Part shown: positions 1 to 64,000 of the stretch, piece by piece | Layout: every line of letters begins with the position of its first letter | How positions within the stretch are numbered: position 1 is the first letter of the stretch | Origin: Dicyema japonicum | Taxonomy: Eukaryota > Dicyemida > Rhombozoa > Dicyemidae | DNA length: 64,000 bases | Reading direction: 5' to 3' | NCBI GenBank assembly: GCA_011109175.1 | Contig: RDEW01000004.1 | Span: 1,016,030-1,080,029, forward strand | Translations under genes and position numbers: made by a program | Notes under the pieces: model-generated | Databases searched by the model: none | What the model saw: the letters and a program-made list of their open reading frames with translations, nothing else | Told to the model about the DNA's origin: nothing

Positions 1-39
1 AATAGCAATGTCAGCGACACCAGAAAAGTTAATGAATTT

Positions 40-250
40 GAGATTCCACTTTTGCCATGCATCTCAGGATACGCGCTGTTTTATCCTCCCCTGTTTCTCG
101 CAACCGCCCTCAGATCATCCAGATCCTATCCTATTTTCAGCTCTCTTCTTATCCAAATGAGTTCTTTTGCCGAGCGTCGACGACAACGTTGTTCTTTGTC
201 GACCTCGATGCGTTGTTTTGTTTAATGTAAAGAACTATGATTCCATGGCC
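40..250 (-). mobile_element. LINE-A 3' end fragment
   Basis: Read on the minus strand, this stretch gives a degraded version of the LINE-A C-terminus (a DDLRAVARNRGG-like string) that also ends the larger copies at 422 and 9490. It is only the last part of the element and has no long ORF. Confidence 0.5.
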
Positions 251-289
251 TGATTGGCCGTGCCATTTCCGAAGCTCTTAAGATATCCA

Positions 290-350
290 AAGAGCTGCCA
301 TTCCGCCTAAGTAACTTAATATAATAACACCAGAAACCACGGTTACACAA
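290..350 (-). mobile_element. LINE-B 3' tail fragment
   Basis: The reverse complement contains the string TTTGTGTAACCGTGG followed by TGGTGTTAT. The same string follows the LINE-B stop codon at about 60890. It is probably a severely 5'-truncated insertion lying between two LINE-A pieces. Confidence 0.5.
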
Positions 351-421
351 ACTAATCACTTTTTAGCATGTGCAGCGAAAAATATAAGAGAAAGAGTTAG
401 CTTGCTCGAAGCTCTTCTGTT

Positions 422-2330
422 CTAAGCCAGATCCCTCAGTGTGTCCAGGTCGTCACCAGATGCCAATGTTTTCTTTACGGCTTTCAGATCGTTTTGTAAA
501 ATGACCAGGAGGGTTGTTCTCGGTCTTAACGAAAGCGTTTTACATGGGATGAGTAGTAATCTCCCATGGCGATATTCGGGAGGGATGTCGGGTCCAACCT
601 CAGGACGTGTCCTAAAAGTCTCCAACAAGAGCTAATGATCTCGAGACTTAATGGCGTATATTCACACTTATTGTAAAGTCTTTTCCGCGAAATCTCGGAT
701 GGCCAGGACATTTCAGTTATGTTTTTTAGATGATTCCTGTGAAACGAGTCTCGTTTCTCCAATTCCTCTTTTGAGTTGCCCCAGGTCCCAGAGTTGTATA
801 GGAGGATTGGTTTGATAAAGGTATCGTATAACGTCATCCTTTGTTTTATTTTTTCCCTTTCCTTTTTAGCCATAGGTTATTCAGCCTATGCCGCCATGGT
901 TTTTTTCCGTATATTTTCATTATCTCCTAATTGAAAGCCAAGTTTCTTTGTGTGTCTCCATTTCTCCTCGAGTGAGTTATTCATTCGTCTTATTTCTGTC
1001 CGTTCTGTTTTTTCCCTGTTCACGGTGAGAAACCATTTCCCAAGTATATCTGGTACTTTTTCTAGTACATGCTCCAGGAGTTCTTTGTCTTCAGAGATTA
1101 GGTCGACGTCAGCATAAATCACTTCTATTTTTCCTTGGTATAATGGTCTCAGTTCCCTCATAGCGGCCTCCAAATATATTGTGAATAGTAGTAGAGAGAG
1201 TCTCCTTGAGGAGTGTTTGTTTCAAATTCTTTTGAGTAGGTTCTTCCAACTCTCACAAGGATTTCTGTGTTAGACAGAAGGATTTGGATCATTCTTAGAC
1301 TCGATTCGTCAAGAAACCCTTCCAGCACTGTCATCAATTTGTTCCTGTTTACCGAGTCAAAAGCTTTTGTAGATCTATTCCCAGAATGTGGGTGGCATTG
1401 CAATATCTTTGATGTGTTGCACATCTCTATCTGTGACTCCAGACTGCATCAGCTGTTGATTTTCCTTCTCTGAACCTACTTTCGGGTAGGTAGTCTTTTA
1501 TTCGTTCCAATACAATATTAGCTAAGACTTTCCGTAGAGAATTTGATAATATTATCGGTCGTAAGTTTTCAACCGGTCCTTTGGGTTTATTGGGTTTCTG
1601 TATTAGTAATCCCCTTCCCAGGGGTAAAGTTGAGTTAGTTGAAAACATTTCATTTAGTAGTGTAGCGATTTTTTCAGAAAGGGAGTCAAAACCGTATTTC
1701 AGTAATTCTGGGTTTATCGTAGCTTTTGTTATTTTTTAGTTTTTACATGCTGTTTTTATTTCCAAAAGTGTAATTGGTTGTTTCAAAGGCTTTCCTTTGA
1801 ATGGGGGGATTGCTGTAGTCACATTGAAAAGTTTCTCAAAATGTGTTCCAATTACCTCCGCTTGCTCTTCAGTATTCAGTGTTGTCTTTCCATTTTTGAT
1901 GATTATTCGTTCCTTCCGGTTTGTGTGGCGTAGTAAAGAACGACCATAGACACTTTTGATTTTTCAAAGCAGTTCTTCTTGGTGGAGTGTTCAGTCTTCT
2001 AATTTTTCTATGGCTTTTCTCTTTGTAGTCTTTTTCGTTTAGTTTTTTAAACTTTTTTGCAAACTCCTCTGCTAGTTCTGTATCTTTCGACCCATACTGG
2101 CCGTACGTATATGGCAGTTAAGTTCTTGTTAGTCACTGGTTTCACTTGCTTGAAGGGATCGGGGTTAATAAAAAAAGAGGTTGAATTAATTAACATATAT
2201 TCAGTCCCCACGATCGTAGTAAGACTCATCCATTCTAAACATCGTGTCCATTTATACTCGCAATTGCGGAAGTCTCGCCAGTGGTGTTATGAGGAGAGTG
2301 ATTTTCCGGTCAAATATTGAGCGTCTTCTG
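422..2330 (-). mobile_element. LINE-A copy, RT part, broken
   Basis: Minus-strand pieces line up in order as one decayed reverse transcriptase. An LRPIILSNSLRK fingers motif and KSTADAVW lie near 1500-1650. KAFDSVNR and TPQGDSL lie near 1230-1390. The catalytic YADVD box, in place of YADD, is near 1110. A YNSGTWG/HRNHLKN block and the LGHVLRLDP...NIAMGDY C-terminal motif lie near 600-850. The end is a DDLDTLRDLA string at 422. Each block is in a different frame or ends in a stop, so the copy is dead. The 1650-2330 part is upstream linker with no recognisable endonuclease. Confidence 0.85.
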
Positions 2331-2496
2331 AGACAAGTGGATCACAGAATCCCCTTAAGACTCAAAGAAGGCACATAGGAATAAGAAACCGTTTGAATAA
2401 ATAGTTGGGGTTATAGGAATTAAACCCCCTAAGTGATGGGATTAATAAAATTATGAAAATTTAATAACTAAAATAAATTATTACTAAAATTTAATT

Positions 2497-5400
2497 TTAG
2501 ACAGTTTTCTTTGAATTCATTGTTAAAATATTTTGTTCAATATTATATTTTTTCATTAACCTCTCCCTAATCTTATTACGTTCTGATTCTGAGGATTGGA
2601 TAGTTAATTCGTTTTTCTTTTGAATTTTAATTTTCTCATCTCTTGTCATTTTGTATTGAGAAATTAAGTTCCTGGCCTTTTCAATCAACTCTGTTATTTT
2701 TTCGTGCCTCATCTGTTCCTCACTGCAAGTTGAGTTATAGTTTTTGTAGTCGTTGCGTAAGTTGGTGGTCGTTTTTGACAGTACAAGTTGATCCATATTT
2801 TCAAATGGTGAATTATCAATTCCAACTTTGTTTTTCTCGTTGCGTGTAGTTAGTTTTTTTTTGAGTTCATCCATCAGTTCCGGAATTGGATAATGGAAAG
2901 TTTTATAACTTTTGGGATTTCTATATTCATCCGTCGGGGGAATTCCATCATCGAATTGAGAAGTATCTCCAATACTTAAAAACTTCATATTCGACTCACT
3001 TGTTAAACAAGATACATCCTCGCTCGGTCTTTCCATTAAACAAGGGGGTTGTTTGCTCGATTCACTCATTAAGCAAGATACATCCTCGCTCGGTCTTTCC
3101 ATTAAACAAGGGGGTTGTTTGCTCGATTCACTCATTAAGCAAGATACATCCTCGCTCGGTCTTTCCATTAAACAAGGGGGTTGTTTGCTCGATTCACTCA
3201 TTAAGCAAGATACATCCTCGCTCGGTCTTTCTATTAAACGAGGGGGTTGTTTGCTCGATTCACTCATCAAGCAAGAGAAATTATCGGTTGGTTTGTCCAT
3301 TAAACGATAGGATTGTTTGCTCGACTGACTCATTAGGCAAGAGAGATTATCGGTTGGTTTGTCCATCAAACGATAGGATTGTTTGCTCGACTGACTCATT
3401 AGGCAAGAGAGATTATCGGTTGGTTTGTCCATCAAACGAAATGATTGTTTGCTCGACTCACTCATTAAGGATATAGACTTTATTGATTTGAATGAAAAAT
3501 CTATGGGCGGTTGGATGACGTCATAATTTTGGGATCTAAAATGTAATTTAGTATTACCCTATCGAGATTGATTTATTGAGAGAGTCAATACTGAACATTT
3601 TTCTAATATTAGGATCTATAAGGTAATTCAGCAATCAAACAATCAAGTAGATTTTTACCCTCCGGAAGGGTTCTTATAGAGGCAAGTTTAAAAGTCTGTG
3701 CCTTATTTTTAATCGAGAAAAGAAATTTAATTTTATTTTTCGGGCTACAACGCACATCACAACCATTAATCTGGAAAATTAACTCAAATATAACCTCCAG
3801 GATAAAATCGTTGTCTTTGAAACCAGCCTTTTCCTCTTCTGAGTGTCTCTCCACCTTTTCGATAAAGTTGAATGACGGAATAGAACTATACCCTGACTCC
3901 AAATCCTCGGGAATCTTCTTTTCTAGTATTAAAGATTTACTGCATTACTTGAGGTACCACGAAGAAACACTCCCAATCTACTGACTTTCCGAGAATACCA
4001 CAGACTTCTCACTGAGAAAGACCTATATTTTTGTTACAATCGAACCTATCCGATTCCGAAATAGTGGATTCAGTATCATAACCACATAAAGCTACATAAT
4101 CAAATAAAAAGCTACAAAATATCGAAGTTATTGAATATTTGTGCATTCGTAGTTTTCTGGCGAATTTGGAGGTGAATATTCTACTCCCATACTTTTCGGA
4201 GGATTTGTTTATTATTAAGCTATTCTAGAAACTTGTGTTATGTGAAACTACAGTTCTCAATAAGGTATTCATTTTAGAACTATAACCGACGCTTTTCTCA
4301 GCATTGTAAATGAAGGCTGAAATCACTAAAAATCGGGTACCATCATCATTCTCAACAAAAGACAGCAATTTCACGAAATTGTTATTCTCAACCTTTTGAG
4401 CCACCATTAAAGGAGTCTCCAAGAGTGAATTCACCACATTAAACTGAGCACCTTTTTTGATTAAATAGGCTGCCGATTTAATCTTTGATCATTAAATCTT
4501 ATACTTTATCATTTAGGACGCAAATATGCACGCACGTGTCCCCATTATTGTTGATGCTGTTAATTTCGGCTCCATATTGTATAAGCAATGAAACCACCTG
4601 AACGGAATGCATTTGACAAGCCTGAATGAAAAATACGACACAACCAGATGCAACTCGGTATTCCCGTCAGAATCAACGCAGTCAAGCGGGGAGTCATTTT
4701 CGATCAAAAATTTGATCATTTCTAAGGAACCCTCGTTTTTAATGGCGCAGAAAAGGGGGGTAAAGTTAAAAGAATCCCTTATTGAAGTACTTAATCCCAA
4801 TTCTACCAAAGTCTGCCAATAAAAATTATGTTACCTTTATGACCTCAAAGTTGTTGTATTGAACCGCCTTATGAAAGGAAGTAGATAACTCAATGTTCCT
4901 AAAATCGAGAAATGCTCCATTTTGAAAAAATTCGTAAATTAAGTCAATTGTTCCAATTTGACCACAAAGTGTTATTGGTGTTTCTAAAAAGTATTTCTTT
5001 CAGTAAACCTCCAGTTTTTTGGTCGATTACATTTGGATCGAATCCATTGGATAGCATATTCTTAATCACGGCAAACTCATTATTTTTAATGTAAGTGAAT
5101 ATCACGGAGAGATCATCCTACCTTAACAATATTGGGCTGACCTTGCGCACTTTCGGTGGGAATTTCTTAAAACACCTTGTTTTAGGGTGAAACTAAATAT
5201 CATCAACGTCACTTAACCTTTAAAGTTTGCATTGGGCGATCCAAGTCGTATTCCTGCAACCGTTTCCATTCGTCAAGAAACACTCCGTCTTTATTAAACC
5301 TATCAGGGACATAAAAACCAAAATTTATGGAAAGTTTTAATCTCTAAAATTTTATCACTCGTCAACTTTTCCAATTTCTTCTATTAAATGCTTTTTTATA

Positions 5401-5537
5401 TCCCATATGAGCACGTTTCCATCAGTCTCTATTATTTTCTAAAATTTGAATCTGTAAAATACCTCAAAATTTATGCTTGGGACTATAATACGAAGTAATA
5501 GACTATTGGCAGGAGAATTGACTTTTCCTAAAGACAT
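2497..5537 (-). CDS. SHANK: SHANK scaffold protein, 16 exons
   Basis: Removing 15 GT...AG introns of 22-27 nt gives one 893-residue reading frame (2682 coding bases). Introns are 5439-5462, 5344-5366, 5193-5217, 5118-5141, 4984-5008, 4813-4834, 4622-4644, 4483-4504, 4317-4340, 4225-4251, 4023-4045, 3923-3948, 3771-3794, 3616-3640 and 3536-3557. Domain order is that of Shank: a ubiquitin/FERM-like SPN domain (about 12-95, with LLLRIIVPS and INFGFYVP), ankyrin repeats (about 110-330, with NGAFLDFRN, NTELHLACQMHS and NNGDTCVHIC), then a PDZ domain (about 430-520, with LGVFLRGTSKK, AGFKDNDFILEINGCDV). After the PDZ come seven 22-residue repeats (572-725) and a charged, partly coiled-coil tail. 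No SH3 and no C-terminal SAM domain are visible. Shank is a postsynaptic and junctional scaffold in other animals. Start is the ATG before SLGKVNSP; the frame has no break. Family assignment is secure; tail function unknown. Confidence 0.93.
3004..3465 (-). repeat. Seven tandem 66-bp coding repeats in SHANK
   Basis: Seven units of exactly 66 bp encode MSESSKQPPCLMERPSED followed by VSCL, or close variants. Three units carry the SQSSKQSYRLMDKPTDN form, one carries PPRLIERPSED and three are the PPCLMERPSED form. A degenerate eighth start (SESNMK) follows. Because 66 is divisible by three, all six frames stay open through the array and give spurious plus-strand ORFs. Confidence 0.95.
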
Positions 5538-6683
5538 TACAATGCTCAATTGTTATTTATTTTATTCGAAATTAGGTTAACCAGACTAATATTTTTATAA
5601 AATTTATTATATTATTGACACTTAACATATGAGGACATAATTTTAGATACCAATCTCTTCCATGATCTCCAATCGTCATCAATAAATCTAGGTCATCCAC
5701 AGATTTCAACTTGATGTCATTTCCTAGGACAACTTGTGGAGTTTATAAAATTTAGTTATCCATTTATTATATTGAATAATTTATATTTTGTTAAGCTAAG
5801 AAACAAAAATTGTGCTGAATAAACCCAAATTTTATTGATTAAAAATATTTTATGCTTTTAGCAGCCTCCCATGTTCCTCTGCAGACATTCGTTTGACCAA
5901 CCAGGGTGAATTGTGGAATTATTATAAACTTTGGTCATCTAATTGATTTACTGTAAAAACTTGGGATTAAAAACAAAATTAAAATGGTTCTATTATTGAA
6001 ACAGATATAAATATTTAGCATTTTTGTAACCAATGAAAATTTAATATTTTGTCAATATCTTTAATATTATGTTTCTTAATTCTATCAATCGGCAGTAGGA
6101 TTGTGGAGGATCAAATTTAAAGTGAAAAAGTAATGAGTAAAAGATTGGAATGTTTGCATATCCTTCACTACGTTCATGCAAACATGAAGAATTTGGAATC
6201 AGGTCGTATCATTTATGAGAGGATGTGAAATGAAAAATCCAAAGAAACCAGATTAACTAATCAATTCATCCCGATGTGATGCACAAATGATCTCATCTTG
6301 CCACAAAACCACATATAGGGAGTAAAATCGGTTCTTACAGATCAGATATTCCAAAGAAGTTTATGAGAAGCTTTTCTTCCCAGAAATTCGTCACTACATT
6401 ACTTTGAACGTCCTTTTCAGGATAACCTCTGAAAAAATAAAACATATTTCACCAGAGTAGAGCTTCACAGTTCAATCCCATGAAGAATAATATTAATGTT
6501 CCTTAAAAGAGAAAGAATTGTTTCATTAAAGTATCTCAAACAGAAAAGTAGAAAATCAAAACCGACAAGGATCTTTGAACCGCTTTCTATTACAGGGTTG
6601 AGTTTATCTCGGGTAGTTGTCGAAGAGATTTCAACATTTCATGTGAAAATATGATTATATAGTGCTTATATTAGAGAAATGGT
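5538..6683. other. Intergenic, AT-rich
   Basis: This lies between the SHANK start and the LINE-A copy. Short minus-strand strings such as SVDDLDLLMTIGDHGRDWYL (about 5640-5710) and a 25-codon ORF ending MGGC (about 5865-5930) look faintly coding. I cannot join them into a gene. Otherwise it is AT-rich with nothing recognisable. Confidence 0.4.
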
Positions 6684-9490
6684 TAAGGTGGTGACGACAT
6701 TTCTAATGCACAAATGTCTGAAACGCACTTGAAGCGCTTGGAGGGGCTTAAAGTAACATCTATCAATGTAAGAGGGATCAGCAAGGAGTGGAAAGAAACC
6801 TGTTATGTTCGAATCTAGAAAGATATGGTGCAGACGTGGGATGCCTACAAGAGACAAAAATACAGGCTGGAATGGACGAGCTACGTGGAGACTATAGACT
6901 CATTTTACTATCATTGTCATCAAGAAACTATGGACAAGGGTTTGCCGTGCACAAGAAACTTGTTCGCGGAATACATCGGTGTTGGAGTGTTAACTACAGA
7001 ATCAGCATACTGCAAATACGGGTTGGGGTCAAACGCACGTCGAGGGCCCTTATCTCAATTATAAATGTTTATGCACCCCACAGTTGACGGGTCGCCAAAG
7101 ATTCGGACGAACTTGATACTTCCTAAATGCAGCTGTCGATGATAAATGCCGAACTGGAATCATCTATTCTAGTCTTCATTGCCGGAGACTGAAATGCTAA
7201 AGCAGGAGTACGTCGAGAACATGAGTCGACTATCGGAAGACATGGAAGAAGGATCAGGAACCGGCTGGGAGCTGTGCTGATAAATTTCTGCCTGGTATTT
7301 GGTCTATTCCTGTGTAACACTGTGTTTGCGCATGCTACAAGGCATAAGACTACTTGGACGAGCTGCAGAAGAAATGAATCTGGGGGCCATGTGATGATAA
7401 ACAATCAGATTGATTAAATTCTTTGCCGACAGAAAAATAGAACACTATTACGGGACTCGAGGTCATACGGAGGGGCCGTCGTGAAAAGCGACCACAAGAT
7501 CGTCGTGGGCCTGTTTGATATTACAAGTCGCTATGCACCTACTTTAGGAACAAAGTCATCTCAGGTCATACGGAGAGGATACCTAGTCGAGAGATTATGT
7601 TTTTCACACTTGACTCGAAATATCTATCGAGCATCGATGGAACATTATCGAACACATTGGGAGGCGGCCGCACAACGCACGAGGTACCGAGCAGGGTCAC
7701 CCCGATGTTCCCGCACTAGCTGCAAAACAGAAGGATCTTCGACTATCGCTAGAAAACATGACGAACACAGTAAAATGCTTTTTACAGTCGGAACGTACCA
7801 GGATACAGAGAAAAATCAGAAAATTAAACAGTGAACATGTTGCAAACGTTTTGGATGCAAGGCTAAAGGAAGTGGAAAATCTAAAGGATTGTGCGCAGAT
7901 GTTCTTGGCAACGCGCCTGCTTAAGAGGAGGAACTAAGAATTCAGGATAACAAAGGGAATATGATTTTTGACGCTACAGAACAAGCCGAACTAATTGCTG
8001 CTCATTTTGAACGATTTTTTGACGTCGACAGGGAAAAGGTGAACCTAATCCTGGTAATGCAGAAAATCTTGTAAATGAAATCACAGTAGGAAAAGTTATG
8101 AAAGCAATAGAGAGACTGAAGTGCAATCCCTCGTCAGGATTGGAAAGCATAAGTGCTGAGTTACTAAAGTACGGCCTAAAAACCCTGGTGGAAATCGTGG
8201 CCAAAGTATTAACCTTCTTTCGTTGGGAAAAGGAATTCTGGTGCCGATTCAAAAACCGAATAAAAGGGCGGGCCTTATGGAAAACCTGCGCCCAGTCATC
8301 CTACTTAATACGCTAAGAAAGGTTCTTGCTCTGGTGATGCTGGATCGTGTGCAAGAGCTTGTGAATGAATTTATGTCATCGATTCACAGTGGATTCAGGA
8401 CAGAAAGATCTACCGCTGATGTGGTCTGGGGCATAAGTGGCGTTGTGCCACTTACCAAAGATTTGAGAGTGCTACTACAATTTTGGGGATCGACATGTCG
8501 AGAACTTTCGACACAATTCACCGAGGAAAGCTTATTGATGTTTTGCGGGGATTCCTTAATAGCGATTCTGTCAGGATGATGTAAGTTTTATTGTCGAACA
8601 CAGAACTGACGATACGAGTTGGGAGTAGGAAGGCTGTAAATTTTTCGAAGACTGTGGGTACCCCCCAGGGGGACTCCCTTTTCTCTTTGCTGTTTGTGGT
8701 ATACCTGGAGGCAGCACTGCGTGGTCATATAAGTTTTTATAATGGGCAAATCACCGAAATTGTATACGCTGATAATGTGGATTTCGTATCTGAAGATAAA
8801 GCAGCCTTGAGGCGGTTACTTAATGTTGCCCCTGCAGAGTTTGGGAAATGGTTTCTTACTGTGAATACAACTAAAACTAAAATTGTGGAAATCGTACGCA
8901 TGGGATCAAGATAGGAAGAATGATGGAAACGTTCCAGAAAGCTCGGCTCCCTCCTCGGGGACAGTGAGGACATCACCTGGAGGAAAGTACTATCCACGGT
9001 CGCACTGAACAGGATGAAGACGAATAATCGGTAACGATCAAGCTTCTTTTGCGCCTCTACAATGCTTTCGTGAAGCCAGTCCTGCTATATAACTCTACCC
9101 GCTGGAGGATATCGGTCTCAGAAACCAAAAATCTTAACTCCTTCCATCGAAGGCAATTACGAATACTGTGCGGGGTACAATGGCCGACACGGATCAACAA
9201 TAAGGCACTGTACCGAAAGTGCACAACGCGATCTGTGACTTGGGATGTAGTGGAGGCCCGATGGAGACTGTTAGAACACGTCATATGGATGGACCCCACA
9301 TCACCTGCAAATTTGGTAATGGAAGAATATTTCGGTGCAAGTGGAAATAAATATAGGGGGCGCTTGCGTACTACGCTACCGGGAGTGCTGGATGAGGATC
9401 TCAAGGCAATCAACCGGAGGCTCGTAAGTAAGGAGGATCTGAATGCTATGAGAAGTTTGTGTGTAGCAGGGGAAGATGGACGAGATTGAT
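6684..9490 (+). mobile_element. LINE-A, near full length, frameshifted
   Basis: The copy starts with the GAGGTGGTGACG-like 5' motif shared by other LINE-A copies. The endonuclease/exonuclease/phosphatase domain follows: VTSINVRGI, CLQETKIQAG, GQGFAVH and INVYAPHS up to 7085, then a GDxNAKAG remnant near 7190. The RT domain shows KPNKRAGLMENLRPVIL (8250-8300), RTERSTADVVW, GTPQGDSLFSLLF (8660), YADNVDFVSED in place of YADD (8765-8800) and KWFLTVNTTKT. The C-terminal block 9049-9489 has LYNSTRWR, HRRQLRILCG, WMDPTSPANLVMEEYF and EDLNAMRSL. Several frame changes break the element, so it is not active as it stands. Confidence 0.9.
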
Positions 9491-9693
9491 CCTAAAAATT
9501 GCTTTAAGCACGTGTGGAAATATAACAATTATGTTTCTTCGATAGTTGCCTATAATATCATAGAAATAGTGATTATTACAAAATTAATTTTCATAAAATC
9601 CTATTAAATCAAATTTGATTACCAAGTGCCTTAGTTCAATGAGTTATGTAATTGAACATTCTAAATAGTATCAGCTTTGAAAACTTACATTTT

Positions 9694-10985
9694 CTAAAAG
9701 TAAGTTACTATAAAGTAAACATTGCAAATTAAGTGATGGGGGAAGTAATATGAAACGGTAGGGCCTGCCAGTTGACTTCTACCACGACTTCTCCCCAAGA
9801 AATCCGTAAACACAGGGTCATCTCTGAAGATAAGTCTTAGATACTTTAGTGCGGTTTTTGAAACCTCGAATAAGATTTTCGATAGTTCCGCCAACCTTGC
9901 ACATTTTTCCTTCCAACCATACAAGGATTGGCATACGAGGATTTATTCAGTAAGCAAGCTTTAGAGCCGTTTTATCAAATTTCTTGAGAATAGAGTCTCT
10001 CCTTTTTGAGTTGAGTCGTACCATCCTTCTAAACCGTATAACAGTGTAGGAAGTATTGGGAGTTAAGACATAAACAAAGGTCTCCGGCTCTAGCTTTTAT
10101 TTTTTAACGCAGAACAGAACGTTCGTATCTTTTTTACTTTCGTATTTTAGCATGTTTCATAAAATTACCTCTCTCGTCAATTAGGAAATCAAGGTATTTC
10201 ATAGTCTTCTTTCGAGATATGTCTTGTAACGACTTCTTTAGGTTAGCCATAGCCAGCCTCTTGTTTCCAGTTATCCACACCAGACTTCTCATGTGTCACT
10301 GAAAGAAATTTTTCATTACACCACTCTTCGATCTGGTCCATGTAGGTCTTCAACCATTTCTCAGATATCAAAGGGTTTTAAGAGACATCATAAATTTTGA
10401 CATCATCAGAATATATCAAGATTTCTTACGTGGGTTTTCTGGGAAGGCAATTCACTCAATGTTGAATAATAGAGGACTGAGCACTGAACCCTAAGGGACA
10501 CCTCCAAAAGTTTGTGTATTCTTTTTAATATTAGGCCTTGCACTATAACCTTCCCGGTTGGGATAGTACGGCATTACTGAATTAGTAAGACGACAATTTC
10601 TAAAATATTTCTTACTGGTTATGTACCTAAATATTATTTGGGCTTACAAATATCAGCTGTCGATTCTATAGCTTTGTTGACTTTTGTGGGATTTCGTGAA
10701 GTGGTAAATTTAATTGTACATGCGGTTTTAACAAAATGTGGTTTACTCAAATCATGACTACTCTGAAGTATCAACAACATCAGTAGCTTCAGAGTAATGA
10801 TCCTCAAGGCACAATCATTTTTAAATGGAAGCAATTATAACCAAAATGCAATTCAATTTTTTCAGAATTTCAGGTTTCTGACGTCCCATGTCAACTATTC
10901 CTCACTAGAAGGAGATTTTATCAATAATGAAATTAAATGGTCATTCCACACAATAGAAATACGTCACCACCTCAAACTTCCGACA
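9694..10985 (-). mobile_element. Degenerate CR1-like LINE
   Basis: The minus strand near 10430-10560 encodes TFGGVP, a stop, then GSVLSPLLFNI and YxxDDVKIYD, which are RT motifs B and C of a type distinct from LINE-A and LINE-B. The segment 9694-9924 (KYLRLIFRDDPVFTDFLGRS) is probably its C-terminus. A reverse-complement GAGGTGGTGACGTATTTC motif at about 10955-10975 may be its 5' end. Many stops; a fossil. Confidence 0.55.
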
Positions 10986-11129
10986 AATTAAACACTGGTA
11001 GTCCTTATACTAACTTTAGGGATATCAATTTATCATGAAATTTTTTATTGATAAACTGACATTAAAGATCTGAAAATTATCATTTTTGAACTAACAATTA
11101 TGAAATACCTAGAATGACACGACATTTCT

Positions 11130-11690
11130 TCCAGAACATTCGACTCACGATCATGAGGGGTAACTCCATTGCGTGCTCAATACCTCAGGCCATAATGGAG
11201 ACCTGTCATAATAACTCTCCTACTAAAGGAGCTCTGGAAAGAGTCTGAGGCATAGAGTTATTGCGTAAGGACTGGACTCTGCCGGATTCCGAGTTCAATT
11301 GGAACCTCTCGTACTGACCTTAGCAAATAAAAGACGCTATAAGATTATTCTCTTTTTATGAGACCTCGCCCGGGAGTCATCTGGATGGATGACTTTTTTC
11401 CCGAAATTTTTCACTGGCTGTAACAGTTACCCCATCTGGTGCTTTCTATCTCCACAATCAAGGCCCACCGGTTCCAGGGACGACGGGAATACAGCCGCCT
11501 CAAGAGAGCGTTTCACAACCCCGTTGATGCTGCATTCCTCGGGAACCGGCCTCTGCTGAGACGGAAGAGAGCCGGTGAAGTCCTTTAGTCTACAACGGCA
11601 TGGATGAGGCTGGCACAGGTCGATCCTAGACGGATAGAAATCCCGATTTTTGAACACTTGGTAGGATTGGCGTGGAAATAAAAAAGACCC
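11130..11690 (-). mobile_element. LINE-R C-terminal fragment
   Basis: Minus-strand translation at 11427-11657 gives NGVVKRSLEAAVFPSSLEPV then GLDCGDRKHQMG. This is a decayed form of the LINE-R restriction-endonuclease-like region ([15 protein letters not shown] in other copies). The CCHC part and the rest of the domain are scrambled. Confidence 0.65.
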
Positions 11691-11980
11691 TTTCAGATTA
11701 AACCTCGAAGTGGAATAAAATTAATTATGACTTAATTTAAAATAAAATTTTGCGTCGACTTAATATCCCTGAGGATATGAGCCAAAATACCAAGAAAGTT
11801 GAAAAAGCTCTCTAAAAAATATATTTTCACAAATTCTTAAAAAAAGTTTGGAACAAGCATTTATCTATAGCTCGAATAAAAAAGATAAAAGGTCATTATT
11901 AGTAGGAACATCTGTTACTGAAATTCACTACAAGAATGAATTATTATTAATAAGCACACCGCAAAACAACGTTAGTAAAG

Positions 11981-13935
11981 TTATCTCGCTTGTGCCCCTC
12001 TCTCCTGGATGCGTTTTGTTAATCGCTTCCAGTTCCCTCTGTTCCACGATAGGTTCCTCAGGTGCTCAAGATCATCTGCCGACGTCAACCCTTTCCCAAT
12101 CGAAGTTAGGTCTCTATGTAGAAGGGTTTGTAGAGTAATTTGCTGTTTTTTCCGAAAAGTCGATCCCGGATGAGGAGCATAGTGATGTTCCATCGCGAGA
12201 TTAGCGGGAGTATTCCTGTTCATTCTTAGGATGTGACCAAACATCTGTTATTTCTTATTTCTCCGTCCAATGGGGTGGATATTGTAATGGGAGTAGAGGT
12301 ATTTGTTTGAGATGTGCTTTGGCCAGAAAATTCTTAGAATGTATCTGAGCTGCATTCTATGAAAGGAGTTCAGACTTTCCATTTCAGACATTGTGAGTGC
12401 CCAGGTAGAAGAGTTGTACAGTAAAACCGGTTTTACGAACATATTGTATAATTTGATTTTTAAAGAAGCAGAAATTTGTTTACCTCGTAACCATACGTTG
12501 TCTAAGAGCGAAAGCTGCTAGTGATTTTCTTAGTAGTATGTCTTCTGTATCTCCTAAGAGAGTGCCAAGTTTCTTCGTATGCCTCCATTTTTCCTCGTGT
12601 CGTTGTTAGCATCGCCTTACTATATTATATTCTGTTTTCTGTTAATTTTTAGGAATTATTTTTCAAATGTTTTGGCCAATTTGTCGATAATACCTTCTAA
12701 TTGGTGGTCTGTTGCCGTGAGATCTATGTCATCTGCGAAGATGACTTCCGTTATATGTCTGGGGATATGATTCCTTGCCTCTCGTAGGGTTGCCTCCAGA
12801 TATGCGATGAATAAGACCGGGGATAGGGCGTCTCCATGGGGGTGTCCTTGTTTGTTCCAAATACTCTGGATTTCTGATTTCTGAGGTGGATGAATAGTTG
12901 AGTGGAGAAGAGTCGATAACGAATTATTCTGATGCAATCTCCTCGAGTAGTGGTGCTAATATTTGTATCATCTTGACTCTGCTGATTGAGTCAAATGCCT
13001 TAGATAGGTCCTATTATGTGGTACTCCTCTTTATATTTTTGGCATGAAACACATATCCATTTGTGGCTCCGAACGAATTAGCGATAGAATTTTGCGCAGT
13101 GAGTTGAGTAGTATGATTGGTCTGTTTACCTTTCCTTTATCCTTCCCCGGTTTATGTAGGGGGATTACATTTTTCGATTCCGATGTCAATTCTGGAGTGT
13201 TCCTCAAAAGTTTCGTTCAGAATGTGAGTAATGAGTTTTAGAAACTCTTCAGGAGCGTATTTTATGAGCTCTGCATTAACATTATCTAGGCCTGGAGCTT
13301 TTGAGTTGTTTAGTCTGGTCACAGCTTTTTTATCTTCCGTTAAAGTTATTTCTTGTGATTGCTTTCTGGGGACTCCATCAAACGGCCATAGTCACTCCAG
13401 ACATGTTCTTCCTACCTCTCCCATAGGTACCCATGAAGCTCAGTTCTCGTGCCCTTTTTCTGACCTTCGTGTTCCATCTCCACTTATATAGAGTAGATAG
13501 CTCGTGGATATTTCCATAGGGTTGTGGATAGTGAACTGTAAAAGTCATCCAGTTCCGTTGGGTTTTTGGAGACCTTTGGAGATGTAGGTGCATATACATT
13601 TATAATTGTAGAGTTAGATCCAGTTTCCAATTGAATTACGCAAATTCTGTCATTCACTTTCCATATATTCACGGAGTCTGACATTTACAACAAAGCCCAT
13701 TCCGTAGTGGTGACAGTCCGATGGAAGCAAGATAAGGTCGTGGTCAGCATTTTGTTTATTAAGTCCTTCTTCGACTTTGGTCTTTAACAGACAACAGATA
13801 GTAATGTTGTATCGTTTCAGATCCTGGTAGAGTAACCTCCTTTTGACCGACGACTTCAGTCCTCGAACGTTGAAGGATGCTAGCGTGAACAGAGAGTTCA
13901 AAACCACTTTTGGAATAAAATACGTAATCCCAGTA
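11981..13935 (-). mobile_element. LINE-A copy, endonuclease and RT, broken
   Basis: From right to left: an endonuclease start (TLASFNVRGLKSSVKRR, KTKVEEGLN, HHYGMGFVV) at 13650-13907, INVYAPTS at about 13580, an RT block with GHPHGDALSPVLFIAYLEA and FADDIDLTATD at 12690-12860, and the C-terminal block (YNSSTWAL, FHRMQLRYI; FGHILRMNRNTPANLAMEHH; DDLEHLRNLS) ending at 11981. Frame changes between blocks show that it is inactive. Confidence 0.87.
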
Positions 13936-13944
13936 TAGAACCAA

Positions 13945-14236
13945 TCACAGAGCGCATATATTTATAATCTTCTTAATCTCCTCACAAAGATATCCATGAA
14001 CCGAAGTTAAGTTCTTGATAAAAAAAGTTATAGACTCCATCACAACCAGATGCCTTCCAATTTGGAACCATCTTGATAGTCTCGGTGATTTCCTCCTCAG
14101 TAAAATCAAAGAGTTCTCTGATCCAGTCACTCTTTTGATAATAAAGAAATTGCTCTTCTTTCGCTCTTCCTTATTCCAAATACTAGTCCAAAATGGAAGA
14201 CATTCCTCCTCATTGAAATTGATGACCGCCATTTAA
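13945..14236 (-). mobile_element. RT N-terminal fragment of another LINE
   Basis: Minus-strand frames combine to FDFTEEEITETIKMVPNWKA followed by SGCDGVYNFFIKNL. This is the W-K-x-P/S-G-x-D-G region found just before the RT fingers in several LINE clades. It matches neither LINE-A nor LINE-B here. It abuts the LINE-A copy on its left. Confidence 0.5.
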
Positions 14237-14339
14237 ATTTTTATAAAATCGTTTTCTATTCAATTCAAATCCTACAAGCCTACTCTGGACTCGGAGACTC
14301 GTCAAACAAAGAAACTCCCTGAAGATGAATCATCTGCAA

Positions 14340-15530
14340 AATTCTTCTGATTTGGAAAATATAAAATGCTTAAATCAGAGAATTACAAAGCTCATCAGAC
14401 TTCACTGTCTCAATTTATATCAGAAGGGTTCAACGAACAGAAACGCCATCTACGGACAATAGTGGTTTCCCTGGATATCCAGAAAGCGTTCGATTCTGTC
14501 TCGAGAACATTACTCACGAAAAAGGTTTTTGACACCACCATTCAGCCGGCTTTGAAAAGATGGATAGCCAATTTTCTCTCCGGAAGAAGAGGACGTGTCT
14601 GTATAGGCCAAGCAGTCTCCTACCAAATGGCGTCCCTCAAGGATCGCCCCTCTCTCCGGCGTTATTCAACTTATTCCTCAACGATTTACCCTGCCCTGGA
14701 GAACCAGATTCAATGTTTCTCACTTATGCTGACGACCTAATCATCGCTAGCAGGAACAAATACGTGGGTACAGCAAAATCAGAGCTTCAGTCACATATTG
14801 AGACCTGGGAGCCTGGTTGAAGTTGAATCGTCTCTCCATATCCAGGGATAAATCAACGTATACAATCTTCACCACGGACAGAAAAGAAAAACATACACTG
14901 GATTTGAACATTTATGGAGACTATTTACCATTACAGATTCGTCCAACAATCCTGGGAGTGACATTTGACCTTTTGATGACATTTTCTCAACATGTGAAGA
15001 ACGTTATGACAAAGAGTCTCAGGAAACTAAATATAATCAAACCGCTCTTAAAGTCCAGGTCGTCATGGGAATGCGCTGTCGTCTTGTTCAATCAACTTCT
15101 AAAACCGACGGTAGAGTATTCTTGTGCCTCATGGGCCTATGGAGCTTCAATATCCAATTCATACAAGATCAACTCCCTAGCAGGCAAACTGGCACGTCTA
15201 ACAAATCTACCCCCGATCTTTCCCCCCAATACTTGACCACGCCGCAATCAAAAATAACGGCTTCATCGGTCTGTGTGGCCAAGAAACATGTCGTTTCTTC
15301 CATTCAAGGCTAGTGGCCTCAAATACACGAAATTTGGGGAAAAAACCCACCCCTCCTCAAACTCTAATGAAAGATGATCGTCGTCTATTCAGGAAAGCCG
15401 TGGGTACTCTGAAGGAGCATAGAAAAAACCTCTCGATTCTGTTGAGGCGTACCGGGATCACTTAATTAGATGGTTATTCCATCTTTCTTGGTGTTTCCTT
15501 TTCGGGGTTATTAAATAAATAGATATTCAA
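14340..15530 (+). mobile_element. LINE-B, RT half and 3' end
   Basis: RT motifs in order: VVSLDIQKAFDSVSR (14465), WIANFLSGRRGRV (14565), NGVPQGSPLSPALFNLFLND (about 14625, in the next frame), TYADDLIIASR (14725) and the thumb region ILGVTFDLLMTFSQHVKN (14950). The C-terminus FRKAVGTLKEHRKNLSILLR then RTGIT ends at 15464. An AT-rich tail with TTATTAAATAAATA follows. A frameshift between AFDSV and PQGSP makes it defective. The 5' endonuclease half is absent. Confidence 0.87.
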
Positions 15531-15767
15531 TTCGAAGCACCAGTTGGAACTTCTAAACCTCTTTCTCGATTTGTAAACTCGCAACTTTTCAACAATCTTT
15601 ATTTGATCGTAAACATAAGAAACCCTTTCGAATTCTCCCCTCTTCGATTTTAAAGCCATATGAGTATAAGGTATTACGTCTTCGTCAAATTGATTTTTCC
15701 TGTTCATTTCACTAGCCATTTGAATTTGCTCAAGTTGTTGCTTAAGTTTAGTGAGTTTGCTTTTCAT
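15474..15767 (-). CDS. Unidentified lysine-rich coiled-coil ORF
   Basis: This 97-codon minus-strand ORF starts MKSKLTKLKQQLEQIQMASE and continues with charged, helix-prone sequence. A possible in-frame 27-nt intron at 15597-15623 fits the local intron style. I recognise no family. Its last codons run into the AT-rich tail of the neighbouring LINE-B, so the true 3' end may be displaced. Upstream (15770-15950) a minus-strand string RIYVTIKEYIDSLSSLDIKD could be an earlier exon, but I could not place the junctions. Confidence 0.35.
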   Translation of the reverse strand: MKSKLTKLKQQLEQIQMASEMNRKNQFDEDVIPYTHMALKSKRGEFERVSYVYDQIKIVEKLRVYKSRKRFRSSNWCFELNIYLFNNPEKETPRKME

Positions 15768-16083
15768 TGACTCTTCCCAACTACTTTAGTGTTTTCTTTT
15801 TGGTAAGAGCCTCATAAGTGCCCAGCATATATAATATCAGTGATATCTTTGATATCCAAGCTTGACAAGGAATCAATATATTCCTTGATTGTTACATAAA
15901 TTCTACACAGAATCTCCTTTCTAAGCATTTGTCTGGGAATCTAGTAAGGATACGAAGGTTCATTCTTGAGGTGAGTAATTTCGCAATTTGGCAACGAAAC
16001 TCACCAAAACATTTTCGAAAATTATTTTTAAGTAATAAAAATAAAAAATCATCACGTGTGGTCTTGTTGTGAATAATTGTATC

Positions 16084-19082
16084 ATCATGGAGCGTCGTTC
16101 ATGCAATGGATCAACACACATTACACCCGAGAGACTGGACACTACATGCTCTACATGCGGTTTTGCCAATGCACGCAAATATGGACTTTTCTGCTCGTCT
16201 TGCCGTGACTTTTTCCACCTTGGATGCATAAAGATGTCTCAGCAGGCTGCGTGCTCGCTCTGCCTTTGGAACTGCAGTGTCTGCATGGGAACTGGTTAGA
16301 AAACCCAGAGGATCATTCCAAACGAGCACGTTGAACCAAACGAGCCTCTAGACTTCAATAATATGGACAACCTATTGCTCTTCTTGTCGGATCTAAGGAA
16401 AGCCAGGAAGATCCCAATCAAGAGCCCAAGACCCGTCCGGATCCCCGCGGCTACATGCCTGGCCTCTGCAATTGACGATGCTCTCACGTCCGACGACCTG
16501 GAGGCCTGGCTAAAACTCCTCAGTTTTGCTCCAATGGCCCTTGGAATTCCATTTATCGACTCAAAGAAGATCTACGGAATAGAGGAAAGCACGACACTTG
16601 GGAACTCCCTTTCTTCAAAAATGAAGAAGAACATCCAGGTTTTCTATGTGCTTTCTCTCACCAAGACGGAAGTCAAGAAATCAAGACATTCTGATTCCAA
16701 TCCTCCGGTTTATTTGAATGGCCCGGAAAAACTTAAAGAGAGAGTGAACCGCAAACTATTCGAAGGCGACGTCCGAGCGGCGTTGCGCGTCGTCGCCAGC
16801 GACGAAACTGTTATGGCTGCGACACCTGAGGTGCTAGAACTACTCAGACATAAACATCCATGTGCTCCGGAAGATTACCGCCCATTCGTGCTTCCGGGAA
16901 ATTTGTCAAGGATGACCGTCACCGAAGGCGAAGTGCGACGCGGCATTTCGTCCTTTGCGGCGAGTAGCAGTGGAGGTATCGATGGCTTGCGGCCGGGTCA
17001 CATCAAAGATCTTACGGCGGACGCTACTGCAGAAGCTGGCTGCAACCTTGTCAAATAAATTACAGAACTGGTTATGCGTATTTTGAACGGAGATATTCCT
17101 CCCCACGCAAGGGAGCTCCTTTTCAGTGCACATTTATTGGCCTTCAAAAAACCTGAAGGTGGGGTCCGCCCCATCGCAGTCGGCAACTATTTAAAAGATT
17201 GATAGCGAAAATCGCATGCAGCATTGTCTGTCCGAGAATATCTGAAGAATTTTCTTCCTCCAACTGGGGGTTGGTGTAAGGAACGGATGCGAGGCGGCAG
17301 TGCATGCTGCGAGGTGTTTTTTTGGACAGAAAGACGAACAAAACTCACATATTGGGGTCAAGCTGGACATCTGCAATGCCTTCAATTCATTGAGAGGGAT
17401 CAAATTTTCGAAACTACAAGCAAACTAGCCCCGGAACTTATTCCACTTGTCTTCCTCGCTTACGGAACCAATTCTTCACTGGTTTTCGACAAGATTATCT
17501 GTTCGGAGACCGGAGTTCAACAAGGGGACCCACTTGGTCCACTACTCTTCGCTCTGGACATCGATGAAATTTTCCGCTCTATAAACACACAACTTAACCT
17601 TTGGTATCTAGATGACGCCACAATTGGAGGGCCGTGGAGAAAAGTACACGATGTTCTGTCACATGCCGTGCCAGCACAACGAAACCTCGGACTTGAGATA
17701 AACATAAAGAAATCGGAGCTAATAAATATCACATACTCGGAGAGTGATTTCATCAACGTGGTCGAGTCTTTCAACTCGGTACTATTTGGAATTACTGTCG
17801 TACCCAGGGAGCGGACATACTTTCTTGGGTGCCCACTTGACGAAAAGGAACTGCGGAGCCATCTACAAACAAAAGAGGATGAACTCTCCAGAGTCACAGA
17901 GAAACTCTCCTTACTCGATGGTCGTACAGCGTTCCTCCTTTTGAAGATTATCATCGACTTGCCCAAACTCCTATATGCTCTCCGATGTTCTTCCTGCTTC
18001 AAACATCGTGACATCCTCCTGTCACTGGATAGGACATTGAGAAAATCAGCTGAATTGCTTCTAAACATCCACTTTGATGCGCCGAGTTGGAACAATGCAA
18101 GCTTCCTACACGCCTCGGAGGAACGGGTCTCAGGTCGGCGCTGGAGATCGCCTATCCAGCATATGTGTCATCGCTCTCAAGTGGAAGCCTTTTGGTCCAA
18201 GAAATCCTACGTATTACAACCGGACTCTCTTGGGAAAAAGCCTTCGACAAAGCTCGTTGCGAATGGTGTGAAACTGGTTTGGATATGCCGAACGATCTTT
18301 CGAGGCAACGTGACTGGGATGATATTTACTCCAAAAATATCTTCGACGTGCTAAAGTCTGAGGCCAACCAGCATCGTCTTGCATGCCTCGTGTCCGCCGC
18401 CAACCATGGGAGCGGAGCGTGGCTGGATGCACTCCCGTGTTCCTCCCTGGGGACCCTATTGGACGATGACTGTATTCGGATTGGAATCGCACAACGCCTG
18501 GGAGCTGATGTTTGCGTCGAACACTAATGTCGCTGTGGAGGGATCGTCGATGTCAAAGGGCTGCACCCGCTCTCGTGCAAAAGGAGTGCGGGCAGAGCAC
18601 CCCGCCATGCTGCTATGAACAACATTGTCTTGCAAGCTCTTGAAGCGGCAGGCTTCCCGGCAGTACTGGAACCTGTGGGATTGGACCGCGGAGATGGGAA
18701 AAGACCGGATGTGTTAACTCTCTTTCCGTTCACTGAGGGAAAATCGCTCTTATGAAACTGCACTGTTGTGGATTCTTTCTCGAACTCGATGATGCTCAGC
18801 TCGGCGCAGTCTGCTAGATCGGCAGCCGATCTGACCGAGAAAATCAAGATTAAAAAATATGGCGAAATTGGAGACCGCTACCGTTTTGTACCGGTAGCAA
18901 TCGAGACGTCTGGTGCGGCTGGAAGTATCACAGCCTCTTTCCTAAAGGAAATCGGGGGAAAATTGGCTCACCGCAAGAAAGACGTGCAAGAAGCGGTCTG
19001 GCTGAGGCAAAGAATTGGTATCGCAGTTGTTCGCGGAAACGCTTACTCCGTGATGTCAGCAGCCGCTCTCCCCCATAGTTAA
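16084..19082 (+). mobile_element. LINE-R, long copy (PHD-like finger, RT, RLE-like end)
   Basis: The N-terminus (16084-16300) is a Cys-rich PHD-like finger: CSTC, FCSSC, FFHLGC, CSLC and CSVC. Next come KLFEGDVRAALRVVASDETV (about 16760), LRHKHP and SSFAASSSGGIDGLRPGHIK (about 16950). The RT core has ETGVQQGDPLGPLLFALDID (17500) and YLDDATIGGPW (17605) as the catalytic box. The C-terminal part has [27 protein letters not shown] (18670-18710) and RFVPVAIETSGAAGSITASF (18880), ending RIGIAVVRGNAY...PHS at 19082. There is no AP endonuclease upstream; the RPD and CCHC-like region is of the type that in R2-like elements forms a restriction-like endonuclease. Frameshifts near 16300, 17060, 17200 and 18100 inactivate it. 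Confidence 0.85.
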
Positions 19083-19983
19083 TAAATAATATTTTATTGT
19101 TAAATAAAAAATAAAAAAAGTAATTAATTAAAATTAATTTGAATTTATTTCCTTTTTGGTGGGTTTAATTAAAAATGGTTTGTGTAAGCTGCATTCTATT
19201 TCCATTGGTAATGTGGATTTTTGCATTCGTTGTTAAACAATTTCATCGCCTTTTCTCTCAATTTGTAAAGCAAGATTCGTCAATAATCGTTTTATATAAT
19301 TTTAATTTTATAGAACGAACAAACCAGACGACATGATATTTCTAATAAAGATGACTAGTATAGAGTTAATTTGATTATTATAACTCAACCAGTGTTATAG
19401 ATTGTCTCTCTTTCATTGTCTTTGCGTGTTTTGGATAATCTTATAAGTTTATTCTCAATATGATCATATACAACTTTGTGACTTTATTCAACACTTTTTC
19501 ATACATGGACCGCATAGTGGTCAGAAATGTAGCTCGCATTCCATTTAGCTGTGGGTTCGATCCCCCCTTTCGCTATCTACTTAATAGAAATGTTTTTTCA
19601 GCTTTTCGCTTTATTCAATTCTTAGAGCTATAGTGATCCATCTAAACCATGCACGTTCAAAGGCTAACAGGCATACAAAGAATCTTCCTTTCTACTGTGA
19701 GGGTTTTCCATATTGGAGAATACTTGGATTAGTTGTTGAGAAAATACGTCCCACCCAGACCGGGTGAATGTATAAGCCTATTTAATGTATATCCGGGGAT
19801 ATTTAAAAATAAAAAAAACATTTTTGATACTCCAATCATATGATCTATTTTTTTCAGTGACCGGGTCGTTCATACCTTCTATAACAACTTAATTCTCACA
19901 TCTGGTGGATGATATAATTTTTGCATCTAGAGCCTGGATGTAGATGTCTTTACCTCCAATGAAAATGACTAGAGACAAACTTA
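19083..19983. other. AT-rich gap with tRNA-headed repeat
   Basis: No gene is seen. At 19510-19690 there is a tRNA-like head (CATAGTGGTCAGAA as A box; GGGTTCGATCCCC as B box). It is followed by a body resembling the repeat at 46770, including a TTCAATTCTTAGAG...GTGATCCATCT string. The rest is AT-rich. Confidence 0.5.
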
Positions 19984-22650
19984 TTAATAATACAATATTA
20001 TACAAAATGGATGGCTGACCGACTCTGGGCCATTTCCCTTGTGTACCATCTCTCCGTTAGTTTGAAGGTTATTTTCTGGGTTGCGGAGATTTTCTGGATG
20101 TTCGTATAAGAGGCCAGTGGTCCCATGAAGTACACGCATATGAAATGCATGGTTCGATGTACTGTGAGTAGAGCGTTTTAAGTATATGGTGATGTCCAAT
20201 TTTCCATAGACCTGTTAGGCATTTCAGAAGGTTGATTTTTTTCTCACATTTGTTCAGCACGTTAGTGACATGTCTCGAAAAGTTCATGTGCGTATCGAAA
20301 CTCAGACTCAATATTTTTGCCATTTGCTGAACGGCAATTCTCTTCTCTACGCAGTAACTTATATTGTCCTGTTCGACAATCTTTTGTCCGAGGTATAGAG
20401 TTGTAACAGATTTTTCTGTATTGATTGACATCCGATATTCACTAAACCATTCGAGTAGTCGATCCATGTGGTGTTGTATTTTTTCCGTCAGTGTTTGGGT
20501 GTTCTGATCCCGTGAGGCTAAGACTATATCGTCTGCATAAGTCACAAGCAGGTCGTCTTCTCCATTCGGCGTCGGAATGTCAGCCATAAACATGTTGAAT
20601 AGTAATAGTGATAGCGACAAGCCATGGGGTATTCCACTTTGGAATAAACGGGAGACAGAATGAATGTTTCCAATTCACACTCTACCTCTTCGTCCGCTAA
20701 GGAAATTCATCAGCCAGCTTTTGAGGTTTTCAGGGATATCTGATTGGTAAATTTTCCATGTTAGGTTCTTCCTCGGCACAGAGTCGAAAGCTTTGTGGAC
20801 GTCCAGTGAGCATAACACAGTTTTCTGGTGTTTTGGCTTGCACAGAAATCTAGAGCGAGTAAAGCTAGTCAGGGATGTGAGAAAGCTCGTTGTGGAACGA
20901 TCCTTTTTAAAACCATGCTGGAATGGTTTATCGGAAGTTCTTTCAGTGATTTTTGCGAGAAAAAGCTTTTCCAGAATTTCTGAAAGGGAGCATAAGAGAG
21001 AAATAGGCCTGAAGGAAGCTGGGTTTTTTTTCGGTTTTCCTGAATTCAATACTCGGTGAATGTTTGCAAGTTTCCACATCGTGGGATTGAGTTATAATTA
21101 ATCGACCAGTTATAGATTTTGGTCAGAGTACCAATTCCCTCATTTCCTATGTTTTTCAGGAGGATTATGGGAATTCCGTCTGGACCATGAGAATGTGTTA
21201 CTTTTGTTTGGTTTAGGGATGCCATTACCTCCTTTTCCGTGAAATAAGTTAATTGATCCCTTTTCGGTTTTCTTAGTGGCGGTTTGGGTGGGTCAGTTTT
21301 TATGAGAGATTTTATAGGACGTTTAGGTCCTTTTGGCAGAATTCGTCATTTCTGGGTGTCCTCTCATCCACCTTCGAGATATTTCGAATTGTCTTCCAGA
21401 CTTCGAATGTTGACCAGTTACGATTTAATGACGTAATGACCATCTTCCATTTAGCTCTCTGTATTTTGAATTCATTGGCTTTTATTTCCTCGTTCAGCAC
21501 TTTTAGACGGATCCTTGCTTCGGAGGAACGGATCCCTGCTTTTTTGAGACGGTTTCGTTCCTTGACCAGAGCTTTTTTCCGTACTCTCTCGTGTAAGCGA
21601 AATATTTTTTAGGGACAGCCATTGTTTTTGCTTCCAGGATGACTTTATTGACGTAGGCGACCACTATATCAAGGGAGGTAAAGTTTTCCAGCTGTTTGTT
21701 AGCCAAATGTTGGTAACTGATCGGAATAATTGCCAATTTGCAAGATTATATATGCAGGTTTCTTTTTCCACTGGTAATTTCGCTTTTGATTTGTAGCAGA
21801 ATAGGGTATGATCACTTCGGGTGTCGAGATGATGGACCAATTAATCGTTGTTGAAAGCTGTGGTAAACAGAGTGTGATATCTGGGGAGGTTGGATTGTCA
21901 GAGTTTCTTTGAGGTGTTCTTGTGTTTTTTGATGGGTCATTGATGATTGTCAGATTGCCAGGCTGCGTCAACAGCAAATTTCCTCTTGTACCTGCTGACT
22001 GATTTAAAAGCCAGAGAGGGTGTTTGGCATTCAAATCGCCGCATATCACGACTTCGTTCCAAATCTCCAGTGCTGATAATTCTGGCATAGTGTAATGTTT
22101 CGGGCATGAGCCCGGAGGCGGAATATACATGTTTACAAAATAGTCTTCCTTTTGTTGTGCCAACAGATATTCCGATTGTCTCTGTGGTTTCATCACTCCC
22201 CAAAAGTTTCTTCGCTCGAGTGTATGGTCCTCATACTTTATGCCTTTTCTGATTAATGTAAGTAGTCCTCCTCCACACTGCTTAGTGCGATTGGCACGTA
22301 TTATGTTGTATCCGGGAAAGAGGGGCGTAGTATCTTTTGCTGATAGCTTCGATTCTTGGATGAGCACGATGTCTGCTTTAAGTTTAACAATCAGAGTTCT
22401 AAGTTCAATCATTTTGCCTTTTATTCCGTTCACATTCAGTTGTATAACGGAGATCCGGTCCTTTGACTTGTGTAGGTTGCGAATCCGAGAAGCTGTAGCC
22501 AGACCAGTAATCCGTCGACCAGGGCGACATGTACCCCCGGTGGAAAAGAGCTAATGGCTCTTTTTGGAAATGCTTTAGGAGCATTTTGAGCGCCTCCAGA
22601 GTTGTTGCATCCGGTGAGCCACATGACGCCACGCTAATGTTAATAAAACT
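19984..22650 (-). mobile_element. LINE-B, near full length, broken
   Basis: From the right, the 5' leader contains ASCGSP (about 22600-22640). The endonuclease domain runs from about 22433: QLNVNGIKGKMIELR, IVLIQESKLS, GGGLLTLIRKG, VICGDLNAKHPLW. A linker follows, then RT: FRPISLLCSLSEILEKLFL (about 21000), FQHGFKKDRSTTSFL, CSLDVHKAFDSVPR, NFLSGRRGRV (20680) and TYADDIVLASRDQNT (20535). The thumb and C-terminus run to about 20060. The region between RT motifs A and B contains a frame change, so it is inactive. Confidence 0.88.
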
Positions 22651-22654
22651 GAGT

Positions 22655-24320
22655 TTAAACGAGAAATAAGTTGAAGAATTTCGAAAGACAATCAGTGGAC
22701 GTAACTGATAGGATATCAAAACTGAATAAAGAAATCACGCGGAACATCACAAAACACAACAAAGAACGTTGTGAAGCCTTGCTCAGAAAAGCTACAAATA
22801 ATACTTCCTCCACTGTATTATGGAAGTCGATAAGGAGTCTCAAGAAGTACTCTCCAAATTCAATTGGACATGGAGAGCCATGCCCAAATGTGTAGTATGT
22901 GAATATTAGTCATAAACCATATTCAAAAGACCTGGATGTTCGTTCAGTCCATGATGGAAGGTATAAATGTCTAAACATGACTTTCTTAGATCCGTCAATG
23001 GTGCACTGTAATCAGGTAAATTAATAACTCGTCGTCCCGCGGTTCAGATAAATACTCCGTTCTCGAACTGAAACACTTGGGTCCTTCCGCGACACAAATT
23101 TTCAACGTCTCATTAAACGAGAACAAGATTATGTTAATATGGAAGAAATCTCTGATACACTCTATTCTGAAAAAAAACAAACCACCAAACTGCCCGTCCT
23201 CCTATTTCCTGGTATCCATCATCTGCACTATATCACAATTGTTAGAAAAACTGGTCCTTCTCAAGATCCGTCCTTTCATAACTATACCATCTTTTCTACA
23301 TAGATTCCGCGAAGGACACTCAAATGCCTTTGACTCAGTATTCCGGAAGATCCTTACAGCAAAAATTTTTACGACGTCGATTCACCCTATATTCAGGTCA
23401 TGGTTGGTTAACTTCATTAACGGTCAAATGGGCCAAGTGGTGGAGAACAACCAAAAATCAAAACTGCGATACCTTCCAAACGGAGTTCCACAAGGATCAC
23501 CGTTATCACCAATGCTCTTCAGCATGTTCCTCAATGACCTCACATCCCCAACCACCAAAAACACAATTCTCTTATCGTATGCGGATGATCTCATGGTCGC
23601 AGTGAAACATTTGAAGAATTGAGGAGGCGACACGGTCCGTGCAAGATCTAGTAAACCTGATGGGTTTTTGGTTCCTGAATGTATAACCAGGAACGTCACA
23701 TGTAATGACGTTTACCTAAAAGAAATACGGGCAACACACGAATAAAATTGTATGATTTCCCGCTTCCCATTAAGAAGACACTTTAAATCCTTGGAGTCAT
23801 CCTGGATCTTCTCCTCACATTCACTCATCAAGTGAACCAAGTAACTGCGAGGATCCAAAAGAAAATTCGAATTCTCAAGGCTTATACGCAGTCTCTAATA
23901 TCATCCATCGTTAGAGCTTCTATACAAACAATTTGTTCTACCTAGTATAAGCCTGCATGGATTGTCCCGATATCCTATCAGCACAGAGCAAGCTGGAAAA
24001 TTTACCAAATCGATGTCTCAGAATACTATTGAGATCGTCGAAAAAGACGTCCACCTCGTTACTTCGAGGAACACTAAACGTCCCCTCAATCATACCTTAC
24101 GGAACGTCACCGGGACTTCCTCAAGATGGCAGTCCCCTGACTATTTCCTAGGGCCGAAAATTAAACTATATATGGACGCCTGCCCCGAGATGAGAAGAAA
24201 CCTTCCCCTTGTGGAGATTAATCCAGGACTCCAAAACTAATCTCAGGAAAAGGACTGATATGGACACCGGATCACTTAATTAGACGATAACTTTTATCTT
24301 CTATCTCGTGAAGTCGGGTT
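22655..24320 (+). mobile_element. LINE-B, RT half and 3' end
   Basis: An N-terminal linker (22671-22895, Lys-rich) is followed by RT pieces: LLEKLVLLKIRPFI, HRFREGHSNAFDSVFRKIL, LPNGVPQGSPLSPMLFSMFL (23475) and LSYADDLMVAVKH (23575). Thumb and connection sequence continues in shifting frames to the GGATCACTTAATTAG 3' signature at about 24270 and a GTTAATAAAATAAA tail. It lies head-to-head with the copy on its left. Confidence 0.82.
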
Positions 24321-24746
24321 AATAAAATAAAAATAAATAAAAAACACAAACTATTAGTTTTTCAATTATTGGGGAGGATACCATTCAATATCAACTATTC
24401 TTTAATTGAAAGCTTTTGGATTTCGATATCTTAATTTTTTTATTTACAAAAAAAGCTATAGCCATTATCATTGATCCGACACAATTGAATTACATCACTA
24501 TTCCAACTACAATCATCAAATGTTGCTAAAATATACCAACTGCTCTCACATTATAGAGGTTCTCAAAACAGCAAGGATGGTTGTTTCTGGTTATTTTCAA
24601 AAATGATCAGAATTCTTTCAAACAAGGAAAAAGAAGGTGGCCAAAAAGAATCCGTAGCCACTACCAGACAAACTAATAAATAGTTGTTTGGCAAGGAAGA
24701 TAAGGTGAGACCGTTGGCTACAATTTATTTATTACTAAGGCACTTT
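24321..24746. other. Unassigned spacer
   Basis: This lies between two LINE copies. GTAGCCACTACC and TAGTTGTTTGGC segments at about 24655-24690 could form an imperfect hairpin like the one at 61698-61736. I see nothing else. Confidence 0.35.
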
Positions 24747-27700
24747 TCACGAAAGCCATAATGCCCCCCATGTGCAACACTCAAAACAATATTTATAGTT
24801 AATCTCTTCCATCTTCCTCTGTCGAATGCTAGTGATCTCAATTCGTCCAGGTCGTCCCCCGTCTTTAGATTTTTTTCTCACACGATTTAGATCTTTGTTT
24901 AAGGCAGTCGGAAGTATCGATCTAGGTAGTCCGTGGAAGGGTTTATCGTAACTGTCAAAGTAATCTTCCATCGCTTTGTTAGTGGGTGCGTCCGGGTTCA
25001 TTCTTAGTACATGCCCAAATAGCCTCCACCGGCCATCTATCACATCCTTGCTGATGTAAGAACACATACACTTGTTGTAGATACCAGTGGTGGATATTAT
25101 ACGTGGCCACTACATTCCGAGTGAGCTTTTTATTTGCCTTCTATGGAGCGATTCCAGTTTCAATAGTTTGTTGAAGGAACTTCCCCATGTCCCAGTGTTG
25201 TACTGTAAGATCGGTTTCACAAACGCGTTGTAAAGCCTGTATCTGATGTCTATTCCAAGTCCTTTGGCTCTTAGCCATCCTTTCTTCAGTTTAGCCATTG
25301 CCGCATTTTCCAGTGTTTTCCTCCTTAGTACATCTTCAGCGTCTCCTAGTAGAGAGCCGAGCTTATTAGTACATTTCCATCTTTCATGAGTAATATCGTC
25401 TTCTCTTTTGATTTCCTTATTTTCAGTTTTGTTTACATTTACGCTTAGAAACCATTCTCTTCAATGTCTCCTATATAACATTTACGGTGATCGCGGAGTG
25501 CAGATTCAAGGTTTATAGTGAATAGTAAAGGGGAGAAGGAATCACCCTGGGGTGTCCCAATCGTTGTTTTGAAACTGTGAAAAGTTGCTCCTTCTGTCCT
25601 TACAGATAGTCTTGTATTCGCAAGTAGTAGTCTGATTATCCTAACCGACGATTCATCCAATAATTGCTCAAGCATATTTATCAGTTTCTGTCTGTTTATT
25701 GAGTCAAAATCTCTGGAGAGATATATCCCCAACACGGTCGTTGCGACATGAATCTATGATGAGTTGCACAGCGCCATCTATGGCTCCATACAATGTCCGC
25801 TGTAGACCTCCCTTCTCAGAAACCACTTTGACTTGCTGGTAGATATCCGCCACACCCTTTATCCACTTGATTGTCAGGATCTTGCGTATCGTGTTCAGAA
25901 GTATGATCGAGCAAAGATTTTCTACTGGTCCTTCTGCTTTGTTCGGTTTTTGTATTAATAAACCATTTCCAAGTCCTAGATGGTTTAAAAGAAGTCATTT
26001 AGGGTTTTGCAATTGTTTCACTTTTTTAAATAAAACAAATTTATTTTTGTCAAAACATAAGTTAGTTAGCTGCCGCCCTCACTGCGTGGCAGTTCCCTCT
26101 CAGAATTGCGAGCGAAATTCGCTCAAATAGCCAGCGGTGTTCACGGAGATCTCTAGTGCATGAAGTGATCCGGTTTCCAAACGTCCGAAAAACTCGACTG
26201 TAGAAGGGGAGTAGGATTCAGAAGTCTCCATAAAGAGGGGAACAAATTTGACATTATCGGAAGGTCGACGTATTTTTCCAGTTTGGCCTTTTCTGCCTTG
26301 ACGGCTGCAGAGCAGGCCCATGAAACGCACTCGTGAAGATTGTTCAGGGCGAACGTGTCTGTAAATGTCACGTCCCAAACAAGTGGTTTCACGGCCTCAA
26401 AGGGAAATATGGAAATCCCGTCCGGTCGTTTCCCGCCATTTCTGCATAACCCGACCGGTTCAAGAATGGCCAAGTATCCAGCAGTATCCATAGACCGCTT
26501 GACAATCTCATTCAGAGCCTTGTGCTTTGGAGATCTGCCAGCCCTCCTCTTGCAGTCAAAAGGGTGCAGGCCATAGCAGTCTATCAGGATGCCACATCGA
26601 CACGAGTGAAATACACATACTTGTTTCACTAAGTTTTTTTGACCCATATTTATGTTGTCTGGCCCAACACTCTTGTTATTTTTCAGTTTTTTATAGCTGA
26701 TTCAACTTCTTCCGCTGTGATGGCATTAATGCCCTCGCTTCTCACTGGAAAGGAGGAAATTCCTTATTGTCTGTATTTGGCAACTTTTCAAAATGACATG
26801 CATTAATTCGGCTTTTTCTTCTGGGTTACCCACGAATTTTCATTTGTTGTCTTTGATTGTAATAATTTCCCGTGAATATTGTCTGTTAATCTTTTTGATT
26901 TTCCATTTTAGTTCCCTTTGTTGGATTTTAAGCTCTGTTTATACTCTTGTCTGACATGTTTGCTGCTTTTATCCTTACCTCCTTCAATGCTTTGTCATGT
27001 GATCCAATTTTAGGGCGTAATGGTTTCGAACTCCAAGGCATATATCAGCAGACTTGTTGATTATCTGCATTGTTTGATCCCACAGAGTTCGTATTCCGGT
27101 ACGGTTTTCTCTATGAGTCCCGATTTGTTCGTGATATTTAGCACTACAGTGGGCTCTAAACACATTTTTTCTGTCTGAAAGTATATATTTGGCCTTTACC
27201 ACGTCTTCTTCGAGTTTTCAATATATTTTTTATCAGTCAAGTGTTTTTTACAGATAGTTCTCAATAACGATCCTATGGTCGCTGTCAGTTGTTGTCCTCT
27301 GGTAGGAACGTGCATCATTCGGCAGATAATGTAGTCGATTTGATTATATATATTTACGGTCTCCCCGACGAAGTTTTTTTGTCCATGCCATGTCGTCTTA
27401 TGGCAAGCTGAGTGCGTGAAGCCGTGTTGCACAGAAATAGGCTATTTGCCTCATAGAAGTTCACCAGAGAGGCTCCATATGCATTTCTCCTTCCGCTCCC
27501 GTGTCTTCTAATAGAGGATTCTTCGGGTTCCATTAGCATTCCGGCCTTTGCATTCATATTTCCCGCAACAAAGACAATGGACGAGGAAGCATTATTCAAA
27601 TATATGCTTAATAGTTGTGAGTAGAATTCCTCGAACTCATCAGGGTTCTTGATTACTCATAGACATTGTGGTGCATAGACATTTATGACAGTTAATAGAA

Positions 27701-28075
27701 TCTTGGACGGGCAGAGATCATTTTGTTTTATTTGAAGAACACATATTCAGTCGTTGACTCTCCAATAGCGATGTAGTTTTTTTGAAATAATCCACGTGTA
27801 AGGTAAATCGCATTCCGTAGTGCTTGCATTCAGCCGGGAAGAGAATCAGTAGTTGTTCCATGTCTCATCGCGTCCATTTTCGATTTTCGTCTCTTGTAGG
27901 CAGCCAATAGATATTTTGTATTTCTCGAGATCGTCACAAAGTACTTTCCTTGTCCAATCTTTCGATATTCCACGTACGTTGAACGTCGTTAGCCTCACAA
28001 GTTCTCGATTGTATAATGAGTGTTTTTAGACATTTTTCTCAACTGTTATCCAAGTAAGAAACGAAGCACGTCACC
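24747..28075 (-). mobile_element. LINE-A interrupted by a LINE-R fragment
   Basis: The C-terminal block is at 24747-25298 (LFGHVLRMNPDAPTNKAMED, LYNAFVKPILQYNTGTWG). RT is at 25445-25735 (RDFDSINRQKLINMLEQLLD, IGTPQGDSFSPLLF). A foreign LINE-R segment occupies 26070-26650. LINE-A linker sequence resumes at 26650-27300, and endonuclease remnants lie at 27354-27960 (VFVAGNMNAKAGML, INVYAPQC). The last block ends near 28036 (LVRLTTFNVRGISKD-like), and a GTGGTGACGTGC 5' motif lies at about 28060-28075. Many frame breaks. Confidence 0.83.
26070..26650 (-). mobile_element. LINE-R C-terminal fragment inserted in LINE-A
   Basis: Minus-strand translation runs MGQKNLVKQVCVFHSCRCG, then GLHPFDCKRRAGRSPKHKAL, EPVGLCRNGGKRPDGIS and PLVWDVTFTDTFALNN. 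This is the CCHC knuckle plus RPDG endonuclease-like region of LINE-R. It is followed by an AT-rich tail near 26010-26060. One frame break lies at about 26260. It splits the surrounding LINE-A and recurs at 54700-55279 in a second copy of the same composite. Confidence 0.85.
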
Positions 28076-28201
28076 ACGTCACCAAAAAATTGTAGAAAAT
28101 TATCGCACATGAAAACCCTAATAATAATAAAATGTTAACAAAAATTTGTAAGTTTGTATTTAAATATATTAAAAATAAATCCACTGACTACGAATTAAGC
28201 A

Positions 28202-30426
28202 ATGACTGAAAGAGTACAAGTAGTTGTTAGATGTCGTCCATTAAACGAACGGGAAACTAAAATTAGCACAAATTCCGTTATATCTGTTGAAGAAGAAAAC
28301 TCAGTAATCGAATTAGCAGATCCTTCATCCTCAGATCCTCGCCGATTTACTTTTGATGGTGCTTATGGTCCTTCAATTTCAACTGGGACTATTTACGACA
28401 GCCTGATATACCCGCTTATAGAGGTTTTGCAATTTTTGGCATTCAAAGGAAGTCCTAAACGGGTTCAATGCAACAATATTTGCTTATGGACAGACAGGAT
28501 GTGGCAAATCATTCACCATGGAGGGTCCCGAGCATCCTCCGATCAGTTAGGGATAATTCCGAGGTTTTAAAGTTTTTCCATGATTTAATTATTCACTGTC
28601 TCATTCATAGGGCATTTGAGCAACTTTTGAGAGCATGTCAGTTTCTAAGGACGCAAAATTCTTGGTTCATGCCTCCTATTTGGAAATTTATAATGAAAAT
28701 TTGTTTGATTTGCTTGACTTTCGAAGCGGAAAGTTAGATATTGCCGAGCATCCCCAAAAGGGCGTTTATGTTACCAGTAAAAATACAATTAATCTCAGAT
28801 ATTTCACGACATCAAATAAACAGCGTTGAAAAATGCAAAAAGTTGATGTCAGTGGGTCGACGCAATCGAGTAATCGGTGAAACACAAATGAATCGGGATT
28901 CCTCTCGGAGTCACGCTATTTTCATCATCGACGTTGAGGCTTCCATAATTGGAGAATTCGGGAAAGAGAAAATAATCGCTGGGAAATTAAATCTGGTTGA
29001 CTTGGCTGGGAGTGAAAGACAGTCAAAAACTGGTATTTTTGGTTTTCCGTTATTTTAAATCATTATTTCACTGCTTTTTAGAAACGACCGGAATTCGGTT
29101 TAAAGAAGCGATAAAAATAAATTTATCCCTTTCTGCTCTGGGAAATGTGATTTCTTCGTTGGTTGACGGAAAGCGTACTCACATCCCTTACAGAGATTCT
29201 AAGTTAACAAGATTACTTCAAGTTAGGGAAGTCTTACCTTTTAGAATTCACTTGGGGGAATTCGAAGACAATGATGATTGCTTGTGTTTCTCCGTCAAGC
29301 GACAGCTTCCACGAGACTCTGAGTACATTAAGATATGCGAATCGTGCAAAGAACATAAAGAATGTTCCTAAAATTAACGAGGACCGCGTGATGCTATGCT
29401 TAGGCAATATAGGGAAGAGATTTCTCGTCTCAAGAATAATTTAGGCAAAGATTACGGTATTTTGTGGAATGGAATATCCTTTTAGAGAAATATTGGCGGA
29501 ACACAGCACCAAGTTGCATTTGGAGCACTCGCGTGAAATTGAAAATCTCATGGCACAATTTGAGAGGGAGAAACAAAGTTGGATGGAGAGGTCAAATGTC
29601 GACCTGACTGTGAAATATGATGAGACCAACAAGGAAATAATACAGAACAGGTAAACACAGTCGGATTTCAAATATTTTAGGTTAATTGAGCTTGAAAGTG
29701 GTCTCGTTGGTGGTGAGGAGGTCGACAATGAGAAATTGAACGCAGCTCATCAGAGGAAAAAGAAATTAGCCAAAAAAGTTAAAAAAATGGCGGGTTTATT
29801 AAAACCATAAAATAAAAGTTGATGAGTTTGACGACGACCTGATGATGAGCATGTATCAGGACATCCATAATAAAGTGGTCAACACATCAGTTTTATACGA
29901 AAATGAATGCAAAAAGGTAAATATTATCTAAATAGGGATAACTCACAATTATATTACAGATTAGGTCAAAGTTATAAACAAGAACTCCAAGATACGAAGG
30001 AAGAGTTCGCGGAGACGAGGGAAAATTATTTGGAGTTCATTAGGGAGCAGCAGAAGCAGATTGAATATTTAAATTCTTTCATTGAAAAAATTCATTTTTG
30101 TATCCCAAAAGAGTCAAATTATTCAAATCTCGATAAAGTCAAGTCTAACTCATTGTGGGATGAGGGGTGCAATCACTGGACTCTTCCTCAGTTTCATGTT
30201 GAGAATTTATCTTTGCCGAGTAAAATTATAATTTAAGTGAGATGTTGACAAAAATGACTATCCTCGAAGAAGTTCAAACCGAAAGGAATCCATCTCATTA
30301 ACTCGAGGTGATTTAATAATTCATATAATAGATAAGGTGAATCCTTCCTTTTCACTTAATCATGAACAAAAAGGTGCTGACCATGAACAACTTCCCAGAA
30401 GACCATTTAGGCTTAATCCACTTTAA
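28202..30426 (+). CDS. KIF17: KIF17 (kinesin-2, OSM-3 type), frame-broken
   Basis: The motor domain starts [18 protein letters not shown] and has FTFDGAY, P-loop [21 protein letters not shown] (switch I), [11 protein letters not shown] (switch II) and [14 protein letters not shown]. Stalk sequence with [12 protein letters not shown] follows. The tail has NYSNLDKVK...[12 protein letters not shown], a close match to the KIF17-specific tail, and it ends [11 protein letters not shown] before TAA at 30424. Introns placed: 28424-28448, 28564-28610, 28777-28798, 29033-29080, 29222-29244, 29464-29485, 29651-29680, 29794-29818, about 29917-29964, 30220-30241 and 30308-30331. Frame is lost at four short homopolymers (28539-28540, 28625-28628, 29254-29260, 29384-29385) and probably a fifth (29911-29915), each explained by one missing base. 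All catalytic motifs are intact, so consensus errors or a very young pseudogene are both possible. Role: plus-end motor carrying cargo along cilia. Confidence 0.9.
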
Positions 30427-30529
30427 AAATAAAAAAAATAATTTCATTAAAAATACAAAATTAAATTATTATATTGAATTTTGCATATTTACCCTATTTC
30501 AGGGTCATGATTCTGACACACTTCCATCA

Positions 30530-31600
30530 CGCAGGAAACTTAAGATAATATCAGAACCACTCTTCTTTTGTGAGAGAGAGGTGAGGGATACAATACATTC
30601 CGTAAAACGACATGCTCCCACGGACCAGATAACATTCCTGTTATCTTATCAAAAAATCTTGGAGACGGAGGAATCACTTTCATAACATCGATATTCAACT
30701 ATTCAATTAATCAAAATGTGACACCGTTGTTATGGAAACAGACTCTAATACGGCCACTACTGAAACCAGGAATATCGATTGAGGACCACCATCTTTTAGA
30801 CCGGTGTCATCGCTATATTTAATGTTAAAAATTCTGGAAAGGCTTGAGCTCGGGAGAATAATAGAATTTTACCAAAAAAGAATTTTCAACATGGATTCAA
30901 AAATGAGAGATCCACGTCTATACTTGCAAACATTGACCAAATTCATTCGAATCGGATTCACAACCAAGCCGAGACACTTTAAAACAGTGCTCTGCTCGAT
31001 CAACATACATAAGGCTTTTGACTCAGTCTCGAGGAAGATTCTATCAAGAAAAATATTTCAATCGGAGATCCCAAGGAAGCTAAATCCACAGATGTCAAAG
31101 GATCTTGGGTGTAACAATTGATATGCATCTCTGTTTAACACCTCACGTAGAAAACATTCTATTGAAATGCGAGAAGAAACTGAACGTATTAAAAAGTTTA
31201 TCGGGAATATGGAAGAGTGGTACTCACCCAGTCTTTATGAACGTATAAAAACAATACATTGAGCCATGTTTCTCATATGCATGCGCCTCGTGGGGTCCGT
31301 CCATATCTTGGACAAATATGAGGAAAATTGAGGAAATGCAAAAGAGGGCTTACAGAGCAACGGAGCGTGGATTGTGAAGATCATCGACCCGGACCTACGC
31401 CTCTGGAGGCCCTTATGAGACTTGACTCCAGATCACGGAAAATTGGCCCTGAAAATTCAGGCAGCCGTCCTGTACGTTCATGCGCGGGCATGAAGGAAGA
31501 ACGACGGGCAAAGATGAGGTCTTTGTTAGAATGCATCGGGATCACGTGATAATTAGTTTTGTTTTACCGTGGTCTTGGGTTAAATAAATAAAAATAAAAT
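30530..31600 (+). mobile_element. LINE-B, RT fragments and 3' end
   Basis: Blocks in order: VKRHAPTDQITFLL (30600), SSLYLMLKILERLEL (30805), FKTVLCSINIHKAFDSVSRK (30980), then a jump across the missing palm to LGVTIDMHL (31105) and the thumb/connection segment. The C-terminus (DSRSRKIGPENSGSRPVRS, then RAKMRSLLECIGIT) ends at 31549. The YADD region is deleted. The tail has TTACCGTGGTCTTGGGTTAAATAAATA. Confidence 0.83.
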
Positions 31601-31611
31601 AAAAATGACCG

Positions 31612-31825
31612 AGCTCCTAGACAGAATTTAACCACGTGGTTCTATGTGGATATTTGACTAAAGATTTCAGTTTATTTCTTATGTTCCCCTCTTCCCTTTC
31701 GATTAGAGTGGGGTCATGTGATCCACCCGTCTCAGGTGGCGTCCAGTGCCATGGTAGCACGAAAAAGGATCATTTTCTCTCTCTTACTCCACTGGAGGGG
31801 TTCAAATTCAAGGAATAGACTTCTA
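31612..31825 (+). repeat. Short repeat related to LINE-B leader
   Basis: This holds the dispersed strings CCACGTGGTTCTATGTGG, GGTCATGTGATCCACCCGTC, GGTAGCACGAAAAAGGATCA and TACTCCACTGGAGG, found in the same order at 48180, 46770 and 56640. It is a member of a short interspersed family and has no ORF of interest. Confidence 0.65.
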
Positions 31826-32895
31826 CCTTTTATGTTGGTTCCGTTACTTGTGCGAAGTTGAAGGACTCTGTTTATGTAACAGTGGAAACTTAAGTTGTTT
31901 ATTGTTAACTTTTTTCTCGATGTATCTGGGTTAATAATAATAATGATCGAGTTCCTTTGCAGGTATTTTCTGTACTTCCAGAAAACGATGGGATATCTGG
32001 TGAACTACACGAGGAAAGTCCTGAAATTGTTAGAGGTTGAGCTCACTTAATTATTTGTAAATGTTTATAATAAATCATAATTATGCCTTCGATAAGTCTC
32101 GCACTATATTTATAAAATTGTCTTTTCAAATCGTAAGATTGTAATAATCCTTTTCACATTCTTAGATATTGGGGTAACTTTCATTTTGATTAGGCTTCGA
32201 GGGATAAATGCTTCTTTAAACCAATCTTGTAGAGAATTCTGGAGTTCCTCGATCAATTGAGACTTGTAAAAGCAAGGTGAACCGAATAATGGTTCCTCCA
32301 ACAAATTGGTTTGTGGTTTTGAAGGGTAACTCTCATAAATTAGCGAACTTTGAATTATCTTGAAGTTTGAATAAATTCGTGGTTAAATTCCTTTTCTTTT
32401 TATTCCGCCAATGAGTTCTCTCCAAGTAGCGTGTGATTGGTACTAAGACAAATAGAACGATCAATCGAAAGTCTGTCTTGAGAACCATTGACGACTGACA
32501 ACACTAGAGCTATGATGTCTTGAAACCCAGTAGATCTTCAAGTTTATATGGGGATAACAGCGTGTCAGTCATGTCGATGGGAATAAAAATCAATTAACTT
32601 TAAATAACAAAAATAAGGAGAACAAAAGTAAAAAATGGTTTTTATGTTCTTGTTTATTTTTAATGATTTTGTAGAATCTTGGGATTTTGTAGCTAATTGC
32701 AATACGAATGTCATTTTCAGACAATTTCTGTTTAAGACGATAGGAAATAAATTTTCACTACTAAACTCCAAAACTCATCCAATTTACAATTGTGGAATTC
32801 TATTTGAAGTGCAACAAATAACTAGAAATTTTTCAAATCGCGCATCCCTTAAATTTTTACTGCGAGCACCACCGGTTGTGAACCCCTGAATTAGA
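31826..32895. other. Spacer with one LINE-like ORF
   Basis: A minus-strand ORF at 32110-32304 (LQDWFKEAFIPRSLIKMKVT then PISKN) resembles the segment before the RT fingers of the LINE type seen at 13945. It is probably a fragment. The remainder is AT-rich with no supported gene. Confidence 0.35.
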
Positions 32896-33067
32896 GCATG
32901 TTAACCATATTGATAAGATTTTAATAGACGATATCGAATTCCATTCTAATGATAGTGAAATACCACATGGAAATAGATTAATAGAAATTGCAGATAATTG
33001 TCTATAACAAAAGCAAAAAAAGTCGTTAACAAAATGATTGCGACACGACTCAGAGACCCTCTCGAAT
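32896..33067 (+). CDS. Unidentified ORF fragment
   Basis: Plus-strand translation gives ELEHVNHIDKILIDDIEFHS, then NDSEIPHGNRLIEIADN. If a 23-nt GT...AG segment at 33003-33025 is an intron, it continues FVNKMIATRLRDPLE to a TAG at about 33067. It looks coding in composition, but I recognise no family and could not find its start. It may be the 3' end of a small host gene. Confidence 0.3.
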
Positions 33068-33108
33068 AGAGATTATTTTCACAACGCATGTTATCGTCCA
33101 CGGAAATA

Positions 33109-33372
33109 GCCGCAATCTCGTGGGAGGTGGAACATGAAGTAACAATGGACAATATCTCTTGGGAGGTGGAACATAAAATAACAATGAAAATATCTCTTGG
33201 GAGGTGGAACATGAAGTAACAATAGACAATATCTCTTGGGAGGTGGAACATAAAGTAACAATGGACAATATCTCTTGGGAGGTGGAACATAAAGTAACAA
33301 TGGACAATATCTCTTGGGAGGTGGAACATAAAGTAACAATGGACAATATCTCTTGGGAGTTGGAACATGTTT
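33109..33372 (+). repeat. Tandem 39-bp repeat (13 residues per unit)
   Basis: About six and a half units of 39 bp encode EVEHKVTMDNISW on the plus strand. One unit near 33180-33200 is one base short and shifts frame. A minus-strand reading (YVPPPKRYCPLLL) is open only because the unit length is divisible by three. The array sits just after the ORF fragment at 32896-33067 and could be a degraded coding extension of it. Confidence 0.8.
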
Positions 33373-33484
33373 TGTTACTAAATTATTTGTAATAAAATAA
33401 TATTAATAAAAATTTATTTATTCTGACAATTTAAAATTAAATTGAACGACAAAATATTGTCTAGTTTATATATTTAGTAATATT

Positions 33485-33600
33485 ATTATTACAACCCCGG
33501 GAACACAGGAAAAGTTATCTAAATAAAGTTATCCTGTCAGTGGATTTCCCTCTGTTTCCACTTTGTCTGGAATCTTCCACGAGTGTCCAAAGTGGAGAAA
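33485..33600 (-). mobile_element. LINE-B 3' end fragment
   Basis: The reverse complement ends ...TTTTCCTGTGTTCCCGGGG then TTGTAATAATAAT. This resembles the LINE-B terminal signature at 44030 (GGTGATCCCGGGGTTATAAA). It is preceded by about 100 bp of degraded coding sequence. Confidence 0.5.
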
Positions 33601-33809
33601 GGTTGTTTCCAAATTTACTAACATACTCCTGGTAGAAATGAATCTCTCTTCGGGGATATTAATGACAAAATTGTTCGGTTAAACAGTCACCACTCAATCG
33701 AATAAAAATTAGATATCGATTCGAATTCTTATCGGCAGAGAATTTCTATGGAAATATAAAAAATGAAAAAATTATTTAAATGAACAAAATCTGATCAAAT
33801 AGAATTTAA

Positions 33810-34667
33810 TTAAATTTTCTCAAGATAATGAATTAATGACGTGATCCCATTAATGAAGTTGTCGTCTAATTCATTGGAGGGCAATGCATGGGCGAAATCA
33901 ATCATTTTTACGACAAACCCATCGTTGATCTCTTCAGAATTAGAGAAATCGTTTTCATAGATAATTAAAACTGAGCTAGCAATGAACCTCCAGTGTTTCT
34001 GAATTTTGAAAATTTGCAAAAGGTCTTTCAATTTTTTAATTACCGGCTGAAGAAACATCATCCCATTTTTGAAGAAAAGAGCAAGAGCTAAAATAAAGGG
34101 GACTTTCACCGTCAATTGTAGTTTCCGGGGTCAATTGCAAGCCATACTGCTTCCCATAAAAATCATAGACTCCATTGAGATACCCAACCTTAAAGTAAAG
34201 TCAAGATTTACCCGCATACCACAAATTCTGAATTGTATTTCTGAACAATATGGAAATTTTTTAAGTTTGCGTTCCTTAACATCTTCAGTCTCCCAAGTCA
34301 CGTATCCAATTTTTATATCAATTAATGATGGGGAATAAAATCCGAACGAGAGGTTTTCGAGACACAGATAATCTAGCAGTGTCACCCAAATTATCACATT
34401 CGTTAGAGTCGGAACAAGATAGAGTCCGGTAATAATCAGGGGAGAACTCATAGAGGGACGTTCAATGCTATCAGCTTTGGAACTGGAAATAGTTTTGTAG
34501 TATTTTTCCTCCCTGGATCCTCTTATATCGGTTTTAAGTTTTTTTAGGATTTTTTTATCCCCATAACTTAGAAATTCTTGTTTATATAGTTTTAGTAAAA
34601 TACCGTATTTTTCGCCCTTTGTGCTGATACCACCGACTTGATGAAAATATGGGGTCGTTTCGTTCAA
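33810..34667 (-). CDS. IPMK: Inositol polyphosphate multikinase
   Basis: Removing introns 34577-34603 (27 nt), 34189-34211 (23 nt) and 34088-34109 (22 nt) gives 261 residues in one frame. Family signatures are all present: HQVGG near the N-terminus, KKILKKL...RGSREEKYY (ATP-site lysine region), the PxxxDxKxG box as PSLIDIKIG, FRICGMRVGYLNG, ASSVLIIYE (the SSLL-type motif) and the C-terminal IDFAH box followed by a D-x-x-F-I-x-G-I-x-x-L-I helix. IPMK phosphorylates inositol phosphates and PIP2 in nucleus and cytosol. The IDFAH-A-x-P form and the lack of the IP6K insert favour IPMK over IP6K or IP3K. The protein is shorter than the human one (about 416 residues), lacking the long disordered insert before the IDFAH box. 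It starts at the ATG before NETTPYFHQ. Confidence 0.9.
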
Positions 34668-35485
34668 AACAAAATCATCCTATTTTAATTAATTTAATTA
34701 TAAATAATATTTTTGTAAATAAATTAAAACATTATTTCCGTGTTCCATCTTGTGTGACTGATTGAGACTCAGTTAAATACTAATATTTATAAAGAAAATT
34801 GATTTCACGAATACAATTCGCGTAATTGAATTAAAATATATTTTATAATCCCTATATATTATTCTTTATTTACTGTTTTTAATTAATCAATGATTTATTG
34901 ATTTATTCCCAATTAACAGTTTTAGAAAATCATCATTAAATATTTTATAATTTTAAGTTATTTAAGAATCTTGCATCATACTACCTCATGTAAAGGATTT
35001 AACATTTATGCTAAGACTAGCTCTCATCATCAAGCTCTAGCAAAAGGCTTTTATGTTAACTACTGATACATCGCCCTGCATTCATTAAAAGATATTTGCA
35101 ATTAATCCGTATTAATCCTAAGCCTGTTTTAACAGGAGATATAAGCTTGGTTTATATCTCCTATTTTTGGAATTACTTATTTTGGAGGCTGTAAATTTAA
35201 TACTAGTGATTGGATTTTTATGCAAAATTTTATTAATAATTCACCTATCATTATCGCAGGGCCAATATTTCGGAAGAGGCATTGTATCATATTCACCCTT
35301 CCCTACTTTTGAGAGTAGCCCAAACTCCTCAGTGCTTGTGAGAAATGCTTCAGGCTTGATCGACAATAATTGAATAACATACTTTTACCACATGACTAAA
35401 TTATTTTGTAAAAGTGAATTTTAGACCTCGTTTAAGTCAGGGATCTGGCTGCTCTCAAAATTGAGAACGTATTTCTCTTGACAAT
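34668..35485. other. AT-rich spacer
   Basis: Very AT-rich sequence without a convincing gene. A plus-strand string GQYFGRGIVSYSPFPTFES at about 35260-35320 stands out as possibly coding, but has no family that I recognise. Confidence 0.35.
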
Positions 35486-35819
35486 TTGCAAGGAAATGCG
35501 GGAGAATTGAGCATGCTATACGATTCTCGTGAGAATTATTCCTGTGGTTTTGACAAGGGACGGGATTATCTCTACGTGTTACGGAAATCAATTGAAAGTC
35601 TTTCGATTGATGTGGCAATAAGAGCTTATATTCAATCGGCGCTGTTAAAGAAAACATTAAAGGCTATTATTGCTGACCACAAACATGGAGTCAGGACACC
35701 AATTGAGGAATTCCTTTACGCGTAGAGGCGACTGGAAAAGCGGGCAACGCATTAAATTGACGAAGCGGTGGACATACAGTCGAAGGAAGAAGTAAGGTGG
35801 CTGGTGAAGATCCTCTAAA
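35486..35819 (+). pseudogene. Unidentified decayed ORF
   Basis: An open stretch begins GNAGELSMLYDSRENYSCG and ends TPIEEFLYA at a TAG (35725). In the same frame it continues RRLEKRATH, a TAA, then IDEAVDIQSKEEVRWLVKIL to another stop. The protein-like composition with two in-frame stops suggests a pseudogene or missed splicing. I do not recognise the family. Confidence 0.3.
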
Positions 35820-35929
35820 AAAAGAAGGAATAATCATACTTAACATTATTTATTTAATTTCTTCAAAACTTTTTTAATTCTGAAATTTACACAATTTTTG
35901 AAAATTATTTTTTAAATATTTAAAAAATA

Positions 35930-36200
35930 AAAGCTGCAAGCTGTTCGATAGCCTTTAAACATTCCACTTTCGAAGCCTCTTGGTTAACAATTCCACCGTG
36001 TGACTGGAAAACGTAATTAGAGAGTTGAAAGTTACTCTAAGAATATTCTGGATTCGGGTAGAAGGAACAAGTATGTCTCCGAAGAATAGCTCGAGTCCAC
36101 CCTTAAATCTCTTGTCTGCAGTGAAACAGGGTGAACTGAGACTTGGATGCAGATGCAGACAACATATTGTGAATAGTCTTGATTTTAAAGTGTTTTTATT
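35930..36200 (-). mobile_element. LINE-B thumb-region fragment
   Basis: Minus-strand translation gives KRFKGGLELFFGDILVPSTR, then IQNILRVTFNSLITFSSHTV and ELLTKRLRKWNV. This matches the ILGVTFDxLxTFSxHVxN segment of LINE-B. A closely related piece lies at 42500-42720. Confidence 0.65.
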
Positions 36201-36240
36201 GACTTTTCCATTTCAGCCATATATTGATGTTTGTATGTAA

Positions 36241-36840
36241 ATTCGAATTAAAGCTCTTCGAAGTACACAATCGAGGATCGTCGACTAAGTAGTGATGTTC
36301 TTGTTAGGACCAAATTATATCGCTTTGAACGATATCAGATATGTTGTATTAGGAGAATTCAACAATCCAATCATCACAGCAACGTATCTTTGGCCCCGGA
36401 TTTTTGTTTCATCCGTAATAGTAAAAACTTTTGGATCACCAATCAAAATAATTTTAACCTTATAATTTTTAATTTTAACTTTTTAACCAAATAATGTTGC
36501 TTAAAATACATTTATAATAAAATATCACAGTCTGATAAATCTTCACTTACAAAAAACAACTGAATTGTCTAAATTTAAAAATCTAGACATTAATAAATAA
36601 TATACATTTCCAGCTAATAGTTAGTTTAAAAAAGAGTGTTTTTGTCCCTCAGATAACCAACATCCCCATCAAAATAAACGTAAATACTGTATTATTTAAA
36701 AATTTATTTAAATATAGGTTTACCATTAAAAAATAATAAATTTAAAAAATTATAACTTAATAAAATTAATAAAATTTAACTTAATAAAATTAAAAATAAA
36801 ATTTAAATGTTTAATTTATTTAATCAACATTTTTTTGGTT
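36241..36840. other. AT-rich spacer
   Basis: A low-complexity AT-rich stretch, with runs of TTTAAAAATAAAATT-like sequence just before the LINE-A 5' motif. No gene is seen. Confidence 0.5.
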
Positions 36841-37002
36841 TAGGTGGTGACGTCCCTCTTGAAAATATTTCTTCTTCGCGCTTAATTACCCGTTGCCATT
36901 CTCTCTTGGTACTTTCAACACTCGAGGCTTCAAGTTCATCACCAAAAAACATCAACTCGCACGTGATTTATCTATCCATGGTGTCAGTATTTGCTGCATT
37001 CA
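36841..37002 (+). mobile_element. LINE-A 5' end, running into the gap
   Basis: This begins with TTAGGTGGTGACGTCCCTCT, the shared LINE-A 5' motif. About 60 bases on it enters the endonuclease domain (FSLGTFNTRGFKFITKKHQL, then ARDLSIHGVSICCI). The next residues are lost in the N run, so I cannot tell whether the copy is intact. Confidence 0.7.
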
Positions 37003-37279
37003 NNNNNNNNNNNNNNNNNNNNNNNNNNNNNNNNNNNNNNNNNNNNNNNNNNNNNNNNNNNNNNNNNNNNNNNNNNNNNNNNNNNNNNNNNNNNNNNNNN
37101 NNNNNNNNNNNNNNNNNNNNNNNNNNNNNNNNNNNNNNNNNNNNNNNNNNNNNNNNNNNNNNNNNNNNNNNNNNNNNNNNNNNNNNNNNNNNNNNNNNNN
37201 NNNNNNNNNNNNNNNNNNNNNNNNNNNNNNNNNNNNNNNNNNNNNNNNNNNNNNNNNNNNNNNNNNNNNNNNNNNNNNN
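37003..37279. other. Assembly gap of 277 N
   Basis: An unbroken run of N. It separates a LINE-A 5' end from a tandemly duplicated segment, the type of repetitive context in which assemblies fail. Confidence 1.
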
Positions 37280-37354
37280 AACTGTTCTTTACTTAAATAA
37301 AGTGTCCTGCCTATGCGGAGCTATAAATACTATGGCTCTCGTGAAAAGGCTTTA

Positions 37355-37698
37355 AAACAAAGCAAGAATTTAATATTTTTGTCGTATGTACGCACGTAAA
37401 GGAACGGATGGGGCAAATTTCTAAACTTTGCTTCCATACTCTTCGTGTACCTAATATTAAATGTTTAACTCTTTAAAAAAATTATTTAATTAATGTCTGG
37501 AAATTAATGTCGTCTACATTTTCAGTAAACAAAGCAAGAATTTAATATTATTGTCGTATGTACGCACGTAAAGGAACGGATGGGGCAAATTTCTAAACTT
37601 TGCTTCCATACTCTTCGTGTACCTAATATTAAATGTTTAACTCTTTAAAAAAATTATTTAATTAATGTCTGGAAATTAATGTCGTCTACATTTTCAGG
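37355..37698. repeat. Two tandem copies of a 172-bp unit
   Basis: The segment beginning AAACAAAGCAAGAATTTAAT and ending with TCTACATTTTCAG occurs twice in a row, offset by 172 bases and almost identical. It contains no ORF. Next to the N gap it could be a real duplication or an assembly overlap left uncollapsed. Confidence 0.9.
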
Positions 37699-37972
37699 TT
37701 CTATGGAATAAATCGGATAATTTTTCTCTACTACATAGTATTTCGCAGTATCCAAATCATCATATCCATTCTACAATTTTTAATTTATTTATTACCTCAA
37801 TACAACTTAATTTCAGATTTTGATATCGTTTTTGTCATATTTCCATATTCGCTTGGTTACCATTTTGTCACCAGCAATTATTAAATTCTTATACGTTTCG
37901 TCACGTGCATTTAATAATTTGTCGTCTTCACACAGCAAATCCCAGCGATTTCAGACTTCATTGCATCATATA

Positions 37973-39319
37973 CAGTAGTGACATATTCATATGGGACAAA
38001 AAATTATATGGGACGGGACAAAATGCATAAATGGGACAATTTAACAAATCTATTAACAATTGTCAATATTTGCATTTTTTGTGGTCGGTTAGTACAAAAA
38101 GTTAGTACAAAACTCTAGTCGGTTAGTACAAAACTCAAAGTATTTTTTGTAGTAAATTTATATAAATTATTTAACAATTTAAAATTTTTTTTAACAATTA
38201 AACAAATGTCAGTTGAGGAAGCCTGCTGCGTGGATTGCGAACGAGTTCCCTCGGAGTATGGCTATTCCGATCTTTTGTCTTTGCCATTTTTAAATATATT
38301 TCTAATATATGAAACATTTTTTAAAGAATTAAATCAATATTTTTTTATTAACCTTATGACGTCAAACAAGAGAAATGAACTTGATTTTAATATCAAAAAC
38401 AAGAATGCTGAGGAAATCATGGAACAAAAAAGTTTTTATAAAATAATTTCCCAACGATATGGAACTAACAAAACAGTCGTGGGAAGAATAGCTAAGAATT
38501 TAGACAAATATACAAATTTCGATAACAGGCACCTTATCCGGACAAAAAATATTCTATGATTTGGTTTTTTGAACAAGTATTTGATTGGGGTCATTTCGAA
38601 ATTAAGATCGCAGAATGTGCCTCTCAGTTATTCTAACATTAAAGTACTCGCACTTCAATATGCGCAAGAACATGATGATAATTCATTCAAGGGTGGAAAA
38701 CAATGGTTTTCATCATTCAAATGTCATAATATGAAATATAAACAGTTATCTGGAGAAGCTGCAAGTGCTGATCATGAATCTGCATTCATATTTGCAGAAT
38801 CATTTTGTCTAAATCGTGCTTATTCTTCAGACAAGATTTATAACTGTGATTAAACATGCATTTATTTGAGAGGGCAATACAGCTATTCGTATGTACTACA
38901 GTCATCAAATGCAATTAAAAAAATAATTAAAAGTAAATACAAAGCTCAACTTTAACAGAATTAATCTTTGGGAATGTGAAGAAGTTAAATCTATAAAATT
39001 GATAGTATATTTTGGATTAAAGAAGCCGTAAAGTCAATTTATAAAGACACTAATTAATTGTTGGAAAAAAGCTGGTTTGTACTATGAAGAAGTAAATCTT
39101 GACAATATGGTGTTAGAAGATATTGAATTCAATGAACCTTTAGAAAATGAATCTGAAAATGTGAATGAATCAATAATTTTCAATCCCGAAATAACCTTTG
39201 AATAAAGGATTGACCAAAATGATAAACCGTTTTCATTGAAGATTTAAAAGAAATAAGCAAATAATTATATGGGACGATTATTTAAAATACCCCTTTTTTG
39301 TATAAACGTGTCACCACTG
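37973..39319 (+). mobile_element. Tigger/pogo DNA transposon, internally deleted
   Basis: Terminal inverted repeats CAGTAGTGACA (37973) and TGTCACCACTG (ending 39319) match at 10 of 11 bases, and each is flanked by TA, the Tc1/mariner-superfamily target. The transposase N-terminus from 38356 has a pipsqueak-type helix-turn-helix (KRNELDFNIKNKNAEEIM, ISQRYGTNKTVVGRIAKN). The CENP-B-type DNA-binding domain follows at 38569-38853 (LSYSNIKVLALQYAQEHDD, WFSSFKCHNMKYKQLSGEAA). It ends at IYNCD, the first catalytic Asp, where a stop falls. Most of the DDE core is missing; the C-terminal LINCWKKAGLYYEEVNLD is at 39055-39100. It is also broken near 38559. Non-autonomous. Confidence 0.87.
38190..38285 (-). 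mobile_element. LINE-R 3' end inserted in the Tigger element
   Basis: About 83 bp are the reverse complement of the last codons of LINE-R (RQKIGIAILRGNSFAIHAAG) plus tail, nearly identical to 49141-49228 and 49836-49925. The A-rich tail sits on the left as a T run. It is a very short 5'-truncated retrotransposition product and supplies the apparent upstream start of the transposase reading frame. Confidence 0.85.
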
Positions 39320-39842
39320 TAGTTTAGTTTTTAATTTAGACAAAAGACTACCAAAATGATTTAAATTGTTCTCACCCTAAAATTAATCTAATCGTTTTAA
39401 TTACTTTTATCGATTTGAGTTTCAACTCAATATCTTCAACACAAAAGAATCGTAACTTGCAGTCTTTATTTTTTAATGTTTTCTGAGGTTTCTTTGAAAT
39501 TTGCACCAGACCATTTCAGCATGCTAATTTAATTGATTTTATAGATATTTTATTTTTCAATTAATACAATTTGTAAATTCCAATGGTTTTTAAATATTCT
39601 TAATATTTTTAATTCAATCTGTAAACAGTGACGATTTATCAGACTGTGACATAAAATATAGTTAAACATTATTTTAATGATTATTTATTTACTAATATTA
39701 AATTTTACCTTTTTTAGTTATAAGTTATATTAGAACATCCAACTTGACTCAATAGTACGAACATTATATCTGCTTTTGTGAAAACTGTAATCGACTATTG
39801 ACTTTTCCTCCGTCTATCCGGTTGTAATAAAATTTTATCTCC
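39320..39842. other. AT-rich spacer upstream of CLUAP1
   Basis: No gene is seen. This presumably holds the CLUAP1 promoter, but I can point to no specific element. Confidence 0.5.
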
Positions 39843-39854
39843 ATGGTGATTGAA

Positions 39855-41123
39855 ATGACGTATAAAGAAGTGAGAAGTATGAAGTGTTGTACAATTAAGC
39901 ATTAATCGAAAATCTAAAAATACTTGATTACCCAAGAATAATTTCCTATGAGAATTTCAAAACCTCAAACTTTGAACTAATGTCGGAAATAATAACGTGG
40001 GTGTGTTCAAAGTATATCAATACTGTATTAAGATATGATCCTCTATTTGACATTCCAATACTAATTGAGACTGAATCCGACAGAATTAGTTTTCTGAGAA
40101 GAATAGCCGAATATATCGTAGTTTAGGCGTAATGTTGAGATGTTGAAATTCAATATTCAAATCAACACAAAACGGCTGTACCAGGCTGATGGAAGATGCG
40201 TTAGAGAACTGCTTAAGCCAATTTATGTTTTGTACGAAATCAATAAAAACGTTGAAAATACAAAGTCCTCCAATGTACTCCTTTCTACAAATTTTGTAAT
40301 GATTAAAGTAAAAGTGTTTGTAAAATAAGGCGGACGAAATGAAAAATATCAGGAGCATGGCTTCCTACATAACCAAAATCGGGGCTCGTCTATACGATCT
40401 CTTAAATGAAGAGGTCGAAATGAGGGTGTAGTCTTTATTTATAAGAGACTAAGAGAGATTATGTGAAGGATTCTAATATGAGTTTTGAAGACGCCGAAAT
40501 GAGTCTCAAATCAATAAATAGTGATATTGAGGTAGTTAGCTGATTAATATTAGTCCGACATAAACAAAATGACCTCACTCGTGGCTGATTCGTCGAAGGA
40601 CTACGTCGCCTTAAACGAGAAAATCAGCAAAAAGAAAGCTGAGTTGGAGAGGAGTCGTAAACGATTGGAGACTTTAAAAAACTTCAGGTTAATCAGTGGA
40701 TGACTATTAGACCTGCCTATATGGACGAATTCGAACAGTTGGAGTCGGTTTATTCGGAAATGTATTCGAGTTATGTCACCAAATACTGCAATGTTTTATT
40801 TTTGATGGGAAAATTCGAAATTATAGAAAATAATGTATATTAACTAATATTTGTAGAATCAAAATAAATTATCACTTTTAGAAATCAATAGGCCATACGA
40901 AGGTAATACTTTTTGATTATTAAGAAAACGGAGACACAGACGCCAATCAGGGTACTCTGTTGATATATTTTTAGATAATGAATTTTATAATCAAGTTACG
41001 AAAATTGCTCATTTATAGAACTCGGACGATTCTGACGGAATTTATGAAGATGTGAGTGAAGAAGAGGAAAGTGAAAACCCCAGCAATGATTTGTCTGGAA
41101 AAGACTTGGATAGCGACTTTTAG
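39855..41123 (+). CDS. CLUAP1: Clusterin-associated protein 1 / IFT38
   Basis: Removing 11 introns of 21-24 nt gives 340 residues in one frame (1023 coding bases). Introns: 39877-39899, 40012-40032, 40118-40139, 40308-40329, 40426-40447, 40532-40553, 40688-40710, 40835-40856, 40903-40924, 40952-40974 and 40995-41018. The N-terminal CH-like domain has TLIENLKILDYPRIISYENF, YDPLFDIP...TESDR and the family hallmark INTKRLYQADGRCVRELLK. Then GARLYDLLNEEVEMR, a coiled coil (KKKAELERSRKRLETLKNFR followed by PAYMDEFEQL) and an acidic tail ending LDSDF. CLUAP1 is a subunit of the IFT-B complex that moves cargo in cilia; dicyemid jacket cells are ciliated. An in-frame ATG at 39843 would add four residues. 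Shorter than the human protein (413), mostly in the tail. Confidence 0.95.
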
Positions 41124-41700
41124 TTAATATTTCTTTAATATGAACCCTTATCTGTTAATAGATGTGGAGCTTCAAATAGGCTATCTTCCAAGTTTTTTCG
41201 ATTTGAGCAGATTAGATCCTATGTGCATCAACACTTTCTTCCATTGTTCTTTTAGATTCCCATGTCTTCTGAGTCCTTCATGCTCACGAGAAGAAAGACA
41301 AGGGCTTCATTCCTATGACCTTAAATCTCCTAACAAATTAGAGTTGCTAAACGCGATTGAGTGGACATAACTGCCATTAAGTCTGAAAATCAATTACCGT
41401 TATAGTAGAAGAAATTAGTGGTTTAGAGTGGACAAACAAAATTTTCTCTTTGATAATAAGTAGATTCACTCATATGGCAAACAAGGTATGGAGTTTAAGT
41501 AAAAGAATTTGAAAAACTGGTATTTTCAGTACGAATAATTGTTAGTTAGTAACCCCGACCTTGCTACTTTTCAGGAGGCAGGCCATCCCGGGCGTCCAGT
41601 AGCTATTGATTGACAAGCAGGGACATGCCAAAGCTTTCATCTGCCAGGGGCGAGTGTATGATGATGGCCCTATAACAAACTAAAAAATAGGGAAAAAATA
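41124..41700. other. Spacer with short repeat
   Basis: No supported gene. At 41565-41625 the segment ACCCCGACCTTGCTAC...AGGAGGCAGGC resembles 46196-46250 and, more weakly, 57415-57450, so it is probably a short dispersed repeat. Confidence 0.35.
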
Positions 41701-41789
41701 AATAAACTTGACAGGAGCTGATTTGATATCTAAAACCTCAAATAAGTTTGTATATGTTTAACTTTGAAAAAGAACGTTCACAACTAGCA

Positions 41790-42101
41790 GTTGAGTAGCC
41801 AAAGTCTTCAGCACTGTCAGTAGAACACGGTGATCTTGTCTATGTTGAAAAAACAGAGAGAAAAAAGTGAGCATAGTTATAATGTGAACTCTATAGCTTG
41901 GATCTGCTACCCCCAAAAGCGTGCTGCCCGGGACGGCTCCCCCTGTTGACAAGGACAGGACCCTCATCCAAGAAACCATGGAACAACAAGGGATCTTAAA
42001 AGCTGAGTTGCTGACCAGAATGTATTTGAGGGACAATGTGAAAGTTAATGACGTCAACACTGCCATTTCTGTCATCATCGGGCCAAATGTGTATGTGTGA
42101 G
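41790..42101 (+). CDS. Candidate host ORF with ubiquitin-like segment
   Basis: Plus-strand strings KSSALSVEHGDLVYVEKTER (41790-41850) and, after a possible 30-nt intron at 41858-41887, LGSATPKSVLPGTAPPVDKD then RTLIQETMEQQGILKAELLT run to a TGA at about 42101. The first string looks like the end of a ubiquitin-like fold and the second recalls the region after it in NPL4, but no zinc finger or MPN domain follows. I cannot define the start. A truncated or split gene is possible, or chance. Confidence 0.25.
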
Positions 42102-42489
42102 AGTTTGGAGATGGATATGGTGCCTGATTGCATGTGCCGCATGAATTTATGACTTAAAGAGTTTATACGCTTGACCCTGGGAAGAGCGAATCTCCAGGCA
42201 AAAAAATTAAATTATTTCCAAAGACTAAGGATAACCAAACTAACTAAATCCTCAATCCTGACTCGTTCCAGCATTTCAGAACTTGTCACCGAGTAACGAT
42301 GTTGTCCCCAGGGAAGAGTTATTGGATCCTCTTGATACCGGCTAGGCATTAGGCGCCTCCTCAGTAAGGTGGATCAAGTGACGCGATCAGAAGGAAGGAA
42401 AATAATTTTGACAAACTATCGACATAGCACCACGCAATAATTTTCAGAACAGGCATATTCAATTGTCGGCACAACCATTAGATGGAAAG
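42102..42489. other. Unassigned spacer
   Basis: A short Lys-rich plus-strand ORF (SESPGKKIKLFPKTKDNQTN, about 42185-42245) has no recognised family. Nothing else is seen. Confidence 0.3.
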
Positions 42490-42740
42490 GGGCTCTTCTT
42501 TATTATAGCATTTAGAACGTTCCACTTTCGAAGCCCCTTGGTTAACACTTCCTCCATGTGATCGGAGAACGTCATTAGAGTTAAATGTTACTTAAATATC
42601 TTCTGGTTTCGTGTAGAGGGAATAATAATATTTCCGACGAATACCTCGATTTTACTTTTAAATTTCTTGTCCGTATTGAATATTGTAAACTGAGACTAAG
42701 ATGAAGATACAAACAACAAATTCGTGGATAGCCAGTCACA
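42490..42740 (-). mobile_element. LINE-B thumb-region fragment
   Basis: Closely similar to 35930-36200: both hold the reverse complement of the LINE-B ILRVTFNSL...KRLRKWNV region, and both start with TTCCACTTTCGAAGCC near the left end. It is probably the left (3') part of the element continuing at 42830. Confidence 0.6.
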
Positions 42741-42829
42741 CACCTAGTTGAGTGTGTGGCTTGTCCACCGCCACTGCCCTGGAAGGAGATTTGTCCCCTA
42801 AGATAAAAACATAGTGTCCTGATTTTTGG

Positions 42830-43990
42830 TTAAGTCATGTATAAATGAGTTAAACACAATATATAAATGAGTTTTCACGATAGGGGAACTTAGTGGGACC
42901 CCATTTGGAGTAATTTTGATTTTGAAGTAGTTTTACTGATTCGGACTCTTCCACGTCGGATAGTTAAGAATTTATTTAGCCATATCATGATGTTCTGAGT
43001 AAAATTTGAATTAAAGATCTTGTTTGTTAAAAGTGTCCCCGAAACCTAGTTGAAGGCTTTCTGTATATCTATAGACACCAGAGCCATCAGTAATTGCGTC
43101 TTCATGTTGAAGCCGTCTGTGATGAACTGGGAGACAAATCCCAAATGAGTCGTTGTATAACGGCCTGATCTGAAGCCATGTTGAAAATCAGGAAATTGTA
43201 AAACAGGGGAGATTAACATTATTACAAGCTTCTCCAACACTTTCGACGAGGTTCAAGTTATGGCGGTAAGAGGATGGAATGTCTTTTGATTTTCCAGGCT
43301 TGAGGATTGGAGTAATCAATGAGTTCTTTCATATGTTTGGTATTGTATGGGAATTTATGGAATGGTTGTATAGTTTTGATAACACAATATGAGCCTGAGG
43401 TTATAGGTGTTTGAGGTGGATAGCACAGACACCGTCGGGGCCACAGGCTCGGGTTGGTCGTAGAAATTTAAGGCAAAGGTAACGGTTTTCACTCCGCCGC
43501 CATCTTCCTTTGTGAGGCTGTTGATACTCTTTAGTGTCTTCCAGAAGGTTCCACACAAGTTCTTGTGGCATAGTCAACCAATTAGCCGACTCTATTTGAA
43601 ATTCGGGTTGGTCGTAGAAATTTAAGGCAAAGGTAACGGTTTTCACTCCGCCGCCATCTTCCTTTGTGAGGCTGTTGATACTCTTTAGTGTCTTCCAGAA
43701 GGTTCCACACAAGTTCTTGTGGCATAGTCAACCAATTAGCCGACTCTATTTGAAATTCTGCGATTTAGAGAGCGTATTGACGATATACAGCCATCTGATT
43801 GCATTCCGGTTTTCGGTGTCTGGCGTCCTGTTTCTTGATAAGCTCCAGGATGCCCGAAGATAGCTACGGATTGAATTTTTTATGTAATAGGATAATGGGA
43901 TGAATAATCTGTCCGCTTTTCGAATAACTGAAGTTAACATCATGGCTGCCTTGTCAACAGGGAAGTCTTCCACAACGAGGCTCGATAGAC
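42830..43990 (-). mobile_element. LINE-B, RT fingers/palm part
   Basis: Minus-strand RT blocks: FQHGFRSGRYTTTHLGFVSQ then FITDGFNMKTQ and LVSIDIQKAFN (43046-43240). Upstream linker sequence with VWNLLEDTKEYQQPHKGR is tandemly duplicated at 43451-43758. The rightmost part (43746-44000) continues the linker between endonuclease and RT. Frames are broken. Confidence 0.75.
43451..43758. repeat. Perfect 154-bp tandem duplication inside LINE-B
   Basis: GGGTTGGTCGTAGAAATTTA at 43451 recurs at 43605, and each copy ends CTCTATTTGAAATTC. The two 154-bp units look identical. As 154 is not divisible by three, it shifts the LINE-B frame. Confidence 0.92.
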
Positions 43991-44019
43991 AATTATCCAC
44001 ATACGTGCTGAATCAAAAC

Positions 44020-45230
44020 CAATTTATTTTATTTATAACCCCGGGATCACCGAAAAGAAAGACAAAGTAAAGTCAACTAGTTAGGTGATACCAGTTCCCG
44101 CAACCAACCGCGCCATCCTAAGCCTGTGCGTCTCCATTGTTCCCACTGTCGAACGGAAATGCCTTCTTTGATCCTTGCAGAGGAAGCCGTTTGGGGAAGG
44201 AAATTTCTTAGCCAACAGATTTTCTTTTGCATGGAACAGTGATAGGCTTAGTGGGTGTCCAGGTGTCCTTGTAGATTCCGTCAGCAGGTCGGTTAGCGCA
44301 AAACCCAAAGCAAAACCAATTTGCCTTCGAATAGTTCTTGAACTTTGTAGAACATTTTGGCAGACAAATAGATCTTTTGAGTTTCGACACAATTGGATTA
44401 TGGTCGCTTGTAAAACCATAACGAATATCCCATGAAAGATATCCAGCAATGGAGGGAGTGCATAATGACAAGTCTGGGGGAGTTGGACTTGTCATCTCTT
44501 CGGATTGGGGTCCTCGTATGGGAATCCGGATTTTTTAGAATAGTTAATTCGTCGAGTATAGGTACTCTCCGCGATTGTCGGCTGATTGTGTCCTGAGCCA
44601 CAGCGGATGTTTGGCACTTGAGTCTCCACATAGTAGCAGATCTTTTAGTTTACACAATCTCAATAGGTAGAAGATATAGGAAGTAGTACATGACCTCTGA
44701 GGTGGGATATAGAGATTGCACAGTGTAAAACATCTCGTCGGAGAAAAGGAAACTTCGATAGAAATCTGTTCCAGAATAAAATACCATTCGCAAAAAGAAG
44801 ATACAAAAGGGGTGACATCTGTAAATTTAAGTCTATCCTTAATAATAGTCAATAATCCTCCTCCGAGACTTCTTGTTAGGTCCCTGCGAATTACACAATA
44901 TCCAGGAAAACAAGGTGTTGGGGACTTTCTAGAGAGGTTCGATTTTTGAATGAGGGGAATTTCTACTTTCAAATGGGATAAGAGGGATCGTAGTTCCAAC
45001 ACTTTATTGCGGATTCCATTTACATTTAATTGTAGAATAATCAGTGTGTCATTGGGTCCCGGATTAGGTTCTACATCACCAGACAGAAGTAGTAAAGAGA
45101 AAATGGGGGAATTGGTAGGCCACCCGTAGAAGGGTAGGAAAAGTCGACGGTTCTCTTCCATGAAGAACTTTCACTGAGCGCCAGCACAACAACAGGTGAA
45201 CCGCATGACGCAACACTAATTCTAAAATTG
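44020..45230 (-). mobile_element. LINE-B with 5' and 3' ends but no RT
   Basis: From the right: leader with ASCGSP (45190-45220), then an ORF from 45161 with a hydrophobic run and a 2A motif, then the endonuclease domain (LQLNVNGIRNKVLELRSLLS, GGGLLTIIKD, LLCGDSSAKHPLWL) to about 44600, and further endonuclease sequence (TSPTPPDLSLC, GFTSDHNPIVSKLKRS) to about 44350. It then joins C-terminal sequence (MARLVAGTGIT, stop at about 44081) and the 3' signature GATCCCGGGGTTATAAATAA. The whole RT is missing, so this is an internally deleted copy with both termini kept. Confidence 0.82.
45054..45080 (-). other. 2A-type ribosome-skipping motif in LINE-B
   Basis: Codons 28-36 of the ORF starting at 45161 read GDVEPNPGP, preceded by SLLLLS. 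This is the canonical D-V/I-E-x-N-P-G-P motif with its usual leucine-rich, serine-ended approach. In other systems the ribosome skips the Gly-Pro bond, separating an N-terminal peptide from the downstream protein, here the endonuclease start. 2A-like motifs are known in some other non-LTR elements. Confidence 0.85.
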
Positions 45231-45392
45231 AGCGAACGAATGGACGATTTAGAGTAATCTGATTGCATTTCAGTTTTTAGTACGCTTTAATAATCTTTGA
45301 TAAATATTTTATTTTAATTAATAAATATTTTTATTAATTTTTTAATTTTTGACCATAAATAAATAAGGTCAAATAAAATTCGACATAATTTA

Positions 45393-45927
45393 ATGCTCGC
45401 TATATCTCTAATTTTCCTGTCTTACAATATTCAATCATATTATATTGGTTTCAAAAATTGTGACAGTGCACATGATGTAACAAAAGAAGTCAAATCCATT
45501 AAATTATCGTGCCTTGATAATCGTCAATGTGAGCTAGACGAAGCTAAGTTTTTTAATTTCACTGCTTTCATGAATATCCGTATTTTTATTTAATATTTAG
45601 ACGATATAAAGTCCGAAATCCAAGTCCACGCATTCAATAACGGAGAAATCCTCGAATTGGCATATGAAAGGGTACCAAAGATTTGCCGTTTATTACACGA
45701 CAATTATTATAAGTGCAAAATCAACGCCTACATCTCAGAACCTTTGACGGTATCTATGTTTTGGGGAGTCGTAGGGGGGAACATACACCATAAGGATTCA
45801 ACTTTGGAGAAATTTGGATCTACTTGTCTGTTCTAGTTTTAAAATTGGAAGTAAGGTCAGTCCAAAGTCGGTAATAGTGGCACCAAATGTGCACAGTGAG
45901 GGCCTTGAATTGACGATTGAAGATTAA
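45393..45927 (+). CDS. Secreted ML-domain lipid-binding protein (NPC2-like)
   Basis: Removing introns 45580-45600 (21 nt) and 45750-45774 (25 nt) gives 162 residues in one frame. The first 17 residues (MLAISLIFLSYNIQSYY) form a signal peptide. The mature part has the ML layout of six cysteines: FKNC, LSC, RQC, KIC, YKC and LLVC. Spacing matches the three disulphides of NPC2/GM2A-type proteins. The GGTYTIRIQLW segment corresponds to the strand before the last cysteine. ML proteins bind single lipids such as sterols in lysosomes or outside cells. Residue identity is too low to choose among NPC2, GM2-activator or MD-2-like, so no symbol is given. Confidence 0.8.
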
Positions 45928-46769
45928 TTAGCTTGGTTATTTGTTATTGGGTTCATTTGGATTATATTCTCTTTATTTTTGCTAAAGCTTAGGCTGAAAT
46001 ATAGTCCAGAATAGTTTTGAATAGTCAAGCCACGTGCTATAACCTGGACGACTATTATATGTGTTACATCAATCACTGTCGTGTTCATCTGTATATCTAA
46101 GAAATAACATCAATATTCGCCCACGTGTCAAACAAATAATAGCAATCACTTATCTATCTACAAGTGTGGTGTGATTAAGCAGATCAGTTATTTAGTTCTC
46201 CCGACCTCATTAACATTTAGGAGGCAGGCTATCATCAAACGTCAAGCTGATAGTGTTGGGTACGAACAAGTCCCTTAGTGTCGTTGGTGGTCCGGAGAGG
46301 ATTTAATTGATGATATCTCAAACAGGTATGGTGAGGGTAATAAAAACTCTGATCGACCTCAGTAACAAGGATAATCAATGACTAGTCGTAATCTTCTATA
46401 TATAATTTATTGAGTACATTAAAAATGGGATAATAATATTCAAACACGTGCTATGCGTAAAATAATCTTCATTATTAGTCTATAAAATTTAGATGTTTTG
46501 ACTTAAGAGGTGAGCTTAAGATCCTCAAAATAAAGACGGCTACTCACTTTTATCTTTGACCATTTTTGACATTCCACTTTTATCTTTACTCACAGATAAC
46601 TTTCTCCAAAGCTCGGTTCTCTCATTAGCATTATTCAAATTACATCAAAGTTACCGACAGGATTTTTTTAATTTTCTCTATGTTTGTTTTCATGAAATTA
46701 GTTCCCCAAGCAGTTTGTTGATTGACTTATTTTATTTCTTATGTGCTTTCGTTGGGATGAGGAAATGAC
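45928..46769. other. Spacer
   Basis: No gene is seen. A CTCCCGACCTCATTAACATT-type short repeat starts at about 46197. The rest is AT-rich. Confidence 0.4.
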
Positions 46770-47200
46770 GACCAGGTAACGTAGTGGTTAACTCTATCGC
46801 TGTGTCGCGATCAGTGTGGGTTCAATTCCCACATTTTTACCTACTTGGTCGAAGTGTCCCTTTCTGATGTTCGCCTTCTTCAATTCCTAGGGAGGTTTAT
46901 GTGATCCACCTCAGTGCTTGACCGGAAAAATCCTTCTCTTAATTAGTCCAGTGGAGGGAGAGTCCCACTCCGACCATGGGAATTGGATTAAACCCCTTTC
47001 AGGCATATTCTGGGTTATTAAAAACGGAACGATGACGTTTTTTAAGAGAAAAACTAAATTTCACGGACCTCATGGTTTCTTTGCCAGCCATCTTCAAGTG
47101 GGACTCAGTGTGGTACGAAAAAGGATCATTTGCACTTCTTTACTCCACTGGAGGATTCCCACAACAAGAAGGACTGGACACTTTCGTTGGTTTTGAATGG
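46770..47200 (+). repeat. tRNA-headed short repeat (SINE-like)
   Basis: The first 80 bases fold as a degenerate tRNA: acceptor GGTAA/TTACC, A box TAGTGGTTAACTC, anticodon-arm stem ATCGC/GCGAT and a perfect T arm GTGGG-TTCAATT-CCCAC. CGACCA/TGGTCG flanks pair outside it. The body contains TATGTGATCCACCTCAGTGC and, from about 47110, GGTACGAAAAAGGATCATTT and TTACTCCACTGGAGG, shared with the repeats at 31612, 48180 and 56640. It is likely Pol III-derived, not a working tRNA. Confidence 0.6.
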
Positions 47201-47745
47201 AGGATTCTTTCTACCCTTTGTTTTCTTCCAACTGGTAAGAGCCACCTATCCAAGTAGACGTCAAGTTCTTAGCCGGCATATAAAAAAATCTCTCTTTGCA
47301 GGTCCATTGAATAGGTTTTCACAATCTCAGAAAAAGGTACGTCTCACTTTAACTTGGGAACTCAGATCAGAGTGGACATTGTCAGGACGATGGCCATTTC
47401 AATACGATGTAAAAATCATCTGCGTTCGTAGTGGTCTCTGAGTCGCCTTACAGTCATATCCCCGATTTCGTCAACGATTCCTTTATCCATTCTCCAACCG
47501 CTATTGTGAAGACGATATGTTAAAACGATCTCCAAGAGTGAGTATTTTCAGCTCGGATGGCCAATGGATTACACATTTGCGACTGAATAAGTAGGTGATG
47601 AATAACCTATAAAATCCTAATTGTCCAATTAATTGCAAACTGTCGTCTTTAATTGTTTAAAACAATGTGTAATTTGTCTGCACAGTACGCTCAACCCATA
47701 AAATATTTAAAATTGTCTGCTTTACTAAAATTCAGTAAATATATA
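47201..47745. other. Spacer
   Basis: The continuation of the repeat is followed by mixed sequence. No supported gene before the ATG at 47746. Confidence 0.4.
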
Positions 47746-48090
47746 ATGAACGACGACTTCGACTGGTTTTACGACAATGAAGAGTCTTTTTTACCCAAAG
47801 ACTTTGACAAGAGTCTTTTAGAGGATACTTCCAATGTACAGTTACCTCCTTTAATGTCATATTTTAATGGACTAAATGACCCTTCATTCACTAATAAAAG
47901 TGAGATTACTAAATTGACCAGCAAAACCCCAAATGGATGTCCTTTGAAGACGTTCGACAGTCTCATTTCTAATAAAATGAATGGAAATGAACGGAAAAAT
48001 ATTAAAAATGTGTCACAACTGCAGTTAAATCAGTGGGCTAGAGAACGGGAACTCATTATTAAGTTATTTCATAATGATGTTTTAATATAA
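47746..48090 (+). CDS. Unidentified 114-residue acidic-start protein
   Basis: An uninterrupted ORF from ATG begins MNDDFDWFYDNEESFLPKDF and ends ELIIKLFHNDVLI. The first 40 residues are strongly acidic and aromatic; the C-terminal part has a likely amphipathic helix (LQLNQWARERELIIKLF). It lacks TE features and lies alone between repeats. An open upstream extension with ATG at about 47665 exists but is less convincing. I recognise no family; a small intronless host gene is likely. Confidence 0.5.
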   Translation: MNDDFDWFYDNEESFLPKDFDKSLLEDTSNVQLPPLMSYFNGLNDPSFTNKSEITKLTSKTPNGCPLKTFDSLISNKMNGNERKNIKNVSQLQLNQWARERELIIKLFHNDVLI

Positions 48091-48179
48091 AGTTTATTAT
48101 TTGGTTTTAATAAATTATTTAAAATTAACAACAAAAAGTCAGGGACTCAAAAGAACGAACAGTCAAAAACACTTTCATC

Positions 48180-48400
48180 GACAGAATAAAAAATTCGCCA
48201 ACGTCGTGCTATGTGGCTAATTGGTTGAAGAAGTTCCTTCTCTTCATACTAGAGTGGCGTCATTTGATCTACCTGTCTCAGGTGACGTCTAGTGCCAGGG
48301 TGGCACGAAAAAGAATAATTTGCTCACCTCCATGCCACTGAAGAATTACAAAACTGCAAGGAATGGACGTCTTTTACCTTTTATGCTAGTTCTGGCGCCA
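48180..48400 (+). repeat. Short repeat related to LINE-B leader
   Basis: Contains GTGCTATGTGGCTAATTGG, CTAGAGTGGCGTCATTTGAT, CTCAGGTGACGTCTAGTGCC and GGTGGCACGAAAAAGAATAA in the same order as the other members. A reverse-complement LINE-A 5' motif (GAGGTGGTAACGTAC) lies further right at about 48545-48560. Confidence 0.65.
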
Positions 48401-48739
48401 CACGGCGAAAATTGGAAAACGTGCTTAAGATTAAAAATGAGAATTATTAGCTTTAATGTGATTATTACCAGTAACATATATTTATCATGCTCACAAGAAA
48501 ACAAGAGATTTTGACCACCATGAGGCAAAGGATTTTTGCAATAGGGTACGTTACCACCTCAACTTTACAACCAATTAACCTGGTTTCTTTTTTAACTCAA
48601 TTTTCTGAGTCAAGCTAGAGGAGATCTGGATTTATTTCTATTTTTTCATTCCTAAATCTCCAGAGTCTGCAGAAATCTTTCAAAATAACTGCTAGAGTTC
48701 TCAAACCAATATCCCCGTGTTCCTCAAGGTTTTAAACTG

Positions 48740-48990
48740 TATTCACTCGCTTGTAAGAGAAGTGCTGGTAGAGCTCCTAGGTATAAAGCCTTAAGCGAAG
48801 TCATTAGACTGGCTTTGGACGTGAATGATTTCTCCTATGTACTCGAACCTGTCTGTATGTGTAAACGGCGAATATACGTTGATCTCCTCGGTGATGTGAC
48901 GTTCACTTATCACGCTGTGGAGATCACTGGAGCCTGGGACATTCGTCTTAAGCTTTTTTCGTAAGACTCGAATACCTACAATTCATCCCG
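48740..48990 (+). mobile_element. LINE-R C-terminal fragment
   Basis: Plus-strand translation gives [33 protein letters not shown], then VDLLGDVTFTYHAVE. This is a decayed version of the SAGRxxRHxALNEV...EPVG...LVWDVTxxDTF region of LINE-R. Confidence 0.6.
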
Positions 48991-49129
48991 CTCAATGGAC
49001 CACCGTCAATCCTGTTGGCTATTTCCCTAGCAGAAGAGAAAGGGAATAGCCATGATGTCGAAAGGGTCGCGGCTTTGTACTCCAACAATACCATTTTTTA
49101 ATTTGTTTTTATTTTTTTTATTAACAAAA

Positions 49130-49740
49130 TTTTTTTTAACAATTAAACAAATGTCAGTTGAGGAAGCCTGCTGCGTGGATTGCGAACGAGTTCCCTCGGA
49201 GTATGGCTATTCCGATCTTTTGTCTTAGCCATAACCCTTCTCGTTGATCCCTTTTCTTTCTGGCAAGCAATCCTCCGAGTTCTTGCAAGAATTCAGCCGT
49301 CATTGGACCAACGGCTCCCGATGATTCGGTCGCAACAGGAGTAAATCGGTAGCGATCCCGAGGCAAGAATATTTCTTGATTTTTAGGTTTTCCGCGGTCA
49401 AAGCAGCTGCTCCCGGTGTCTGAACAGATTTAAAAATGTTCGTTCTTGAGAACGTGTCTATGCAAGTTGCGTCCCAGACCAAAGATCTTCCAGACGTGAA
49501 GGAGAAAAGGGTCATCCCGTCAGGTCTCTTCCCATCTCCTCGATCAAGACCCACTGGTTCAAGCTGTGCTGGGAAGCCTGAAGCTTCAGAGCTCTGACGA
49601 TCACATCATTCAGAGCGGCATGACGTGGTCCCCTTCCGGCGCTTCTTCTGCAGGACAGCGGGTGCAATCCTTTCGCATCGACTGTTTTCCCGCATCGGCA
49701 TCGTGGCTCCTGGCAAACGTCTAGTCCCAGCCTTTGTTTT
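49130..49740 (-). mobile_element. LINE-R 3' end
   Basis: Minus-strand sequence from 49720 gives a [20 protein letters not shown] zinc-knuckle region, then RHAALNDVIVRAL, GDGKRPDGMTLFSF, SLVWDATCIDTF, and after a frame change RYRFTPVATESSGAVGPMTA to the end RQKIGIAILRGNSFAIHAAG...LN. An A-rich tail lies at 49085-49145. 5'-truncated and frame-broken. Confidence 0.8.
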
Positions 49741-49834
49741 TATTAAATTTTTTTTATTTTTTCGTAAAATTACAAAATAAATAATTTTAATTTATAATAA
49801 AATATTTTTTTTTTAACAAAAATTTTTTTAACAG

Positions 49835-49930
49835 CTAAGACAAAAGATCGGAATAGCCATACTCCGAGGGAACTCGTTCGCAATCCACGCAGCAGGCTTC
49901 CTCAACTGACATTTGTTTAATTGTTAAAAA
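49835..49930 (+). mobile_element. Short LINE-R 3' end, inverted relative to its neighbour
   Basis: About 90 bp carry the last LINE-R codons (IGIAILRGNSFAIHAAGFLN) and tail in plus orientation. They are nearly identical to the reverse complement of 49141-49228, giving an inverted pair about 600 bp apart, and to the piece at 38190. Confidence 0.85.
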
Positions 49931-50266
49931 AAAATAAAATAACTTTCCAATTTAATATTATACCAATTTCCTTTCTATTTTGTTCAATTGGTTCATATGA
50001 TGTAAATTGTGAGATTTGGAGCCATTTTATCACCCTGAGGAATAAAAAAATATTGTAATTTTGTTTTTAAGAAACTTATATAGATGTTATGCTCATATAG
50101 GATATCTCTACAGATTGTATATTTGTTTTACTAAGAGTATTTAATTCTCAGACGACAATACGTAACTTTCTTGTCAAACCAAATAGTTTTTACATGCGGT
50201 AGTTAGGGGTAAAAATACTGCTAGAGTCTACATTTGCAGTGAGATTACTAAATTGTATAATCAGTC
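49931..50266. other. AT-rich spacer
   Basis: No gene is seen. Confidence 0.5.
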
Positions 50267-50530
50267 TTGATTACTATTTTTTACCACATCATTTCAATTT
50301 TAACTGACTTGTCGCAACCACGAAAACCACCTCCTCTCATACACCGACGCTTTAGATTATTGAGACAAGAAATACTGAATACTCAAATGATTTTCCCAAT
50401 TTGGAAACGGAATTTTTCCGGCATATTTCTTCGCAACCCAATTTACTATATGCAAGAAATACTCGTTCATTTAGGGGACTCATATTTTACCAAAATTTCA
50501 GAGACATGTAAAAAACCGGGCGATAGCTGA
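50267..50530 (+). CDS. Unidentified basic ORF
   Basis: An open frame with LSQPRKPPPLIHRRFRLLRQ, EILNTQMIFPIWKRNF and YYMQEILVHLGDSYF. The basic, proline-containing start recalls small mitochondrial proteins and the next gene looks mitochondrial, but I recognise no family. The first codons lack a good ATG, so the gene probably has an upstream exon, or this is an exon of the neighbouring gene. Confidence 0.3.
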   Translation: MITIFYHIISILTDLSQPRKPPPLIHRRFRLLRQEILNTQMIFPIWKRNFSGIFLRNPIYYMQEILVHLGDSYFTKISETCKKPGDS

Positions 50531-50689
50531 ACAGTTCTAAAGATCATCTTAATAAATCTCATAAGCAATACTGAGTACCCTCTACAAGTAGAAGTCAGAT
50601 GAGCTTATAAAGATGTCATAGAAGTCACACATATTAATATTGTTGTCTTGATAGTAAGACATTACAGTCCATTTCTAGTTGTCTGTGAT

Positions 50690-50940
50690 TTTCTGTTTAA
50701 TTCACCCAAAGTCCCTTCACTTAAGGGAACTGGTGGTTTAATAAAGCGACTGTCGAGACGGGATAAAACAGGTGATGAGTATTTTATAAATATTGGCAGT
50801 TATTTACCGATCGACCATATTTTATGGTCATTTTTTCTTATCGGGAAGCGACTGTGGTTTTGCTGACAGCCTTTGGAATGGCCATTATCTCTGTTGTCTT
50901 AGGAATTTCCAATTTAGCTCTAACTAATACAATTCACTGA
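50690..50940 (+). CDS. Probable COX7A-like small membrane protein
   Basis: With introns 50772-50799 (28 nt) and 50827-50848 (22 nt) removed, the frame reads VPSLKGTGGLIKRLSRRDKT, VIYRSTIFY, then one transmembrane helix ATVVLLTAFGMAIISVVLGI and a short end NLALTNTIH. The layout (LKG-G motif, YR-T just before a single membrane span, short tail) is that of cytochrome c oxidase subunit 7A. The presumed N-terminal mitochondrial presequence and start codon were not located; the exon may begin further left. Confidence 0.5.
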
Positions 50941-51324
50941 CTGGAAGATCCTTATCTGAAAACATAATGAAAAAAACTAGAAAATCTCGATTAGTTAGTA
51001 AACTTTGTGATAGACAAGCAAAGGGAGTGGACGTATTCATCTCTAAATACCACTATACGGCATTCAAACTCAAGAGACTTCAGTTCTCAGTCTCGGAAGT
51101 TCTCAGTCACTTTTTTTATAAATAAATTAAAGTGATGGATCCTAATTTAGGGTAGTCTATGTAGGTTCAGTCTCTATAGGAGAGACGGACAAGACAGAGA
51201 TGTAATTCAATGATTAGAAGCAATAGCTGTGAGCATAGAAAACTAGTTATTTATAAAATGCGTTGAAATCGCCGTGACGTTCACGTGACAATTTATTTAT
51301 ATGATCCTAATTCGTTAAAGCTTA
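50941..51324. other. Spacer
   Basis: No supported feature. Confidence 0.4.
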
Positions 51325-51614
51325 ATGCTCGTAAAGGTTTCTGGGTTGAACAAAAATGTAGGACTCTGTTCACAAGGATATTGAATGGGAATTGGATATT
51401 TGCCCAATTTGCCATGGGGAATTTGTCAATCCAGTGAGAGTAAAATTGACAATAATGGCCCTTCTGGTAACAATTAGATATTAATTTATAGAGAATGAAA
51501 AGACAATGCAATCATGTCTACTGTGAAGAGTGCATCAAACGATGGATGACCCACAATACTACGTGTCCCATGGATCGCAATACAATCAGAGGATACACAA
51601 AAATTTACCACTAA
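51325..51614 (+). CDS. Short RING-finger protein, NRDP1-like
   Basis: A C3HC3D-type RING is clear: ELDICPICHGEFVNPVR, then after an intron RMKRQCNHVYCEECIKRW and TTCPMDRNTIRGYTKIYH to TAA. CPIC, C-NH, YC-EEC and CP-x-D spacing follow the E3 ligase RNF41/NRDP1, which also has Asp in the last position. The intron ends at 51491; it starts at 51440 (52 nt) or 51467 (25 nt, which would insert residues in the zinc loop, so less likely). A tentative 19-nt intron at 51358-51376 links an upstream ATG at 51325. The protein stops right after the RING and lacks the NRDP1 substrate-binding half. Confidence 0.7.
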
Positions 51615-52828
51615 ACTTTTTATCACATTTATATTTTTAAAATTATACAATTATATTAATAAATAATTTACAATATATTTTACAGCCTCTCTCCTACCAA
51701 GTAACTACAAAATGGTTTGCTTGGTAGTGGGGACTAATTCGATCGATTAGCGGAAAGTCACAAAACTCTAGCACAAGAAACCTCCGCCTTTACACATTTT
51801 ATTGAAATATGATAATTGTAACCACATAAATACTTTGAGAATGTAGGATCACCATAGTAAGCTAGTAGAATTAATGTCTACTTTTTTGTATCCTTTATAA
51901 TTAACAACGTTGGGGTCACTTTTTCTTCAAAATAAATAAAAATTAATTCGGTTATTTGCTCTTATGTCCATTTAATAAGGTAATTACCAACTCAGCTTAA
52001 TCCCCTTTCTCTTTATCTGAATCATTCACCTCTGCATGTCTCTACAAATCAAGTGGACAGAAGCAAATATGAATTCTTAATTCTATGCTCCGCCACTAGT
52101 TAAGATTTTGGTAAATTTACTGCTAGTCTCTTGCACAGTAAGTCGCACGAAAGGACTCCAGTTCGTTATTATTTATTTACAATCTTTCAAGTAAATGTGA
52201 CAAAGAACAGTGAAGCCAAAGACGGAGGCTCCTATAGATCAGAGTAAGTAATTTAATGTTACTGGAAAGAAAAGTGGTCTCATGGTCGTCGAAAAGGAAG
52301 GACAGAGCGACGAAATCGACAAGTATTAACATGAAAAAATAATATTTATGTAATTTTTGTGACCACAATATTTTATAAATTCTATCCTGGTTAAAAAAGT
52401 TTCAGGAAATAATTATTCTCTCTTTTGTGCAAATCTGTAGTAGCAATCAAAGACGATCAAGTCCACTGAGTTATAAAAACCTCTAACAAGGGGTAACCAG
52501 TACGAAGTAAACTGAAAAAGTTTAAAAATTACACTCCAACTATAAAATTGGAATATACTCTAAGGTGGAGGTGCTTATGAAATACCGCAAAACCCCTTAA
52601 TGGAACAAACTTAGTTCAATGACTTTTTGCGGTTTAGCTAATTTGATTGATCAAAATAGTAAATTGTTATTTTTGTTGCTTATTAATTAACATTATAGAA
52701 TTTACACTATCTCTTGTCTTATGCCTCATACCAGATAGTTGAATTATGGCAAAATCCCCTTTTCTTAGTCACTCATAGGGAAGATATCGGGTAAATAATA
52801 ATTCTCTTATTCCTCCTTTTTTTCTGGT
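51615..52828. other. Long spacer with dispersed repeats
   Basis: At 51695-51735 AAGTAACTACAAAATGG/TTGGTAGTGG forms an imperfect hairpin like 61698-61736. At 52190-52250 AAATGTGACAAAGAACAGTG...CCTATAGATCAG resembles 61512-61570 (AAATGTGACTAACAGAAAAG...CCATAGATCAG). This suggests a MITE-like or SINE-like family. No gene is seen. Confidence 0.4.
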
Positions 52829-52990
52829 TGAGGTGGTGACTACGTCTCTATTGCACTTCCACCTTTTACCCTCTCATCGGCCTGCGACATTATGGTCTCG
52901 GATTTGCAGTCCATTAGGACCTGGTTACTGTGTTACGAGAGTGTGGGAGCATCTGACCGTGTCGCAGTGCTGCAAATCAAATAATATAAT
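52829..52990 (+). mobile_element. LINE-A 5' end fragment, internally deleted
   Basis: Starts with TTGAGGTGGTGACTACGTCT, the LINE-A 5' motif, and soon shows ATLWSRICSPLGPGYC in one frame. In another frame this is the HYGLGFAVH part of the endonuclease, with TVSQCCKSN corresponding to RVAVLQIK. The first endonuclease strands are missing. Confidence 0.55.
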
Positions 52991-53103
52991 GTCGCGAGCG
53001 CTGAGAGTGATCCATCACTGTCAATCATTGTCAAAAATAAAAATAATCTATTACATCAAAGTTACTAAGGCCAATTATTAACACGTGATAATTAACTATT
53101 ATT

Positions 53104-53502
53104 TCAAGTCGTCTTGAATTTTTTTAGTCGTCGTGAATGAACTTTTTTAATAGATTCAGCACTATCTTCGACTTTGACAAAATTATTAGACAATTTCTCG
53201 ACAATAGTTACTGGATACGGATGTTCAAATTTTCTTAATCGAAGAGAAAGATTCGTTCCATAATCTTTTTGAATACGAATCTTTAAGCAATTAAAAATAG
53301 AATACAATATCTCCAACATCTAACTCATATTTTGATCGATGCACTCCCATATCCTATTCATTTTTCCATAATATGAAGACTGCAAATTCACCCTCTCAAA
53401 GTTGAACTTGTACTCATCATCTTTACTAATGAATAACAATGAAAAACCTTTATTATAAATGGTTAACGACTGCATTATAAATCCATTTTTCACTGCGGTC
53501 AT
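53104..53502 (-). mobile_element. Possible integrase C-terminal fragment
   Basis: The minus strand gives GTNLSLRLRKFEHPYPVTIV then EKLSNNFVKVEDSAESIKKV and HSRRLKKF. The order (basic stretch, YPV strand, valine-rich strand, VHxRRLKKF end) resembles the SH3-like C-terminal domain of retroviral-type integrases. The preceding piece (FSLLFISKDDEYKFNFERVN) is not recognised. Weak. Confidence 0.35.
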
Positions 53503-53889
53503 TGAAACTGATGAAAATTGACGAATCTCTTGTTGAACTCAAAGCATCACAGAAGGCACTAATATTATTTAAAAGAAATTTAAGTTGCAGCTATCCATCT
53601 CTAAGCTGTCTTGCACTAGAAAAGTTGATACCATTCCAGACAACATTTATGTGAAAGTGCGCATCTCGCATATTTGAAAACCCGGAATAGGAATCGCCTT
53701 CGGATTGAAGACGATATGCGCGTTGCTTTGAGTGACACAAGACCAAACATTTCAAATCTTATTATAATATGCAGGATCAGAAGTCATATTAATTTTGTAA
53801 TTTAATTATAAACTTCATTGTCACTATTAAAAATTAGTGCTCTCCATAAAAAAATTTTTTGAATTTAGGAGTCTCCGGAGAAAAAAAGG

Positions 53890-56037
53890 TTGGGAACCTC
53901 TGGTCTAGGTTGTCCCCCGTCTTGAGCTTGTTTAGATTTTGTTTAAGACAATCAGCAGTGTCGTTCTTGGTTGTCCGCGGAAGGGTTTGTTCGGTTTGTT
54001 TACATTTACGCTGAGAAACCATTTCTCAAACTCCGCAGGTGTATTTTCGAGTAGGTCCCGTGATACAAAATTCACATTATTTGTATAGTATGTCTTTTCT
54101 ATGTCTCCTAAATAGCATTTACGGTGATCGCGGAGTGCAGATTCAAGGTTTATAGTGAATAGTAAAGGAGAGAGGAATCACCCTGGGGTGTCCCAATCGT
54201 TGTTTTGAAACTGTGAAAAGTTGCTCCTTCTGTCCTCACAGATAGTCTTGTATTCGCAAGTAGTAGTCTGATTATCCTAACCGACGATTCATCCAATAAT
54301 TGCTCAAGCATATTCATCAGTTTCTGTCTGTTTATTGAGTCAAAATCTCTGGAGAGATATATCCCTAACACGGTCGTTGCTCTTGAATCTTGATGAGTTG
54401 CACAGCGCCATCTATGGCTCCATACAATGTCCGCTGTAGACCTCCCTTCTCAGAAACCACTTTGACTTGCTGGTAGATATCGCCACACCCTTTATCCACT
54501 TGATGTCAGGATCTTGCGTATCGAGTTCAGAAGTATGATCGGCAAAGATTTTCTACTGGTCCTTCTGCTTTGTTCGGTTTTTGTATTAATAAACCATTTC
54601 CAAGTCCTAGATGGTTTAAAAGAAGTCATTTAGGGTTTTGCAATTGTTTCACTTTTTTAAATAAAACAAATTTATTTTTGTCAAAACATAAGTTAGTTAG
54701 CTGCCGCCCTCACTGCGTGGCAGTTCCCTCTCAGAATTGCGAGCGAAATTCGCTCAAATAGCCAGCGGTGTTCACGGAGATCTCTAGTGCATGAAGTGAT
54801 CCGGTTTCCAAACGTCCGAAAAACTCGACTGTAGAAGGGGAGTAGGATTCAGAAGTCTCCATAGCGAGGGGAACAAATTTGACATTATCGGGAAGGTCGA
54901 CGTATTTTTCCAGTTTGGCCTTTTCTGCCTTGACGGCTGCAGAGCAGGCCCATGAAACGCACTCGTGAAGATTGTTCAGGGCGAACGTGTCTGTACATGT
55001 CACGTCCCAAACAAATGGTTTCACGGCCTCAAAGGGAAATATGGAAATCCCGTCCGGTCGTTTCCCGCCACTTCTGCATAACCCGACCGGTTCAAGAATG
55101 GCCAAGTATCCAGCAGTATCCATAGACCGCTTGACAATCTCATTCAGAGCCTTGTGCTTTGGAGATCTGCCAGCCCTCCTCTTGCAGTCAAAAGGGTGCA
55201 GGCCATAGCAGTCTATCAGGATGCCACATCGACACGAGTGAAATACACATACTTGTTTCACTAAGTTTTTTTGACCCATATTTATGTTGTCTGGCCCAAC
55301 ACTCTTGTTATTTTTCAGTTTTTTATAGCTGATTCAACTTCTTCCGCTGTGATGGCATTAATGCCCTCAGTTCTCACTGGAAAGGAGGAAATTCCTTATT
55401 GTCTGTATTTGGCAACTTTTCAAAATGACATGCATTAATTCGGCTTTTTCTTCTGGGTTACCCACGAATTTTCATTTGTTGTCTTTGATTGTAATAATTT
55501 CCCGTGAATATTGTCTGTTAATCTTTTTGATTTTCCATTTTAGTTCCCTTTGTTGGATTTTAAGCTCTTTTTTATACTCTTGTCTGACATGACTCCTTAC
55601 CTCCTTCAATGCTTTGTCATGTGATCCAATTTTAGGGCGTGATGGTTTCGAACTCCAAGGCATATATCAGCAGACTTGTTGATTATCTGCATTGTTTGAT
55701 CCCACAGAGTTCGTATTCCGGTACGGTTTTCTCTATGAGTCCCGATTTGTTCGTGATATTTAGCACTACACGTGGGCTCTAAACACATTTTTTCTGTCTG
55801 AAAGTATATATTTGGCCTTTACCACGTCTTCTTCGAGTTTTCAATATATTTTTTATCAGTCAAGTGTTTTTTACAGATAGTTCTGCAATAACGATCCTAT
55901 GGTCACTGTCAGTTGTTGTATTTCTCAAGATCGTCACAAAGTACTTTCCTTGTTTAATCTTTCGATTTTCCACTTACGTTAAATGTTATTAGCCTCACAA
56001 GTTCTCGATTGTATAATCAGTGTTTTTTAGACATGTT
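53890..56037 (-). mobile_element. Second LINE-A/LINE-R composite, internally deleted
   Basis: 54099-55916 matches 25460-27296 almost base for base, including the LINE-R insertion. The LINE-A part shows RDFDSINRQKLMNMLEQLLD and IGTPQGDSS (54150-54371). Relative to the first composite it lacks the equivalents of about 24945-25428 and 27297-27918, the latter removing most of the endonuclease. It then resumes with the same 5' segment, ending near 56037. Confidence 0.88.
54700..55279 (-). mobile_element. LINE-R C-terminal fragment inside the second composite
   Basis: An open 182-residue frame: MGQKNLVKQVCVFHSCRCGI, GLHPFDCKRRAGRSPKHKAL, GKRPDGISIFPFEAVKPFVW, DVTCTDTFALNN, KFVPLAMETSESYSPSTVEF. 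It contains the CCHC knuckle and RPDG endonuclease-like region without the frame break of its twin at 26070, so this copy is better preserved. Confidence 0.88.
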
Positions 56038-56039
56038 TA

Positions 56040-56560
56040 ACAAAACCACATCTCCAGCTCAACCTTTATGCCAAAAGTATAAAAAAATCTATTGAACTAC
56101 TTGGCATTAATATGTCCCGTGCATTCAATTCGGTACACCGGGGAAAACTTTAGGAAGTTCTGAAGAGTCTCTTCACCTTTACGACGCTAAAATCCTACTC
56201 CAGAACACTCATCTTTCTGTCAAAATTAGCAAATGTACCTCCAACTATTTTCCAACTTCACGTGGAGTTCCACAGATGGACTCGCTATCCCCGGTCCTTT
56301 TAATTCTTTACCTTGAAGTTGTATTAAGAAAGTTCATGGCCCTGATTGGAAACAACTATGACGAGATTATTTATGCGGACGAGCTGGATTTTGTTTCTGA
56401 GGATACTCAAACACTTCAGCACATACTCATCGTACTCCCACACATATTTTCGAAATAATTCTTATTCGTAAATCCCGACGAAACGGAGTTAAAAACGCTT
56501 ACACGTGATCGGAGATCGGACGAGTCTTGGAGAAGGCAAAAGAAGTTGGCTGTTTAAAAC
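56040..56560 (+). mobile_element. LINE-A RT fragment
   Basis: Plus-strand pieces: LGINMSRAFNSVHRGKL (about 56100), SRGVPQMDSLSPVLLILYLE (56255-56330), IIYADELDFVSEDTQTLQHI (YADE in place of YADD, 56365) and PDETELKTLTRDRRSDESW. It is head-to-head with the preceding composite. No endonuclease or C-terminal block. Confidence 0.75.
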
Positions 56561-56639
56561 TTTCTAATAAAAATGACATTTAACGTAAAAATATTATGTA
56601 AATAAAAAGTTATAGAGATAAAAAAAGTCAAAAATTTGT

Positions 56640-56770
56640 AAAATTTTTCGCCACGTGGTACTACGTGGCTAGTTGATCGAACTTTTATGTTTGTTTTGTC
56701 TATTCCTCCTCCCATTGTTACTAGAGTGGCATCATGTGATCCACCTGTCTAGGTGGCTTAGAAAAGTTTT
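56640..56770 (+). repeat. Short repeat related to LINE-B leader
   Basis: CGCCACGTGGTACTACGTGG then CTAGTTGATCGAAC and CTAGAGTGGCATCATGTGAT followed by CCACCTGTCTAGGTGGC. Same family and order as at 48180. Confidence 0.65.
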
Positions 56771-57274
56771 GGATGTATTTTCCGACATTTGTTATTGATA
56801 AACAGGGACCCCAATCAGGAAAAGAATAGTTCATAGTTGTTCTGATAAATTGTTTGTAAATAGTGATCAAGCTCTCTTTGTTCTAACCAAATGACGTACC
56901 CGCCACGGCCCGGAGTACGTTGAGCTTATTCTCCCGTAGTCCTTTAAGTTTTTCCCCTTTCTGAAACGCCTTTTAGTTTTTTCGAGATTCCAGCCAAGGA
57001 CCTTGTCGTCCATGGAATCGGGGATTGTCGAATGAAATGTCCTACTTTGTCACGTTATCCTTAATACATGTTCAAATTACTATACCGAGGATCCTTGGTA
57101 TCAATCGAGATTGGCTAGCAGCTTATCTTCTCAGTCACAGTTCTAATGTTTGTTAGTAATAATCTATTAATGAGACAAGTTAAACGACTAATTAAATGTA
57201 TACAGTTCACACCCTCCACGTAGTTTTTCAATATCACACTAGTCCATCAACAATTAATTGAAGGGAGAAAGTTC
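56771..57274. other. Spacer, possible LINE-A remnant
   Basis: No clear gene. The minus strand around 56900-57030 has weak LINE-A C-terminal character, too decayed to define. Confidence 0.3.
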
Positions 57275-57370
57275 TTGCAGTGTGCTCCTCTAGTGGAGTG
57301 GGAAGAGAAAATGATTATTTTCGTACAAACCAGACACTGGGGGCCACTTAAGAAAAATGGATCACGATGT
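57275..57370 (-). repeat. Short repeat, right part, inverted
   Basis: The reverse complement reads GGCCCCCAGTGTCTGGTTTG then TACGAAAATAATCATTTTCT and CCCACTCCACTAGAGG. It matches the GGCACGAAAAAGGATCAT...TACTCCACTGGAGG end of the short-repeat family. Confidence 0.5.
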
Positions 57371-57595
57371 AACTCTAGATGAAAGGGAAGGCAGTGAATT
57401 TAGTTATTTAGCCTGACTTAACTAACTTTTAGGATGCCACAAGTCTCTGATAGTCAGTGGAGGGCCTGAATGGATAAATCCTAACAAATAATCATCAATC
57501 GGTGGTCCAGAAAAGGTAGTCAAAAGTCCGATTTGTCTGAAGAAAAAGTGCTCTGAACGGAGTTGAGTTAAAATCCTCCTTGTCTCTCCGTCGAG

Positions 57596-58130
57596 CTAAA
57601 GCCTTCGGATAGCCTTTTTTGATATGTGATCATAATTTTTGTCTTGGATTTTTCGTGAGGTGGGTATGGGACTAATTGCCGATACGACTAAAATGACCTT
57701 TCTGATATTTTTGAAAAAGTCAGAGTTGCGAGAGTGACCTAGTTTCATTAAAAAATTTAGATTCTTCATGCATAGATGGTTCTCAAGTTGGGGAATGATG
57801 GATTCCCAGTGGAAATGGTCATGGATGCGCATGCTGTATTCGACTGCAATAGATGCCCCAAAGGGGCTTGCATAGTTCAAGGTGGTCCTGTTGAATCGTT
57901 TATAGATTACTTTCGGAGTTTCATTGTCTTGGCCGAAATTAGCTTCAGTCACAGCGCAGAGAACGTTCTATTTCCTTTGCATTTTCGACCACGTGGTCTA
58001 CATGGAAAAAAATGTCAGGCAAAGATTTTCGGGGTTTGAGACTGGAAGAACTTTACTGATAAATTTAAAACACCAGGTTTAATATTCAGTTGAGGCGGGT
58101 CGGAGGTGAAAATCGTGAAATTGGGTATGG
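57596..58130 (-). mobile_element. LINE-B thumb/C-terminal fragment
   Basis: Minus-strand frame IYKRFNRTTLNYASPFGASI, then HFHWESIIPQLENHLCMKNL. The YASP block after a basic helix corresponds to the LYKQFIEPTISYACTSW-type segment in the LINE-B copies. It is head-to-head with the longer copy at 58160. Confidence 0.5.
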
Positions 58131-58159
58131 AAAAGGAATGAGTGAAATGGATAGCTAAT

Positions 58160-60950
58160 AACCATGACTCCAGGGAGTTCAAGTGTTTTTAAATTAAATT
58201 TATTAAACCAGAAAACCACCGTCATAACTAAAACAAAAAAAATTCAGGTGATTTCGGCCTCCCTCAGCAGTCGTCGAATTTTTAGAGGAAGCCGAGGAAA
58301 CTGTCTCCCCGGCGGCACGCATAATCATCCTCATCTACCTAAAAGGAATTTTTAGCCCACCACAAGAAACTGACCACGGTTCTTCAACTAAATGTAAATG
58401 GAGTAAGGGCAAAATATTGGAGCTGAAGATCGACGTGGCTCACAATCAGAGACGAAACTCCCTATAAACAGTCCTACCCCGGTGTTCCCTGGATACAAGT
58501 CAACACGGACTGACCGGAAGAGGAAGCGGGGTGGTGGCCTACTCATTTTATATCGGAAAGACCTTAAATGTGTGGACATCACTTCAGTGGTGAAGAATAT
58601 CTTAGGAGACGACTACTGAAGTCAATGCAGTCTCACTTGGAACAACAAATGGAAAAATTACTTTGTGAACGTCTATGTTCCTCCACTTGGTTCTTGCCCG
58701 AAGTACTACACTATGCTCAATTTATCTACTTTGACTTCCTTGAACGACGTGATTATTGGGGAGATATCAACGCCAAACACCCTCTATGGCTGGAAAGTCA
58801 ACCGTCCGACTCAAGAGGAAAAGTACTACTTTCGCAGACAGGACCTTTCACGATCATGAATGACCCGTCTAAACATTCGAGAACCCCCTTCAGGGAGTCA
58901 GAGCAACTAACTTCTCCAGACATTGTTCTCCCAGCCTGGCGGCAATATCGACTTGGTCAGTCACTTACAACTCAAGAAGTGACCATAATGCAATTTTTTT
59001 AAATATCAAGAGAGAAACATCAACTAGAAGGAGGTCCCCAAAACAATTCAACTACAAACACGCAGACTGGAGACTTTATTGTACACATACTGACAACCTA
59101 CTGCAGTACTCGGATGGCATTACTTCCATGGACAAAGTAGTCGCTTATGAAACTGCACTATCTTGGATGCGAGATCACTATCTGTACTTAAACACACCTT
59201 AACTACACCAGGGGATATGGCAGGTCGGCATTAACTAAGGAAAGAAACGAACTCAAAAAGTCTGGCCGATTAACTACTGAGGATAATTTTAAACTGAAGG
59301 CTTTGAACAATAAACTAAAAAACAGGGAAGTAAAAGCACAAATATCAAGATGGAGCATTTGTTCTCCTCGTTGAATAGAAATAGACCCACTACTGATATT
59401 TGGAAGACCATCCGAGACTCCTCAAGAGAAGATGAAAGATCGTCCGAGGTGGACAACAGCCAAAAGGACTTAAACAACCTAATAAAATACTATGTGAAAA
59501 TATCCCATAAAGACATAAGAAGTCGGATGTAGCCCCGAAATATCTAGTAAACCGAAAAAGGAACCGGATAAATTCACTTCACTGAAAACGACGTGAGTAT
59601 GCATTAAAGCCATTAAAACAACCTATTCTAACGGACCAAATAAGATCCCAATATCCTCCTAAAGAATCTGGGAGACTATGGAATCGCTGCATTAACGAGG
59701 AAATTCAATCATCTATTAACAAAAATTAAATTCCAGCCTTATGGAAGCTTGCCCACCTACGTCCAATTTTGAATCCCGGTTAAGTGAAGAAGGACCCATC
59801 TTCATACAGACCGGTCGCGTTATTGTGTTCAATGTCGAAAATTCTGGAAAGGCTGGTTCTTGCGAAAATCAAAAATTTCCCCCGGAATTGTCATTTCAAC
59901 ATGGTTTTAAAAAGGAGAGGTCTATTTCGACCCACTTATCTGCATTGCTAACTTTATACGATATGGTTTTCGCACAGGCGGGACACATGAAGACTGCACT
60001 TTGCTCCATAGACGTCACAAAGCTTTCGACTCTGTGTCAAGGAGGATTCTTACTTGGAAAACTCTGGCTAGCTAACTTCCTTAGTGGTCGGAGGGACACG
60101 TCTGCATTGGCCAGTCTATTTCACGGCTTCTTCCTAATGGGGTTCCCAAGGATCCTTTTTGTCTCCAGTTTTATTTAACCTATTCATGGCGGACCTCCCC
60201 ACTCCAGACTCCGAAAATGATATTATTCTAACTTATGCCGACAACATCGTCATTGTTTCACGCGATCAGGACATCCAAATTAGCACTTCGAAATTGCAAG
60301 AAAATCTGGACCGTCTTGACAAATGGCTATCGAAGAATCGCCTAACTGCCAGCAGTGAAAAGTCCGTCACAACCCTATTTACTTCAGACAAGAGACTGGG
60401 AAGACGGACGGTCGAACTGAAAGCAATGAAGGTATTCCTTTCAGAAAATCCAAAAGGATCCTTGGGGTAACTTTTGAAATGCATATGTCATTTTCCCCCA
60501 TGTTGAAAAAGTAATTACGAATTGCGAAAAAAAACTAATGTTCTGAAATGCCTCACAGGCTTATGGAAGATCGAAAAGCATTTGTTTTGAGCTCTATATA
60601 AAAAATTCATTGAACCATGCATTGTGGTATACGGGCCCATTCATCTCTTGGACGAATGTCTTGAAGATCGAGGCTAGCCGGAAAAGAGCTTCCAAAATCA
60701 CAGAACACTGGATTTCTGGAGAGTTCCAGCCACCATTGCCACTTAAAGCTTTGATACGAATGAACCATAAAACGCGCTGTCGTGACTGGGAAGATCCAGT
60801 CATTCGACCGATGCGTGCTTGTGTTGGGTCGAGGGAGAAGCATCGGGCCAAAATGAGATCCCTGCTAGAGCGTGCTGGGATCACGTAATTAGTTAGTTTG
60901 TGTAACCGTGGTCTCTGGTGTTATATTATTAATAAATTTATTTATTGATT
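58160..60950 (+). mobile_element. LINE-B, near full length, many frameshifts
   Basis: Endonuclease start VLQLNVNGVRAK at about 58380, then VNVYVPPLGSCPKYYTMLNL, GEISTPNTLYGW/DINAKHPLWL (58760), and SLTTQEVTIM (58970). A linker with IWKTIRDSSREDE lies at 59400. RT blocks: FQHGFKKERSISTHLSALL (59900), CSIDVTKL in place of KAFDSV (60010), ANFLSGRRDT (60075), LSPVLFNLFMADLPTPDSE (60160), LTYADNIVIVSRDQDIQ (60232, YADN in place of YADD). C-terminal RPMRACVGSREKHRAKMRSL then LERAGIT ends at 60888, with AACCGTGGTCTCTGGTGTTA and an AT tail. Both catalytic alteration and frameshifts make it inactive. Confidence 0.88.
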
Positions 60951-61006
60951 ATTTATTTTTAAATATATTTTTACTTGTTGGGCTTATTTTCTGTGGAAAT
61001 TTTTAA

Positions 61007-61332
61007 ATGAAGCTAGTTTTTGGTCCAAAACTTAAAGAAATCAGGTTCTTACTGTGCCAAGTGTCAGAGTCTAGTTCTCCTATAAGGTATTTGGTAAATA
61101 GAATATATAGGAAATTTATTCAAGACAATTATACTACTTTGAAAAAATATAATCAAAATTTACCCTTTTTAGTGCGAGAAGCGGTAGGGACAGAACCACG
61201 CATTTACGCCAGATATAGTAAATCAAGTTGTTTAGGTTAGGTAAAGGTGAAGAGAGATTCTTCAACGTTTCTCAAGTTCAGCAGACTGACATTCATTCTA
61301 TATTAAGGTCCATCGAATCTAACAGTCATTAA
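61007..61332 (+). CDS. NDUFA2: NADH dehydrogenase (complex I) subunit A2
   Basis: Removing introns 61087-61110 (24 nt) and 61218-61240 (23 nt) leaves 92 residues in one frame, close to the usual 99. The family core is plain: LKEIRFLLCQVSESSSPIRK, FIQDNYTTLKKYNQNLPFLV, REAVGTEPRIYARYSKGEER, then a C-terminal VSQVQQTDIHSILRSIE helix. NDUFA2 is a thioredoxin-fold accessory subunit in the matrix arm of complex I. One of the two cysteines that form a disulphide in some orthologues (LCQ) is present; the second is replaced. The start is the first ATG, shortly after the LINE-B tail upstream. Confidence 0.92.
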
Positions 61333-61947
61333 CTGTTAATTTTACTAACAAGTCTGCTGTTTATTTTTGACGACGATTCGTGTTTAAGATTCCTGATTCC
61401 CCCTTTCTTTTGTTGTCCACATTATAAAACTCATTTTAGTGGAGCTGATCTTTGAGAATTAATCAACTAAATAATTTGGTACCCCAAAATTCCTGTTCTC
61501 TTGTCACTTGCATCACTTATAAATGTGACTAACAGAAAAGTCACAAAGTGGACGCACCCATAGATCAGTAAGGTGTATTTGATGCGGTGCAGAACTCGAA
61601 AGCTAACTCGGACAAGAGGTCGTCTAGAGTGCAGATGGAGCAAAGTGGGGAAGGCGCTTGTCATATTCTGTGCAAACAAGGACGCGAATCTAGATGGCGT
61701 AGCAACTACCAAATAGTTTGTTTGGTGGCGGCTACGAACGAGCGCAGAGATACAGTTCCCTGATTTTATCCTCTAAAAAGACCACAAAAAATGCGCTAAA
61801 CTAGCAGGGATAGGGAACTGCAATGTTTCTTTAAAGTTTATGTGTGCGTGCTCTATAGGAGGAATTCTTAGAGACAGTACCCCTAGTTTATCACTAATAA
61901 TAGGTCAGCAAGACAAAATAAAGTAAATAAAAGTTAAATTTATCAAA
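61333..61947. repeat. Spacer with hairpin-bearing dispersed repeat
   Basis: 61505-61575 resembles 52185-52255. At 61698-61736 CGTAGCAACTACCAAA and TTTGGTGGCGGCTACG pair over 13-14 of 16 positions around a 7-base loop, a strong hairpin. Related arms occur at 51695. No gene is seen. Confidence 0.5.
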
Positions 61948-62259
61948 TTAGTCAAATCTTCGTAAGACTCCATTAAAGAAGTTTGAAATTGACTCTGGGG
62001 TGGAATAAAGCGAAGAAAAAAAGCGGTCTACTCCATTATTCCAAAATAATTTACTTTCTACCACAGGATCCGAAGGAATCTACAAGTAAATAAAAGACAA
62101 AACAGTTATTTTATTCGCCAACTCGGAAAATGCTGATAATTTAATTTTATTAAAAATAGTGTAAGTGTCTAAGTTTGACGTGAAAACTTCAGAAACATGG
62201 CCTAAATAGATCGAACCTCCAGCAGTCGCAGCCTTCAAAGTACCCACGAGAATGCGCAT
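61948..62259 (-). CDS. MICOS13: Probable MICOS subunit MIC13/QIL1
   Basis: Removing one 24-nt intron (62080-62103) joins two exons into 95 residues. The N-terminus MRILVGTLKAATAGGSIYLG is a glycine-notched membrane helix like the KGSVAGGAVYL helix of MIC13. The C-terminal exon (ESKLFWNNGVDRFFSSLYST, PESISNFFNGVLRRF) matches the MIC13 pattern of W-N-x-G followed by helices with a central P-x-x-A/I. MIC13 bridges parts of the MICOS complex at inner-membrane crista junctions. The family is short and divergent, so the call rests on layout plus these two motifs. The human protein has 118 residues. Confidence 0.62.
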
Positions 62260-62544
62260 TGAAAATTTGTTAAATTTAAAAATAACAATTCAAAATTAAT
62301 TATTTTATTAAAAAATAATTATCCATCACAAAAAAGTGAATAGCATTCCTTGATTCTCCATCATCGATTAGTTATGATAACTGTTAAAATAAAGTGTTTT
62401 ACATGAGAGTAGCGATAGCTGATTTGGCTCCTCGGAAAGTGATTGTTGCTGAAATTGCATATTAACGGAATAGAAAATAGTAAGCAACTACTCTTTATGG
62501 AAATTAGTCATGCATTCCGAGACTAACCGTGCGAGGAAGCAAGT
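62260..62544. other. Spacer upstream of MICOS13
   Basis: AT-rich; no feature I can support. Confidence 0.45.
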
Positions 62545-62800
62545 TATGGACATGGGTATCACTTAATTAGACGACAACTCTTATTCGGATTAAATGCGCC
62601 TCGTGGGTTCCATTCATCACCTGGACAAATTTCATGAAGATTAAAGCTAACCAGAAAATCATTTTCAGAGTGACGGAACGATGGAAAGAAATTGTCTTAG
62701 TCAAATCATATTAAGTGGATTATATGGCAAAAAATGAGATTTACGCTGAGCGTGGAAGGATCACGTGATTTTATATTTGGTTTAACTGTGGTCTTTGGAA
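62545..62800 (+). mobile_element. Two LINE-B 3' pieces in a row
   Basis: GGTATCACTTAATTAGACGA at about 62560 is the 3' signature seen at 24270. It is followed directly by ATGCGCCTCGTGGGTTCCAT...CTGGACAAATTTCATGAAGA, the C-terminal region seen at 31280 and 60640, and then a second end, GGATCACGTGATTTTATATT and TTAACTGTGGTCTTTGG. This looks like a short piece inserted beside an earlier one. Confidence 0.65.
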
Positions 62801-62814
62801 TTTTTTAATTTCCA

Positions 62815-63165
62815 TGTTCACTGGTATCTACAACAAGTGTATGTGTTCTTACATCAGCAAGGATGTGATAGATGCCCAGTGGAGGCTATTTGAGCATGTA
62901 CTAAGAATGAACCCACGTACCCGCTAACAAGGCGATATAAGATTACTTTGACAGATGCGACAAACCCTTCCGCGGAAGACCTAGATCGACACTTCCGACT
63001 GCCTCAAACAAAGATCTAAATCGTGTGAGAAAAAATCTAAATACGGGGGACGACCTGGGCGAATTGAGATCACTCGCATTCGACAAAGGAAGATGGAAAA
63101 GACTAACTATAAATATTGTTTCTTTGAGTGTTGCACATGCGGGGCATTATGGCTTTCGTGAGAGT
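62815..63165 (+). mobile_element. LINE-A 3' end fragment
   Basis: TNKCMCSYISKDVIDAQWRL, FEHVLRMNPRTR, then in another frame KNLNTGDDLGELRSLAFDKG and RWKRLTINI. This is the LINE-A C-terminal block, close to the copy at 24747 (which has CMCSYISKDVIDGRWRLFGH). Two frame changes. Confidence 0.75.
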
Positions 63166-63219
63166 ACCATAATAATAATGTTCAGAATAATGAATAGCTT
63201 GCTTATTGTTCATGAGAGA

Positions 63220-64000
63220 TGGTAGCGCTTCAAAACCCCTGTTCCGAGGGCCTCAGACTAGGAATCGCACGCTCGCTTCCATCTCTAATTATGAGAGAAG
63301 TTCGAGATCTCTTTGCTTTCTGTTGACCACTACTACGCGACGTGAAAATGGGGGATCTCTGAAGACATGATTTCTCGATGTCTTCAGTTTCCAATTCCAC
63401 CGAGAATTTCCGAAAGCATAATAATAAGAAATTTGTAAAAGTTATTTTTATATCCTCAATAAGTATCCCATAATGATTTTTGTTGTCGTGATATTATCAT
63501 TCTGAGATTGTGGCCTAAAACTAAATTTGAGTCGGTACTTTTACTAAAATGGGGATTAAGAAGACTAATTTCTGAGGTAACCAGTGTAGAAGGGGTGAAA
63601 TAACTCAGGTTTTCTTCGAGTTTTCCGTAATTCAAAAGTAAATCATTCCAGTTTGTCAGAAAGGCAAGGTTACTTATCGTAGTCTGAATTATTTATACCA
63701 AAGAAATAATACTTTAGGGATGTTCCTGTAGTTTTATTATTCATAAAAATTTTGAGATACCGAATGACGGATTTAAGGATGATCGCTTTCAGAATCTTCC
63801 AAATCTCTAATAAAGACGATATATTGTTTAATATATTAGCCATACACGAATAGAGACTAACTAGTTTCCGGCATAGTGAGTTGATAGCCTCAATGGAGGA
63901 TCGATAATAATAATAAGTTAACAAAATCGTATAAAATATCAACGAGTGGGTGATCTTACGTAATCTTATTCTGAATAGCATCCTAACAAACGTAAAACAC
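63220..64000. other. End of window: hairpin and unassigned sequence
   Basis: 63222-63290 has GAGATGG/CCATCTC arms enclosing CTAGGAATCGCACG. This recalls a tRNA-like unit but has no usable A box. A minus-strand ORF at 63670-63981 (SSIEAINSLCRKLVSLYSCM, then ANILNNISSLLEIWKIL) is hydrophobic and unrecognised; it may be a host-gene exon cut by the window edge. Confidence 0.3.

Follow-up and report, generated by a model that had tools for sequence, protein, structure and literature searches.

SHANK counts as the master scaffold of the postsynaptic density, and dicyemids are nerve-free parasites. Vertebrate SHANK3 is built from an SPN domain, ankyrin repeats (ANK), an SH3 domain, a PDZ domain, a proline-rich region and a SAM domain, in that order. 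In one comparative study, SHANK, Homer and DLG are described as older than animals, SHANK appears to have been lost from the placozoan Trichoplax, and only a part of the metazoan SHANKs have the C-terminal SAM domain (PMC2824662). The same study describes a SHANK in Monosiga, which resembles the gene studied here in belonging to an organism without neurons, but differs from it in having an SH3 domain placed between PDZ and a SAM domain that may have been acquired independently (PMC2824662). In the myxozoan M. honghuensis, SHANK is given as undetected (PMC8855578). Caenorhabditis elegans SHN-1 is likewise a SHANK without an SH3 domain, but it is reported to retain all other mammalian SHANK domains, SAM included (PMC5432211). 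Neither loss of SH3 alone nor loss of SAM alone is without precedent. Among open-licence PubMed Central papers we found no report of SH3 and SAM both missing from two dicyemid paralogues, and SHANK is unmentioned in the main texts of the dicyemid genome papers PMC6543705 and PMC6736024.

The window analyzed here is a 64,000-nucleotide stretch of the Dicyema japonicum genome (contig RDEW01000004.1, positions 1,016,030 to 1,080,029), and coordinates given without a contig name refer to it. It contains a SHANK-family gene, hereafter gene A, with the following exons and core domains.

2497..5537, minus strand: SHANK-family gene A, 17 exons, 878 amino acids, spliced by hand, frame intact
5537-5463, 5438-5367, 5343-5218, 5192-5142, 5117-5009, 4983-4835, minus strand: gene A exons 1-6, hand splicing
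4812-4645, 4621-4505, 4482-4341, 4316-4252, 4224-4116, 4091-4038, minus strand: gene A exons 7-12, hand splicing
4011-3949, 3922-3795, 3770-3659, 3615-3558, 3535-2497, minus strand: gene A exons 13-17, hand splicing
5166..5510, minus strand: SPN domain, residues ~10-100, PDB search, SHANK3 SPN at E 1.2e-9
4341..5117, minus strand: ankyrin array, residues ~109-336, Pfam Ank families, collinear with SHANK3
3998..4340, minus strand: ANK-PDZ linker of ~80 residues at the position of the vertebrate SHANK SH3, no SH3 detected
3675..3997, minus strand: PDZ domain, residues ~418-508, top PDB match SHANK3 PDZ at 8.8e-4, three-way alignment
4092..4115, minus strand: uncertain in-frame intron of 24 nt, gene B without an intron at the same column

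When the three frames were read and the GT-AG introns removed, the frame was open throughout, from the ATG at 5537 to the stop at 2497. Hand splicing bore out the coordinates, minus strand and domain order proposed by a first-pass annotation of this DNA, and the three peptides that it quoted are all present in the spliced protein. Its tiny introns also stand; its total of 15 introns and 893 residues is slightly off, the gene having 16 introns and 878 residues, or 15 introns and 886 residues if 4115-4092 is retained. All 16 introns are GT-AG, with a median length of 24 nt; 15 are shorter than 30 nt (range 22-27 nt) and one is 43 nt, and their AT content is 0.71 versus 0.64 in the exons. Published values are a median intron of 27 bp in Dicyema sp. 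and 57 bp in orthonectids (PMC6543705), a mean of 38 bp in D. japonicum, whose genome is given as 67.5 Mb with 36.7% GC (PMC6736024), and means of 82-507 bp quoted for myxozoans (PMC8855578); the intron lengths of gene A and the 64.7-Mb size of the assembly agree best with a dicyemid. The exon joins of gene A, and of gene B below, were placed by eye in the genomic sequence; at that level gene A is confirmed as a real, intact gene predicted to encode a SHANK scaffold protein.

In the gene A protein an SPN domain, ankyrin repeats and a PDZ domain are followed by a PPxxF motif, by seven repeats of 22 residues and, at the C-terminus, by a predicted helix. It shares with vertebrate SHANK3 the same order of SPN, ankyrin array and PDZ and the columns of Arg12 and Lys22, and has a stretch that fits PPxxF after the PDZ; it differs in having no detected SH3 or SAM, a lysine at the PDZ alphaB1 histidine column, a short tail of seven 22-residue repeats plus a predicted helix, and only 22-30% identity by domain. 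The domain-profile search suggested as a check in the first-pass annotation was run with Pfam: the ankyrin repeats scored strongly (Ank_2, 6.2e-28), and FERM_f0, the fold class of SPN, and PDZ were both below their family cut-offs (3.7e-4 and 0.19, respectively). Against PDB sequences, the SPN and linker alone matched SHANK3 first at 1.2e-9, followed by talin-1 at 0.084, and the SPN and ankyrin array together matched SHANK3 in a single collinear stretch of 327 residues (10-336 to 12-348) at 7.2e-42. With the ankyrin array alone, summed scores put SHANK3 only in 29th place, as they favor long repeat proteins that accumulate many stretches, yet it gave a single stretch of 105.8 bits across nearly the whole array, whereas among the single stretches listed for the three leading ankyrin chains none exceeded 63.6 bits. 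The linker-PDZ region also ranked SHANK3 first, at a weak E of 8.8e-4, and residues 1-557 share 27% identity with human SHANK3 1-685. Among the features of SHANK membership, an SPN domain, an ankyrin array collinear after it and a single SHANK-type PDZ are found in gene A, and the SPN-ANK-PDZ core that the first-pass annotation had assigned to the SHANK family is supported, with the SPN and PDZ regions each ranking SHANK3 first among PDB sequences. In protein database searches, the whole gene A protein matched 55 entries, each of which has ankyrin Pfam domains and none of which is called SHANK; with residues 1-150 as query there were 306 candidates, but not one reached E≤0.01; and among the best 120 of 596 matches to the SHANK3 SPN all were vertebrate by name.

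Gene A is not the only SHANK in the genome. When human SHANK3 1-685 was searched against the assembly (64,672,829 bases in 191 contigs), gene A was reached only at E 0.115, and the best match, at 4.7e-15, was C181:735200-736069, within a second gene.

C181:736355-733464, minus strand: gene B, 15 exons, 14 introns, 835 residues, spliced by eye

The SPN and start of the ankyrin array of gene B matched SHANK3 at 3.3e-29 among PDB sequences and its PDZ region at 1.3e-12, with the PDZ above the Pfam cut-off, which by sequence makes gene B a clear SHANK. Like gene A, it has an SPN-ANK-PDZ core, no detected SH3 or SAM, and a tail exon in which a predicted helix accompanies a single PPxxF. When both copies were aligned with SHANK3, 11 of the 16 gene A introns were seen to coincide with introns of gene B in phase and within one column, nine of them in SPN-ANK and two in the PDZ, and the remaining five are unshared. 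The shared introns show that the duplication took place in DNA; a reverse-transcribed spliced mRNA is excluded as its source. Identities to SHANK3 in the SPN, ankyrin and PDZ parts are 40, 40 and 36% for gene B and 30, 30 and 22% for gene A, and the two copies are 31, 35 and 36% identical to each other; with vertebrate SHANK3 as the sole SHANK outgroup, pairwise identity makes gene A the divergent copy. The Pfam profiles Ank_2 and FERM_f0 run counter to this trend, favoring gene A (6.2e-28 and 3.7e-4) over gene B (1.1e-24 and 0.073). In the SHANK tests on SPN and PDZ gene B is the stronger. On these comparisons the genome holds at least two SHANK genes, of which gene A looks fast-evolving. The description of gene A as the SHANK orthologue is accordingly supported as to family but not as to its being the only one, since C181 has a second, better conserved copy, gene B.

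The first-pass annotation saw no SH3 or SAM in gene A, and Pfam finds neither in the whole protein at E≤1, nor SH3 at E≤10 in most of the linker plus PDZ; in the spliced model of gene B, SH3 and SAM are likewise not found at E≤1. These negatives cover the spliced gene models; the genome search reads exon by exon, a mode in which human SHANK3 attains gene A only at E 0.115, and in it SAM_1 gave five matches, none on C126 or C181, and the SHANK3 SAM query gave a best match of only E 0.47, on C124. The five SAM matches, on C172, C124 and C45, were set aside, as by eye they look STIM-like, liprin-like or other. With SH3 and SAM undetected in both copies, their loss most likely predates the A/B duplication.

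The two copies differ at positions expected to matter for binding. R16 and K26 of gene A align with the R12 and K22 columns of SHANK3, and gene B keeps the arginine and has arginine in place of the lysine. SHANK3 K22 is presumably a contact residue for Rap1/Ras-type GTPases. The SHANK3 SPN is described as sequestering Rap1-GTP and limiting integrin activation, an effect abolished by R12C (PMC11928058). In the PDZ carboxylate loop, gene B has FGFVLRG and gene A LGVFLRG, with LGV a conservative substitution for FGF. The alphaB1 histidine of PDZ domains selects class-I ligands; gene B has histidine in this column, as does SHANK3, and gene A has lysine, so that the gene A PDZ should be poor for classical ligands. 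Gene B, by pairwise identity the nearer of the two to SHANK3, keeps FGF, the alphaB1 histidine, PPPDEF and proline-rich stretches, and it is without tandem repeats.

Beyond the PDZ, the gene A tail has three features.

3496..3510, minus strand: PPIDF at residues 542-546, consistent with the PPxxF pattern of Homer ligands, sole PPxxF in gene A
3007..3468, minus strand: seven tandem repeats of 22 residues (66 bp) in two subtypes, 3+4, Tandem Repeats Finder and unit comparison
2509..2718, minus strand: predicted long C-terminal helix, AlphaFold2 single-sequence model, last-exon residues 273-342

A single PPxxF is present in either copy: it reads PPIDF in gene A and PPPDEF in gene B, and vertebrate SHANK3 has PPPEEF. 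A PPxxF also occurs by chance in 8.8% of shuffled gene A proteins, and the local alignment of the post-PDZ regions of the two copies, PPxxF included, is at shuffle level (333 of 500 shuffles as good), so we do not claim the motif as inherited. The seven 22-residue repeats noticed at first pass are real: Tandem Repeats Finder reports a 66-bp period with 7.3 copies and 92% match, and unit comparison shows four nearly identical 3' units and three 5' units of a second subtype. This arrangement has the pattern expected of tandem growth. No tandem repeats were found by the same program in gene B. AlphaFold2 predicts a 70-residue helix in the last exon of gene A, with a mean pLDDT of 53 overall and up to 82 per 10-residue block in the helix, and, at low confidence, a 40-residue helix in the last exon of gene B. 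Hydrophobic heptads in the gene A helix do not stand out from chance (equalled in 292 of 2000 shuffles; in 77 of 2000 for the gene B helix), and the two tail helices align no better than shuffles (800 of 1000). The long helix is thus predicted at low confidence, and its earlier designation as a coiled coil is not upheld. On these models, helices might stand in for SAM in the two copies.

In the reading that we consider probable, gene A is an intact SHANK paralogue that evolves fast beside the better conserved gene B, SH3 and SAM were lost before the duplication and, least surely, the tail of gene A is multivalent. That gene A is instead a decaying duplicate drifting to loss, with a minisatellite that grew in a weakly selected tail, we regard as unlikely. 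It would account for the lower conservation of gene A versus SHANK3 in all three domains, for a PDZ below the Pfam cut-off, and for a near-identical 66-bp array of a kind typical of minisatellite growth. However, all 878 codons are open and all 16 introns are GT-AG, and in the comparison with gene B up to residue 508 the synonymous sites are saturated (dS undefined by NG86; dN 0.76), with codon-position differences in the ankyrin part of 0.50, 0.36 and 0.66, position 2 being the most conserved. A frame kept open over a saturated synonymous distance argues against a dead copy. Scarcely credible is the view that gene A encodes a generic ankyrin-PDZ protein: ankyrins and designed repeats do come first for the ankyrin array by summed score, but the SPN alone and the PDZ region each rank SHANK3 first, and 11 introns match those of gene B, a clear SHANK.

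Two other readings concern the tail, and we hold both to be very improbable. The first-pass annotation proposed that the assembly part of the protein had been replaced by the seven repeats and a coiled coil; with gene A as the animal's only SHANK, these would serve oligomerization in place of SAM. Gene A does lack a detected SAM and has both the repeats and a predicted long helix, and the gene B tail too has a predicted 40-residue helix. That gene A is the only SHANK is contradicted by the better conserved gene B. The replacement itself is not supported as proposed: gene B also shows no SAM or SH3 and has no tandem repeats, making SAM loss most simply older than the repeats, and the heptad periodicity of the gene A helix is at shuffle level. 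Just as improbable, the repeat exon could be part of a neighboring gene, with the SHANK stopping shortly past the PDZ. The join depends on two inferred introns, one of them the 43-nt intron, the first repeat unit opens with ATG, and the tails of the two copies are not alignable above shuffles; yet both acceptors end like those of other gene A introns, and gene B has the same layout of PDZ, intron, short exon, intron and long PPxxF tail exon.

Genome searches for the SHANK partners Homer, GKAP and talin came back empty but are uninformative, as they lacked a working positive control and the human SHANK3 query recovered gene A only at E 0.115. The Homer pattern KFGQW gave two matches in the genome, neither of them Homer, and a WH1 match followed as a Homer lead was set aside as WASP-like by eye. 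One piece of an integrin beta was matched at E 0.001, and COX1 gave no match at E≤0.01 in the assembly. Dicyema is described as having one integrin alpha and one integrin beta gene, cadherins in 18 copies, adherens junctions and glutamate receptors of both types, and voltage-gated calcium channels are part of a hypothetical scheme in the same paper (PMC6543705). In C. elegans muscle, SHANK is reported to act on Cav1 (PMC5432211). From this adhesion and calcium repertoire, together with the integrin-beta piece, a cortical, adhesion- or calcium-linked scaffold role is plausible by analogy for both copies. The junctional or ciliary role put forward at first pass is conjectural.

Returning to the reading of gene A as an intact paralogue, SH3 and SAM would most likely have been lost first, followed by a duplication that we infer to be of lineage-specific origin. 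The gene A product would then be a cytoplasmic cortical scaffold. The basic pair observed in its SPN may be available to Rap1/Ras-type GTPases, its ankyrin array may bind cytoskeletal or adhesion partners, and its PDZ would take classical SHANK PDZ ligands poorly, a task that may have been left to gene B with its histidine kept. In what is the weakest step, the seven unit copies and the predicted helix of the tail might allow SAM-independent contacts, either multivalent or self-associating. The full scheme, in which the SHANK of an animal without nerves first shed its SH3 and SAM and its gene was then duplicated, the work being divided between gene B as a classical PDZ/PPxxF scaffold and gene A as a Rap1/Ras-binding, PDZ-altered form that clusters through its repeats and helix, is offered as a tentative possibility, and we think it more doubtful than the paralogue reading itself.

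If two dicyemid SHANKs are truly without SH3 and SAM, SPN-ANK-PDZ would be the parts of the protein that are needed without neurons, and the polymerizing SAM would be dispensable. A conserved gene B beside a diverged gene A, if borne out, would be a natural pair for studying the functions of SHANK away from synapses, and the tail of gene A, if it is multivalent, would represent a SAM-free route to SHANK multivalency.

Gene A, the SHANK-family gene of the window, is flanked on either side by putative LINE-like remnants, and further features lie opposite its tail and on other contigs (prefix C) of the same genome assembly, G000.

Window 1-2300 and about 6700-8000: putative LINE-like remnants flanking gene A
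Window 2865-3476, plus strand: open frame of 203 codons opposite the repeat array in the gene A tail
C142:208489-208632: WASP-like WH1 piece (L009)
C111:57978-59210: three PDZ matches in one open frame of 454 codons
C172:90031-90213: SAM domain outside the SHANK genes
C124:21841-22207: likewise
C45:877350-877526: likewise
C124:118973-119143: likewise
C181:733464-736355: gene B (L023), second SHANK gene

The putative remnants, judged by eye only, resemble broken reverse-transcriptase and endonuclease pieces. The plus-strand frame can stay open across the array because the repeat period is 66 bp, and it probably reflects chance. The L009 piece is seemingly interrupted by a 23-nt GT-AG intron, a further sign that this genome has tiny introns. 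The C111 frame is possibly DLG or a different multi-PDZ scaffold, and the SAM domains, as judged by eye, include STIM-like and liprin-like ones.

Gene B is more conserved than gene A and, as in gene A, neither SH3 nor SAM was detected in it (Pfam, E ≤ 1). Its C-terminus, HTIF, fits the class-I PDZ ligand pattern by sequence and could be a candidate ligand of its own PDZ domain or of another. The presence of this second SHANK gene alters how the finding on gene A is to be read.
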